The notes under the pieces are model-generated. The model searched no databases. It saw only the letters and a list, made by a program, of their open reading frames with translations, and was not told where the DNA came from. A stretch of DNA of 64,000 nucleotides from Rhizophlyctis rosea (Eukaryota > Chytridiomycota > Chytridiomycetes > Rhizophlyctidales > Rhizophlyctidaceae): contig JADGJC010000062.1 in the NCBI GenBank assembly GCA_027596075.1, positions 103,576-167,575 on the forward strand. Direction: 5' to 3'. Each line of letters begins with the position of its first letter. Positions within the stretch are counted from its first letter, which is position 1. Made by a program: the position numbers and the translations under genes. This document shows, one piece after another, positions 1 through 64,000 of this stretch.

Positions 1-606
1 TGCGATATTTGATGGGACGGCTTGCCACCGACTGCCCGCTGCAGTCGAAGTCTGCGCATTTTTGAAAACAGAAGGAGGTTTCTTTGACTTTCGGTGGACT
101 TTCGTGGTCCACAGTGCACACTTTGGTGCACGCCCAGCTACGCCCGAGACGCCCAGCAGGACACTCGCCCTGCTTGCCCCTTTCCCACGCATGTCCGAAA
201 GTCTTGGACGAAAGGACTCTCCCCAACTCTTCCACAGAAACCTTTTGGACGCAGATGTACATCTGGGGCTTGCCAATAAGGTATGGAGGATGATGGCTAT
301 GATAGCAGGAAAGAAGTCTCGGACAAGTCACCAAAGCTCAACGACTTCAACGATTCCCCTGGAACCTGGCGAAATCAAGTGCGGATTTTTCAAGACTGTG
401 AAGGCCAACCCGAAACCGTTTACCTAAGATATAGCGGCTTCTGCTGAGCGATCCACAACGCATGGACGGAGTACAACATTGCCTGCCCTTACGGACTACC
501 CCACCTTTTCATTGGCGGATTACTCCATTTTACATCTTGCATTTTCATGCTCAAAACATATTAGTCATATTTCGTAGGCCCCTCATCAACGTTCAATTAC
601 ACATGT
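1..606. other. No supported gene
   Basis: Short overlapping reading frames occur here, but none has a recognisable domain or convincing codon pattern. I see nothing I can annotate. Confidence 0.5.
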
Positions 607-1083
607 TCAGGAAAGAGTTGCCAGACCGGATGCGTAAAACCTCTTAGCCTCGTCATCCATGGCAGTCTTTCCCTGTAGGATAAGCTCATCGGCAGTGTCA
701 GGGGGAGTGGTTGCGAGAGCGATGGGTTTAGAACCGGCGTGAGTGATTAGGTAGTCTGGTTGTCCGGATAAGGCTCTTCGTCCCGTAGCAGTGTCTTCGG
801 AGATGTTGGTGCCCCAGTTGCCCTTTTCGGTGTATGAGCGAAGCTTGGCATGGAATTCTGGTTGCTTTAGGATGGCGAGAATGAACATGTCGATGTATGT
901 ACGATGGTTTGCGTTGGAGGTTATTGGCCATATTTTGATTAGTGATTTGAGAGTGTCGATTGGTGAGAGTTCACAAGGGTGAGAAAGGGACAATTCCAAC
1001 AGAAGTGGTTGCAGCGCAGTGAGCATGAGCTTACTTAGCCAAGGATCGACCTTCCTCTCCTGCCCACCTCTTCCAGCTCCCAT
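607..1083 (-). CDS. Hypothetical protein, 158 aa, possibly a terminal exon
   Basis: I do not recognise this gene. It is an uninterrupted minus-strand frame of 158 codons ending in TGA at 607. The product looks protein-like: a leucine-rich helical N-terminal third, a middle segment with aromatic and charged residues, and a hydrophilic C-terminal third. There is no signal peptide, membrane segment or known motif. The ATG at 1083 is the first methionine in the frame, but it may be internal to an exon that starts further upstream. The next gene downstream on this strand lies outside the window; upstream is the WOPR gene, about 760 bases away. It could be a chance frame or the last exon of a longer gene. 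Confidence 0.38.
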   Translation of the reverse strand: MGAGRGGQERKVDPWLSKLMLTALQPLLLELSLSHPCELSPIDTLKSLIKIWPITSNANHRTYIDMFILAILKQPEFHAKLRSYTEKGNWGTNISEDTATGRRALSGQPDYLITHAGSKPIALATTPPDTADELILQGKTAMDDEAKRFYASGLATLS

Positions 1084-1841
1084 ATGCCCAGAAATTCACA
1101 GCCCGTCGTCTCTTGAATGTGCTCCCATGTTATCTCCTCAAAACTCATCGATACTATAAATGCTATAACATCTGCGGCATTAATGCAGTTTGAGCGAGTT
1201 GGAGTGTGTTAGCTGATGATCTCGTCACCTTCGGGATGAGACAATGATGTCATCTATCATGGCATTTTCCCACCATACCTTTTGGAGGATACATGAAACC
1301 AAGGGTGTGACTGTTTTTCGTTCGCCAGAGGTTATTAGGGAGCTTCTGGTAATTACTTAGGTAAACAACGGAGGGGCTCCACTTCGAAGGTCTCATTCAC
1401 CACTGTTAAGATTGTCAACCTGAAAGATGTAGGCTAACACATCTCCCAACAATGACGCAAGGCAAGTTCCTTCAGTGATTCGACCAATCGAAATGAAAAC
1501 AGCACAAAAATAACGGGAGGAAAAACAATCATCAACTAAAAAAAAATTATACAAGAAAATAATGGATGGAACAAACAAACGAAAAACAGACTATAAACTC
1601 CTAATCAGGAAAACAAAAAGAGGCATAGCTATTTAGTAAAAGAGACGAAAAAAGAAAAATCAACAATTGCCGGCGACGGTTTTCTTCGTAGAAAAACGTG
1701 CCACATGCCACAACGATATGTAACAAAACTACCCCCCTTTCTTCCACCCAACTGTTTCTTTCCCACACTAACAACCAACTGCACACAATACATCAAACAA
1801 AGATGATTCACCAATCCCCTAAATCGCCGCCCTCCCTCCCC
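1084..1841. other. Intergenic, AT-rich in the centre
   Basis: No gene is supported. The stretch around 1480-1680 is rich in A runs on the plus strand and probably contains the 3' untranslated end of the minus-strand WOPR gene. I could not place a polyadenylation site with confidence. Confidence 0.45.
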
Positions 1842-3548
1842 TCAATACCGATGATCCTCATCAACCTCCATCGAATCCCCCCCTTGCGGCGTCCCACCCC
1901 CCTGCTGCTGCTGCCCCCCATTCCCACCCTGCCAATTCCCACTCGGAGAATTCGACCCCGTCGAACTCGCCCCCGACGGACCAAGACCCTCCAACAACCT
2001 CCGTCCATAATCCGTATCCGGTGTCCAGTTGCTGTGCGCAAGGAACATGGGCGGCGGCAGTTGTTGCGGCGATTGTTGTTGGCGGGATGATGTTGGGTCG
2101 GGGAGTTGTGGTAGGTGGTGTGATTGTGCGTGTGGGGAGGGTGAGTGGGAGGAGTGGTCGTTGCGGTGGGGGATGTTGTGGTGGATGTTGGGTGGGAGGG
2201 GGAGGATGTATTCCGCTCGTTCGCCTCGGCCCGTGGATCCACCGCCGACGCCCATGCCGGATCCGGACCCGCCTGACCCACCGGGAGAATCGATGGGAAG
2301 ACTGTGCACGCTCGGAGTCCGTCCGCCCAATGGTCTCCTCAAACTTCCTGATCCGGAAGGGAAGTCCATGGGCGTGCTTTGCACACTTGGTGAACGGTGG
2401 ACCCGCCGTTGCTGATTCAGGGCAGGAGACCCGGCGAAACCTTGATCGTTCATACCGTACCTCCGCCCCATCGGCTCCCCACCCCCAATCCCACCCAAAT
2501 CCTCATCCATCCGATCGTTCCCACCATCCATGTTATGCCCACTGTTGAAACTCCTCACACTCCTCGAGTCGTCGCTGTACTTGCTATAGATGCTTACTCC
2601 GCTATCGTGGCTGAACCTCACATCCGGATGCTCAAAGCTGGTAGTAGAATACCGCTGCGATTCCGCAAGCGACAGTCCAGATACGCTGCCGACATCGTCG
2701 AAACCGGCCCCACTGTATGACGAGCTGATAGACGCGTTGCCACGGGTTCGTCGCTGTTTCGTCCCCTTTGTATATCCCGGCGCCCCAGCGCCACTTCCAC
2801 CACTTCCCGTGCTGCGGATGCTCGCCGTGTCGCCCGTCCGTAAGCTGGACGTGCTGCTCGCTGCGCCGTCAGGCATGAATTCTGGGTAGATGTCCTTCTC
2901 GACGATAATGTCCCCAAGACCTTGCACCATGGCCGGGCTGACCAGCAAATCATTGTTCAGGTCGTCTCGCGTGTAGTAACTGACCAAATGCTGCTTTCTT
3001 CCGTCTGATGTTGTGATGGAGATGGCCTTTTTGGTCAGGCCGTGCTCTTTGATGACGTACTCGATGGTGGGGGGTGCAGCGGGGTTGGTGGAGACGATAG
3101 GGGCACCGTTGGAATCGAGGCGGCGACGGGGTTCGACCTCACGGTAAATGAGGAAGGAGCCGTTTATGCGGGAAGGAGACCAGTGTTTTCCATCAGTCCA
3201 TCTGTCGTCATAAATGTGGGGTATACAATGAATATATATTAATGGAAGGTTGATCAGTATTATGTAATCAGATCGCAGTCCCATGGCAAACTTGAACAGG
3301 TTGAAGAAGTTGCCAATGGAATGGGAGAACAAATTCCACGATGGCTCGCAAACATATAGAAGGGAAACATACCGTTTGATGCCACTCTCCTCTTCATCCC
3401 ACACAAACACAGCACCCGATTTGACGTAGGCCAATCTTTCACTTTCAGCTAACCGGCGCTGAACGCGCTTGATACGGCCCAAGCGGCAGGCCTCGAAAAG
3501 GAGGAGTGCGTCTGCTGGGGAGGTGACGTAGCCGTGGAAGGTCTCCAT
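1842..3548 (-). CDS. WOPR-domain (Gti1/Pac2 family) transcription factor
   Basis: This is a DNA-binding regulator of the Gti1/Pac2/Wor1/Ryp1/Sge1 family, which controls morphological switching and virulence programmes in other fungi. Two exons are inferred: 3373-3548 and 1842-3201, with a 171-base intron at 3202-3372 (GTATGT...ACAG) whose removal joins GIKR to WTDGKHW. The intron is a multiple of three and has no stop, so the unspliced frame also stays open. The spliced protein is about 511 aa. WOPRa occupies residues 1-85, beginning TFHGYVTSPADALLLFEACR and ending HWSPSRINGSFLIYRE. WOPRb lies around residues 110-160 (SDGRKQHLVSYYTRDDL). The remainder is low complexity, rich in Ser, Gly, Pro, His and Gln, as is usual in the family. 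ATG at 3548 starts the domain almost immediately, the typical arrangement. Confidence 0.93.
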   Translation of the reverse strand: METFHGYVTSPADALLLFEACRLGRIKRVQRRLAESERLAYVKSGAVFVWDEEESGIKRYVSLLYVCEPSWNLFSHSIGNFFNLFKFAMGLRSDYIILINLPLIYIHCIPHIYDDRWTDGKHWSPSRINGSFLIYREVEPRRRLDSNGAPIVSTNPAAPPTIEYVIKEHGLTKKAISITTSDGRKQHLVSYYTRDDLNNDLLVSPAMVQGLGDIIVEKDIYPEFMPDGAASSTSSLRTGDTASIRSTGSGGSGAGAPGYTKGTKQRRTRGNASISSSYSGAGFDDVGSVSGLSLAESQRYSTTSFEHPDVRFSHDSGVSIYSKYSDDSRSVRSFNSGHNMDGGNDRMDEDLGGIGGGEPMGRRYGMNDQGFAGSPALNQQRRVHRSPSVQSTPMDFPSGSGSLRRPLGGRTPSVHSLPIDSPGGSGGSGSGMGVGGGSTGRGERAEYILPLPPNIHHNIPHRNDHSSHSPSPHAQSHHLPQLPDPTSSRQQQSPQQLPPPMFLAHSNWTPDTDYGRRLLEGLGPSGASSTGSNSPSGNWQGGNGGQQQQGGGTPQGGDSMEVDEDHRY

Positions 3549-6210
3549 GTTGTTATGATATGTGAGATATATGAGTTCTAGAGTATGTAGGGTCTGACAA
3601 GCTCTAGCGGCCGCAAAGGCGGCGGGGGAAGGATAGGGATTGGGTAAGTGCGCGGTGTGCGATTATGTTTTCGTTGTTATTGCGCGATGATGGTTGTAGA
3701 ACCTGGCAATACTGAATAAAAATGAGTTTCTATGTGTTCCGATGATGACCCAAGTCAGTGCTCCGTCTTCTCCCACTACAGCCCTTTATGACAATACGCC
3801 TTGCCCGCCGTATTCCCGATCACGGCGACCGACATTCTGATGCCGACATATGAAGTGCTTAAGCCCCGACACCCCTCGTACGAACAGGGCGACACTTACG
3901 GACTGAGAACATAACATGCAAAATAGTATGGCACCAAGTAGGAGAGTGTCAGTGATTAGATGACCTTCGTCGTGCGTGGCACAAGGTGATGGACGTGTGT
4001 AATGTTATGTGAGTGTGAGATTGACCTGTGGGAATGCGGATGTTGAGATGACCGTAATGGTAAGTAATCGTGCTATGGGAAGTGAGTAATAATTTCCTGG
4101 CAGGCAGTGTGTACCCCACTCGGACCCGTCGCTTTCCCACGCCATAGGATGATAGTAACAATGAATACGATCAATAGCCAATAACCATAATCAGAGGTCA
4201 TCAACGGCTGAAGAGGCTTGGACACCTCCGTCGACCAATGATAAATAATCACTGGTCACTCACTCACAGGTGAAAGGGGGTTGTTATGCCCACCCAACAC
4301 TGCACATCCGTATGGCTATATACACTCAATAGAACAACACTATGTCTGGTGCTAGTGACTAACCTGATGGAGACAGACTGACGAAGTGGGAGATGCCAGT
4401 TGACTATGTGCGGGTGTAGTTATGCTGAGGGGGGACTATCAAGGTCAGAGTTGGTAACAACTGGAATGTATAAATTGGAAAGGACGATGGACAGTGAGAA
4501 AGACGGTTGGTAAAATTGACCCAACGTGAGCGCAACTAGCACACACAAAAACATACCTTGGGTATATGCGACAACCAGTTGTAGAAAAAGGCGGTTGGCG
4601 ACGTTGTTGAGTTATTAGCGACTTGTCAAGAACAGTGTCAAGTGGGCACACGTTCCCCTCCTTTACTCAAAATTCCCTTCTTTTTGTTTGAGTGCAAAAG
4701 GTTTTCAACCACAGCAGCAACTTCCCATGGTCGTCGTAACAGCCCATCAAGCAATGCAGTTGGGGGCCTTTCTTGGCTTCAGAGGAAGGGCGGGTTGCGG
4801 AGCAAAATGTGTGTTCGAATGCCTAGAAGTGGTACAAACTGACCCACGGATTGAGTCCGATTGACTCCTCCTTCGATTTTTCTACTGCTGGGTGTGAGGC
4901 TAGCCCTACTGTGACACTGTTGTGCGACGTGTGTAACTGTTCTACTGTTCGCAATTGGCGCCACTCGAGGTCGGGTGCACGAGGGTCCACTGTTCTAATC
5001 CCCACGACTTACAGAGAGGATGCGGATGGTGGACGATTAGCACCTTATGAATATGCGGATTGAGTTGATGTGCTACTACTAGTACATGCTATTGAACAAC
5101 ACGCCTAGATGATCTGATGAAATGATTGCTATTGAAGTGCGTCCCAATGGGCCATTGAATCAGGGTTGTCTCCCCCTGTCTCCCATTGTCATGCCCTAAA
5201 ACCTATCGGAAGTCACGCACATCCGATCATCCCTCATTCCCAAACCCATTGATGACTGGCTATGTGAATGAACTGTGATCGAGCCGCCATCTCGGGTCAA
5301 CTACGAACAACTTCCCCAACATTTGCTCAACTCTGATTGGACGTGGAACATCTGGGATTTGCCAAGACGCTCGTGTCACCGTAGGACAATCGTATCACAG
5401 TTCTCCAAAAACTCACTCCTGCGCGTCATGCCCATAAATTGTGCCAAACCATCCGACCGACCGGATTGGCCTCACGCACAAGCCCCAAGGGCTGGACTTT
5501 CCAGAAGGGCAACGCAAATGTATCCCATGGGCAACGGGCCTGCGTCTGGGCCCTTGAGCACGAGGGTCCCAATCCCCAACAAACTCAAACCTTGATCGCA
5601 TGTGTACAGCCGACGACGCTTTTTACATTTCTTGTCTTTTAGATTCTGCATTCATTACGCTTTCCATTGGTGATCGAGACATATCAGGGATGAGTATCCC
5701 TATGGCTTTTGTATCAATTGATCCTTGGAAAGTTTAATGAACAGGCCAATGCCGGTAAACAAACGGTAAAGGAGAGGGACTTTGAATGTTTTCGCAGTTA
5801 CGCATCCGTGTCTCATTGGGATCTAACCGGCCTTGTAGTGCCAATGGTCAAGAATGTTCCGTCTAGCTCCTTCAAATCTTCAGCCTCGTTTTGACGTGGA
5901 GCAGCGACAGTTTTGGTACTCCTTGTAGGCAAACGATACAAACGATGGGGCCGCATCTCGTTGGCCCTGAGCGTGTTTAACTCCGCATTGGAAGCAGAAG
6001 TAGGGAAAGCATCGAGGTAACGGGGTCTTGTCGCGCTCAGGTCATTCCGTAGTCCTTGACCGGTTCTGATGAGCATCGAGGTTTGGTTTCATCATCAGTC
6101 AGTATGCAGCATTGTATCCATCCAGTCACCTTCCCCGAAAACAGATGAGCAGAAAGAACTCTATTGCATATCTTAAATACAAGATAGCATCAAAAACAAT
6201 CCCCCGAATC
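3549..6210. other. Intergenic, no supported gene
   Basis: About 2.6 kb holding the promoter of the WOPR gene and otherwise no recognisable gene. An 87-codon minus-strand frame at 5813-6076 has a plausible hydrophilic composition, but no motif and no partner exon. No RNA gene was recognised. Long regulatory regions are common upstream of WOPR genes in other fungi, but no specific site can be read here. Confidence 0.45.
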
Positions 6211-7117
6211 ATATTGAAAACAACACCTTCATGTCCCCATCCTCCATCTTCATTTCCGCGTCTTCCACCCGACCAACATGCCATCTCCGCACCCAATGCC
6301 TCCGCAAAGCCTTCAACTCCACCGCATTTGCCCGCCACCATTCCTTCACTTCCGGCCCCGCACTCCGAGCAGGGGATTTGGGCCACTCTACTTTATATGC
6401 TTCCCACCCACAGTCCTTCCATCACTGTAAGACGTCGATGTACGTTGTTTGCTTGAGAATGTAAGCTGGCAGGATGTTACGCGGTTTAGAATGACCCAAG
6501 CGTCGCGCTTTCCACCACCTCAGTACGCGCACATGCCCGTTAACCGTAGCGCCCTTGTGCCCTTGTCCCGAAATGACTGTCAGATCAAGACCGTTCCTAT
6601 CCCACCAATCCATTACCGCCACGTGTCCGTTGGTACTTGCATCATCCAGTGCCATCTCCGTGTACCGGAGTTCAAGACCGCTCCGAACCCACTAATCTAA
6701 GACTCCTAGATGCCCATTTGAACATGCCGAATCAATAGCTAAGTTGGTGTATTTTAGGTGACGGTGATTAGAAGCCCACCAATCTAATACGGCAATGTGG
6801 CTGTTGGCACTGGCGGAATCGATCGCCTTGTCCGTAAAGAGCTGTTGTCGTCCGCTACGTTTTCCACCATTCGAGCACCGCCACATGTCCTATCCCGCTC
6901 GCGCCGTCCATCGCTGCTGTTGAGTGCGTCCATTGCAGGGTGCTATTGGCCCACCAGTCTAGGACGTTGACGTGTCCACGTTCGCTGGCGCGATTCAGGG
7001 CCCATTCGTTATGTAAGGGTGTCCAACCGCTTGATTTCCACCAGTCTAAGATGTGGATGTGGCCTTGCTCGCTTGCCCAGTTCATTGCCCATACGGAGTA
7101 TTTGGGGGGAAGGCCGC
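6211..7117 (-). pseudogene. Ankyrin-type repeat protein of the GHV-VLDWW class, disrupted
   Basis: At least six repeats of about 28-33 residues carry the pattern A-x3-AS-x-NGH-[VI]-xVLDWW, the ankyrin-like unit common in chytrid and giant-virus proteins. The coding sequence is broken. The first three repeats (7117-6858) are in one frame. A frameshift near 6860 moves the next repeats to another frame. A TAG at 6692-6694 sits where the second Trp of VLDWW is expected. A further frame change or intron near 6440 leads to a C-terminal tail rich in Trp, Arg and Glu that ends at TGA near 6211. The N-terminus is missing: the frame is closed by TAA just upstream of 7117. Sequencing error could explain one lesion, but three or more suggest genuine decay. 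Confidence 0.72.
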
Positions 7118-7444
7118 TCGTTCTTTACAAAGTTATTTGTAGGCTGGTCAAGCTGGTATTGAATGTCAGATTGGGAGGATGGGTGTCGTTGTGTGTAGAC
7201 AAGGGCAGACGAGCAATAGGAAGTCACAGGTGACTGAAGAGGTATTTTATAATGACATGTGATACATCAACCATGTCCTCCGCACAACGCATCCGAGCGG
7301 CCGGACACCTTCAGGTTGGTGTGACAGTGTGACTCCCTTCGAGGTGGACTCTTTCCCACCAACCTCCCCTCCCGTTCCTCGCCATCAACTGCCTTACCTT
7401 CTACCAGTTCCCTCCCCGAGCCTGCGTGTATCACACCCAAAAAC
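7118..7444. other. Divergent intergenic region
   Basis: This lies between the 5' end of the broken ankyrin gene and DCD1. It probably holds the DCD1 promoter and leader. No specific element is clear. Confidence 0.4.
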
Positions 7445-9514
7445 ATGCTAATAGGAATAACAGGACCCTCCTGCGCAGGCAAACACTCCATCGCAGACTA
7501 CCTCGTAAAAACTCACAACTTCACTCTCATACAAATCACCCCTCACACCAACTCATCTCCACCCACACCAACACCCCCGCCTTCAAATTCCACCTCCCCA
7601 CTACCCCCAACTACACTCACATTCCACACCGCGCAGGACGCGGCGACTTATGCCACGACGCATTGGACGGAGAATCACGTTCTGTGTCCGGTGATCAGTG
7701 TGGAGGAGTGGGAGCCCTTTCGGAAGAGGCCGTTTGCGCTGCTGGCGGCGGTTGATGCGCCGGTTGGGGTTAGGTTTGAGAGGAGGAGGAAGGTTGATGG
7801 GAAGGTGGGGTTGGAGGAGTTTGTGAGGGAGGATGATGAGCTGATGTTTTTGAGGAGTGGTGGTGGGGAGGCATGTAAGTTTTTGGATGGTGTTTGTTTT
7901 GTGCAGATGGGTGGGGGGCGTGCGGGGGAAAGGTAGGGAGGGAGGGAAGGGGAGGGGGAGGGGGAGGTGGAGGGGGAAAGGCCAAAATGGGTGGGATGTG
8001 GGGGAGGGGGGGAGGAAACATAGCGATCCGGTATGCGGACACAATGGAATGTATGAAATTGAAGTTTTCTTGATGACTAACAATACATTCAGATCCCTCA
8101 ACCTCAAACACACCAGACAAAACATCAAGCAACGGAACAACAACCCCACCCCCACCCCCTCCCCTCCCCCGCACCTCCCCCCTCCACACCCACCTCCACC
8201 TCGCCGACAACCGCAACCTAAACACCTTCACAACCCTCTCCGCCCTCCACACCCTCCTCAACACCGTGCAACTCCCCAACCCCGACCGCCTCCGCCCAAA
8301 CTGGGACACCTACTTCATGCGTCTCTGCGACCTCGCCGCTACCCGCTCGAACTGCATGAAACGCCGCGTGGGCGCGATTTTGGTGAAGGATAGACGGATC
8401 ATTGCGACGGGGTATAATGGCACGCCGAGAGGGGTGAGGAATTGTAGTGAGGGGGGGTGTGGGAGGTGTAATGGGAATGCGGGGTGTGGGAGGGATTTGG
8501 ATACATGTTTGTGTTTACATGCTGAGGAGGTTTGTTTACTATTTGCGGTTTTGTTTGTTTACCTGGTCGTGTGCAGGTAGAATCTCTTACCCATTTCCGT
8601 ACATCTGATAGAATGCATTACTTGAAGCGGGCCGTGAACGCATCCAATCGGAAAGCAAGACGATTCTGTACTGTAATACGTGCCCCGTACGTATTCACCC
8701 CAATTTCCATCACGCCCGCAATTTTTTGCTTGATATCCGCGTCGTAACTAACACCACACACCTTCCCACAGTGTCTAGGATGCGCCAAAAAGATTGTACA
8801 GACGGGCGTACATGAAGTCGTGTATGCGTTGTCGTATGGGATGGACGAGATGTCTGCGAGGCTGTTTGCGGAGGCTGGAGTGGTGTTGAGGCAGCATGAG
8901 GGGTTGGAGAGTGTGTTTGGTGGTGGAGAGAGTGCGGTAGGAGACACGGAGCACTTCAATCGGCTTGCCGGCACGCATGGGAAAGACGTTGGAGAGGAGA
9001 GGATGAGGTGGTGTTATAGGGAGCGCGTGGTTAGGAGGGGGACTGAGGGGAGGAAAGTGTGGGAGCCGGTAGCAGTTGAGATGGATGAGTTTTGGGAAAA
9101 AGTCTCAAAACGTCTGGAGGAATGGGAGGCCAACCAGGCCGGGACTTGGAGCGTGGGGGGCAGACCTAGACCAACCGACTTGGAATTGAATGTCCCGGAC
9201 TGCGATTTGAAAACGAGGGTGGAAGTTATGGTGCAGGGCGGAATGGTTCCTCTTGTCAGGAATAAGGAGGAGTATGACTTTTTTATTGATGTTGTGGGGC
9301 GATTGAGAGTTGCGGAGAAACAGGAGGGGGGTTGGAGAATTGCATCAAAGAAGCTTGATCAGATGGTAGATGCGATGTAAGTGGGATGTGAGTTTGAACA
9401 TTTGGCTGTGAATGAGACACTGAAATGTAGGTGTTTAGAGACTATATGGTCCAGGAGCGGTACGCTGACACTGCTTGGGATGAGGAGGATTCGATGGATG
9501 TTGAGGGTGAATGA
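7445..9514 (+). CDS. DCD1: Deoxycytidylate (dCMP) deaminase with long C-terminal extension
   Basis: Converts dCMP to dUMP, the substrate of thymidylate synthase. Exons inferred: 7445-7874, 8093-8529, 8612-8686, 8772-9376 and probably 9439-9514, about 540 aa. Residues 1-140 form the P-loop-like N-terminal region of fungal Dcd1 (GITGPSCAGKHSIADYL). The zinc deaminase domain follows, with PNPDRLRPNWDTYFM, GYNGTPRG, the catalytic HAEENALLEAGRERI created across the exon 2/3 junction, and the zinc ligands CNTCPCLGCAKK across exons 3/4. The deaminase normally ends just after MSARLFAEAG; yeast Dcd1 is 312 aa. Here the same frame runs on for about 180 residues of acidic, Trp-containing sequence that I do not recognise. 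The end is uncertain: without the last intron the protein stops at TAA 9378-9380 (516 aa). The first intron has a good ACTAAC branch site. Confidence 0.92.
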
Positions 9515-9706
9515 CTCATAGCGATGGTGTTCGGTATGGGGCGGCGAGAGTAGTTTGGGGTGTGGTGGAGCTGCTGCTGCGTTTAGATTTTGTGTGCCTT
9601 CTTGTATAGAAATAGAGTTTTTGTCATGTCGGACATTGACGTTTCTCGCCATGCGGAATATTATGCCTCAAGGAGAAACTCACTCTCGTTTGTTGTGCAT
9701 GTGCCT

Positions 9707-10252
9707 TCATACCATCTGTAATATCATGATAGCATCCAAAAGCTTACGCGAATGCTGCCACAGTGTCGCAGCTAAACTGACGGGGACGCATGGGTCTTGA
9801 AAGATGTCAATTCCAGAGCTATCTTGGCTAATCCGGGCTTTGACCAGCTCCTTGGATCTCTTGCTCCAAACTCTCCAGTGATGACTAATGAAGCTTGCAC
9901 TGTGTTTGGTGAAATATCCAAATATGAAAAATTTTGAACTTTGTGTGGGAGGGCTTGTGAGGGAACATGGCGTTGCAAGTTCCCGCGTTCCAAAGCGAAC
10001 TTCAAAGACGCCGAAGACGCTTGATCGGGTTGAGATGCATAGGCCTATGGGATCACCCCACAACGGCAGGCGCGTCTTTGTTACGACGTCACCGGCGTCC
10101 TCCAGAAATTCAAAGTGGGTGTCTGGGTCCAAAGGCCGGAGCCTGTTCCATAACTTCTGAACGAAATCCAAACTTCTTTCCCATACTTCTGACAGTAGCC
10201 GATTGTGGCTTCCAGCAGTTACGGAAACACAGGACGAGCCTTTGCGCTCCAT
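9707..10252 (-). CDS. Hypothetical protein, about 181 aa (weak)
   Basis: I do not recognise this frame. It is open for 181 codons from ATG at 10252 to 9707 on the strand opposite the flanking genes. The N-terminal half has a helical stretch (SLDFVQKLWNRL), followed by mixed hydrophobic sequence; no signal peptide or known domain is visible. The plus strand over part of the same bases is also open, without sensible protein character, so this may be chance. It would share a divergent promoter region with the expansin-like gene at 10524. Confidence 0.25.
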   Translation of the reverse strand: MERKGSSCVSVTAGSHNRLLSEVWERSLDFVQKLWNRLRPLDPDTHFEFLEDAGDVVTKTRLPLWGDPIGLCISTRSSVFGVFEVRFGTRELATPCSLTSPPTQSSKFFIFGYFTKHSASFISHHWRVWSKRSKELVKARISQDSSGIDIFQDPCVPVSLAATLWQHSRKLLDAIMILQMV

Positions 10253-10395
10253 CTTCACCAATCATCGCATTGGCGCGGAATACAATTGGAGACGATGGCG
10301 GTTGTTGCTATGGGCTCTGTGTGTCGCATCGGAGGTTGGCTGGGTTGAATAGGTGCTGGGTGGAAGGAGTGCACAGTAGACATAGTCCCAATTCT

Positions 10396-10401
10396 TATAA
10401 G
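10396..10401 (+). promoter_or_regulatory. Possible TATA element of the expansin-like gene
   Basis: TATAAG lies 123 bases upstream of the start codon at 10524 and is followed by a pyrimidine-rich leader. Placement is suggestive only. Confidence 0.3.
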
Positions 10402-10523
10402 ATGGGCGCTCTGTCCCCATTGTTGACTTTCCCTCAACCATCCCTCATCACCCCCAACCCCTCGCACGCTTCTCCTCAACTCCTCACCCGCAAAATCATA
10501 CCTCATATCGCATACAAACGACC

Positions 10524-11690
10524 ATGCCAACAATCAAAACCTCCCTCCTAGCAGTCTCCATGGCCATTCTCTGCGCCATGGACGCCATGGCTGCACCTTC
10601 CAAACTCCTTCCGGGAAGAGTTACAATTACGCGGAGTGAAGAAGGGTTGGAGAAGCGTGCGAGTGGGCGGATGACGTATTATGGGAATGCTAGTACGTGT
10701 TACCTCTTTTTTTGGAGGGTGTTTTTGTTCGTTTTGGTCTATGCGATGCTGATGCGTGCCGTTTTTTGTGTTTGATTAGACGACGGCCCCGACAGATACT
10801 ACGGCGCATGCGGCTTCGAACCATCCACTGTTGCATCCAACTACGTTGCGCTCAACCCTACCGACTACAACAACGGCGCACCCTGCGGTCAATGTATCCG
10901 TCTGCGTTCTGGGTCTCATTGTACGGTCGCTAGAGTCGTTGACCTTTGCCCGAGTTGTCCACCGGGTGCTGTTGATGTTGGGATGGATGTGTTTAAGAAT
11001 CTTGTGGATGGTGGGCAGGCTGAAGCGGAGTTTATTGGTGTTAAGAATGTGGATTGGGATGGGCCCTTTGGGTGTGATTCGGCCGAGGTGCAGTGTGGGT
11101 CGTCGTCGTCGTCGGCGGGGGAATCAGTGCCGTCGTCTCCGGCTTCTGGGTCGGATTCGGGGGTTTCTGGTGGGGATTCGTCGTCTTCTTCTTCCTCGCC
11201 TGTGGGGGTGCCGTCCTCCTCTGATGGATGCGATGACCTTTACCCGTACTCGGACGGATACACCTGTGAACAACAATCCGCTTGGGGCAAATGTAACGAG
11301 TCCTGGTTGGTTGGGTACTGTAACAAATCTTGTGGTCGGTGCTCCGCTACTCCCGCTCCCGCCCCCGCTCCCGCCCCCGCTCCTGCCCCCGCTCCATCCA
11401 CCCCATCCCCCGCGACCTGCGACGACGTCTACCCCTACACCGACGGATACACCTGCGAACAACAAGCTTCGTGGGGTAAATGTGGTGAATCATGGTTGAG
11501 CGGGTACTGTAACAAGTCGTGCGGTCGGTGCTCGGTTCCTGTTGTTAATGATGGCTGTGACGACTATTACCCGTACACGGATGGATACACGTGTCAGGAA
11601 CAGGCGTCGTGGGGCAAGTGTACTATGTGGTGGTTGGGAGGGTATTGTAACAGGTCTTGTGGGAGGTGTGGGACTGGGAGTGCTTACTGA
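10524..11690 (+). CDS. Secreted expansin-like protein: double-psi beta-barrel plus three six-cysteine modules
   Basis: Likely acts outside the cell on plant or fungal wall polysaccharide by loosening or binding rather than by hydrolysis. Exons 10524-10692 and 10780-11690 give 359 aa. Residues 1-24 are a signal peptide ending AMA, followed by a short propeptide with a Kex2-type KR site (GLEKR). Residues 50-155 form an expansin/RlpA-like double-psi beta-barrel: GRMTYYGN across the intron, YYGACGF, PCGQCIRL, and VVDLCPSCPPGAVDVG with the conserved Asp. A Ser/Gly linker leads to three modules of about 38 residues, each with six cysteines and the pattern YPYTDGYTC-WGKC-GYCNKSCGRC. They resemble ShK-type or carbohydrate-binding appendages of secreted fungal enzymes. 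A Pro-Ala linker coded by a short tandem repeat (about 11345-11400) separates modules 1 and 2. Confidence 0.9.
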
Positions 11691-12373
11691 TCGGGCGGGG
11701 GATATGACTGTGTTGGGAGCATCTATGATGAAGATGAACTTTTGATATATAGCTTAGATTATTGATTTTCTATGAGATGGGATACGTACTGTGCGCCTTC
11801 AACGTTCATTCAACCTATTATTCGAAGTACCGCACCACTAGATCAAAAATAGTTAGCGTAGACACTAATACCCGCGGTTCATTACTTTTCGATATATATT
11901 TAGTATTAGACAATAGTTATATATGTAATCTTATTAGTCATGTAGTATAAGGTATTGTAATTTAAGTCAATATCATCATTGCAAATTTTGGATTCGATGT
12001 TTATCATATTGCGAACAGTTTGTACGGACTTCACCAGTGGGACTGCAAGTACCTCTACCAGGAGCTCAAAGTACATTTTCACCCAAAAGAACTTCAAGAA
12101 GTTGGGGCTGTGTGAGAGGCGGTCGAACTGGTGGATTGTACTGATGGCCCGAGCTCTGGACGGACTGGACGGCACAATTCCGTCAAGGGTCACTTGCTCA
12201 TTTTGACAGGTTCCACACTAGTCAGACCGGTGACATTGACAGGAGTTGGGCACCTCATCCGCCCTAGCTAACCACCACTTCAACCACTCCAACTAATCCC
12301 CTTTTATTTCCTTCAATCAGAAAAGTAGAATTTGTACCATTTGGACGTTACTTAACCTTCGGTTTGCAAATCA
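11691..12373. other. AT-rich intergenic region
   Basis: Sequence from about 11740 to 12000 is clearly richer in A and T than its surroundings and contains many short TA steps. No gene is supported. It separates two plus-strand genes and probably includes the 3' end of the expansin-like transcript. Confidence 0.5.
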
Positions 12374-13584
12374 ATGCCACCTCTGATGATTAGGGCAGAT
12401 AGTTCGGAAACTTTGGATGGGGGAGGGTTTGTTAGAAGACACCGCATACAGGACGCTTCTCAATGCGTTGGATACCTATGGTGCACCAAACGAAATGGAG
12501 AACTTCCACCTCTACTGTTCCTTGGAACGGAAGACAAAACCGAAGTGTACGCCACTTGTTTGCTCCGGCAATCTACCGCGAACATCTGCAGCACGGCGCA
12601 GTTTTCAATCAGAGCAGAATGGACCGATGCGGTGGCCAAGGCCGCTACAGGAGCTAACTTGTACTCAATGGCCACTCACTCCAGTAAGTGCCCAGTCATC
12701 CTCCTCTTCAAAGACTCTTGCTCAAGCAGATGACACCCGACGGACAGACCGGCGACAGTACGTCACTTTTGAAGCACTTACCCAACGCCAACGCAGACTA
12801 CGCCAGGAGGCCAGTCCTGTCCTCCTTCCTTACGTAGATGACACGCGTCTCAACGAGTCCGAGGACCTCGCGAATATGCGCCAGTACTTTTCCAACATCG
12901 TGTTCATCTGTCCATGGAACGGGAACCTCACTGCGTATCTGTGCCGCAACCTCTTGACATCCGGTTCCGAAGTTCAAATAGCAGGAGATTATTATTTCAT
13001 TGGTATCAATACGCGCTATTACTTTGAGCACTACGACGTCGACCGCCTGCTTGAGCATGCTGGACGAATAGAATACGAGTTTGTGGGTGTAGACGAACAC
13101 ATCATCCAGATCTTGCGGAATTTGGGATACCATCACACCTCCTTTGGGAAGGATCTGTGGGAAGAGGATTTACATTCTCTGGTCATGCTCGTGTTTCGAA
13201 AGCCAAAGGTGAGAATTGTTGTTTGTGTACAGCATGAGCTGGAAGTTGGTCGCTGAAATGCCCTTTTCAGATCTCGGGACATGATAGTGGCAAAACTGCA
13301 GCCGGTGACGATGAACGTAAGAAAGATCAGAAATCCGACTCTGCAGACTCTACTTCAGATACCGGTAGCAATGCTGTGATTGGTGGCGATGCGGCTGAAA
13401 AGGATAAGAAATCCGCCCCTGCAGACGCCATTACAGATGGGCCGGCCGAAGACACCAAAAATGAAGGAGAGGTGCGTATGGGGTTTCCAAGTTCTTTCAT
13501 GCAGAGCTGTTATTTATGGTGGCTTCGTAGGAACTCTTGGAAGCGTTCGCCAACCTACGCGTACATCGCAAGGAAAAGCGCTAG
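12374..13584 (+). CDS. Bmt5-like (DUF2431) rRNA methyltransferase-like protein, tentative
   Basis: Four exons are inferred: 12374-12683, 12730-13208, 13271-13471 and 13531-13584, giving 347 aa with phases that agree at every junction. The first intron is only 46 bases. The central 230 residues look like a Rossmann methyltransferase of the Bmt5/DUF2431 type, which methylates 25S rRNA uridine in the nucleolus. A possible SAM loop is PLLFLGTEDKTEVYA, in place of the usual LLVGEGDFSF. An acidic VDDT follows, then a strand with Pro-Trp (FSNIVFICPWNG, where the family has a Phe-Asn-Phe-Pro-His type motif), and RNLLTSGSEV before a strand ending in Tyr and His. The SAM loop is poorly conserved, so catalysis is doubtful. 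The last 90 residues are acidic and lysine-rich, with two copies of a KKD/EKDKKS-like segment. Confidence 0.5.
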
Positions 13585-14439
13585 GAGTAGGTGAATTTCT
13601 GGTCAGATGCTGAGCGAATTGTTGGTCTCATTTGTAGATATTACAAGTTGTTGTGTCTTACGTAAAATGCTGAGATTGGCCGGGTTGCCTCACAACCCGC
13701 TTCCTAGGGTCCCGTTTCTGGAGCTGCGGGGCACATAGTAGTCGGCGACGGTTTTTGCTGTTGCAAGCTGTGGTGACCATCGGAGTTAGTTTTGTTACTG
13801 AGGTGATGGGTCCATTGTTCTATCACAGGAAGTGGTGGGGATAGTAGCACGGACATATCGTCCTTGAGGCGTAATAGAAGCCATAGAGTCATCCATTGTT
13901 GATGCACGGGCTGAGACCAGGGAAGCGATATGCCAGATCTAGCCATGTCCCATTTAGACCACCTATTGCCTTGGAAAGCCGCAGTGGAATCAATTCCCCG
14001 TTCACCCATCAGGTCCGCATTGTGATAGTCGGTGGCCACTTTGATGATGGACAAACTTCCCATCAGACAATCTGGCGGTTGCACTTAACATGCGCATCGG
14101 TGCGGTTCTTGTGCTCGTGCTCAATGATCACCGACAATATGAATGACGCTCTTGATATGATCCTCATCACAGCTTGCGCATACCTGTAGGTCTAGTCTTT
14201 GCACCGGATTCTAAGCTGCTAATCAAGTGAAGAGCGGAATTCGATCCAGAAATGTTGCTCGTCGCCGGGAAAGACTTGGTCCTGCCCAATTCAAACCTTA
14301 AGTTACATTTGGACATGAACCAGGAAGTCTACGTGAATTGCGCAATTCTTTGACACTTTACGGCCAAGCCAATATGAAGTCACCTCGATGCGGTTGACTT
14401 GAGGTTCAACTGTTCACAATCAATTTCGCTGACCATACA
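13585..14439. other. Intergenic, no supported gene
   Basis: A 126-codon minus-strand frame at 13704-14084 is the longest here. It has a Trp-rich middle but no recognised motif, so I do not call it. Confidence 0.4.
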
Positions 14440-15100
14440 AGTAAAATACAGGCTTGCTCTTAAAGTCGCGATGAGAGGGATGATATGGCAATATACCGAA
14501 CGGAGTTTTCCAAGAGCAATCTAGAGTGACAATGGCTTGACAAGAGCGTCAAGAGTAGCAGGACAATTGACTCAACGATTAGTTGCCAATCAGGGATTTG
14601 ACAAGAGTAACAACCGATTGACAAGATTTACAAGTTGGGCCACTGAAGATTGACGTCGCGAGTTACATGGGATTAACGAGATTGACAAGATTGACGAGAT
14701 TGTCCAGAGTGTTGAGAGTAACGAATGATTGATAAGAGTAACAATCGCTTGACAAGGTTAGACGAGGATTGACCATCCACTATTGCCATGGACCTCGCCA
14801 GTGACAAGGGATTGCCGCGAGTGACAGAAGTGATAATCAGGGATTGACACGACTGACAATGGATTGCCGAGATTTAAAGATTCGGCCATCCGGGATTGAC
14901 ATGCGAACATCGTCAGTGACAGGGGATTACCAGGATTGCCACGACACGCGAACATCATCAGTAACAAGGGATTGCCGGGATTGCCAAGTTTGTTGAGCAT
15001 AACGAGATCGCCAAGGGATCTTTCGATTCCAACCCCGCGAGATTGACAAATGTCGGATTGACAAGAGAAGAGGGTTTGCAGGTCTTGCCACAATTGCCGT
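14440..15100. repeat. Degenerate GATTGAC(A/C)AGA-type repeat field
   Basis: Words such as GATTGACAAGA, GGGATTGCC and AGTAACAA recur many times at irregular spacing of about 11-40 bases, mostly between 14510 and 15090. Within the field, 14899-14937 and 14943-14980 are an imperfect duplication containing GCGAACATC-TCAGT-ACA. No coding frame fits the field. It looks like a decayed minisatellite just downstream of the chitin synthase gene. Confidence 0.7.
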
Positions 15101-15304
15101 CCTCATGCTCCCCACACGTCCAACTGACTCATTCCAACCACTTGCGAGCATTTAAATCATTATATTCCGCAACAGAAGTAAGAAAGCACACAAAGTAAAA
15201 AGCAAAAATACTAAACATAAACTAAAAGCGACTACCTAAGCAAAAGCAAATAACTAAAAACAAAAAGAAGAAGAAGAAAGTCCGCTCTACACTAAGAACA
15301 GTAC

Positions 15305-15460
15305 CATCCCAACTAAATACCCCCCCCCCCCCCCCCCCCCCCAAACCCAACCCCCCCCCCAACAAAACAACCAAACCCCCGCACAAACACACACAAAAAC
15401 CCCCAGAAACACCCCCCCAAACAGCCANNNNNNNNNNCAACCCAACTAAATACCCACACT
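15305..15460. other. Assembly gap in poly-C tract
   Basis: Ten N bases occupy 15428-15437. To the left is a run of 22 C bases, then C-rich sequence interrupted by A. The words CCCAACTAAATACCC before the C run and again right after the gap are the same, so the assembler may have duplicated or collapsed this piece. It lies 40-190 bases beyond the chitin synthase stop codon. Confidence 0.9.
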
Positions 15461-15499
15461 CCCCCCCTCTCCCCATCCCAACGCCTCCCCAACACAAAT

Positions 15500-18400
15500 C
15501 TACAACTCCCCCTTCAAAACCCCATCAATACACCGATGAATCCACTCCCTCTTCGCGCTCAAATCAACTCCAAACCGCCTCCCCAACTCCTCCCTAACAC
15601 TCTTCTTCGTAACCGTCATCAAATCCGCCCGCGCCAACAACTCCCTCACTTCTTTCAATATCTCCTCATCGGAAGGTAAGGCCCGTGGCGCCGAATCCGT
15701 CGATGCGGTGTAGCGCGAGTTCATGCTGTTGGAACGTTGGAGTTGTTGGTGTGCGGCGGAGTGGGTTGGTGGGGCGGCGGCGTCGGTGTATTGGGTTCCC
15801 CAGCTGTTGCGTTGTTGGTTGTATGGGGGGTCGTAGGCGGGGACACCGTATGCTCCGGTGTCGAAGCCGCCGTAACTGCTTGGTGCGGGTGGGTAGGCGC
15901 CATATGTCGAGCCGCCGTATGCGCTGGGTGCGTAGGCGGAGAGAGGGCCGGAGCCCTTGACGCCGCCTGCGAAACCGGTGTTGTGGGAGTGGTACGATGA
16001 TACGGAGCGGGACTCGTCGAGGTGGTCTTTGGCGATACGGCCGGACTCGAAATCGGACCATTTGACGAGGGGTACGGATGCAGGGTCAAAAGGTTCCTCC
16101 GCGACGGGAACTTCCTTCTTCTTCCCGCCTTCTTCGGTGACTTGGCGCGTGTTACCCCATGAGAAATCGTCAAAGTGCCAGAAGGAGTACATGGGGATGT
16201 AACAACCAAAGATCGGGATGGCCAGCATGTACTGTGATTGTCACTGTTAGCAAGCAGGTTCCGCGTCTCTCACCCTGAACGAAATGCATGCAAAACACTC
16301 ACAATAATCATCCACCCAATATGCTGCCACTCCCTCTTCAACAAAAAGATAATCACTTGGAACCCATAGACAGCTCCCAACATAATAATCGAAATCAACG
16401 GGAACTGGCTCGACGCCCCCGTCACGACCGAATACACTAGGTAAATGATGTACCCCAACGCCGCGGGCTGGACGAACGTCGCAAACAGGTCGATGAAAAC
16501 AACGAAGCGCATCGAGAAACAGCAGAACCCGCACATTTCGTTGAGGAAGAGGAGTTCGAGGAGGTTGTGGACTGTGGAGTTGATCCTGTTTTGGGTAGGT
16601 GGTTGGATGATGAGAATGTGTTTCGTAGAGCAAACTGCGAAACTTCAAAAGGAGAACCCCGTCAAAAAAAAAACAACAAACTCACCATCGTCTCCTCTGA
16701 CTCAACAAAACATTCCACTTATCCGGCGCATTAGTCTTACACTTAGCATCACTAATAAACGTAGTCTTCATACTCGGGAAATGCTTCATCATCAACGTAG
16801 TCAAATACCGATCCTCCCCCAAATGAAGCAAATTCTTCAAATGCAACGTATCGACATCGTTCTCGCTATAATCCCTCACCACACTCGGCGCTACAAGAAG
16901 TGGTACGTTCTTCGTCGGTGTGCGTACACGGTACATGCAGAAACATCCCGGCAAGCAAGTGACGGAGCCGAAGAGGGATTCGAAGGCTTTGGCGAGGTGG
17001 TGAGAGATGAAGTATTCGTAGACTTGGATCATGGCGACCCAGGAGTCTTTTTCGTTGCTGATTTGGGTTTCGCCGCAGATGCCGGCGATTTTGGCGTCGC
17101 GGGTCATGGTGGAGACGAGGCGGTTGAGGGAGTCGGGGTAGACTTCGGTGTCGGCGTCGACCATGAAGATGTATTCGTAGAACGATGGGTCCACGCCAAT
17201 GACGTTTTTCATTTGGTGGTAGAGCTCGAGTTCGAGGGGGCACATGGCTTGGTTGAAGTGGACGCGGGAGAGGAAGCGCATTAGGACGAGTTGGGAGTCG
17301 CGTTTGCCTCTGTTGGGGTGGTGGGAGGATGGGTGAGTGATCAATGTGCAACAACTCGATAGGAGGTCCGAAGAACACTAACCTGTTCCCAGGCCTCTGC
17401 CTCTCACTCGGCTTCCCAACCTTAACAACAACAACAAACGGCACAACCCGTCCCTGAATCTCATAAAGCCCACTATAAACCTTCCCGAAATTCAACTGCT
17501 TGTTCCCTTCCCCAAGAGACTGGAACGCCACGGCCTCCGGGTCCACGCTCGGATCGACTCCCAAGATATCCAACACAATCCGCGGAGTAGGGCGATCGTT
17601 CCCGGACCCGATGATCATACCATCGCAAATGACGAACAAAAGTTTGTGCTTGTCGTCGTAGTCGAGGAGGGCGAGGGATTCGAGGGTGCGGAGGAGGGAG
17701 TTCTCACCCTGTTTTTTTTGGATGATGGTTAGTTTACTTTCATACTGAACCAGATGAGAAGAAGGGAACCGCGAACGCAAAAGCCTCACTCACCTCAGTA
17801 TAACAAGGAACCTGACAAATAACAAACTTATCATGCTCCTCCGGAATCCTCTTCCCCCCAAACTGCAAAGCCGCCAAAAACTTAAACCCAATCACCGCTA
17901 CAAGAATACAACTCGCAACCATCAAGATATAATTCGACACCGTGCACTTCAGGTCGTTCCGGTGATCGATCTTCCCCACATACAACATCCCTTGCATGCA
18001 CGTCATGACGTCTACCCATTCTTGGGGTCGTTGTCTTTTGAGAGCTTCAAAGTCGGAAGTGGCGTCCGTGCCGGCAAGGAGGGAGTATTTGTCGAAAAGG
18101 GATTTGGTGTATGTACCGAGGAAGTTGCTGTTGGTTTGGCCGTAGACGCCGTAGTAGAAGGAAGTGACTTCGTAGAGGTTGTCGTATGCGAGAATGAATT
18201 TTTGGGAGTATTTCGTTTGCCGGTCTACGATCGTCGCGACGTCCCAGACTACTTGGCCTTTGATGTAGCCTTTCACTTGGTCGAGGAAGTCTTCGGCTTT
18301 GTATGGGGGGCCGTGGGGTGACCAGATTGCTGGGTTGACGGCGAAACCGTCGGAGGGGTTGGGGAAGAGGTTGTAGGTGGCGGGTTGGCTGAAGGCTTTT

Positions 18401-21400
18401 CGGGTGTTGGAGCCGGTGACGCCGTTACAGTACTTGTCCCAGCTGGAGCCGTCTTTTCGGAACATTTGGCTGACGTCCTTCCCCAACACACTGTCCTGCC
18501 AGAAGTCGTCCGAGTTGAACCCGTATCCTTGGTCTTTGTGCCATTGGATGAGAGAGGATGGAATGACGTAGTAGTTTCCGTACATGAACACTGTAGCTTT
18601 GTTGCCGACGTGGTTCAGAGAGGAAATCTCACCGGGTGACAGTTGGGGCTTTCGCGGGCAAAGAATCTGTCCGATACCGATGATGAAGAAGAGAATGCAA
18701 CCGTTCATGAGCAGAATGATGACACAGAGAGTGAACTTCTCCCTCCACGCCATCTGACGGTCGCGTTGCTTCATCTTCCCACACCATGACAGGAAGAAGA
18801 ACGGAATCCACCAGGTAGTGAACCATGTGCAAGTAAGCCAGCGGCACCGAGACCCAGTCATCTTCTTCTTCGGCTTCACCGGTTCGACCTTCGCCTCGAT
18901 AATGTGATGAGACGGCCCCTTCTCATCCTTAGACGTCCCACGAGCACCCGAACCCGACTCAAGATCCCTCAACGGCACATCCCCGGTCAAAGCACCAACG
19001 TGCTCAACGCGTGTCGGAGGCGTAGCTTCAAACTCCGATTCATAATGACTAGCACCATCGTCATAAGCAGATGCCGAGTCGTCCCCTCCAGACGTGTAAT
19101 CCCACCGTCCATGTGGCCGTGCACTATCAGTAGACATCTTCCCCATCATGGATGCAGACTCCGACACCAACAACGTCCCTTGCGTAACCCTAAGCTGCTC
19201 CTCCAAACCCCTCCACACCTTCTCCGACAGGTGAATACGGCTCTTGCCAACAACAGCATCCTTCGTGGTCCATCCTCGACCGTAGCAAATGTTCGTGCAT
19301 TGCGTCTTGGCGTCACCGTAAGACTTGTCTCCAAGCACGGGGCTGAAACGCCGGATGAACTCGTCATGGCCGAAGGACTCCGTGTACCATCCTGCAGCGT
19401 TGGCCGCCAATGCCGGCAACTCATAATCCGTTACTTGGCGACGGATCAAAGCCGGGTCGACTTTGCCGCCGGTCTCGTGGGATGATTGGAGGTGTGCAAC
19501 AAACCATGTTTGTGTTTCGGTGAGGGTTTCGAAAAGCTCGCCGATGGATGTGCGGAACTGTAAGATGACAGGTTAAGCTTCTTGCTATGGTATTCCGCAC
19601 TACATTGCCCAGGGACGCCTACCTGATGACTCAAAGTTTCGGCAGGATCCAAGTTCACATCATCATCCTCACCACCATTTTCTCCCTTCTTACTCTTACG
19701 CCTCTTCAAACTCGGGTTCCGACTCAAGCTCCGTGCAGCCACCAACGTCGACCCATCCGCCTTGCTAGTCTGCGTGGCAACCAACTTATCCGAGAACATA
19801 CCCCGCAAGAACGGGTTCACCGTACCAGGGTGCTCTGGGTTACCCCTAATAAGAGACACAAAGTCCGATTGCAAAATATCGGAAGCGTGTTGTGAGAAAC
19901 CGTGAGTGGAGTATTCAACCACGCCGGCGTAGTGGTGAATTCCGAAAGCGGACATTTTGGACCGGGATGACGCGGATGCGACGAACGCGGCGGAGTCGGA
20001 GTTTGCTGCTACGATCTTTTCGGCGATTCTGGTGTCTTTACTTCCACGCGCGATTTCCTTCTCCATGACGGGCAAGACCCCAGAACGAGCGGACGAAAGG
20101 ACGTCCAACACCTCCCGGTTGCTTCCAATCCCGACATTCGCAACTTCAACACCATCGCCCAACAACGCACTCCTGCCAGCTGCAAACACCCTATCGCACA
20201 TAAGCGCGTGCACCCGCTCATTCTCGTAATTCACCAACAAGCGATAGAAATCTTGTCCCTGCGTGTCCCTCCCGGTAAACGCGGGCACGTCCAGCACAGC
20301 AATGAAGTTGCTCCATGAGGCATCATCTTCCTGGCACACTTTGTTGTTGATTTGTTCAATGATCCAGCTGAAGAGGACGGAGTAGAGGGAGCGAGCAAAG
20401 GCGTCACGTTGTTGGGATGCGGCTTCAGCGTCGAGGAATGTGGATACAAAGTCGCGGCCGACCTTTTTGGCGCGGTAGGTCAAAACGCCTGTTCACAATT
20501 GCATTGATTAGTTATCAAATGAGACTTGGCTGAAGGGCAAGAGATAAATACCTTCAACGCTAGCCGGGTGCACACCCAACAACTCCGCCACCAACTCCAA
20601 CTGCGCATAATTCCTAACACTACACGCCTCCTGACTGTTATTCGGCGCATCCTGGAACGTCACATTCCCCAAATGTAAGATCGCAGCCAAAATCTGCCAC
20701 AGCTGCGCCTGCTGTCTCCGTCCAATACCCAAGGCCTTCAAACTCTCGCGAATGGTGTCCAAGTTCGTTTGGTGGTGTGGGTCGACGGTGATAACGGGGA
20801 GTTTGGAGGAGTGGGAGTTGAGGTAGTGGAAGTGGGCGTGGTCGGAGAGGTGTAAGTGGAGCTTTTCGTCATGGGTTGCGCCGGCTAGGAGGTAGTAGAA
20901 GATGTGGAATGATCGACCGCCGTCTTCTAATCCTGCTACCCGTCCTTTTTCTAGTAGGTAATCGATGACTTTTACGCCTACCATTCGCCCGTCGTTAGCG
21001 AATTGGTATTCCATGTACGATGTAAAGCATTTTGCGTCTTTGTCGAAGGGTGTGACGGCATTGCCAAAGGCGGACAGGACTGAGGGGAGTTTGAGGATGG
21101 CGGAGTGGAGTTTGGATTTCTTGGAGGAGATGTTTGGTTTGGAAAGGGTTGTGAGATGGCGGGGAATCAGATGTGTTGTTGGGTGGGCGGAGGTGCCGTT
21201 TCTAAAAATGCAACTATGTCAGCTTCCCCTTTCATCTACAGATTTCCCTGCATCTTGCACTTCAGTCACTACCCCACACCGTTCCAGCTTCGCTCCCTCA
21301 CCAAGCCACCAATCGACAATGCTTCGCTACGCGAAGTCCTAGCGCTTCGCACAAACCCATCCTGGCGTTGCTCTCTCACCCAACCACCAAATCAACAATG

Positions 21401-21995
21401 CTTCGCTGACACAAAATACTGACGCTTCGCGTCAAGTACTGCCCAATGTCGCTTTCCCACCAAACGAACAAACCACCAAATCAACAATACTTTCGCTGCA
21501 CGAGATCCCAGCGCTTCGCGGCAAGCTGTTCCAGCTTTGCTTCCTGGGCAAACCACCACACCCCAATTCTTCCTACAATGCACATTTCCCCATATTTGTG
21601 CGCACAGATACCCACCTCAAAATAATAGATTGATCAACACCTCGTGCACGCATATGCAAATACGCGCTCGACACAAAATCAAACAAATGCACACCCAATT
21701 CCTGCTGCTTCCCATCAGCAGAAGCACCTCTCACACTCTCCGCATACTCCTTTGACAACTGAGCGGCAGCAGTAGAATCCAGTTGTCTGCGAGGAGGCAG
21801 CGCTACCAATACGCGGGGCGAACAGTAGGTGTAAGACTGGTCTTTTGCGAGCCTCGCGAGGAGGTTTTGAGTGATATCATCTTCTGATACTGGTGCGTCG
21901 GATGAGAGGAGGAGGAGGTCGTCGCGGGCTTCGGTTAGGGTGGGGAGGAATGAGCCGGGGACGGGGTTTTGGTTTGCTCGGCCCGGTCGGACCAT
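15500..21995 (-). CDS. Chitin synthase with N-terminal myosin-like domain (class V/VII type)
   Basis: Makes cell-wall chitin from UDP-GlcNAc at the plasma membrane. Eight exons are inferred: 21616-21995, 20552-21201, 19623-20488, 17794-19557, 17383-17708, 16686-17309, 16303-16585 and 15500-16231; all phases agree and total 1874 aa. Residues 1-700 are a myosin-head homologue ([52 protein letters not shown]). Two membrane segments and a cytochrome-b5-like linker follow. The glycosyltransferase core (about 1215-1540) has [36 protein letters not shown] and the signature QRRRW, the last completed across an intron. Several more membrane helices and a C-terminal DEK_C domain complete the usual order. 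Unusual: the head lacks the P-loop GESGSGKT. The spliced text runs [12 protein letters not shown] at that place, so ATPase activity is unlikely. Confidence 0.95.
21215..21595. repeat. Intronic tandem repeat, about 80 bp unit, inside the chitin synthase gene
   Basis: The first intron of the chitin synthase gene (21202-21615) is much longer than its other introns. It holds at least three diverged tandem copies of a unit of roughly 75-88 bases with CCACCAAATCAACAAT, then CTTCGCT, AGCGCTTCGC and GTTCCAGC-TTGCT. The CTTCGC and GCGAAG words make small inverted repeats within each copy. A fourth, partial copy begins near 21215. Confidence 0.8.
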
Positions 21996-23164
21996 TTTTG
22001 ATGTGATTTTAGGGTGGGAAGAGCGGGGATGGGGGATTTTGGGGGGGAGGGTGACGGAAATCTGGAGCGGAAGGGGTGTTTATTTACGACAAAGGTACCT
22101 GGACAAAGCGAGAGTTAAGAAAATGAGTATGTTTGAAGCCTTATCTATGTTCCCACGCAATTACGATTCGCATCTCTTTCCCACGCTTTACCTGCTCTTT
22201 GCCGTGCGCTCCTTCACACAAATGGTATTCAAATAAAAAGGTAAATACAATATGTACAGTATACCCTGACCCTCCACTAGGTAGTTCAGTCAGCACCGTA
22301 AATGCCGACTTTCCCACGGTGAGAATGGATGTGGTTGAGGGAAGATGGAGTGACGAAACGAAGTGTAAGGGAAGAAGCAAGAAACTTTCATGCAACAACA
22401 AGTAAGTAAGTAGGGTCCCCTCTTCTATTCTTCCATCACACACTTCACATTTTGCATTTTGTTCTGTCCATTGAAATTCATCTTGACCGCCCCCTTGTTT
22501 CGGGCCCGACGGATCGGGCGCGAATGTTGAAGAGCAAATGCAATGGGGATTGGTGGCGTGCGGCGGTGTAACATATTCAGGCCATGCGTGTAACATACAC
22601 CCAGCCTTGTGTTCACTCCCAGCGTTCGCTCATGTCTGCGCCCTGTTTCTTGAAATGCTCAAATTGGGGTGTGCTATTTTTAGTCACATTGCATTATTCA
22701 TCATTCATGCATGACGCGTCGTGAACTTTGTCAAGTAAACAAACCACACTCTTTTCGCATCCGATTCATCGTAGCGTGATCGCAATTCGATTAGGGACGG
22801 GGAAAGTGCAGGAGTGCAGTCTTCTGGATTCCCAATATTTGAAATTTTGGCCATCGTCAGACTATCAGAGGAAACTCGGCTGATGGTACCAGGAAGAACT
22901 TTGCAACATACATCTACTAGGCGATAGATCATCTCGTTCCGCTGCATTTGGGCGTCATGATATAAAGAATTCCCCCTTGATCTTTCCCATCCGCCATTTT
23001 GCATGATACCTATCTGATCAGAGAACAACTAGCCAAATTACACTTGCACCCACAACAATCCGTATTGATGGAGATTCCAAATACATGACAACGTCACACA
23101 CTGGGTATTGGGATGGCCGTCTGAGTTACTCCCTACTCAACCGGAGCTATTGGCATCTCATGGT
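21996..23164. other. Intergenic, chitin synthase promoter side
   Basis: Several minus-strand frames of 60-150 codons overlap at 22141-22616, but none has a domain or consistent protein character. The region probably carries the chitin synthase promoter. No RNA gene seen. Confidence 0.45.
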
Positions 23165-23453
23165 TTACTCACAGGCACTCCCTGATTCAGGCGCATGTGC
23201 AATATCATCCTTGCTGGCTTTGTTAAGTGTGTCCTGGCCCTTGGATTGCTCGTGGTGGCGCGAATGAGATGCAGAGTGGGTGCCGCCAACAGTGTCGCCG
23301 CTGGAGCGGGCTCCGGAATCGGCAGAGTCTGTGTATGTGGAAGGGTCAGCATTGTACTGTCAGTCGTGGTCAGGTGTGAAAAGAGCAAAATATCTTACAG
23401 TTCGCGGCCTCTGGAGCGTTGTCAATGGAGTCCTTGTTTGAAGAGGAAGACAT
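23165..23453 (-). CDS. Small hydrophilic protein, 72 aa, two exons
   Basis: ATG at 23453 opens a 55-base exon (23399-23453). After a 70-base intron (23329-23398, GTAAGA...ACAG) a second exon runs from 23328 to the TAA at 23165-23167. The product is 72 aa, very rich in Ser, Asp, Glu, His, Gly and Ala, with no hydrophobic core, resembling small stress-related or intrinsically disordered fungal proteins. I do not recognise a family. The stop codon overlaps a strong donor-like sequence (CCT GTGAGTAA), so the last exon could instead splice on and the true protein be longer. The N-terminus is serine-rich (MSSSSNKDS). Confidence 0.55.
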
Positions 23454-23948
23454 GGTATTTCAGCGATAAGGTGAACTGGTGTGGTAAATGGGACGTCTTT
23501 TGTTGTGGGCGGATAGTTGTATATATGAACAGTGGGCTATGGCAGTTGGATTGCTTTTATATGCTTTCAACTGGCCGCTGTATAGATTGATGATGCGATA
23601 GTACCGTCGGTGAGCGGGACAAGGTGTCTGCCGCATGATCAGGGAAGTGACGTTCATACGAGTTCATAGTGGGGAATCTGGGGATTTGTGAGAGGAACGC
23701 GCTTCCACACACAAGCCACCTCCAGACCCTCGCGTTGGACCGAGTGCACCGGCAAATCGCGCAGCCCTGCAAAATCGTGCTAAAAAACAAGGGGCCCTTG
23801 AAAGCTACGGGCGTTGAATACTAGCGCAACATACCGACAAGTGTCCAATCCACACTTCGAAGTACCTATTGGTTTTAATCGGCCTTTGGGAATATCTCAC
23901 CCGTGCGGATGGCCAATCCTTTTTTGCGCACTCACAAAAAACCGTTAT

Positions 23949-24340
23949 GTCAAGCGAGCTGCTATGTGAAGCCATAAGCCGTACCCTGGCAGAAGCCCCA
24001 GACGGCAACACCAAAATGACCCTCCTCAAAACGCTCCCCCACCGTGAAGACCCGCTCCGCTCCCAGCTCTGTCAAGTGGTTGTTTCAACTACCGATATTG
24101 CATCAATTAGCCGTAGGTGTTGAAGCATGCTTGGCCTTTGTTAAACATCATGACTTCTTACTGTTGTCACCTGAACTAGAACTCGCTGCTTGTATACTTC
24201 CAAGTATCGCCAAGGTGCCTGGGCGGGCAACTACTGTCAATCAGTCTCGAAGAACTACGGCACCCTCTCCCTCAGCTGCATCTGGCAATATGGGCGATGA
24301 ACGAGGTCGAAGTAGCCCCCCTCCCGCCTATCAGCCCTAA
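23949..24340 (+). pseudogene. Hypothetical helical protein, apparently frameshifted
   Basis: ATG at 23949 opens a protein-like frame (SELLCEAISRTLAEAPDG, then TLLKTLPHREDPLRSQL). Near 24072 the coding character passes to another frame. That frame continues as an amphipathic helical segment (WLFQLPILHQLAVGVEACLA, then SPELELAACILPSIAK) and ends in a Ser/Pro-rich tail at TAA 24338-24340. Dropping one G near 24072 would join the two into one frame of about 130 codons. No intron of reasonable size explains the change. It is either a sequencing indel or a decayed gene. No known domain. Confidence 0.35.
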
Positions 24341-26943
24341 CGAAGTCTCACCAATCTTGCCCTTGACCGAAGAGCTGAACTCACTGACTTCCAATGCTAC
24401 TTATTAACATTCGTGGTCGCAAGCTGCTTTTCAAGAATGTATATCCTGGGTCTTTGGCAACTGTCTGATGCAGATATCGGAATAAGGATTGTGTTTCCAG
24501 ATACACACTCTCACAATGAAAGACGCACTCGTAATATCATTTTTTCCGCGTCATCTCCTAGCTGCACCTGCGTGATTCCCAAACAAAAAGGAAATTTGCT
24601 CCGCCAAGTTGGCACACTGGATGTGTGAGCGATACTTGGGTCTCGTATATGCTCACACTTGTTTGGACTTTCTGATCAGAAAACAATAGTTCGCGGTTCT
24701 GACCATCACTGGTGCTTGAGCAGAATTTACCTCTCTATGCTAATGTATTCGAACACGTTTCGACAAATCATTTTATCCTCAAACGTTTTCTCACGCTGGG
24801 CCACGATAATGATTCTCCATCCACCAAGTTTCGGCATGCCTTCTAATGACAAGTCGAAAAAGAGAATGGATTTCGACGACTGGAATCGTCCTCCGCGAGG
24901 CCTTTTGTAACTTTGTAAGAGGACCCATCTGCTGTAGGGTTCATTCGGAGATGGTGCGAAACTGAGTGAGATGTACAGACAAGAGTATTTTAGGCGGAAT
25001 TTGTCAGATGTGGGATCAAGACATCCATTTCAACAATCGATTGATACTCATGGCGTCTCACACAACAGCAAAAGGCGAAATGAGATCCAAGGCACAGCTG
25101 ACAGGACCAGCACATGATTTTTTTGCCGGATACATCGGTTCATGCCCGGCACCGCTGTTCATTAGTCCAATCAGCCGTTTCGCCAGTGGTTCCCTCTGGG
25201 TTTTCGGGGGAAAGACCGTGAAGTCCCCCACTCACTGATCGCACGTTTCGACTGCTTTACTAACGAAGAGCCAACGAAAAAAGTTCATTACAGAATGCGG
25301 AAACGAATGGGACCATCCCAAGTGACAAATCTATGGATGCCATCAAAATCCGGTGATTCCAAGTTGACTGGAACGCCTACCACAGCCAAGGTCGCACGCA
25401 AACTTCACCGTCAAGGACTGTCGTATTTACAAAGTGATATGGATGATATACACAATGGGTTTTGCTATCCTTGATGCGTGAGGAGTCAGTATGCCCCCAA
25501 CGTGAGATGCAAGTTCGCTGCCTCTTGGTCTTTTTGATGGCAGCATGTTACCTTTCACCAAACATGTATTCACTTGTATTCGGTCTATCATTGGGTGTTG
25601 ATGTCAGTGCGCATGTAAAGCTCAGGTACCATACAGCCATTGTGTACCTCGAACGGCGGAAATTTGAAAGAGCGAAAAAAGACATCTACCGTCGGGAAAA
25701 ACACGTCATCGTCTCCCACCCTCTACCGGAGCATGACGGCTCTTGAACAGCGCGAACCCTCTGAGTACGACGTAGGAACTTTGGCGGTAAAGGCAGAATA
25801 CGAATGTAAGCCGACGTTTGAACATTGCTTCAATGGCTGGTGACGGGTCTGGACGGGGTCTTTCGGGTGATGACGGGAGGAGGTATCGGGATGTGAGTAA
25901 AAATGTTTGTTTATTGTGTGATGGAGTCTGGGGAGGACGGTTAAGTTAAAGGGATGTTGGGGTTTTTGCGGAGATGGGTGTGCTAAATATAGGCTGGGGG
26001 AAGAGGTCGGGAATGAGAATGTTCCAAAACCGGAGATGAACGCTTCAAGCTGGTCTCGGCCCGTTAGGGTCATGTAAATAAATACCAGCCACGTTGGGTA
26101 CATTAGCATTCCGCACCGTCAAGGACCCGCGCGTCCTTCCCCTCCTTCCCACTGGTGTTGCGCGCATGGGGGGTGTGCATGTCTCAGGTATGTTAATGCG
26201 ATATTCCAAAAGAACGAAAGTCGTTGGTTGTCCGAGTTGAGCCGGTGGTACCAGGTGTCCGGATGGGTTCGATAGTAGGGAATTGGAATTCAGCTGAATT
26301 CGTTCAGCGGTTTGGAAGTGTCAACGACGCTGCACAGGTTTTGCATGGCATATCCCTCCTTGCACATTGAAGCATAGTTTGCTAAGCTTTTTTTGCCTCG
26401 CATGAAAATGTTGAAAGATATCTCGATAACATAATGCCCGCCTTCACTGGCACACAATGCACCAGAGGAGGAGAAACCTCAACCGGGAATTGGGAACAGT
26501 GAATCATGAGACAGCGAAGGCATCATGAGACCCGTATGATGTGGTCACTTGAGGTGCATTTGGGGTTTGCCAAGAAGTGTTTGTCTTTTTTTGCGTCAGA
26601 ACCGTCCTGCGTTCATCTCCAGGATCGGAACATGGAATTACTCGGGCTGGATGCGGTAACATCGATGGACCGGCATTACTTCGAAAGGTTTTGTGTTGAG
26701 TGTTTCCAACATTTGAGGTTGCGTCTTCCTGTCGCCCGCAATTTCAAGGAATAAGTGCGAACGCGGAGCACTCCACTGGGGCGCCCCCAAACCTTGTCTT
26801 GCTCCTGTCCTTCATTTGTCCGACCCCTCAAAAGCGTCAAAAAGCAAACCCCTTCAAGAAGTCAATAGATTTACAGGTTCCTCTCACCGCCAAATTATAT
26901 CAGACGAAGAATTCTGAGAACAAACTTACACCAAAATCAAACC
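24341..26943. other. Intergenic, gene-poor
   Basis: About 2.6 kb with only short scattered frames. The longest, a 128-codon minus-strand frame at 25723-26109 and plus-strand frames at 25462 and 26506, have no recognisable domain. No RNA gene or clear repeat seen. Confidence 0.4.
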
Positions 26944-27595
26944 ATGGACTTCCTCACCGCCATCAAAACCTGTCTAGGCAGCACCTCCCTCCGCAAAACC
27001 CCACCATCTCAATTCACCACCAACTCCCAAAAGAAAGACCACCCAACAAACTCACCCACCGAAATCGAAACCGCCACCACCTTCCTAAACCTCCTCCTAA
27101 CCGCCGCAAAACCCACCCGCCTCCTCCAATGCAAACTCCAAGAGACACAATCGGCACCCAATCCTGGACCGACTCCCTTGCCCGTAAAATCCTCGACGGC
27201 GTTATCGATGTTATTCAGAATGGACGTGAACAAGTGGGACCCGCTATGACTATGGCCTTGGAAAAAGCGAAGGAGGCTGCCAACGCTTTGTTTACCTTCA
27301 CAAAGGAACATCCGGAAGTGGTTGTGGGACTTTTGGTTATTGTTGCTGTTGGGGTTTTGGTTTGTTTGATGGCGCCGTGGATTGTTGAGGTTTTGGGGTT
27401 TGCGGAATTGGGACCGGTTGAAGGTATGTTTTGCATGTTTTCTTTGGTATGCATCAAGACGTTTTAGCTGATAACTGTTGATTTGCAGGGTCGTTTGCTG
27501 CTTGGTGGGAATCCCTCTATGGGGGTTCCATTCCGAGGGGGCCGTTGATCTCTTACTTGCAGCGGCTTGGGATGGTGTGGGGAAAGGGACTTTGA
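26944..27595 (+). CDS. IFI6/IFI27-like (interferon-induced 6-16 family) membrane protein
   Basis: The family comprises small hydrophobic proteins of mitochondrial or ER membranes; fungi have many uncharacterised members. The secure part starts in the frame containing ATG 27129. Exon 27129-27423 is followed by a 65-base intron (27424-27488, GTATGT...GCAG) and exon 27489-27595, giving at least 133 aa. It has an amphipathic helix (ILDGVIDVIQNGREQVGPAM), a membrane segment (EVVVGLLVIVAVGVLVCLMA), PWIVEVLGFAELGPVEG, and the family's closing motif GSFAAWWESLYGG...YLQRLGMVWG. A better start context (ACCATGG) is at 26944, whose frame encodes a plausible N-terminal 60 residues before it goes out of phase near 27140. 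The missing single base there may be a sequencing error, so I place the gene start at 26944 with reservation. Confidence 0.8.
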
Positions 27596-28311
27596 GGCAG
27601 GCTGTAATGATAGTGCCATAGGCGTCGCAATTCACTGACTGGTGTGTCAGATCTTTTTTTGGACAGTCTGAATGGGGGACAGGACTTTGTTGAATACACT
27701 GGGATGTGGAGACAGCATTCATGTCTGGTCCAAAAGGTTGAACACTCTCTGTTTTCAATCAGCCTCAAGACCAGAATGAGTTTCTCGACATGCGATTTCT
27801 TTTTGCCCCTGATAGGTCTCTAATATTCGCATGCGGTTTTCATCCAATTGTCATGTTGTGGGGAATCAACTGTACCTTTACACCACTTCTGTCTGGTCAG
27901 AATGGGCGGAGTGGAAAAGATGTAAATACTCATCCGGCGCCTGCAACCTGTCAAAAAGGAAGAGATGAGCTCTCTGGCCAAACTCTCGGAGGAAGTCGAC
28001 GGTTCGACTTTTCGAATGTTTCTTGGTTCGCTGGTTTCAACCTTTGTGCCACATGCAGTTGCTGCTACACAAATGGAACACCATGTGTTCGGGAATGGAA
28101 CACAAACCGGAACACAAACTTCCACTCAAAGGACGCGCCAACCGCCCACTGAACCGCGCAGCAGCTCACCCTTCCACCCACTTTCCATCTTCTCCTCTCC
28201 TCATCTTGTCTACTTTGCCCGCGACGCCTTTTCCAATTACATAGGCTTCTCATCCCATTATATTCAACCTTCTGTGATAGTATATACGCAACAGATTGAA
28301 GATCGCCGCGC
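27596..28311. other. Intergenic
   Basis: Short frames occur on both strands without domains. The stretch separates two plus-strand genes and likely holds the terminator of the first and the promoter of the second. Confidence 0.4.
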
Positions 28312-29164
28312 ATGAAGCTGACATTCAAGACCCTTGAGCAAAGAACGTTTCGACTGGATGTGGATTTGGATCAGAAGGTCGGACTTCTCCCGTCATGCAC
28401 TTCATGTTGCTGTCGTGTATTTTTTTCTGCTAACAGCAGATGTTTGGTTTTAGGTCTTGGAGATCAAATGGCTGATTGAAGTGTTCGAGGGGTTCCCGAC
28501 TGGGGCTCAAAAGCTCATCCATCGTGGTGGGTTTGATTGGCGCGTGGGGTCGGCGCAGCTAAAACTGAGGTGCTGGTTGACGTCCAGGAAAGATTCTGGA
28601 TGACGCGTTGTCAGTGAGGTCCTACAACATCACTGAAAGCGATTTCATTGTTGTTTTTGTTACCAAAGTCATTATTGACCCTGGGGTTTTCCATATCTCG
28701 CGTTTTGCTGACATAAATCGTAGGACGCTGACACTACTGCCACGGCCGTCAATCCTCCAGGTCCAGCCGCTATTGCAGGGGGGAATGCGCCTCAGAAGCG
28801 GCCGTCGATCAGAGTTACAGCTATTGACCCTGATCCTTTACCTGAACGAAAGCCATCCATTGGAGTTGCCGCCATTGATCCGGATCCGGTCCAATCCACT
28901 GATGGCGACGCTCCCAGGCGGGAACCTTCCATTAGAGTGACCGCCATTGATCCAGATCCGGTCCCATCCACTGAGGACGATGCTCCCAGGTTGCAACCCT
29001 CCATTAGAATACCCGCCATTGATCCGGACCCAAAAGAGAATAGTGCTACACCACTGAAGAAGCCGCCATCTATCAGAGTTAGAGCAATCGATCCAGACCC
29101 TGTGCCGCCAACAGATCAGTTCTCGAGCAAACGACCGCCATCGATTCGTGTTGAGGGCTGTTGA
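28312..29164 (+). CDS. Rad23-type ubiquitin-like domain fused to PSIRV-x-AIDPDP repeats
   Basis: Exons 28312-28377, 28454-28526, 28588-28667 and 28724-29164 give 219 aa with consistent phases, though three donors are weak (GTCGGA, GTGGGT, GTCATT). Residues 1-73 are a ubiquitin-like domain closest in pattern to the Rad23 N-terminus: MKLTFKTLEQRTF, GFPTGAQKLIHRGKIL, SVRSYNITESDFIVVFVTK. Rad23 would continue with UBA and XPC-binding domains. Here it continues with at least five copies of PSIRV-x-AIDPDP, separated by 8-14 residues rich in Pro, Thr, Asp and Arg. A sixth copy sits across a +1 frameshift: one extra G in GAGGGCTG near 29155 brings a stop at 29162-29164. Without it the frame would continue through AVDPDPEQPE to about 29405. 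I know no family with this repeat. The function may involve the proteasome or ubiquitin receptors, judging only from the domain. Confidence 0.7.
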
Positions 29165-30098
29165 CCCTGACCCAGAACAGCCCGAGTCGGCCTCGGAACC
29201 GGCCGAAAAGCGATCGTCTCCTGGTTTTGGCGGGTTCTTCTTTTATGCTCCTCTGCTCTATCGTGCTCTTCTATGTCCTATCGTAAAAGTATTGCAGTTG
29301 TATCACTCGAATCCGACGTTCGTGGATAAGACATTACAACCTCCCGGGCAGTTCGTCATCTTTGTATTGTTATGTATGCTGGAGGGTGTCGCTATTGTGA
29401 GGTAATGTGCAATGCCCCTTGAAATGTGGTGCATCGAACCATATTTGGTATCAAGAGCCACATTCACTTTTTTGCGTCCATCCAGATCCGTTACAACATG
29501 GTACTTCTGCTGCAAGCGAGTCCAGTCAGCGAAAGAGGTTGCGATGGAGAAATCATGGCTGGAGCGCACGCGGATAGCGCTTCAAAAATGGCATGAGGAA
29601 GATACGAGTTGGGGTGGGCGCTTCTCTGTTAGCGTGCTTTAGCCTGCTTCCGGCCGAACACTTATCCTTTTCGATTGGCAGGACGTGATGAGGCTACCAT
29701 ATACAATAACGAGGTCCGCACCACATTGATATTTACGTGGATTCTTGATTTCCCAGGTACATGTGGTTGCTCTTGTTCACAAGATGACGGGGCCGTTTGA
29801 TTGATGCCATGGTGTAGATTTGACGATCAGCGGGGTAAACGCAGTGCGAAACGGCGATACATTGCTTGGAGCGCTGATTACTTGGATTTTTTCTTTGTTG
29901 ATGGGTTGTTGGAGCAATGGATTGGTAATACTAGTGCCAATTGGTTTGATATCATGCACCCCGGGCTGCCGGAAAGCAATTTCTTTGACGTCAGCTCTTC
30001 ACCCGCTTCTTGTAGGTTGGAATGGCAGCATTGTATGAGGAATGATCAACTAACGAAGGAGGCACATTTTCAGCTACAGCAAAGCTCCCCGCAAGGCG
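29165..30098. other. Tail of the disrupted repeat gene and unassigned sequence
   Basis: From 29165 to about 29405 the sequence continues the preceding gene in another frame (Pro/Glu/Ala/Ser-rich, then hydrophobic), ending at TAA. From 29406 to 30098 frames are open on both strands (for example 29801-30175 plus and 29303-29569 minus), but none is convincing. This interval should also contain the promoter of the seven-helix gene that starts at 30099. Confidence 0.4.
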
Positions 30099-32085
30099 AT
30101 GTATCGCTCTATACTCACTGGCTTCTTATTCGTTGCTCTTCCCGTAGGTGTTATGTGTTGACTCTAGGTACCTGAAATGTGGCTCATCCCACTCATAACA
30201 GCTGTACACTATCCTTATCGTTGGGCTGACCTACCGTCCGATGGAACATACCTTACCTTACATGCACGCGGCGGACCTGGAGCAACAGATCAATTCTGCT
30301 CAGGTGACTAAAGTACTCCCTTCTTTGGATGAAGTGGCACAAGTTGACGATATGAAATTTGCAGCAACTGACGTCCCTGCTGGCGAGCAATACAACCACG
30401 GACCCGCTAGGCCTTTTCAACAGCAGCTCCGCGATCAACACTGCCAGTTTCTTGAACACAGATGGATTTCTGACCATTCCTATGCCACATCCAACTGTGC
30501 CGAAAGTCCCTACGTTTGATCCGCCTAGCGTACCGAAAGGCCCTACATTTGATCCGCCTAGCATGCCGAAAGTTGGTGGGGATGATGGGTCCTTTGGTAG
30601 CGGGGGACGGTCCGGAGGTGGAGACGATGTCAGAGGGGGCGGGGTGGACGCAACGGGCTCAGGCATATCAGATACCCATCCGTTAGGACATGATCCATCC
30701 CTTTCACCGCCTTCAAACGAGGGAACTACTCTCTCGGACGGATTCAAGAATCCACAACCTTGGCGGGGATATCCTTTCAGTATCGCGGACATGTTTCGGT
30801 CGCGTGTTGGCGGTAAATCACCTCTTCCGGGTATCGCGTCGAAAGACGTGGTGATAGTCAGAGTGGACTCGAGCGTGGCTGTTGATTCGGGAGGCGGGAC
30901 CGGAATGGCGGTCAAGACGTATTGGGATACGGAGATGGCGCTATTTTATGGACGGTTTGGGTGGGTTTTGGGAAGCGATTCTACGCAGGGTGGGAGTCCG
31001 CTTACGATTGAATCCGTTTTGAACGTCACCGTGCAAGATCAACAGCAGCAGAACAAGCAGCTTCTCAGATCCATCTCCCGGTCTGTGCGATTACCGTTCT
31101 TGATCATCATCATGGTGTTGAGTCTCTTTCTGTTCGTTATCAACGCCTATCGTTCCGCTCAGTCGTATTGGCGGTTGGAAGGCCGCTGGCCGCTTGATAG
31201 TGAGGACCTTGGTACACCACCGTACAAATCGATTCTGGCTTCTCTGAGAGTGGGGACTTGGTTTATGATCGTCACGTTCTTCATTGGCCTTGCCACTAAG
31301 TTTGCCTTTTTAAAAACTGCCCCGAAAGTGTGGGTGTGGTATCTGACAATTGCTCTGGCCGTGTATGCCGGACTTGCAACATGTTTTACGATTAGCATCA
31401 TTGGTACTTCCAAAAATGCGCTCCCTCGGGTAAGTGTTTTGGGAATTTTTGAAACAACTGGATGATTACTTTTTGACAGGACGCATTTGAAACTCTTTGC
31501 ACGCAGAGAGCGGCTGCTTCGGCTTTGATAACCATCTACTTGGCTAGTTGCATCTACTACCCGCCACCGAATCTCACGGTCAGCATGTCCGCCCTTACAA
31601 ATATTCTTGAGGGAGAGATTGGCTTGTATCTGATCAACACGTTGGTGCTCTTCCATCTAGCTTACCGTATCAGCATGTGAGTGCTTATTTTCAGTCAGTT
31701 TGGTGATTTGCGCACCCGTCAATGATTCCTAAATCGTGACGCTTCTTACCCTGCAGGCACCCTAAATTTCATGGTCCGGCGGGTACTCCTGTTACTCTCT
31801 GCAGCGCTCATATTGAGCTTTATCCCCGCAATCCTCTCGCTGTCCACGGCGGATACCGCAACGGCGGTCCCTCCTTCAATCTTCTATGCGTTCAACGCTC
31901 CAGTAGGGGGTTCGGTAGATGCTTCCAATAGCGCTATCATAGCCATTCAGCCACATCCGTATTGGTCCGCAGGCGCACCATTGTTGATGAACGCTGGGTT
32001 TGTGAAGTTTGTTACTGCTGCGACATGTGCGATTGTGGGGACGGTGGGCGTCCTTGTTAGGTTGGATAGAGTGGTCGAAGTTTAG
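30099..32085 (+). CDS. Secreted-ectodomain seven-helix membrane protein, receptor-like
   Basis: Five exons are inferred: 30099-30147, 30202-30303, 30411-31429, 31480-31666 and 31757-32085; phases agree and give 561 aa. Residues 1-17 form a signal peptide (MYRSILTGFLFVALPV). The ectodomain of about 290 residues has two near-identical VPK-[GV]-PTFDPPS units, then a Gly/Asp/Ser-rich stretch. Seven hydrophobic segments follow from about residue 300: LPFLIIIMVLSLFLFVI, TWFMIVTFFIGLATKFA, VWYLTIALAVYAGLATCF, ASALITIYLASCIYY, GLYLINTLVLFHLAYR, VLLLLSAALILSFIPAIL and FVKFVTAATCAIVGTVGVLV. An outside N-terminus with seven helices fits a G-protein-coupled-receptor topology, but I see no diagnostic GPCR motif. 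The N-terminal exons are less certain than the membrane part; the frame choice in exon 5 rests on the hydrophobic helices. Confidence 0.65.
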
Positions 32086-32635
32086 AAGCCAATAAGACTA
32101 GAGCACTAGTCCGCTGGCCGGATAATGGGAACTTCAAATCAACATTGTGCACAACATTGTCCCTTATCCGGAGTACATCGAAATTTTCGAAATTTCCGTG
32201 GCAAAAATATACGACATATTCGCACGGTCGGAACGGATAGTTAGGCTGTCCTCCTGACAGAGGGGCAACCTTGATAACTGTGGCGTAACAATGGGACACA
32301 CCTTGACACACACCACTCGCGCATTTCGTTAATGGGGTGATGTTCCCAAATCTGGCGGCATGAAAGATGTCACACTGGCAAAAGAGGTCTGATTCACTGC
32401 CAAGGTCGCGATGGAACATCTCACCCTGCCTGTGATCGGGACGCAGGACCATCGGTGACTAATAAATTTCCATTGAATACTTTTTGTTCGAGCTTTCACA
32501 AAATTTTTTAGGCGTTCATCACCCTCGCCATGGCCAAGACTTACTGTGTGCCTTGAATCCCAATGCATCCGCGACTCCAAACAATAGAACTTATTGCCTG
32601 ATACTCGTCCCTGAAGGACTTACTATTTGTTACGT

Positions 32636-32837
32636 GTGTAGCCTGCGCTTACCTGAGGTCATCCGTCAACAACGTGTGGGTACAATCCACTTGACTTTTG
32701 TGCGCGCATCAGTTGGAAAGTTTTGCCATCGGTTAGGCGTGTAGCCTGCGCTTACCTGAAGTCATCCGTCAACGACATATGGGTACAATCCACTTGAGTT
32801 TTGGGCGCGCATCAATTGGAAAGGGTTGCCATCGGTA
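32636..32837. repeat. Direct tandem duplication, period 103 bp
   Basis: Two copies start at 32636 and 32739 with GTGTAGCCTGCGCTTACCTG and end with GCCATCGGT(T)A. They are about 90 percent alike by eye, differing at scattered single bases. No coding frame runs through both copies. Confidence 0.9.
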
Positions 32838-35439
32838 CAACCTCTTGATGACATTCTTTTCGCGACATCCATTCGAGGTCAACATTACGGTGATAATGCA
32901 TGTTGAAATGAGCTACTTGTACATTCTTGCGAATGCTCAAGGATAGCATCAGTCGAACTGACCATCGGGTGTTCATTTTTGCAGTGTTGAGATAAGGACC
33001 CTGTGGCGCAGTCGACGCGTTTGTGGTTAAAAAAGACGACACGGAAATATCGACATGCGGAAGACATTGACACATGTCATTCAGACAACGGATCGAACAA
33101 GAATCGCACCATTGACCAAGCAGAAGTCACAAAAGAATTGTGTCTTCGGCGTAGTTTCGGGATTTTCCATGCAGGGAGTGGGTATTTCGAGATACCGAAC
33201 CACGCCTGAGCAGTGCCGAGTCGATCTTTGCCAAGGACAGTGCGGCTACTTTGCATGCCAGCAAGTGTGGTATGGCGCTGTATTCTTTTTGACTACCGAG
33301 CAGCAATTGAGCAACGTTGGAATCCAAGTTTATTTGCATTCATGGTAAGGTTATAATGCAGACCCCTTGGAAGGTAGCAAACTGGGGTCACAGTATTTGC
33401 AAGCAATACGAACCGCCCATTCGAGATCACTCCTATGAGCCATTTGAGGATTTCACGGCACATATCATTTTGTGTCCACAGCAGTAAACATCATATGATG
33501 CTCAAAAGATAGATGCTTCAGAATAGCGAACATCACCACATTCTGAAGATCCACATGGATCAGTGTTTTCCTGTTTTGATCCGCGACATGTCCGCATTTT
33601 GGTACGGTACAAGATCCAAGTGAATGATCCGTTTGTTACATTGTATAATGGCTGTCACTGCATTTTGATTGCTCAATGTGCCTCTATGTCAGTGCCCTGC
33701 TCAATTCTGTGATGACAAGTTCTCGGTAAGAAATTCCTTCCTTCGAAAGGGCGAAAAAAGAAGAAGCTGGGCGCGCCGAAAATATTATGACTTGGTGTCT
33801 TGTGTGAGATCAGTTCCAAAGCCCCCGGACCTGAGCAATTTATTACGCACATGGTCGGGACCATGACCAACTTGCTTACTGTGTGGCCTTTGCGTGAATT
33901 TCATACTGCGCTCATGAAGATCTCGCTTCAATCCTTTCTCAGGATGTGACACGAGGACGCAAAAATGGACATATTCAGTCATTATCCATGTGGGTGGTAC
34001 CATGTTGGTCAACATTGGATGGTGTTTGTGCCGATTCACTCATCAAGTTTTTGCTTTTTTTGCTCGAGTGGTGGACGTTTCAAGTTCTATTTCATTCCCT
34101 TGGAGCAATTTCACTTCGGCATGCGGAAACAAAATCTTCATAAATAAAAGTATGTTGGAGGGAGGCAGGTGGCATCTGCGGCTGTTATCGGACTCGAACA
34201 ATCGTGCAGAGCCGTGCCACGTCTCATTCGTCAACGACCATTGTTATCGTTCTCGCATCACGGGGGGTTCGCGCTGGGTTTGCAGGTGGTTGGTTGACAT
34301 GGTTGTACATACGGATGTTGTTGTCGCGTGGACGTTGATTGCTGATGATAGGCCAATGCTCGAAAGAGTGACTGGCGGATGATCACAACACGACCGTCAA
34401 AGTGGAATTCCTTTTTCGGTGTATCGGCATGCCGACGGACAGGCGAAAGCAATGAGACCCCCCCTCGAGTAGCGGATAGCAAGTGCCAATCCACCAAATT
34501 CGTCGCTGTTCAATTTTGATGCTAATCCAGCAGATGCTCAGTCAGAGTGCTCAACAATCAACGAGTAAGGGACTGGAGGATCAGGTGGCATAAAAAGGAG
34601 GAGATCCGCATTCTGAAGGAAAGTACCCATGGTCAATGCCAAACTTCCAGGTACTATTTGTCGCCTGCAACTTGAAGGTCAATGGAGGTCCTGGACAAAA
34701 AGTTCTTCTCACCACAAGTGACGGTTGTCTTCGCTCTTCCGTCTCAGATTTGTACATCAGGATTGACGAAAAGTGACATAGGCGAGATCTTCATGAGCGC
34801 AGGAAGGGATGTAATACAATCTGTACCGGTGGTCCCTTGGTATCCGTCACGATACTGTACACACAGTTTCGCTTTGCAACAAAGAGGACGGCGGAGAAGT
34901 GTATGTTTGGTGAATCGTGGAATGCCAAATGAGAGGACTTTGCTCAAGTGCTGAGAGCTTGCGCATTGACGTGGGGTCGGTAAATCTGATACAATGAGAA
35001 GCAACTTCTTTTTTTTTCGCGAAATTTGAGGAGCGTATGGAAGTTGTGAAGCCGAACATGTGGCGGAGATGGTTTCAATTGCCCCTCGCCAATTTGGACA
35101 AGTTGAAGTAGTCGAGTCGATCCGAATTGGTGTGGCGCGCTTGGGAATGCAGCGAGTATTGCGAGTGATGACCATCTGCCATCGACTCATTCATTCGGTC
35201 CTCTCGCGGTCACTTTTTGCCCCTGATGACCAATGACAAGACATGGAGATGGACAGATTGAAAGCTTAATTACGGTCGCAAAAGGTGTGGATCTTACATG
35301 AAGACAGTTGGTGTTATGGCTCTCATTTTAGGTTGTGCTGCATGACGTTTTTCTTGAGTTGTTTTCGTGGCAAGGGAGGTAGGATCTCCATTTTTAGCAT
35401 TGAACTGCGGACAATTGATCATTTCATAAGAAACGCTCA

Positions 35440-35985
35440 GTTTTGGTTCCTTCAGTTCACTTTTTGCCATCAAGCGAATACAGTCAGCAAAAGACATTGG
35501 CCAAAAACGAAACAAGAATGAATGCCGTTCGGCGATGCGCAAAACATGATGGTGATCCAAAGCCTTTGCGTTCCGCCATCCAATTCCGAGTCGATGAGTT
35601 TCATTCCTTTCTGTAAGTCCGTCGGGAACTGGCTGAGGATGATGCATACGACGCGGCTTCCACCGCCATGGGAGACTACTGGATTGCTGGAAAGAACTCC
35701 TGGACGGTGGGGACACAGAACTTCTCCATCGGTACCAACGGCACGGGCAATGTCCTGCAGCTCGATGCAGACGGCGTTGTTCGCATACCCCTCGTTCGTC
35801 TCCAGCAGTGTGGAAACTGGGATAAATCGAATGAGATGCATTCCGCCGTTTTTAACTACGTTGTTGCCATCCTGCCATGTTCCTGCTTGGTCCATTCCCC
35901 CTCCTTCAAGTCTCTTGACAGGAAAAAAAGGGCCCTCGTACCAGCCAAATCCCGATACTTGCAATGCAGTTCATTGAATTGCTAA
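35440..35985 (+). pseudogene. Unresolved ORF island, possibly a broken gene
   Basis: One plus-strand frame has good codon character: NETRMNAVRRCAKH, then an in-frame TAA near 35613, then VRRELAEDDAYDAASTAMGD, YWIAGKNSWTVGTQNFSIG and NVLQLDADGVVRIPLV, ending at 35985. The second plus frame (35522-35977) and the minus frame (35470-35964) are open as well, so strand and frame are not settled. No domain is recognised. It differs from its frame-poor surroundings and is probably a gene remnant. Confidence 0.3.
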
Positions 35986-36577
35986 GAGAGGGAAACGTCG
36001 CACACCTCATTTTTTCCTTGGGGATGCGTGAATTGGTCAATGTTACAGTTAAGTAAAACAAGGACAGGAAGCGATGCTGAATGGAGCGAGAAGTGCGAGA
36101 TATGAAAGCCGTAGCATGCCTGTAAGGCTTATAACAGAGCCCACTGGTCATCGTGCAGTATTTAAACTCTGTATTAGATATTGTTCGTAGGTTTGTTTTT
36201 GTGCGCTAACTGATTTTGTACGTCATGTTGCAAACATACGTCGTGTACTTAAGCACCACTAATTGCTGATTCCTCTGTTGCCTGTTGGAAAGCAAGCGTG
36301 TTTTCGTCCAGCGGGCATGTAAAGATATGTGGAAGTTGGTGAATGCATTGAATGACCAGCATCACAACGGATCGGGTATCCGACGATGTGTGCTTCTCTT
36401 TTGTTCAATGTGAGCGCATTGTTGAGGGACAGCATTCCAGAGATTTGACCGACATGTTGTGCTCAAATGCAAAAAAAACAGAAGTATGGGTTTGCATCAC
36501 GCGGGTGATTGGAGGCCTTGGCAGAACATACATACCATGAATCCATACCCGGCATCCATTGTGCTCTTGGCATGTGT

Positions 36578-37600
36578 GCTGAAATGGAGGCATAACATTA
36601 TCATATTCCTAACTGATATGGATTATGTATACAATATTAGTTCCTGCAAATCCTACGGTATCGAGTTGAAATAACATGGGTTCTGACTGATAACCTAACT
36701 ACTACTTATCGCCTACAACACACTACAATGCGCTCTACAGCCCTAATTGCACGGAGTGCATGCCTGCGACGAATGTTTGGGGAGTAGTTGCTTCTCAAGC
36801 ATGTGGAGCAAGTTACACCCATCTCTTTTTCGATTGTCCCATGCGTCATTGAAGCAATGTTACATTTGATGCGGGAGGAGGGTGTGCTGCAAAAAGAACG
36901 GGTGACATCCGTAACCTTTTGGAACCATGAATCTGTGCGGGAGCCACCTTGGCACACTCATGAAGTAAGGTTGATGATTTATGTTATGTTTCTATGTATT
37001 GGACGGGTTTCGGATGTCACCCAACAGCACGCCTTGCTGAAATGCAGTATGGCCGAGCTCCCCCGTTTGCTTGTGGGAAGTATTTGAACTCTGCAGTATA
37101 CGTGATGATGAGTTTACATATTGTCTCTTTCTGGATTCTCCTGTGTCAGGTTGAGCAAATGACGATAGGTTCTTTGGAAAGCAAGTGTTACTCCATACGA
37201 CAAAGGCGGATGTCCAAAAAAAAAGGGTGCTGAGCGAGTTGTGATGCCGCCAAACCCGTCACAACGGGTGGGCGGTACTGCAATATGTCAGTAATGTTGG
37301 ATCCTTTTTTTGTCCCATTCGAGGGTGATGTGCGCCAGTAGGTATTCCCAAAAATGTGAGTTGACATGCTGTGCTCACTTTCATCGGAACTTCAGAATGC
37401 AAAAAATGAAGTCTGCGTATGGGGGCCCGGTACAATCAGCATGAATTTAAAACCAACATTCACTGTGAACATTAGGGAATTATGCTGAAATGGTAGCATA
37501 ATGTAATCATATTCTCAACTAATACGGATATATACACAAAATATTATTTCTTACGAATCCTCCGATACTAAGTTCACTTAAAAGTCCGCAATAAGTACTA
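36578..37600. repeat. Diverged direct duplication, two copies of about 110-130 bp
   Basis: Copy 1 starts at 36579 (TGCTGAAATGGAGGCATAAC) and copy 2 at 37483 (TGCTGAAATGGTAGCATAAT). Each continues with ATCATATTC, ACTGATATGGAT or ACTAATACGGAT, and then ATACAATATTAGTTCCTGC or the related ACAAAATATTATTTCTTAC, before TCC-TACGGTAT or TCCGATACTA. Similarity fades about 110 bases downstream and is patchy upstream. The copies are about 900 bases apart and look like old copies of one repeat. Confidence 0.65.
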
Positions 37601-37667
37601 ACGGTACGCTCACTACTATCGATATCTCCTCTCCCTGTACTCATCCAATATATATACTAAACCCTAC

Positions 37668-39409
37668 TCAAACCTCCCTCCAAACAACCTCACCCCGCCT
37701 CACAACACCCCTCCACCTATCCTCCCTCCCACCCCACTCCACAACCTTCAACCCCGTACAAACTCCCGCGATGTGCTCCATATCCCGGAGATTAACACCA
37801 CCACACCTCGTAACCTCCAATGTCTGTAATCGAGGCGCGATGCATTGCACGTCGGGGTTGTTGATTGTGTCGAAATCGAGGTACCGGCACCAGGAGAGGG
37901 TGAGGCGGGTGAGGTATGGGTGCGTTGTGGGAGATGGGGAAGGGGAGGAGGAGATGAGGATGTTATCGAGGCGGTCGATACCGGCACATTCGTATATTTC
38001 GACTGTCTCGATTTTACTGTCGAGAAGCGCCGTTCCGACGCCTTTGGATGTGACGTTCACGTATGATATTCTGAGTGATTTTAGCGATTTATGTGCGTGG
38101 GTTATGGGTGGGAGGGTTTGGTCTGTTATTTGGGGGATGTCATTCAGTGTTAGGTTGGTGAGGTTTGTGCAGGGGTTTGAGGCGAGAAGGAGGAGGGTTG
38201 GAGTGTTTACGGTTGGAAGGGAGCACAGGGAGAGAGATGTGAGACGCGGCGCGAGGGGGGATGTGAGGAGTGCTTCGAGGGCGGTGGAGGTGAATGCGTG
38301 GAGGTTTGAGAGGGAGAGGGTTGTGAGGTTCCGACATCGGGTAGCGAGTTCGGCGATTAGAGTTGAGGAACCGATGGGTATTTTGGGGGTGTGGGTGGTT
38401 GGTTGGCCTAGGTGGAGGTGTTTGAGGTTTGGGCTGTGGGAGAGGAGGGTGAGGATGTGGGGTTCTAAGAGGGTTGGTGTGGTTATGTGGAGGGTTTCGA
38501 GAGTTTGGAGGGATGGCAGGAGGGATGTGATTGGTGTGAGGTTCGAGATGCGAAGATTGGAGAGGGTTAGCGTCGTGAGAGGAAGAGTTGGGAGTGATTG
38601 GGGAAGGTGGAGGGTCTGCGGTGTGAAGTCTGTGCAAAAAAGAGAAACATATCAGCATGGAGCCATTTATATCGACACAGATACGCTAATGCCGCTCCTT
38701 CAACGCCCGTTCGGTCATTCCTTCCCAGTTTTACATGCGATATCCTCCCACGCGCCTACCCTTGACCTCCGCACCCTACATCCACCGAATGCTGGGTCCT
38801 CATTTCCAAGCCCACCCGTCTCTCAACCTCACCCATCCCCCAGTTCCACCGCTTTCGGCCAAAGCCATAATTCAACTCACCGAAAAGACTCAAACCATTC
38901 AACCGACTGCATTCCTGAAATACTCTTCCCCAACCTTGCTCACTCAACACGCCACTCCACCCTTCACCATCATCCAACGCGCCATGATCATAATGCCCAC
39001 CTCCATGCCCACCACCACCGTGGTTCCAATCAACGTCATCCGACACACCACGATACTCCCTCTCAGCCCTAACAACCAACTCCTTCACAAAAGCCTTGTA
39101 ACTAAAGGTCACAATCTCCTTCCCACTCCCGGTAGGAGCCACGCCCGTCGACCTCGCTACGGTCTTCAGCGCCCGCCAATCATTTACACTCCGATATAGC
39201 TCTGGTGCAGCGCAGGCGCCCCAGCGTTTGTCGAGGCGGAGACAGGTTGCGAGGGATTTCGAGGAGGGGGGGAGGTTGGATATTATTTGGTGGAGCGTTT
39301 CGTTTGGGAGGTGGGGTAGGGGATTGTGGGGTGATGATGGTGGGGAGGTGCGGGATGGTGGTGTGGGAAAGGAGGTGATGAAAGTGTGGGAGTGGACGGG
39401 GACGGGCAT
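37668..39409 (-). CDS. F-box and leucine-rich-repeat protein
   Basis: Probably a substrate adaptor of an SCF ubiquitin ligase. Exon 1 is 38767-39409 and exon 2 is 37668-38629; the 137-base intron (38630-38766, GTCAAG...ACAG) restores frame across VDVGCG and DFTPQTL. The protein is 534 aa. After a Pro/Ser-rich N-terminus, an F-box-like segment lies at about residues 30-70 (LPHLPNETLHQIISNLP, then CLRLDKRWGACAAPELYRSV). From about residue 215 come ten or so leucine-rich repeats of 24-27 residues of the cysteine-containing kind (LTTLTLSNLRISNL, RCRNLTTLSLSNLHAF, LTRLTLSWCRYLDFDTI, RLQTLEVTRCGGVNLRDMEH). The protein ends shortly after the last repeat. It is the only confident gene between 32.1 and 45.7 kb. 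A TATATAA word lies on this strand at about 39577-39590. Confidence 0.85.
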
Positions 39410-42400
39410 TATGTTGGAGGTGGTGTGTGTGGGTTGTGGGTGGTTGAGTGTATTCGCGTATGGATGTCAAGTATGGTCAACTTGTGCAGGATAACGGTTT
39501 GATGGGAAGTGTTGGGGTATTGGCAGGTTTGTCGTAGTGATCAAGACGCGGTGCGTGGGAGGATGACAGGCACCTGTTTATATACCGGTATGCGTACAAG
39601 GTTTCAGTGTTTGAGTCATGCAAGTGGAGAAGCAATGCAATGCAATGAGCGAGCACGTGAAGATTGTCAGTTGAGTGACTTGAGTGTGAATGATCGATCG
39701 AGCTATGAATAATGGGAGGACGGACAACTTCACCCTTGGGCCCACTCACTCCACCTATAGGTGGAGAAACGGGGATACCTATCCTTCAAATGAACACATC
39801 AGGCAAGCCCCACACTGATGAAGCCCAACCTGCTACACATATCCCAACTGTGCTTATGACTCTGATGGATAGATCCCAAGCACAAGCTTGGTATTCATTC
39901 ACCCAGCACCCCATGATTCATGACTCGAAACACGTTACGTATGAACAGAACGCGTCCCCTCACACACACACATTCCCACACTCCGTTGGCATGACTTCCA
40001 GTCTGTCCATGAGTCGACCTACCTACGTAGTAAACTTGGTAGCAGGTTTGGTAGGGTGGAGGTTTGGATGAAAGAAGGTGGGTGGGGAAGCGCGTTGTGG
40101 ATAGGTATGGGTAGGTTCAGTCTGCTCCTACCAGACCAGACCACCAGCTACCTAGGCCGCACCTAGACCACCCACCATCACGGTGGAGACGTGTCAAAAA
40201 AAAAAGCCCGTGGGAAAGGTTGACAACTGAAATGAATCAACCAAAGCAATCAGGGTGGTCGTCATGGTCCAGTCTCCCATTTCATCAAGTGATCGCCCCT
40301 CTCACTGACCGAGACCCACCAGACCCGAAAAAACGCGAACTGTGCCCCACCCACAACTCCACAAACGCGAACAAGAGTCAATTGCGCAGCAGCACATTTC
40401 GCGTGAGGGAGATCTGGCACATTGGAATTCGGTATTGGTAAGCGAGAAAGCCCGCAGTCTGGTGCCACAAGGTTACAACCTCGTCAAACAACCGTTCAAC
40501 TTTGCATCACCTTGCATCACCCGCTTACTCAGAGCTGCAGGATGAACAAGATGGTCCACGATGATGGAAACGGTGGACGACGAAAAGCCTGCGCTGTGGC
40601 CACATGGGTGGGGGACATTTGTGGAGCAGGGTCCTCTCCGCAGACCCTCTCCGGAGACCCTGGCGTACTTCATCTCCAGCCATCCCGCAATTCTCTTCGT
40701 ATCTTTCTGATTCTGACACATCTTTCCAAACCCATTTAGTCCATTTTTCCATCTGTCAACGGTGTAACAGCACCGCATGATGTCTTACATTAGTGTAAGC
40801 AAAAAAAAGTGGTTGTCAAATCAGTGGGACTTTCTGCATTATGTTCTATGCAAGCATTCCTCAGGTGAATCGTACTTTTTTTCCTTGATTGTTGCACATT
40901 CCAGTGATTTCCCCCACACTAACATCCAGCACTGCCCTAGTCAGACAGAGTGCTTCCGAGACATTGCTAAAGGAGATGTGGAACACTTCTCCGTATGCTT
41001 CTTGACCTGAAAACACGCTTGAAACGCTTTGTTCATACTTTGTAACCACGAAAGACTTGCGTAACATCCATGCTTATTTTCTTTTTCTGACTTTTGGCGT
41101 GGATTCCCCTGAAAAAAAAAGGTGCAGTTGGGATTGGGGATATGAAATCAATCGACCGTTGTATACTTTGAAACTGTAAGAGGGACACATATTACCATGA
41201 GACATGTAATGCATCAACTTGCGTATTCTTTTTCTACAGTGCAACGCGAAGGAGGGCTACCGCACCATAACTACAATGAGAAAAAGTAAAATCCCATCTT
41301 ACACGGCCAAATGAAGCTGGATGACTTCCCCAGTTTGCTGCAACCAGCCTCATCGTCCCGCGGTTGCCTATGATATTGATGTTTTCAGTTTATGGTACTA
41401 GATAATGTTTGAGAAGTCCGTCTATTGTTTGCAAGGAAGCTCGGAATATTAGTTATGGTTGTTATGGATTCGTGCATATCCATTGATGAGGGCGAACCTC
41501 CTCTACATTCATCAAATATAGGATGTCTCTGCATACCCTAATGCTACGACGGTACCTTTAACCACCTTACCGTAATTCACAAATCATCCCTCAGCGCTAC
41601 ATTCCTTTTTGGGGGAAAACACCTGAGACTGAACTCGAGCACAAAAATTTTGGTAACCATTTGGTCGAGAAATGAGTGAATCTGACTGGAGTCATTCAGT
41701 TTCTTCATGAATAAGAAACACAAGGCGGTGAGATGAAACACCCTGCCGGACGGGATACCCGGCGGCAACTCTAACCCATGTGTGCCGACCTCACCCATGG
41801 AGGGTGAGGGAGGCGTACTGGGATGCCTAAATCGCTCAGTCTTCCACCTACAACTCCTGCATTGGCGAGAAAAAGTGGCCGGAATCCTCCGAGATCCATG
41901 CGTCCGGGGAATCCAACGAGCCTATGTGCCCATGGGTCGTTTGCAGAATTTCTTCCATATCTTTAGGGAAATGGCGAAAAGTAGGCGTCAAGCCGGTCTG
42001 GCGGCGATTGGCTTGCTTAGTACTTTTAACAGTAAGCCATAGTGATCCAATTATTTAATAATGTTATTGGTTAAGGGGTTATGTTTAAACTGGCACCATA
42101 ATCTTGTTGATCAGTAAGAAAACTGTCACCATTGCCATAATGTGCACGTCCGAAAAGTTGGCAGCATCTGTTGAGTTGTTTACCAACACACCTTCGGCTT
42201 GCGTGCCTCACTTGATCCCGCCTGCAATCCTCCGCCTCACGCTGGATCTATTTTAATATGTAAATTGTAGAACGTTTCAGCACTGACACTACTGACGGAA
42301 AATGCGATATTTTATTACGAGATTGGCATGAGCGGTATGACACGCCAATTGGGAATGTCGAACGGATGTTGCGAGCGTTCGAGGAAGTTTGAATGATGAT

Positions 42401-45400
42401 CGCACGACCAATGTTGGTAAGTTCGGGGAAACATCAGCCGACCGTTGTTGTTAAGTTGATAGATTAGACGACCCAAGAAATCATCTAATTTTGAGTAGAA
42501 GAGGGACTAGCATACACGGCCATACATCCTTGACTCAGGTGTAGTTTACCACTATGCTTTTGAGTAGAAGAGGGACTAGCATACACGGCCATGCATCCTT
42601 GAGACAGGTGTAGTTTACCACTATGGCGTTGCATGATGGCACGATCCGTCTTCAGTTGTCTGAGGCCGTTAGCGAAAGCAACAGCGCAAAAATAATGCGA
42701 AGGGTTTATGAATGAAGTGGTGCGGGGTCCAAGATGATCCACTTTGAGTGTGCTGTACGAACTTGGAATCCCGTCAAGATGAGAGGCGAAAACAGGTTGC
42801 ATGCTGATTTTGGAAATGTTCCCTCACGGAGATATCCAATTTAACAGGGCGAACTTATGTACGGACAGCGGGAATGATTAGAGATCTCCTCATCATTTCG
42901 GAGTCTTGATCGGCAACGTATTGAGGTTGATCATTGTCTACGGTCTCAAGTTTGACGTACGTTGCCGAACAATGAGGCAAAGAATTTAAGGCTTTATGCG
43001 AGGGTATATTGCGTTGGTTGCAGACTTTGCAGGCCTGCTCCGCGTTGCCCATTTGCCCAAACATGCCGCATGAACCTGAGAATCGGACTGATCGCAGAAG
43101 AAAGGGCGCGCGCGAGGATCATTTTGACCAAAAGTAATAGCATAGCTTGGGGGGTTGCAACTATTCACGTGGGTAACGGACGGTTTTGTGTCATCCTCGT
43201 GGGTATCAGGATGTACACCGAGACATTCATTGATCGGGCTTTGAACCTTCCATTCTATGAATTCACGAGTGTTGGGGCTGGAGCTGACCACTTTGAGTCA
43301 ACGAAAATCCATCCGGGCATAAAGAAGAGAATGGTTATTGTAAAAAAAGCAACCTTACATCATATTCTGGGACGGAAGACCAGAGATTAATAGAGTTGTT
43401 GATAATTGCGAGTTGTTTTTGCTTGTTCGAATTCGTTATCTTGGGTGCGCATTGTACCCAGATGGGCAAGTGGGGGGGAGGAGAAAAGTTAACTGGAGTT
43501 GGAGAAAGCCATCTTTGAGATGGAATTGCGACAGGTCTAGGTCATCGCGATTATGGTCACGTTCTACTCACCCGCCAGTGGGTGACAAGTGCAGCATCGA
43601 GCTTAAGTCATGCTCATGATGTGACATTGACCTCAAAAGCAGTCCAGCAAAGGAGCCCGATAATATGCCATGTTAGTGTATCAGGTCATTTTCAATACTA
43701 TCGACGATTTCATCAAGTCAACATACAAAATCTCACTGACGCGTAAATTGAGAATCGATCGTTTTTGATTGGCGTGTCCTCAACGAAGTTGCACCGACTG
43801 GGAGCGGTCGAAGCGAAAAAATAATGCAGGTGCACATGAGGGGGTATTGAGCAGGTGTGGTCTTCCAAAATGATCGCTCTGCTCATACATCGCGGAATTG
43901 GACTCGTACCTGGTCGCCGAGTCCACGCACACTTGGAGCGATCTTTTCAAATTACGAAGGTCCTGTTATCAATGCACCGCCCGAGTCACAAACTGATACG
44001 GCAATGGCAGGAAGCAGTACCGCAAGTCACTCGACTGTGGCTGCGATACTTGGGCTGTTCCTGTATTCAAGACAGTGTGATAAGATTTGACACTCTTGTT
44101 AGAGCTGTTTTTGCATTGGAATTGATTGCGTGTGCTGATATGCCTGGATCGTATGGGGTAATCGTGGTCGACCGAACCTTTCCTTTTTTGAACGTCTGTT
44201 ACATATTAGCCAACAGTATTCAGGATGGATGGAATTGACCAAAACCAGGAGCATTTAGCAACATCGAGGGACAAAAAAAAAAACGGACAGGACAGCTGTG
44301 TTGATCATACAAATGGAATGGTGTCAATTCGGATGGAACTCTGAGCCCCGGCAGGTCACAGATATTCACCAGAATGTCGTATCTCCTGTACAATATCCAT
44401 ACCTGAATTGGACCCATACTGGTCCATCCACTTGGAGGATGGTCGTAATATATGATGGTCATGGACATCAATCTGCTCCGAAAATCCCGTGTTATATGTG
44501 TAACTGGCACACTTGCGAGTTTCTCATGCAAGAAATGCAGTATATCCCAACTTGATGCGGCCCAAATCGATTTGTACTATTCCCACCTTGGTGAAACAGG
44601 TGTCATGGGGTGAAGCGGACAAAACGCCCGTCTGAAATGACTAGAGGGAAGATCTGAGCGCGAACTGCTGAAATACACCGCCAGTGCGCAGCTTTACCTA
44701 CATGCGCACCGGTGCATCTTCTGAAAGTTGGACTATGATGCAGATGCCATCATCTACCATCGAGGCCTCCCTGCTTGCTGAGCCTGGCTGGTGCAATTTC
44801 CACATTAGGATCCAGGTATGAGGCATGATTTCATGTTGCAGAAGAAACCCGATGAAGGGTTCAAGGTTCGCCGTCATCTTTAGCGGCGAAAAGAAACACG
44901 GACAGGGTAGAACTTTAGGCCAGGCGTATCTGCCAACTAGAAGGATGTTGTGGCTCAAATTTGCATGAGAGACTCATCTTGCATTATACTCCGGACTCTC
45001 TGAATGCAGTGGGATCATTACGAGTTCATGTGCAGGCAAAAGTTGAGGCGAGCGCATACGAGGATAATGTTGCCGAGCAATACTCTTGGCATCACCGTTT
45101 CTAAAAATAAGTAAAATATGATGAACCCAAAGGACCTGGGTTCCAAAAGGTGATGTACCAACAATTTTCAGTTCATACTGTTCAACAGCCGACTTCGAGC
45201 CATAACGTCGTGGATCTCATACCCTCACGAAATATGAGGCACCCTTTCGATGTACTGCCCAAGGCCGGCATCGTGAGAGTTCTTGGACAATATCATCGGA
45301 GATCTTCGTTTTTATGCCTATCCAGAAACACGACGCGATCAATTTCCTAATATCAGCTCCAACTTGGGGGTTCAATACATCCCGAACATGCATAACTTTC

Positions 45401-45698
45401 AAACGAATGCGGAAGGCACAAAAAAGGTCCCAGGCTGCCTGACAAGCAGGATCGGTATGTGGGGTATTACCCAGTCAATCGTCAACCTTTGCCGCATTTG
45501 TGCTCCCATCGGACGGCATTCCTCAAGTAATACGTGCTATACCAAAAGAGAGAGGGATAATAATACATAAGAGGAAGACAGGGACCTGAGCTTGCACGCA
45601 CTTACACGGGTAGCTGGTTCCCAAGACAGCCACTTGTCCATATGAAGACACTCAGAATGGGACTGAACTGGACTCTTGTCAACAGTAATTGACAACTT
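39410..45698. other. Gene-poor region
   Basis: In 6.3 kb no gene can be supported. The best short frame is 41782-42042 plus (86 codons; FHLQLLHWREKVAGILRDP, then QNFFHIFREMAKSRRQAG), which is protein-like but unidentified. Another plus frame at 42962-43390 has 142 codons without any motif. A 70-bp tandem duplication lies at 42491-42626. Around 40010-40165 are many TACC/GGTAG words. Confidence 0.5.
42491..42626. repeat. Direct tandem duplication, period 70 bp
   Basis: TGAGTAGAAGAGGGACTAGC begins each copy at 42491 and 42561, and CAGGTGTAGTTTACCACTAT ends each. The two copies differ at only a few bases. A minus-strand frame reads through both copies (KHSGKLHLSQGCMAVYASPS twice), but I doubt it is a gene. 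Confidence 0.92.
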
Positions 45699-47199
45699 CT
45701 ATTCATCATCGTCGTCATCACCCTCATCTACATCCTTAATCTGGATAATACCGTTATACCATATAAACCCCGAAAAGAACCCAACCGCCCCCACCACCGA
45801 CAAAATCTTCTGCCAATCCACTCTTCCCTCCCCCTCACTCCCTGCCGTCCTCCTCCGTATCCTTTCAGCCACATACTGATACACCCCCTGCGGCGACAGC
45901 TCGCTCAGCCTCTGCCAGATTGCTTTAGACTCGGGAGCTAGTGTTTCGCGGGGTTTGGAGAGGACGAGGGTGCGCATGCGGTTGACGTAGGCGATTAGAG
46001 AGGGGAATTCGAAGGTTAGGAGGGAGAAGAGTTTTGGTTCGGCGAGGGACGGGTAAGCGTGAAAGGCGAGGTGGCCGAATGCAACTGCGTCCAGGGTGCT
46101 GGGTCTTTTTGGGGGTGTTTGTGAGATGGGTGGAACCAGGAGGGTTGGGTAGCAGTGACTTACTTGTTTCCGAAAAAGTAGTCGTTTTGTCCTAGTTTGG
46201 CGGCTAGCGCCCGATAACATTCTCGGGCCATGGAGTAGACCTTCAGTGGTCCCAAGGTTAACAGGGCTGAACTGGCTTGCATTGAAGAGAAGGTTATCGC
46301 AAACCCTACCTCTGAAACCTCCTTGTCATTTTCGATCACTTTGCCGTAATGTCCTAATCGATTCTGAGCATTGTTTTGAATCTGACTGGGGACGTAGTAT
46401 CGGCTGGTCCAAGACAGGACGCGAGAGAATGCGGGACGTGTAGATTTGGTGAAGTTCTCAGTTTCTAACCACCATGTATAGAGCTTGTCATTGACTCAGT
46501 CATGAATGTGGGAGGAGTATGTCATTCGGGTCAAAGTATGGGCATACCAGAGCATCATGCAATCGCTGTTCAATCATTGTTATGAATCTATGGGAAGAGT
46601 CAGTCAGGTTCGAGTATTGAAGGGTTGAAATGGAATGCAAATGTACGCACGCTAAGCTTTCCGCTCTTTGATGCGAATTCAGATGGTCATCGAGATCCGC
46701 GCCCTGATACAATGGAATGAGTCAATTTTCCTATCAAAACCTTCCAACCAACCCCTCCAACGCGTCGTCAAATCCCAATGGAACGCGATATGATGCCCGC
46801 AGCCGGCACGCCAGTTGTATTCACCTTTTTCTTCAAATGAGCAAAGATCTTTTCCGTGCCCACTAAAACCTCCACCCCGTCCTTCAATAACGGCAATTCT
46901 CCTGCAACGCGAGATGAGCAAATATTATGCGTGACCCCGCGAAACGCTCACTGCCGGGCGAACCTGTAGGGGATGTTTTTGGATCGCTACTGTCGTGGAC
47001 CTTCCACCGTGTATCTGTGAGGTTCAAATATGCCTGTCATGTGGAAGGATGTTAAATTGCGGTTGTTTCACACGGTGGGTGAACTCTGCCAGAAAGTTTG
47101 CCAGCGTACCTCCACAGATAGACAGAAGGGGTCGCAAGTTGGTAGATCCCAAGCCGGACCCCAGCTAAACAGTTCCAAAGAAGGCTGCTCGCCAGCCAT
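45699..47199 (-). CDS. Metaxin / SAM37-type mitochondrial outer-membrane sorting component
   Basis: A subunit of the SAM/TOB complex, which inserts beta-barrel proteins into the mitochondrial outer membrane. Seven exons are inferred: 47110-47199, 46964-47033, 46825-46901, 46651-46703, 46548-46587, 46164-46483 and 45699-46104; all phases agree and give 351 aa. The N-terminus is the thioredoxin-like part (LELFSWGPAWDLPTCDPFCL, then SSDPKTSPTGELPLLKDGVE). The GST-C-like part follows (GADLDDHLNSHQRAESLA, IEQRLHDALLYTWWLETENF, then KPSTLDAVAFGHLAFHAYPS). One membrane segment lies near residue 325 (ILSVVGAVGFFSGFIWYN), followed by an acidic tail. The tail anchor, acidic end and length fit fungal Sam37/metaxin. 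It is divergently arranged with COX6, sharing a 500-base intergenic region. Confidence 0.93.
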
Positions 47200-47702
47200 T
47201 TGTGCGTGTGAGTATAGTAAGCTGTATGGGTGTCGGATGGGAGTGAGGTGGGGATGAGAGGGAAGAGTTCCAGGTATTTATTTACGCCGTTAACGTACAT
47301 TGGGCAAGAATCCAAGATCGTGGATGACGTGTCCAAAACTATCCACACTCCAGTGTGCATTCTATGCCCACTGGACTCGCACTAATTGGGTAATCTGGCT
47401 GCTCAGCACTGCATAGGAAGCCACATCCAGAAGGCTTGTCTCTCCAAGCCACCTATTACATCTCCATCATCATCGCACCCAAGGTCCAGACCGCCAAATT
47501 CCGGCTGTCCATATTGCCGATATCACCCAGAAGCACAACTCACTCCCATTAGCATCCTCCCATCTGTCCATCCTTGCTCACACGGTCACTCCTATCTGTA
47601 AGTGCCACACCCACCCTGCAAGCAGAATATTCCTTCGTCCACATCCCAGCAGACATGTATTTGTGACAGTCGACTGATCGTTATTCCTTCGTCCAGGCCA
47701 CG
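47200..47702. other. Shared promoter region of metaxin and COX6
   Basis: This is the divergent intergenic space between two nuclear genes for mitochondrial proteins. The half next to COX6 is pyrimidine-rich. The words TTCCTTCGTCCA and TTCCTTCGTCCAC recur near 47630 and 47690. No known factor site can be assigned. Confidence 0.4.
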
Positions 47703-48452
47703 ATGACTCGCTTCCTTCGTTTGGTGCCCGCTGTGGGCCGTGTTGCCATTCGCCCTAGGGGTAAGCTTCCTCTTCTCAGACTGCTCGCAAAACTCCGTCC
47801 GTCAGATAGGGGCTGTCGCTGCTCAAGCTCTTTGGGCCCACTGCCCTTCAACAACTCTGTGGGCCAGCTCTGGATTGACCAGTAGTCACTTCACATATTC
47901 GCGATATAGCGTGGTTGATGGCGCACTTGCATACAATGGAACTAGGAACTAACGAACACTCTGGTTTCTGGTCATGTTTTTGCAGTCGCTCCTTGCCTTG
48001 CCCGCACATACGCTGGGGGACCTTCCGGTCACAGCAACCTCGACAAAACCGTCGCAAACTACCCCGATGAGAACGACCTGGCCCGCCTCTACGAACTCGA
48101 CCCTGCCGACTCCAAGGACTTTGGCATCTACGTTCAACTGTGGCGCAAACACTTCCAAAACTGCGAAGACGACTTTGAGCTCGAGCGTGGTCTCAACCAC
48201 ATCTTCGCTACTGACTGGGTTCCTTCCGTTGAAGTTATTGAGGACGCTTTGAGGGCTGCCCGCAAGCACAACCAGTTCGCGACTGCCACTAGGATTTTGG
48301 AGGCTCTGGAGCTAAAGGCTGACAGCGCAAAACAATATCAAGATTACCTCCAGGCTCTGAAGCCCACTATTGACGAGTTGGGCATTGTTGAGAAGAAGCA
48401 GTTGGGCACGTATGCGAAGGTTTTGGATTTGCCCTTCTGGTTGCGTGCGTAG
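47703..48452 (+). CDS. COX6: Cytochrome c oxidase subunit VI (Cox6; COX5A in animals), mitochondrial
   Basis: A nuclear-encoded subunit of respiratory complex IV on the matrix side of the inner membrane. Exon 1 (47703-47760) encodes an Arg-rich targeting sequence (MTRFLRLVPAVGRVAIRPRG). A 225-base intron (47761-47985, GTAAGC...TGCAG) is followed by exon 2 (47986-48452), which completes a 174-aa precursor. The mature part matches the family throughout: YELDPADSKDFGIYVQLWRK, FELERGLNHIFATDWVPSVE, DALRAARKHNQFATATRILE and KPTIDELGI, ending DLPFWLRA. The length is normal. It is next to and divergent from the metaxin gene. A polyadenylation-type AATAAA occurs 109 bases after the stop. Confidence 0.96.
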
Positions 48453-48560
48453 ACGGGTTAGGTTTGTTAGGTACGTTTTTGATGATATTACGTTTGTAAA
48501 CCTGATTTTTCGCATGAACTCGGCACTTATTTGTTTCCGTATTCCAGGTTCATGATACAT

Positions 48561-48566
48561 AATAAA
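48561..48566 (+). promoter_or_regulatory. Probable polyadenylation signal of COX6
   Basis: AATAAA in an AT-rich context lies 109 bases downstream of the COX6 stop codon on the same strand. Confidence 0.5.
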
Positions 48567-49717
48567 ATATCCTATATCCCTTGACCATTTTGGAATGATT
48601 ACTGCTGTGGAGTGTGGTTGAAGGATGGGGCGAGTTTATATAGCCGTTTGGAGTGGTCGTGTGGAACGGTTTTTGGGGGCTGTTCGTGTGGGTTAATTAT
48701 GGAGCTTGGACTAGTCTTAATGACGTGGAAGGCCGCGCTGTGTGGGGCTGCGCTCCGTGGTTGAGGAGTCGGAACCTTTTGATGACAGGCGTTCCCATTA
48801 GTTGTGCCAGGTAATGCGGTCGTTGTTAGGATATGCAGAGATACAATCGCCGAGGAGGCGATGAGCATCGACCCAGCAGCCCGTATCAGAGATTTACGAG
48901 GTCGAGAATGGTTTGGTAGGTCGACTGCCATACTATCCCAGAGAAATCTACATACGGCACCAGAATGGGTTGGAAAGGTGACTGTTGTGCTGCCCAAATT
49001 ATGAGGTATAACATGCCGGACGGTGGACGGCAATCGACAAATTGGTTATCCTATGAGCAAGGCATGGTGAGGTAATGGTACTCTCCCGAAACTCCGGCCG
49101 TCGGAGGAGGTTTGTAGCTGCATCAATCTTTCCAGCTATGAATTCTTTGTTGTGATATCTTCCACAATCTGTTTGCTTCCCTTCCGCAATCTGACACTTC
49201 CCCAGCCCCCTCTGATTCGTTCCTCCTTCACTTTTGGTTCTCCCATTCATCTGCACACTGTTTCCATTTCATTTTCAAAATTCCTCTGATCAGCCCAGTG
49301 TCATGCAAGGTCAGGCGCGCAGTTTTGTGGGTTTGATATGGTGCATAGACAGTATCCAGCAATTTCTTGCACTTTGCCGCCCCACCGACAGTCTCACACG
49401 TCCACTCCTTCGCTTGTTCATTTTCATCCCTGATGTAAGCATTTCTAACTCACGTAGGTTCCTGCAACCTTTTTTTTGGGGAATTGTAGATTGTAAATGA
49501 GACAACAGGTGATCAATCTGGTCAAGCAGTAGTAGTGACCAGTGGCTGTCAAACCTAAAATCAAGTGTTCATTACAATGATGCCTTATTGAGGCCGGGAA
49601 GGGATGATATTCATCAAACCGCGTGGTCAGGGGCCTTGATCGCTGGTTGTTTGATCCGGGTTTGTTTATGTACTTGCGGGCAGGGCACTGCCATCTATGT
49701 GAGAGGTCCCCCCAACA
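48567..49717. other. Intergenic
   Basis: No gene supported. A 144-codon minus-strand frame at 48599-49033 has no domain. The right part is the upstream region of the cerato-platanin gene. Confidence 0.4.
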
Positions 49718-49723
49718 TATAAA
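49718..49723 (+). promoter_or_regulatory. TATA box of the cerato-platanin gene
   Basis: TATAAA at 49718-49723 lies 106 bases upstream of the start codon and is followed by a pyrimidine-rich leader, good spacing for a fungal TATA promoter of a strongly expressed secreted protein. Confidence 0.5.
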
Positions 49724-49828
49724 CGTGTGCACATTTCCGCCCTCCCATCTCACCTATTGGTTCATTTTTACAAAGTTCTTCCCCTTCGCATTGCATGCAA
49801 AACTCGACAGTGTAAATTCATATACATC

Positions 49829-50422
49829 ATGAAGCTCCCCATTGCAGCTACACTCGGGACATTGTTATATATCTTGTCTCTCGTCGAGTGTGCACCGGCA
49901 CCAGTCGCTCGACCCGACGTTTCGCTTTCTCTTGGTGACGCTCCACCAGCCTCACCGGCCTCACCACCTGCCCTGTCCCTTGACGGTACTCCACCTGCTC
50001 CACCCTCCACACCACCCACCGTCATCCAATCCACCTCCAACACATCATCCACAACAACCACAGTCGGCTACGACACAACCTACGACAATCCCAACCTCTC
50101 CACCACTTCTATTGCTTGTTCCGACGGCAAGAACGGCCTTTCAACAAAAGGGTACAAAACTCTCGGTTCCATCCCCAAATTCCCGAACGTTGCGGCGGCA
50201 TTTACGATTGAGGGGTGGAACAGCCCGCAGTGTGGGAAGTGTTATCGGTTGAAGTATGAGGGGAGGACGGTGTATGTTACTGCGGTTGATGTTGCTAAGG
50301 AGGGGTTTGTGATTAGTATGGGGGTTATGGATGCGTTGACGGGGGGGAGGGCGGTGGAGGCGGGGAGGGTTAGTGTGGAGTGGAAGCAGGTTGGGATTTA
50401 TAATTGTGGGTTTGCGAAGTGA
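49829..50422 (+). CDS. Cerato-platanin family secreted protein
   Basis: Cerato-platanins are small secreted beta-barrel proteins that bind chitin oligomers and act on fungal walls or host surfaces. This is a single exon of 197 aa. Residues 1-22 are a signal peptide (MKLPIAATLGTLLYILSLVE). An unusual Pro/Ala/Ser/Thr-rich stretch of about 60 residues precedes the domain. The domain (about residues 75-197) has the family motifs TVGYDTTYDNPNLSTTSIAC, SDGKNGLSTKGYKTLGSIP, GWNSPQCGKCYRLKYEGRTV and MDALTGGRAVEAGRVSVEW, plus the terminal YNCG. All four conserved cysteines, which form two disulphides, are present. The long low-complexity linker is atypical; most members go almost directly from signal peptide to domain. 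It lies between COX6 and the receptor gene, which is convergent. Confidence 0.95.
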   Translation: MKLPIAATLGTLLYILSLVECAPAPVARPDVSLSLGDAPPASPASPPALSLDGTPPAPPSTPPTVIQSTSNTSSTTTTVGYDTTYDNPNLSTTSIACSDGKNGLSTKGYKTLGSIPKFPNVAAAFTIEGWNSPQCGKCYRLKYEGRTVYVTAVDVAKEGFVISMGVMDALTGGRAVEAGRVSVEWKQVGIYNCGFAK

Positions 50423-50685
50423 GGGTGGGGGTTGGATCGTTTGCGTTGGGGAGAAGGGTTCGCCGTAGCGTGCATGACGAGCAAGTGTGTTTTGTGTGTT
50501 TTGTTTTTTTGTAAAGTACACGTCTAACCAACCCCCCCACACGGGGGAGATCGATGGGGTATGATGAGCACTCAAGAACCCCAGGTCTGATATCCTGATT
50601 ACTGCAGATGAAAAAATAATTGGAAAAATGCAAAACACAAAAAGTAGAGGTACAATTTATACAAGGATCCCCAAAAGTTCATCTT

Positions 50686-53600
50686 TCAAGGATTGCTATT
50701 GACGGACCCAAATGACGCCGTTCCCCTTAAGAGCCCCGGCTTAGTCCCCACTCCGGACCCATTCATGCCCCTCGTCTCCAACATCCTCAAAAACTCCACA
50801 TCAGACTGCCGCCTCCCCTTCTGCACCTCCGAAGCCCTTTCCCCACCACCACCGCTTTTCTCACCCTCCTTAGGCCTCAAACTCGCCAACTTGAACGCGG
50901 CAGCCTCCAAAATAGTCTTGAATGCCTGCATTCGCTCGATACTCGCAAACTCGATCGTCATAACCTCCTTCCCGCTCTTTCCACCCGGTCGGAATACTAC
51001 CCGGGCAGCTTCGGATTTTTCCTGTGCGGTGCCCGTGGGGGCGTACATGAGGTTTGGGAAACGGTAAGTTGCTTGCGAGAGTTTGAAGGCTTTTTGGATG
51101 CGGGATGTTGTGAGGGATTGGAAGTGGAGGAGGAGGTCCATGTCGGGGATTGCGAGGAGGGTTGTTGTGAGTGGGGGTGATGATTGTGTTGGGGGTGTGG
51201 TGGTGCTTGTGTGAGGGGTTTGGGAGGAGGAAGAAGTGTCGTCGGAGATTTTTACGATGTAGACGAAGCATGTGAAACCTATTTCGTCGCCTTCCCATTC
51301 TGTGGAGAGGTGGATGCGTTTGGGGTTTGCCATTTGGGATAGGGTGGTTGTTATGTAGGCTTTTTGGTCGAAGATTGCTTCGCTGTGGAGGGTTATGTTA
51401 GGCTATGTATAGGGCGTAAGGTTTCCTGCGATGTGAACGTTATGCCGAACTTACATGAGGCGCGGGGCATGAATGACGACAGCTAGCATGATGGCACAAC
51501 CGATGTAGATGAGGCATTGTATGAATTGCGCCATTTGTTGGGTGGACGGATCTCGTCGGTCGTGGATGGCGATGGGGAGGCCGAAGACGGTCACAATTAT
51601 CACCAGTAGGACGGCAGTGACGACTGATCGGGATTGTCCGTGAGGTCGCTCCACGTTTCGGGTTAAAAAGGCAAAGTAAAGACAGACGAGCATTAGGATG
51701 CCGGTGATGATGAGACCGCTGCCTTCGAATATTCCGGCAACATCTTCCATTCCGGGTTTTGTGGTGCAGGTGCGCAGTTGGGAGCCGTCATCTAGGATGT
51801 TGACAACGGGTCTTGGACCCGCAATCGCTGTGCTGAGATGTAATTCATCAGCTTCTTCCACGTCATGAAGGACAAAGCACATGCTCAGAATAAAACTTAC
51901 AGTATTCCCACGTATATGATCTCGGCAACCCCGACCACTATGGAACCAATGATGAGTTTGCTATTCGTGAGTGAAGCGCTGACTTTGCTAGAAACATGTA
52001 CGAAATGCACGCGGTACATTTGGAAACTTAACATGCTGGTGTGTCCGTTTGGGAAAGAATGCGTGAGTATACTGCAAGGATGACAGGATGGACTTCTTCC
52101 ATTTATGTAAACTATACATACCTGAAAATGACACCAGCGCCGACGGGGGTGGGGAACAGCCGAGAATAACAAAGACCCCGCGTTGGCACGGCCATGTTGA
52201 AAAGTCCACCCATCACCACTACAAAGCATCCCGCCAGAATCACATAGGCGCACGAGGCCGGCATGACTTTGATTGCCGGACGGGCACGGTACATATGGAT
52301 GAGAATCCCAATCGCCGTAATGATAAAACACGCAATAACGATCATCGCCACTGCAATGATCCCTTTCCCGGACCTCAAGTCAACAACGACTTGGTATTCC
52401 GCCTCGCTACAGTCCTTGTTATAGACGTTCATCCATCCCGGATCGCATATGCAGGCGGTTTGGGGATCTTGGAAGGGGAGATCGGTTTGGCATTGGCCGT
52501 GTTTGCAGCCTTTTGGAGAGCCTTTTGGCCAGTCGCAAAGGGAGTCGCCTGAGAGTGGGGAGCCTTTAAAAGTCACTTGGTTAAGTATTTCGTTGGCGCC
52601 GTCTAGGAGGCCGTCTGTCAGGGGAGCGAAGTTGGATTGTGTTGCGAGCGTCTGTGTGTGGGTGGCGGGGGTTTAGGGGTTGTTGAACATCTCCGATTGA
52701 TACTCAAACGGTTTGAAAAGAGATGTCTGCCCACCATGAAAGAATGACTGACCTGGCCCCGATTAAGAGTCCACCACAGATATTGCACCGTTCCCCGTGC
52801 AATCGTTTCCGAGTTTGTAAACGTGTCATTTCGAAGAACTGGAATTGAATGCGCTTTCAACATTCTTATCATCCGAAGGGGCTAAGGACCACGCTTACTT
52901 TACTTACCATAGTATGTCTTGGCGGTCAAGGGGTAAGCTCCAGGATTGGGACTGTCTATATCCACTGCCCAATCGTCACCTGCACTTTGACTGGCCTACA
53001 CTATGGATCGTAAGCATTGGTCGAGAAATACTGGAAGGTGCATTCATATTGGCTCGTGTACCTGTACGGACGCAATCGAAGGCGCGACGGCGTCACCGTT
53101 GCGGTTGACCACAGCAGCTGTGTCAAATGACGAGCTCAGTGCGGCGTCCTCCCCGCTCATGAAGGTGATACTCCAGGGGATGCTGGAAAGTAAGATCTCC
53201 GTCGCTGCTCTGGAGGACGCATTCAAAGCGCTCGTGGCTGTTGTCACTTCTTGGACGGTTGATACGCCTGCTGGAACGGTCGGGTCGAACGCAGTCAGTG
53301 CACGCATGAAGTTCCTGCTTGTGCCGCTGCCGCCTGTGCGGAGGACTAGCTGGATTTTGGGACTTTGGTTTGTGGGGAAGGTGTTTTGGAGGGTCGGGTT
53401 TCGGTATGAGAGGGATGGGTCGTTCCAGGATGTTATTCTGCCCATGAAGATGTCGACGATGTTTTGGCGGGTGAGGAGGAGGGGTGGTGTTAGGCGGGGG
53501 ATGTTGTAGCCGATTACGATGCATCTGTCAGGTAGTCGTGTTTGGATTAGAATGTTGCTTTGATGGGTTGGTATGGTGGGGCTCTTACCCTTGTACTGCG

Positions 53601-54056
53601 GGTATGACGACCAAATTCAGGTTTGCGATGTCATCACTTGTTGGGATGAGATCGGAACCAATGAAGGAGTACGTTTTTGCGCCATTTCGGATGGTATTGA
53701 GACCCACTGTACTGCTTTGCATTTCGTAGGACACGGATGGGATTGTCCATCCTGGCCAAGTCTTTTTAGCTAAGGGAGATGCAGAACATCCGGAGATAAG
53801 ACCTACCTGGTAAGGCGCAGTATGTCGCAGTGAAGTTTGCCGCCCATGACATGTAGACATTTCCCGGAAATGAAGCCCCGATGCCTCGTATACTCTTTGA
53901 CATTTCCGCAGCAGCGCCCGTAGCGGATTCAGCGATAATGTCGCTGACAGAGTCGACCATACCAACATCGTTGGCCAATGCTGGTCTGATAGTATTCAGT
54001 ATGCGTAGGCATATGAGTCCGGCTGCCAGCCAATTGACTCTATTGGAAGTCACCAT
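50686..54056 (-). CDS. PstS-like phosphate-binding ectodomain, EGF-like segment and class C seven-helix receptor
   Basis: Nine exons are inferred: 53807-54056, 53589-53769, 53062-53524, 52908-52995, 52753-52838, 52122-52651, 51901-52071, 51455-51832 and 50686-51382; all phases agree and give 947 aa. After a signal peptide, residues 50-380 resemble bacterial PstS phosphate-binding proteins: GIGASFPGNVYMSWA, YSFIGSDLIPTSDD, GYNIPRLTPPLLLTRQNIVD, IFMGRITSWNDPSL, the anion loop TGGSGTSRNF, and DSPNPGAYPLTAKTYYVLRN. A six-cysteine EGF-like segment follows (CKHGQCQ, CICDPGW). Then come seven helices of the class C (GABA-B-like) type: IIAVAMIVIACFIITAIGIL, KVMPASCAYVILAGCFVVVM and SKLIIGSIVVGVAEIIYVGI, with DPSTQQMAQFIQCL before the last ones. 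The C-terminal 230 residues are cytoplasmic. It probably senses an extracellular anion or small ligand and couples to G proteins; the ligand is inferred only from the PstS resemblance. Confidence 0.9.
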
Positions 54057-54913
54057 GATTAGTCACATTAAGCGGAAAGTGGCAAGATTGTAGAAAGGGT
54101 AAGGAAATGTAGATCGATGTGGGAAGATTAAATAGGCACCGGAGCTCATAGTCGGATCCATTGAGTCTCCCAGTGCGGTCATCGGGAAGCATTTTGTTCG
54201 TCGATATACCCCTGATCAAGGGTCATGATCGCAGGGATGAATCCGTCCGCTGACCAACAGAGTCGTTCCGTGGTTGCACGTACTCTGGTAAGGGGCCCTT
54301 AGTGTCTCCAGATCGATGATTTGGTTAATTTCTCAATGTTTTGCAAGGCCAGATCGAAAGTCCGAATCCGTGGGAGCGGTGCGTTTTTTGTGGGACTTCT
54401 CGCATTAACGGCAATATGAGTTTGTCAATGTTTCTGTTCCCCATTGCTACATATCAGTCATATGACCGAAAGCTTACTACATCACAGGTTTGAGACAATC
54501 AGTCCTCATGCTGACTCGTCGTTGAGTCGTCAACATGTGTGACTGAATGCGACGTGAGGGTCTTATCGCGCACCGATTTTTGACTTTCGAGCGCGGAATG
54601 CAATCTGGCATCATACTACTTTTCACACGGTTCCTACCGGCTTCATTGACATGACGCGGGCGCAACCCAGGTTTCAGACTGGAAAGGCTGCGAGAATGAT
54701 TACGATGATTGGCGGAGCAGCAGCCAACCGTAGTGCAGAATATCATTATGTATGGAAGCCTGTCGCACACCTGCATCTCAAGAACAGATTGACTTTCGTA
54801 ACATACGGTTTACGAATCTTTGTATTGCAGATAGCAGTTGACGTCCGCACACACCTAGCAAAACTCAATGTCTGCGATAGTTCTAGCTTTGGTACACACC
54901 TACATACCGAACA
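54057..54913. other. Divergent intergenic region
   Basis: This is upstream sequence for both the receptor gene (-) and the Myb/SANT-like locus (+). No confident gene; frames of about 100 codons on both strands at 54477-55112 have no motif. Confidence 0.4.
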
Positions 54914-55912
54914 ATGTCCGTATCAGAGGCCGCGACGTCACAGAAATTGCCATCCGACATCGTTCCCGACGGTATCCTTTCTATCCGTGACATATGGCTG
55001 GAATTGCAAACCCCTGAAAGTCAAAGTGCGCGCAAAAACGGAGCAGCACTGCAATGTTGGCGGGACGGTTCCATTGCTAGTCTTACGAAGCTCGAACTCA
55101 AGAGTAGGATAGTGAGGGAGGTGGTCGAACTTGAAATCTGATGATGACACGGAGTTGTGCATGCAACGGCCTAACTGGGATGATGACGTTGGGAGCAAGG
55201 AGTTGATCTCACATCAGCCTATGATTGACGTGGGGGGAACATTGAAGGGGTTAGGAAGCTCCACCTCGGCTGCGTGCAGCCACATGGGAGTGGGAGGGCG
55301 GGCAAGCTTTGTCGTGCAGCGTGAAACTGCATCATCCCTGAGCGAAGAAGAAGATGATAAGCCATTGAGGAAGCGGACGCCCCATGATGGAGCTTCGATT
55401 GTCACGGTGGAAAAGGCGAAAGGGAAGAGGTATGACTTGTCCACATAGATGCCTCCATGACAAATGACTGAGAACGTCACAAACATGTTCGCAGTATCAC
55501 GTCGTCGATGAGGTTGAAAGTTGAGCAAGATGCAACAAGGAGCAGGATGGCATCAAAGAATAACGATCTGCCATACTCAAGGCAACCAGCTCAACGATAA
55601 CGCACTCAACGAGTCAAAGTGGACCTGACCCGCTTGTCAGCTTCATCAACGCCCGCAAGCCAAACAACAACGACAAGACATCACTACCACTCTTCAGCCG
55701 AGCCAACCCGTTCGCGCTCAAAGTTCAATGGTGATGAAAGATTCCGGTGGGATCAGTCCAGTCGGGAGCTGCTCAGCAATCTTCACACATGGCATTCGGG
55801 CAACTGGAATTTGATTGCTTCGGAGTTTAATCTCGCGTGCGGGTCAGAGAAAACCGTCTCGCAACTGAGAAATTACCACAAATGGTTGAAGAGGAAAGAG
55901 AAGACAGGCTGA
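54914..55912 (+). pseudogene. DNA-binding-like protein with Myb/SANT-like C-terminus, possibly broken
   Basis: Three segments appear to belong together. 54914-55130 encodes an N-terminal region (ILSIRDIWLELQTPESQSA, then KLELKSRIVREVVELE) that loosely recalls the Gcr1 C-terminal DNA-binding fold. After an apparent one-base slip in an AAA run near 55134, 55136-55436 encodes a Ser/Asp/Glu-rich linker (SSLSEEEDDKPLRKRTPHDG). 55619-55912 encodes a Myb/SANT-like helix bundle (FRWDQSSRELLSNLHTWHSG, NWNLIASEFNLACGSEKTVS, QLRNYHKWLKR) and ends at TGA. The join from linker to SANT part needs one or two introns; an in-frame TAA at 55598-55600 must be removed by splicing, for example at the acceptor near 55637. 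So it is either a multi-exon gene with one sequencing indel, or a decaying gene. Confidence 0.5.
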
Positions 55913-56386
55913 GATAGGTGTTAGTATCACTAAGTAGTCAGGAGATTCCCGCAAAATGTATTTTGACGGCTTTGTGCGTTACTTGCATTAGCAAAGGTGT
56001 AGATACTTAGGTTAGATTGAATGTCTTCTCCAAACGCATGGGAAAGGTGATCAGGCGGCATATGGGGTATCAATGTATATCGGCAGCTGGTATGATCATC
56101 CTGCACCTATAATAGCAACAAGCACTGCGCAGTGATACTCCCGACTGACGAATTCCCTGTCCTTCACTGTGCTCTCCCTGCTTTGCTGTTCCTCCCCTTC
56201 CCCCCTTCCCCCTCTCTCATCTTTGCCATCTGGGAATAACAACACTGACAGTGACTGTGCCATTCAAGGGTCCAGGTGTCTGTGCCCCCCGGAGACATCG
56301 GAGGCCGCAAGGCATCAAACGGCATCTTTGTGTGACGCGAAGGATCAATTGACGGCGGGCCGGAAAGGCCGCAAACCTGAGAAAGG
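55913..56386. other. Intergenic
   Basis: Pyrimidine-rich sequence at 56160-56220 may be the leader of the next gene. A frame from 56169 overlaps the next gene's start without a domain. Confidence 0.4.
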
Positions 56387-58286
56387 ATGGGCAACCTTGA
56401 CCATTTCACTTCATCCAACTTCGTCGATCTCGGACGGGCCCCGCAAATGCTCAGCGCGGAAGGACAACATAGGGCGGTACAAAGAGGGTCGGACTTGGGT
56501 TTGCCGAGGGAGGATGCTGCTGGAAATAGGGAGTCAGACTATGGAGACTATTGGTGGAATGGTGACGACGAGGACGAGGACAACGCGCGGGGGGTCGGGC
56601 AGGGAGCTGAGAACTCCCACACTCAAGATATTCGCCACAACCAGCAAACTTCATCAACAAGTGGGGAAAGGGACGAGACCGGAAGTTACGTGAAGCAGCT
56701 TGCAAATCATTTTGATGTTGGGTCCAAGAGCCATGAAGGCAAAGGAAGGAACATTGGCAGTCTGGTTGACGAGTTTTTGGGTGCAATGGAAGCGGGGGCG
56801 CACGACTTTGACGATGGCACAATCAGTAGATCTGCCAGTGTAGCCGAAGAACCGGATGCAAAGGGGGTGACAGCTGGTGCCTCGATTGGCAGAGATACCC
56901 TGATGCCACCATCGCCACGGCCCGTCTCCACGGCGTTCGACACTGCAGCGTTGGTGAATTCACTGTGCACAGAGTTCCGTAGCATTATCAGGCAAGAAGA
57001 AAGCAGGCAAAAGCCGGCGCCGACTCTCCATCCTGACACCATCCGAGATATCATCCGTGAAGAATTAGCGATCAACGCACAACCACCCCTTTTCGACCCT
57101 GAGGAAATGCGGGATCTGATAAGGGAAGAGGTCCGGTTGATCGCACAGAGGGAGTTTCGCGCGGTTTTGCAGGAGGAGCTCAACAGGAAGGCAAAGGAGT
57201 CAGCAGAAGGGGACGGAGCAAAGGGAACTGCTGAACGGGAAGCACTGACCGCCTTGATCCGCGCGGAGGTGCAGTCAACCGTGCAGTCAACGGTACACTC
57301 GGAACTAGACATCTTCTTTGAGCGCCTGAGCAAGCAAAAAGAGCCCCCCGTTTCTTCTTTGCCACAGAAGCCCACCACCGCACCCGCTGCACGGGCAACA
57401 CCGCCGCCTCTGTCCACGATACCACCCACCCCACCAAAGCAACCATTGCCAATTCCGTCACCGACCACCTCATCCCATTCCGGTACTTCCATTGTTACCA
57501 ATGCCATGAACCCCTCCACCATGCCACCTTCATATGGATCCAACACCTCCTCAAAACCACCGCCATCTGTCGACTTTGTGCCACCACCCACCATGTCAGC
57601 ACCATCTGCCTCTCCAGTACAGTTGGCACATTTGCTCCAGACCTCTAAGCCCAACTCACCCAATCTTGGACCGACCGCTCCACCGAGGATGGATCCCCGC
57701 CACCAACCTCAATCCCCATATCATCCACCAATGGGCTCTGGCGCACCCAGCCATCCACCAATGGGACCCGGCCAGGGGCAGATGTCGAATGGCATGTACG
57801 CCCCGCAATACCAGGACCAATATGACGACCAATACCACGACCAGCCATATGCGCCTCCGCCACCCATGCACCAACACCATCAGCAACAACAACAATATCG
57901 GCAACAACAACAACAATATCAGCAACAGCAAGGGTATGGACAGGGGAGGTCTAGTGAAGAAGGGCAGCAGGGTCCGAATGGGCCGCCGCCGCAACGGAGG
58001 AAGAGTCTTGCGCCGCCGAATAGCATTCCGACAAGGAGGAAGAGTCTTGCGCCGGAGGGAGCGTTGCCCAGTTTTGGGAAGAATATTCAGGTGAGGATGG
58101 CGGTGCTATGTCTGATATTATCAATTTTCTTTGTCGTTACGGTGTCTGACGCTTGTCGTTTTATACCCTGATGATCACAGTCTCGAATTGGAAATACAGT
58201 AAGTTGGTCTCATTTTCGTTATTCAAAAATTTCGCTCATGCACTAATGCAAATCATTCCGAATCTATGCAGGTTTATAAGATATAG
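56387..58286 (+). CDS. Hypothetical coiled-coil protein with Pro- and Gln-rich tail
   Basis: I do not recognise a family. ATG 56387 opens a long exon to 58090. A donor GTGAGG there, with two short following exons (58181-58198 and 58272-58286), gives 578 aa ending SRIGNTVYKI. Without splicing the frame stops at 58171 with a hydrophobic tail, which is probably intron read-through. The N-terminal 170 residues are acidic and disordered. Residues 185-310 contain amphipathic helices in a near-repeat (TIRDIIREELA, EMRDLIREEVRLIA, FRAVLQEELNRKA), likely a coiled coil. A Pro/Ser/Thr-rich region follows, then a Met/Pro/His/Gln-rich stretch with poly-Gln. Two copies of RRKSLAP near the C-terminus are potential basophilic kinase sites. 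It could be a scaffold or cytoskeletal adaptor, but nothing shows this directly. Confidence 0.75.
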
Positions 58287-59070
58287 TGGCGATAGAGTTT
58301 CCTCATACATTAATCAAACGTGCGTGCAACCAAAGATAGACTTACGATTGTATTGTAGAATAAAGACTGAAGCGAAAGACTCAAACCTGGCACCCACTCT
58401 ATTGCAGTCTAAGAGAACTGGTTTGCGGAAGTTGCCAGCATGTATCGATTTGCAGATGCACGTGGGTGCGGGAGAGGGACACTCGGCAAATCGGGCACGT
58501 GGCAGGGAAATATGTTCCCATAAGACTTTGAAATTCATGCCGGTTCATGCTGGCGGAAATTCTAAACAAACCGCGGCTCGGCCAGTTCCTTGTTTGAGGC
58601 GCCGAACACAATCAAAAAAGAGTGCGAAAGATATAGTACTCTATTTTCCATTGAACTCCACGGGCGGTCTCATTCCTTCCTTATGTTGGAGTACTACCAC
58701 CACCGATGTCGCTGCACACGAGGTTCAAACCTTCATCCCAAAACCCCCCGTAAGTAAAGAAGTTGTCCGTCGGCCACCCACCACCAGGCATGAACCTTAT
58801 GCAGGTTGGGCAAATGAAAATGTGGAAGGTGGGGCAGCCACCACAGGTTGCCCAAAGGGCGCCCTTTGCAGGTTGCTCGTTGGGCAACTTTTGCCAAATT
58901 GACCAATGAACGTCCTTTGCCAATTTGCCCATTGAGACCCCTTCCACCATTCCCCAAATTCGCACTAGTAGCACCTTCTCACTGAATTGAAATGAGGTCA
59001 TTTGAATAGGCTTTCTTTTCAGCACTGCGCTATTAAACATCACCACTGACTGCATTGTCCTACTCACTAG
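58287..59070. other. Intergenic, no supported gene
   Basis: The plus strand stays open from 58153 to 58902, but the product has no consistent composition or motif. Around 58740-58930 the words GGTTGCCC, TTGGGCAA and GGGCAACT occur in several near copies. Confidence 0.4.
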
Positions 59071-59770
59071 CTAATCTGATTCGCTGCTCTCCTCACTCTC
59101 ACTAGACTCCTCCTCCTCCTCCTCCCCATCCGTCTCTTCATCTGAACTCTCTTCATTGCTCCTTGACTCCGAATTTGTCTCCTCGCAATCCTCCTCCGCC
59201 CCACCATACCAACCCTGCACATTCCCCATCTTGACCAATATCTTCTCGTACACCATCCGCGTCACCTTCTTCTTCCCTTACAAATAGATCCTGGCCGCCG
59301 CCTCGATGTACTTCTTGTCAGTGTCCGTGATGGTCGCCCACTCTTGTTGGGGCAGCACTTTCTTCTTGATACCATAGTCGAAGAGGGTGACTATGCCGTC
59401 GGAGTGGAGACGTAAAGGAAGTTGCCGTTGGATGCGCCTGAGCCGAACAGGGTTCTCCTCCTTGAATTTGCGGGCAGGTAGAAGTACTTGCGCACCATCT
59501 TGTGAATTTTTTCGTTGATTTGAGACTTACAAAAGAATGAATGAGCAAATGCCGTTGTTCAACCTCATGCTGCATACCTCAGTTTCGCAACCCTTTTACG
59601 AGAATAACCCATAACTCCATCCATCAAGTGACTCCACTCCTTATTCAAGATCCTGCGCTCCGCAGTATTGGTGGCAGTAACGACACATTTGGGAGCATTG
59701 GGGTTGCCCTTCAATAGACTCTTGACGGCCTTCTGCAGCTCATCGTCCTTCAGCCAGCAAGTCAGCCGCT
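59071..59770 (-). pseudogene. Decayed minus-strand gene, C-terminal part with acidic tail
   Basis: Reading from 59770 downwards: WLKDDELQKAVKSLLKGNPN, NKEWSHLMDGVMGYSRKRVA, a possible 60-base intron near 59580-59520, INEKIHKMVRKYFYLPA, then after a small frameshift near 59475 ENPVRLRRIQRQLPLRLHSD, GIVTLFDYGIKKKVLPQQEW and TITDTDKKYIEAAARIYL. A TAA at about 59279 interrupts. The same frame resumes KKVTRMVYEKILVKMGN and ends in a run of Glu and Ser at 59071. It is clearly once-coding but now has a frameshift and a nonsense codon. No family recognised. It may belong with the minus-strand remnant beyond the copia element. Confidence 0.55.
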
Positions 59771-59775
59771 ACCAT

Positions 59776-60661
59776 CCTTAAGTGCTTCCAGGAGTATCAT
59801 CCATGGTTCGAGCGCATCTCCGGCAAACAGATGAAGATCCTACGGTCGGACGGCGGCGGCAAATACAAAGGCAAACTCCTGGACCACCTCCGAGAGCGCG
59901 GTATGGAGACCCAGATCACCCACCCTGACAGTAGTCAACAGAATGGTGTGGCTGAGAGATTCAACAACACCCTCCTCAATCCCGCTCGTTCCATCTTCAT
60001 GGCGACCGGCCTACCTCGGCGTTTCTGGCCTTTTCTTGTGGAAAGCGCCAACTACCGAAACAACCTTTGTCCTCATTCGGCGACTGGCATTACTCCCTAC
60101 AAGCAACTTTATGGAATAAAGCCAGATCTCAGCCACCTGCGTGAGATTGGTTGTGTGGCATACTCATGCACCCCCAAGAAGGGAAGGGACAAGTTGGGCG
60201 GTAGGGCTAAGAAGTGTTATTTGTTGGGGTATGGGCACGGAGATGGGCGGAAGGGGTGGCGCCTGTGGTGTCCGAAACGGGACAAGGTGTTCTGGAGTCG
60301 TGATGTCACGAAGTGGGTTGAGGATGAGGGGATACCTCCAGATTTGCGGGAAGATTATGATGAGTTGGACCCACTGGAGGACCCAGAGAGTGAAGGCGAG
60401 GAGGAGGAGTGGCCTATTGAGAGGATTGTTGATGAACGGGTATTTCATGGGAAACGTCAGTTCAAGGTGAAATGGGTGGGGTATAGGAACTCCACTTGCG
60501 AGGATGCGGAAAACTTGGCGGATACGGAGGGGTTGGAGATTTGGGAGCGTCGCGCAGAGGCGGCGATGGTGGAGGCACTGTCGGCTGCAGTGGGGGCTAA
60601 AGCGTTGAACTACAAACAAGCAATGCGCTGGCGGAAAAGGACGGGTCCCGAGAAGCCATGA
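59776..60661 (+). pseudogene. Copia integrase fragment fused to a chromodomain
   Basis: Catalytic-core fragment of a Ty1/copia integrase: FERISGKQMKILRSDGGGKY (with the second Asp region), THPDSSQQNGVAERFNNTLL (with the catalytic Glu), the family's PHSATGITPYKQLYGIKPDL, and a GKG-like region (KKCYLLGYGHGDGRKGWRLW). About 25 acidic residues later comes a full chromodomain: EWPIERIVDERVFHGKRQFK, VKWVGYRNSTCEDAENLADT, EGLEIWERRAEA. It retains the hydrophobic and aromatic positions of the fold. The frame ends at TGA 60659-60661, just inside the linker to RT; one base less would carry on into RT. The first catalytic Asp and the zinc finger lie in the missing 5' part, so integrase is not functional. 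Confidence 0.85.
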
Positions 60662-60663
60662 AA

Positions 60664-61571
60664 AAGAGTGGAAGTCTTTGAAGGACAACAAAACTGCTGA
60701 ATTGGTTCTTAGGCCCTCTGACAAGCCTGTAGTGGATACGCGTTGGATTCTCACAAAGAAGTACAAACCGGACGTCACCTTCAAGCGATACTAAGCCCAT
60801 GCGGTGTCTAAGGGTTTTACTCAGGAGTTTGGGATTGCTTATGATCAGACTTACTCTCCCACAGTTCCCATGCCAGTCCATAGCATCTTCCTTGCAATCT
60901 GCGTCGAGATGGGTTGCGATGTCCACTCCATGGATGTTGCCACCGCATTCCTCAACTCCAAAATTGACCGCGAGGTGTATATCGAACAGTTTGAGGGTTT
61001 CGACACCCTTGAGCGACCTCGTTGGAACTATGTACTCCGTCTCCTGAAGGCTCTCTACGGCTTGACGCAAGCTTCTCTCCTCTGGTTCAACACCCTTACG
61101 GTTGTTATGATCAAGCTCGGCTTTCGCCAACTTGAGACGAGTCCCACCATCTATGTCAAATGGGTGGAGGGGACTCCCATCTTCGTAATTGTCTACGTTG
61201 ACGATTTCCTCATTGGCACTCCCAGCGAAGCGCTTATGACCGAACTCAAGTCGGAACTCGAACGAGAGTTCAAAATGACGGACAACGGCCGCGTTACCTC
61301 CCACCTCGGCCTGATTTATCAGGTTCATCACACTCCTACCTCCACCACCATCAGCCTCACCAACCTCAAGTACATCTCGGACATGCTTGAACGTTTTGGC
61401 CTGCCACGCGCGACTCCCGCACCAACTCCATACCCACCTGGTAGCCATCTCGGTGACGTCAAGGACTCCCCAATGCTGGATAGAAAAGGAATCCAGAAGT
61501 ACCAGGAAGCAGTGGGGGCGGTGATACCGACACCAACGAGAACTTGGCAGATCTGTTTACCAAGTCCCTGA
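60664..61571 (+). pseudogene. Copia reverse transcriptase fragment
   Basis: RVT_2 domain: KEWKSLKDNKTAELVLRPSD, DTRWILTKKYKPD, a TAA at 60792-60794 where a Lys of the K(A/R)R(L/Y)VAKGF box is expected, then KGFTQEFGIAYDQTYSPTVP, MDVATAFLNSKIDREVYIEQ, LKALYGLTQASLLWFNTL, and the catalytic FVIVYVDDFLIGTP. The sequence continues through the thumb region (DMLERFGLPRATPAPTPYPP) to KYQEAVGAV and then breaks off into unrelated frame by deletion. The YVDD active site is intact, but the stop and the missing RNase H make it inactive. Confidence 0.9.
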
Positions 61572-61660
61572 TGGTGATCACTCAGTCGCAAAGCCTGCAT
61601 CGAATTCAAGCCGCAACACCAGCACCCGCACCCCGCAACGTCGAAGTCAACTATTGTAAA

Positions 61661-63958
61661 GCAATTCATGATATTTTTGTATTTTCAAGTTATTCGGACA
61701 TGGCTAACTACGGCGACACTACATTGCGACACGGAAGGAGTAACTACCGTTCTTCCCTCCCCCAGCATGCGTGGGCCCTGCTTCCTCTTCCCCCTCATCA
61801 TCTTTCTTTGGACCCTGCTCCTCTGGAGGTGGATGGTCGTCCTTCTCCCCCGACTTCTTTGGTCCCTTCTCTTGTGTCGGCCTCCTCACACTGCGTGGAG
61901 GTCTCCCTGCACTTGGTTGCACACGCGGAAAGCCTAGGAAGTTCTGGAAGTCGCTTCCCCCGAACCCACCTCCCCCCTTTGAGGTCAAGAGGATCCGCGA
62001 GTTACATCATTGGCTCCTCCCCCTCAGCTGCGTCTGATGGTTTCCCATGCTCGGTTATCGTCACACATGACAGCCCAGCGTGAGCGACTTCCGTACCCTC
62101 CCCCCCGAAGACCCCTTGATCCTCCAACTCCTTGTAGCGACGCGATTCCACCAAGGCCCGATGAAACTCCCGGTCTTCTCGCTTCTCCGGTCCGATGTCC
62201 TCCGCCTCCTCAGACGGCCCCTTGGACACCTTCTCCGATGGTAGCAGTACTTTGCGACGACGAGGTGGCGGTGGAAGTTGTGATTCCCCCTCCTTCTCCT
62301 CTTCCGTCTCTTTGCGCTTTCCCTTCACGTCCTTCTTGGTCGGCCGGCGCTGGCGCTTCTTCAAGTACCTCCTCTCCGTTCTCCGGCTCCGACGTGTGTT
62401 TTCCGTCACGATGTCCCATTCCGACTCCGTTTCCGATTCTTCATACTCCAACAGTTCAGGCGACTCTGGCACGGTTATGTACTGGGGCGGCGGCTTGTAG
62501 CGGAATCCGGAGAGTTTTGCGGCCTTCTGGTCGCGGGCTCATTGGTATTGTAGTTGCTTCCGGTACTCCTGATGGCGACGGACAGCAGTTGCTGCCCATC
62601 GCTCCGCCTACGCGACTTCACGGGCGGAACGGCGGGGTAGGCTGCGATTGTGGATAAGTTGGGGGTATCTCTTGGCTTTGGTGCAAAGGACAATCTCCCA
62701 GTAGTAGTAGATTCTGCGTCTGTTGGCTTGGAGGTGGACTGTTTCACTGGGAATTCGAGTGGAAGTCCTGCGTGGTGACGGCGAACTTGTTGGTAGTACT
62801 CGGCCGAGTGGCGCGCTTGTTTCAGGAGGCGTTGGAGTTCTTTGGTACTGTTTTTGCGGTCGACCTTGTCTGCTTCAACATTCATCACCCACAGCTCTTT
62901 CCCCCTTGCGTTGCCCTCAATCTCCAACCCCAATTCCGACATCGACTTTCCCTCCTGACGTCCTGTCTCATCCCAGTCCTTACGAACTGGTGCGTGGTCC
63001 CTCCTCTGCTTGGGTCCCACAATCTTACGTCACTCGCCCAGCTTGTCCTTCTCCCATTCCGGATCCCTTTCATGGTCAAACTCTTCCTCCTCCTCCGACT
63101 CCAACTCTTCCTCCCCGGCAGATCCCTGACCCTCTTCGCCCTCCTCTTCCAACAATCCCACTATCTTCTGCGGTACAAGAATCTCCTCACCGGTTGCCTG
63201 ATCTCTGCTGATTATCACCCCTTCCCACCCCTCCAGTTCTACTACTAGTGGTGGTGGATGCGGTGGTCCCAATGGCTGCTCCCTCTCGGTCGCCGCCTGT
63301 GTCCGACGCGGACTCTCACTCCATGAGCGCAAGTCCTCCCGGTCCTCATCAGTCCCCTCTGAAGGCTTTTCCCCTCTCGGCCGCAGTCTCCGGCGCTTGG
63401 TCTTTGAACGACTACCATATACGTAGTGTCCCTTCGGTGACTCCCACACGTCCTTATCATCACCCCCTCCACTCCCACCTCCCATCTTGCCCGCTTGGCC
63501 CAACTCCGCCTCTTGCACCATTGATCTTGATGTGGTCCTGATGCGTGTTGCGGTTTCCCTCCCTCCTCCCATGAATCCAGGTGGCCCACTCATCCCTCCT
63601 GCCCCCATCCCCCACTTCCCCTCCAGCCAGTCATCATCCATCCCCTCCTCATCGCAACCAAGCTTCCAATGGCCTTCCTTGCAGTCATGGTCTTGCCCTC
63701 CTCCATGTTCAGCACCGTCAGTGCCCACTCTTGAGCGCGCGGATTGTGGACTTCATGTCGGGACTGGGTGGCGGACACTGCCAGCTTTGGTGGGGGTGGT
63801 TCGGTTTTGGTGAGGGGTGTGGTGGTGAGGATGGGCTTGGCGGCGGTTTGGGCGGTCAGGTCGGTGTCAGCGGTGCTCGCCCTTCGTTGGGCGAGTGTGT
63901 GGGCGGTGGTTGCGTCGACTACGGCGGTTGTGGTGTTTTGTCGGACAGCGTGGAGCAC
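61661..63958 (-). pseudogene. Decayed charged-protein gene, several frames, right part cut by the window end
   Basis: From 63958 down to about 62002 the minus strand reads as one highly charged protein spread over different frames: AQEWALTVLNMEEGKTMTAR (63740-63670), GWEGVIISRDQATGEEILVP then a run of Glu (63240-63040), ELQRLLKQARHSAEYYQQVR (62850-62790), and WAATAVRRHQEYRKQLQYQ. There follow a TGA at 62539-62541 that probably replaces a Trp TGG, then ARDQKAAKLSGFRYKPPPQY, VPESPELLEYEESETESEWD, and basic and acidic stretches to about 62002. Sequence down to 61719 is also charge-rich. At least two frameshifts and one nonsense codon are present, unless undetected introns explain some. No domain recognised. 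It may once have been continuous with the minus-strand remnant at 59071-59770. Confidence 0.5.
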
Positions 63959-64000
63959 TCCACCATGGTTTGCGGTGTCGTGAGCGTTGACAGCACGCGT

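Follow-up and report, generated by a model that had tools for sequence, protein, structure and literature searches.

A class C seven-helix receptor of the chytrid Rhizophlyctis rosea with a PstS-type ectodomain and a putative phosphate pocket

To our knowledge, the sensing of extracellular phosphate by eukaryotic cells is poorly understood, and the fungal phosphate routes that we know of (transceptors and SPX domains) operate via transport or inside the cell. A locus of Rhizophlyctis rosea, located in a stretch of 64,000 nucleotides (the window), raises the question of whether a fungal receptor carries a bacterial-type phosphate-binding protein as its outer domain, and what such a receptor would sense. 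Our analyses established that the locus is one gene, which encodes a predicted PstS fold with the phosphate contacts kept and a class C seven-helix domain; what the receptor senses is weighed below.

One gene with a PstS-type ectodomain and a class C helix domain

The gene and the parts of its product are as follows.

50686..54056 (-): whole receptor gene, 9 exons, 929 residues, on the basis of exons joining in frame
54056-53807 (-): exon 1
53751-53589 (-): exon 2
53524-53062 (-): exon 3
52995-52908 (-): exon 4
52838-52753 (-): exon 5
52651-52122 (-): exon 6
51901-52035 (-): exon 7, helix 3 to helix 4, also found in the homologous proteins P0002-P0005 and in both paralogs
51832-51455 (-): exon 8
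51382-50686 (-): exon 9
53973..54056 (-): signal-peptide-like N-terminus, residues 1-28, read by eye
52562..53903 (-): PstS-type ectodomain, residues 52-380, exons 1-6
52409..52537 (-): EGF-like six-cysteine linker, residues 389-431, from cysteine spacing
51463..52366 (-): class C seven-helix domain, about residues 446-695, exons 6-8, from PF00003 and the mGlu1 profile match
50866..51381 (-): intracellular C-terminal region, residues 699-870, conserved in alignment A6 (five rows)

Intron 1 was placed at 53806-53752 (55 nt), which yields 929 residues and is favoured by P0001 and by the spacing in its homolog P0002; the nearest junction gives an intron of 37 nt and a 935-residue model, whose numbering is used for the Pfam coordinates below. 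Residues 1-28, read by eye, comprise a basic start, a hydrophobic stretch and then ALA/ND. The NCBI protein of this gene (HDV00_010526, Rhizophlyctis rosea; P0001) has its start upstream, is devoid of the signal-like N-terminus and does not contain exon 7. It seems barely credible that the gene is a prediction artefact in which a bacterial-type PstS gene adjoins an unrelated GPCR gene. The NCBI and present models do disagree over where the protein begins and over exon 7; against this, exon 6 is a single uninterrupted coding stretch that runs from the end of the PstS part through the linker and helices 1-2 to the start of helix 3, the introns of the PstS part match in phase in three paralogs, and the fusion of PstS and class C domains is also found in at least four other annotated proteins. 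Two adjacent genes were thereby rejected, and the nine exons stand in one frame as a single gene, which the preliminary description had considered likely. Bacterial contamination was likewise rejected, because the PstS part holds GT-AG introns and lies within the gene.

Several other coding regions were observed in the window. An ORF adjoining the receptor gene (49829-50422, +) strongly matches Cerato-platanin (PF07249, E 6.4e-41), and further matches were obtained to the Gti1/Pac2 family (1842-3659, -; PF09729, E 8.9e-40) and to the Myosin head (19449-20492, -; PF00063, E 2.8e-32). A retroelement-like ORF (59726-60658, +) matches a retroviral SH3-like domain (PF25597, E 3.1e-22); it also matches a chromodomain (4.7e-6) and, weakly and below the cut-off, an integrase.

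The original observation, a class C receptor of seven helices that carries a PstS-like ectodomain, was confirmed. The ectodomain matched PBP_like_2 (PF12849) at residues 54-333 (E 1.1e-13); this match and that to 7tm_3 (below) are both over the Pfam cut-off. Among PDB sequences it was most similar to PstS (best E 3.5e-18), and a comparison of profiles from four receptor ectodomains and nine bacterial PstS-type proteins gave a probability of 100% (E 6.7e-43, 307 columns, 25% identity). The NCBIfam PstS model TIGR00975 was matched over 1-313 of its 315 positions (E 4.3e-36) at 124.6 bits, short of the equivalog cut-off of 205, and the ectodomain is thus regarded as a PstS relative and not filed as PstS itself. 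The comparison with PstS by structure prediction, proposed at the outset, placed PstS as the top match among the best 50 solved entries listed, with the predicted PstS fold spanning the whole ectodomain; since the 13-row alignment used for the model included eight bacterial-type rows, the fold match does not count as evidence separate from the sequences.

The seven-helix domain matched 7tm_3 (PF00003) at residues 453-701 (E 7.2e-23, 82.0 bits against a cut-off of 33.5), covering positions 8-250 of the 251 in the profile, and the hydropathy plot displayed six clear peaks, with none for helix 3. Class C receptors carry cysteines at the upper end of helix 3 and within extracellular loop 2; the cysteines at these places, C113 and C196 in alignment A7, are invariant in all seven rows. 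The protein beyond the ectodomain was most similar to mGlu1 among PDB sequences (1.6e-10), and a profile built from the helix regions of seven receptors matched mGlu1 at 4.8e-29, GABA-B2 at 5.2e-23 and CaSR at 2e-20. The helix domain is therefore class C but closer to mGlu1 than to GABA-B2, and GABA-B membership, implied by the comparison first drawn, is unsupported, mGlu1 being the best solved match.

The earlier reading of an EGF-like segment holds for the six-cysteine spacing, from which alone the term is retained; the match to the Pfam EGF domain lay below cut-off. The nine-cysteine NCD3G linker had no match in the receptor, where the six-cysteine spacing is found instead; GABA-B receptors likewise have no NCD3G linker, as stated in PMC5168858. 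No ANF_receptor or LIVBP-type Venus flytrap was detected in the receptor protein by Pfam at E <= 1, which does not exclude class C membership, because GPR158 also has no Venus flytrap. According to PMC8611064, GPR158 is a class C receptor that resembles the R. rosea receptor in this respect and in an EGF-like cysteine-rich linker, likewise situated between ectodomain and helices, but its ectodomain has a PAS core and it acts via RGS7-Gbeta5.

The C-terminal region after helix 7 is conserved in P0002, P0003 and the paralogs C471 and C622. It matched no PDB sequence at E <= 10 and nothing over the Pfam cut-off among the matches listed. A PH domain, guessed by eye, was discarded, as PDB sequences yielded nothing and the Pfam hits amounted to two stray ones: AFT, present in one of five rows (E 0.01), and GnsAB_toxin, also in one of five (E 0.082).

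Paralogs, homologs and family history

The R. rosea genome contains 65 7tm_3 matches in 46 gene-sized clusters, weak matches counted, and three PBP_like_2 loci (the receptor gene on C551, and the paralogs C471 and C622), all three near same-strand 7tm_3 matches. An exon-wise search of the genome gave 0 ANF_receptor matches; R. rosea thus harbors a large set of class C receptors (46 clusters) without a detected ANF-type ectodomain. Two SBP_bac_1 matches were also observed, at C175:9848-10267 (+) and C257:75474-75911 (-). C257 also has 7tm_3 matches about 9 kb from the latter, but these are on the opposite strand, and the SBP_bac_1 match is therefore probably a separate gene.

The readable introns of the paralogs agree with those of the receptor gene in phase and place (5/5 in C471 and 7/7 in C622), with the junctions read using homology as a guide and the first intron falling in a gapped stretch; C471 is without some of the eight introns of the receptor gene. 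All phosphate contacts are retained in C471. In C622, three are changed at the pocket (D56N, R135P and S139R in E. coli numbering), and its reading frame is open from the ectodomain as far as the stop codon. A significant decay of the C622 pocket was not upheld (3/7 contacts changed versus 10/49 other invariant columns, Fisher p 0.33), and the change of D to N alone need not abolish a pocket, because PDB 1ixi, a D56N mutant, is titled as a phosphate complex.

Both domains were found in a second R. rosea record marked partial (P0002, 48% identical), and in proteins of Borealophlyctis nickersoniae (P0003, 36%), Polychytrium aggregatum (P0004, 29%) and Spizellomyces sp. 'palustris' (P0005, 33% identical to P0001). 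The fusion, whose conservation the preliminary description had proposed to check, is thus present in at least four other annotated proteins and both paralogs. This distribution is a lower bound, as each protein search scored only the 8000 candidates with the most shared words, and the search that yielded P0005 did not relist P0002-P0004. A tree of 29 ectodomain rows, rooted at the midpoint and with P0004 on a long branch, split the seven receptors from the 22 bacterial-type rows with support 100/99; the bacterial-type sample was drawn with one query (P0006) and is biased. For each receptor, the most similar bacterial-type row was 25-33% identical. The simplest reading is one ancient capture of a bacterial PstS.

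Similar architectures have been described before. Krishnan et al. 2012 (PMC3251606) placed SPPG_06488 of Spizellomyces punctatus among the Glutamate-family (class C) receptors and listed PBP_like_2 (PF12849) for it, the same domain pair as in the R. rosea receptor, compared here by description only; that record gives a domain name and no ligand, with 0 occurrences of 'phosphate' in the main text. The locus tag was found in no other paper in a search of open-access PMC. In 2016, class C receptors with SBP type II domains replacing ANF were reported from anaerobic gut fungi (PMC5168858); they share class C helices and a type II binding-protein ectodomain with the R. rosea receptor, but their ectodomains are described there as invariably similar to sugar-uptake proteins, whereas that of R. 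rosea is of PstS type with phosphate contacts. With type II ectodomains published in 2012 and 2016, and 0 ANF_receptor matches in the exon-wise search of this genome, the earlier view of a non-LIVBP ectodomain as unusual was abandoned for this lineage. No report of a PstS-like or phosphate-binding GPCR was found in the open-access PMC literature (on looser terms, by titles and abstract starts among the papers listed). Within the literature searched, the PstS identity by predicted fold and the conserved putative phosphate pocket appear to be new, as do the paralog set with its one altered pocket, the matching introns and the occurrence in several chytrid genera.

The putative phosphate pocket

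In E. coli PstS, phosphate is contacted by T10, F11, S38, D56, R135, S139, G140 and T141 (contact list in PMC10846223). The positions aligned with them in the receptor gene are as follows.

53868..53873 (-): putative phosphate contacts S62 and F63 (E. coli T10, F11), alignment and the contact list of PMC10846223
53711..53713 (-): putative phosphate contact S97 (E. coli S38), same basis
53651..53653 (-): putative phosphate contact D117 (E. coli D56), same basis
53320..53340 (-): RTGGSGT loop with R200, S204, G205 and T206 (E. coli R135, S139, G140, T141), same basis

All eight contacts are kept in the alignment, seven of them identical and T10 replaced by serine; the 7/8 identical contacts compare with 74/293 identical aligned residues overall in the pair with E. 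coli PstS (P 3.3e-4). Across five receptors selected with the pocket intact (the receptor gene, C471, P0002, P0004 and P0005), 7/8 contact columns are invariant versus 56/290 overall (P 5e-5), and the bacterial rows alone have 6/8 invariant (P 5e-5). When the five receptors were combined with 21 bacterial-type rows, 15/261 columns were invariant, six of them contacts (P 3e-7). Left out of these counts were C622 (pocket altered), P0003 (short at the N-terminus, with Thr at the S38 position) and the bacterial row L023 (a matched piece without the contact loop). Adding P0003 gave 5/6 usable contact columns invariant (P 8e-4), adding C622 to the five gave 4/8 (P 0.02), and all seven receptors together gave 2/6 (P 0.21).

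The surroundings of the pocket are changed, because the position of E. coli D137, beside the pocket, is G, P or Y in the six receptors other than C622, and other residues stand in place of the E. coli PstS stretch GGKGN in 7/7 receptors. GGKGN is a hallmark of PstS; it varies among the bacterial rows too. The bacterial proteins (E. coli 1qui/2abh; Xanthomonas 8ods) have in common with the R. rosea receptor the predicted whole-domain fold and the eight contacts, but they are soluble transport proteins, while the R. rosea domain is fused to a receptor, with Ser for Thr10 and GGKGN replaced. Two Synechococcus PstS with Ser-10 bind phosphate with KD 3.3 and 4.3 uM, compared with 0.44 uM for the Thr form, and phosphate was the most stabilising of four phosphorus sources for both (PMC10846223). 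Because the receptor has Ser at the same position, our guess by analogy is that its ectodomain would bind phosphate with low-micromolar affinity.

Candidate ligand and mode of action

Because all eight contacts are conserved, phosphate sensing by the receptor is the leading reading: the outer domain would be a PstS relative with its pocket kept, by which the cell probably senses phosphate directly. That a captured bacterial-type PstS acts as the phosphate-sensing ligand module of this class C GPCR is held with moderate, somewhat better than even confidence; counted against it are the TIGR00975 shortfall, the replacement of GGKGN in all seven receptors and the three contacts missing from C622. 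Phosphate binding closes two-lobed proteins of PstS type. In the receptor, inorganic phosphate would enter the cleft extracellularly and be held by S62, F63, S97, D117, R200, S204, G205 and T206, upon which the two lobes would close, and the EGF-like linker may relay this closure to the seven-helix domain. Judging from class C receptors in general, the receptor is probably dimeric, and the change in the helix domain would alter G-protein signalling.

Two other readings of the pocket have to be weighed. It is possible, though we consider it unlikely, that the PstS-type pocket accommodates another ligand, either a small oxyanion or some phosphorylated metabolite (phosphite, phosphonate, a polyphosphate end or a nucleotide) and that the receptor senses that compound, as might be suggested by the residues at the D137 position in six receptors, the replaced GGKGN and the equivalog cut-off of TIGR00975 that was not reached. 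However, every phosphate contact is present in the receptor gene, and Asp56 selects protonated phosphate over sulfate. In addition, the title of PDB 1qui, the E. coli PstS D137G protein, describes a phosphate complex, and the preference of the two Ser-10 Synechococcus proteins, as given in PMC10846223, is for phosphate. Still more doubtful is the idea that fold and pocket are kept structurally, or that phosphate is a permanent cofactor, the true signal being something else or a partner protein. The open frame of C622 without the pocket would fit this, as would CaSR, which holds phosphate at several anion sites (PMC6795806) and has calcium as its main agonist, but the pocket columns of the five receptors selected with the pocket intact are conserved about as well as those of the bacterial transport rows. 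CaSR, likewise of class C, shows a direct response to phosphate, a property predicted for the R. rosea receptor; according to the same paper, phosphate is a non-competitive inhibitor of CaSR at anion site 1 (R62), within a Venus flytrap of another type.

Phosphate sensing by the R. rosea receptor might extend to a chytrid GPCR family, with phosphate as natural agonist bound in a transport-grade PstS cup derived from bacteria and C622 as a non-binding partner subunit, an extension that we regard as improbable. The role of C622 is a guess by analogy, GABA-B2 being the non-binding partner subunit of GABA-B1.

Taken together, these observations suggest that class C receptors can switch ligand through the swap of a binding module, and, with a ready-made phosphate pocket placed on a receptor, the question of direct phosphate sensing becomes testable with a single binding assay.
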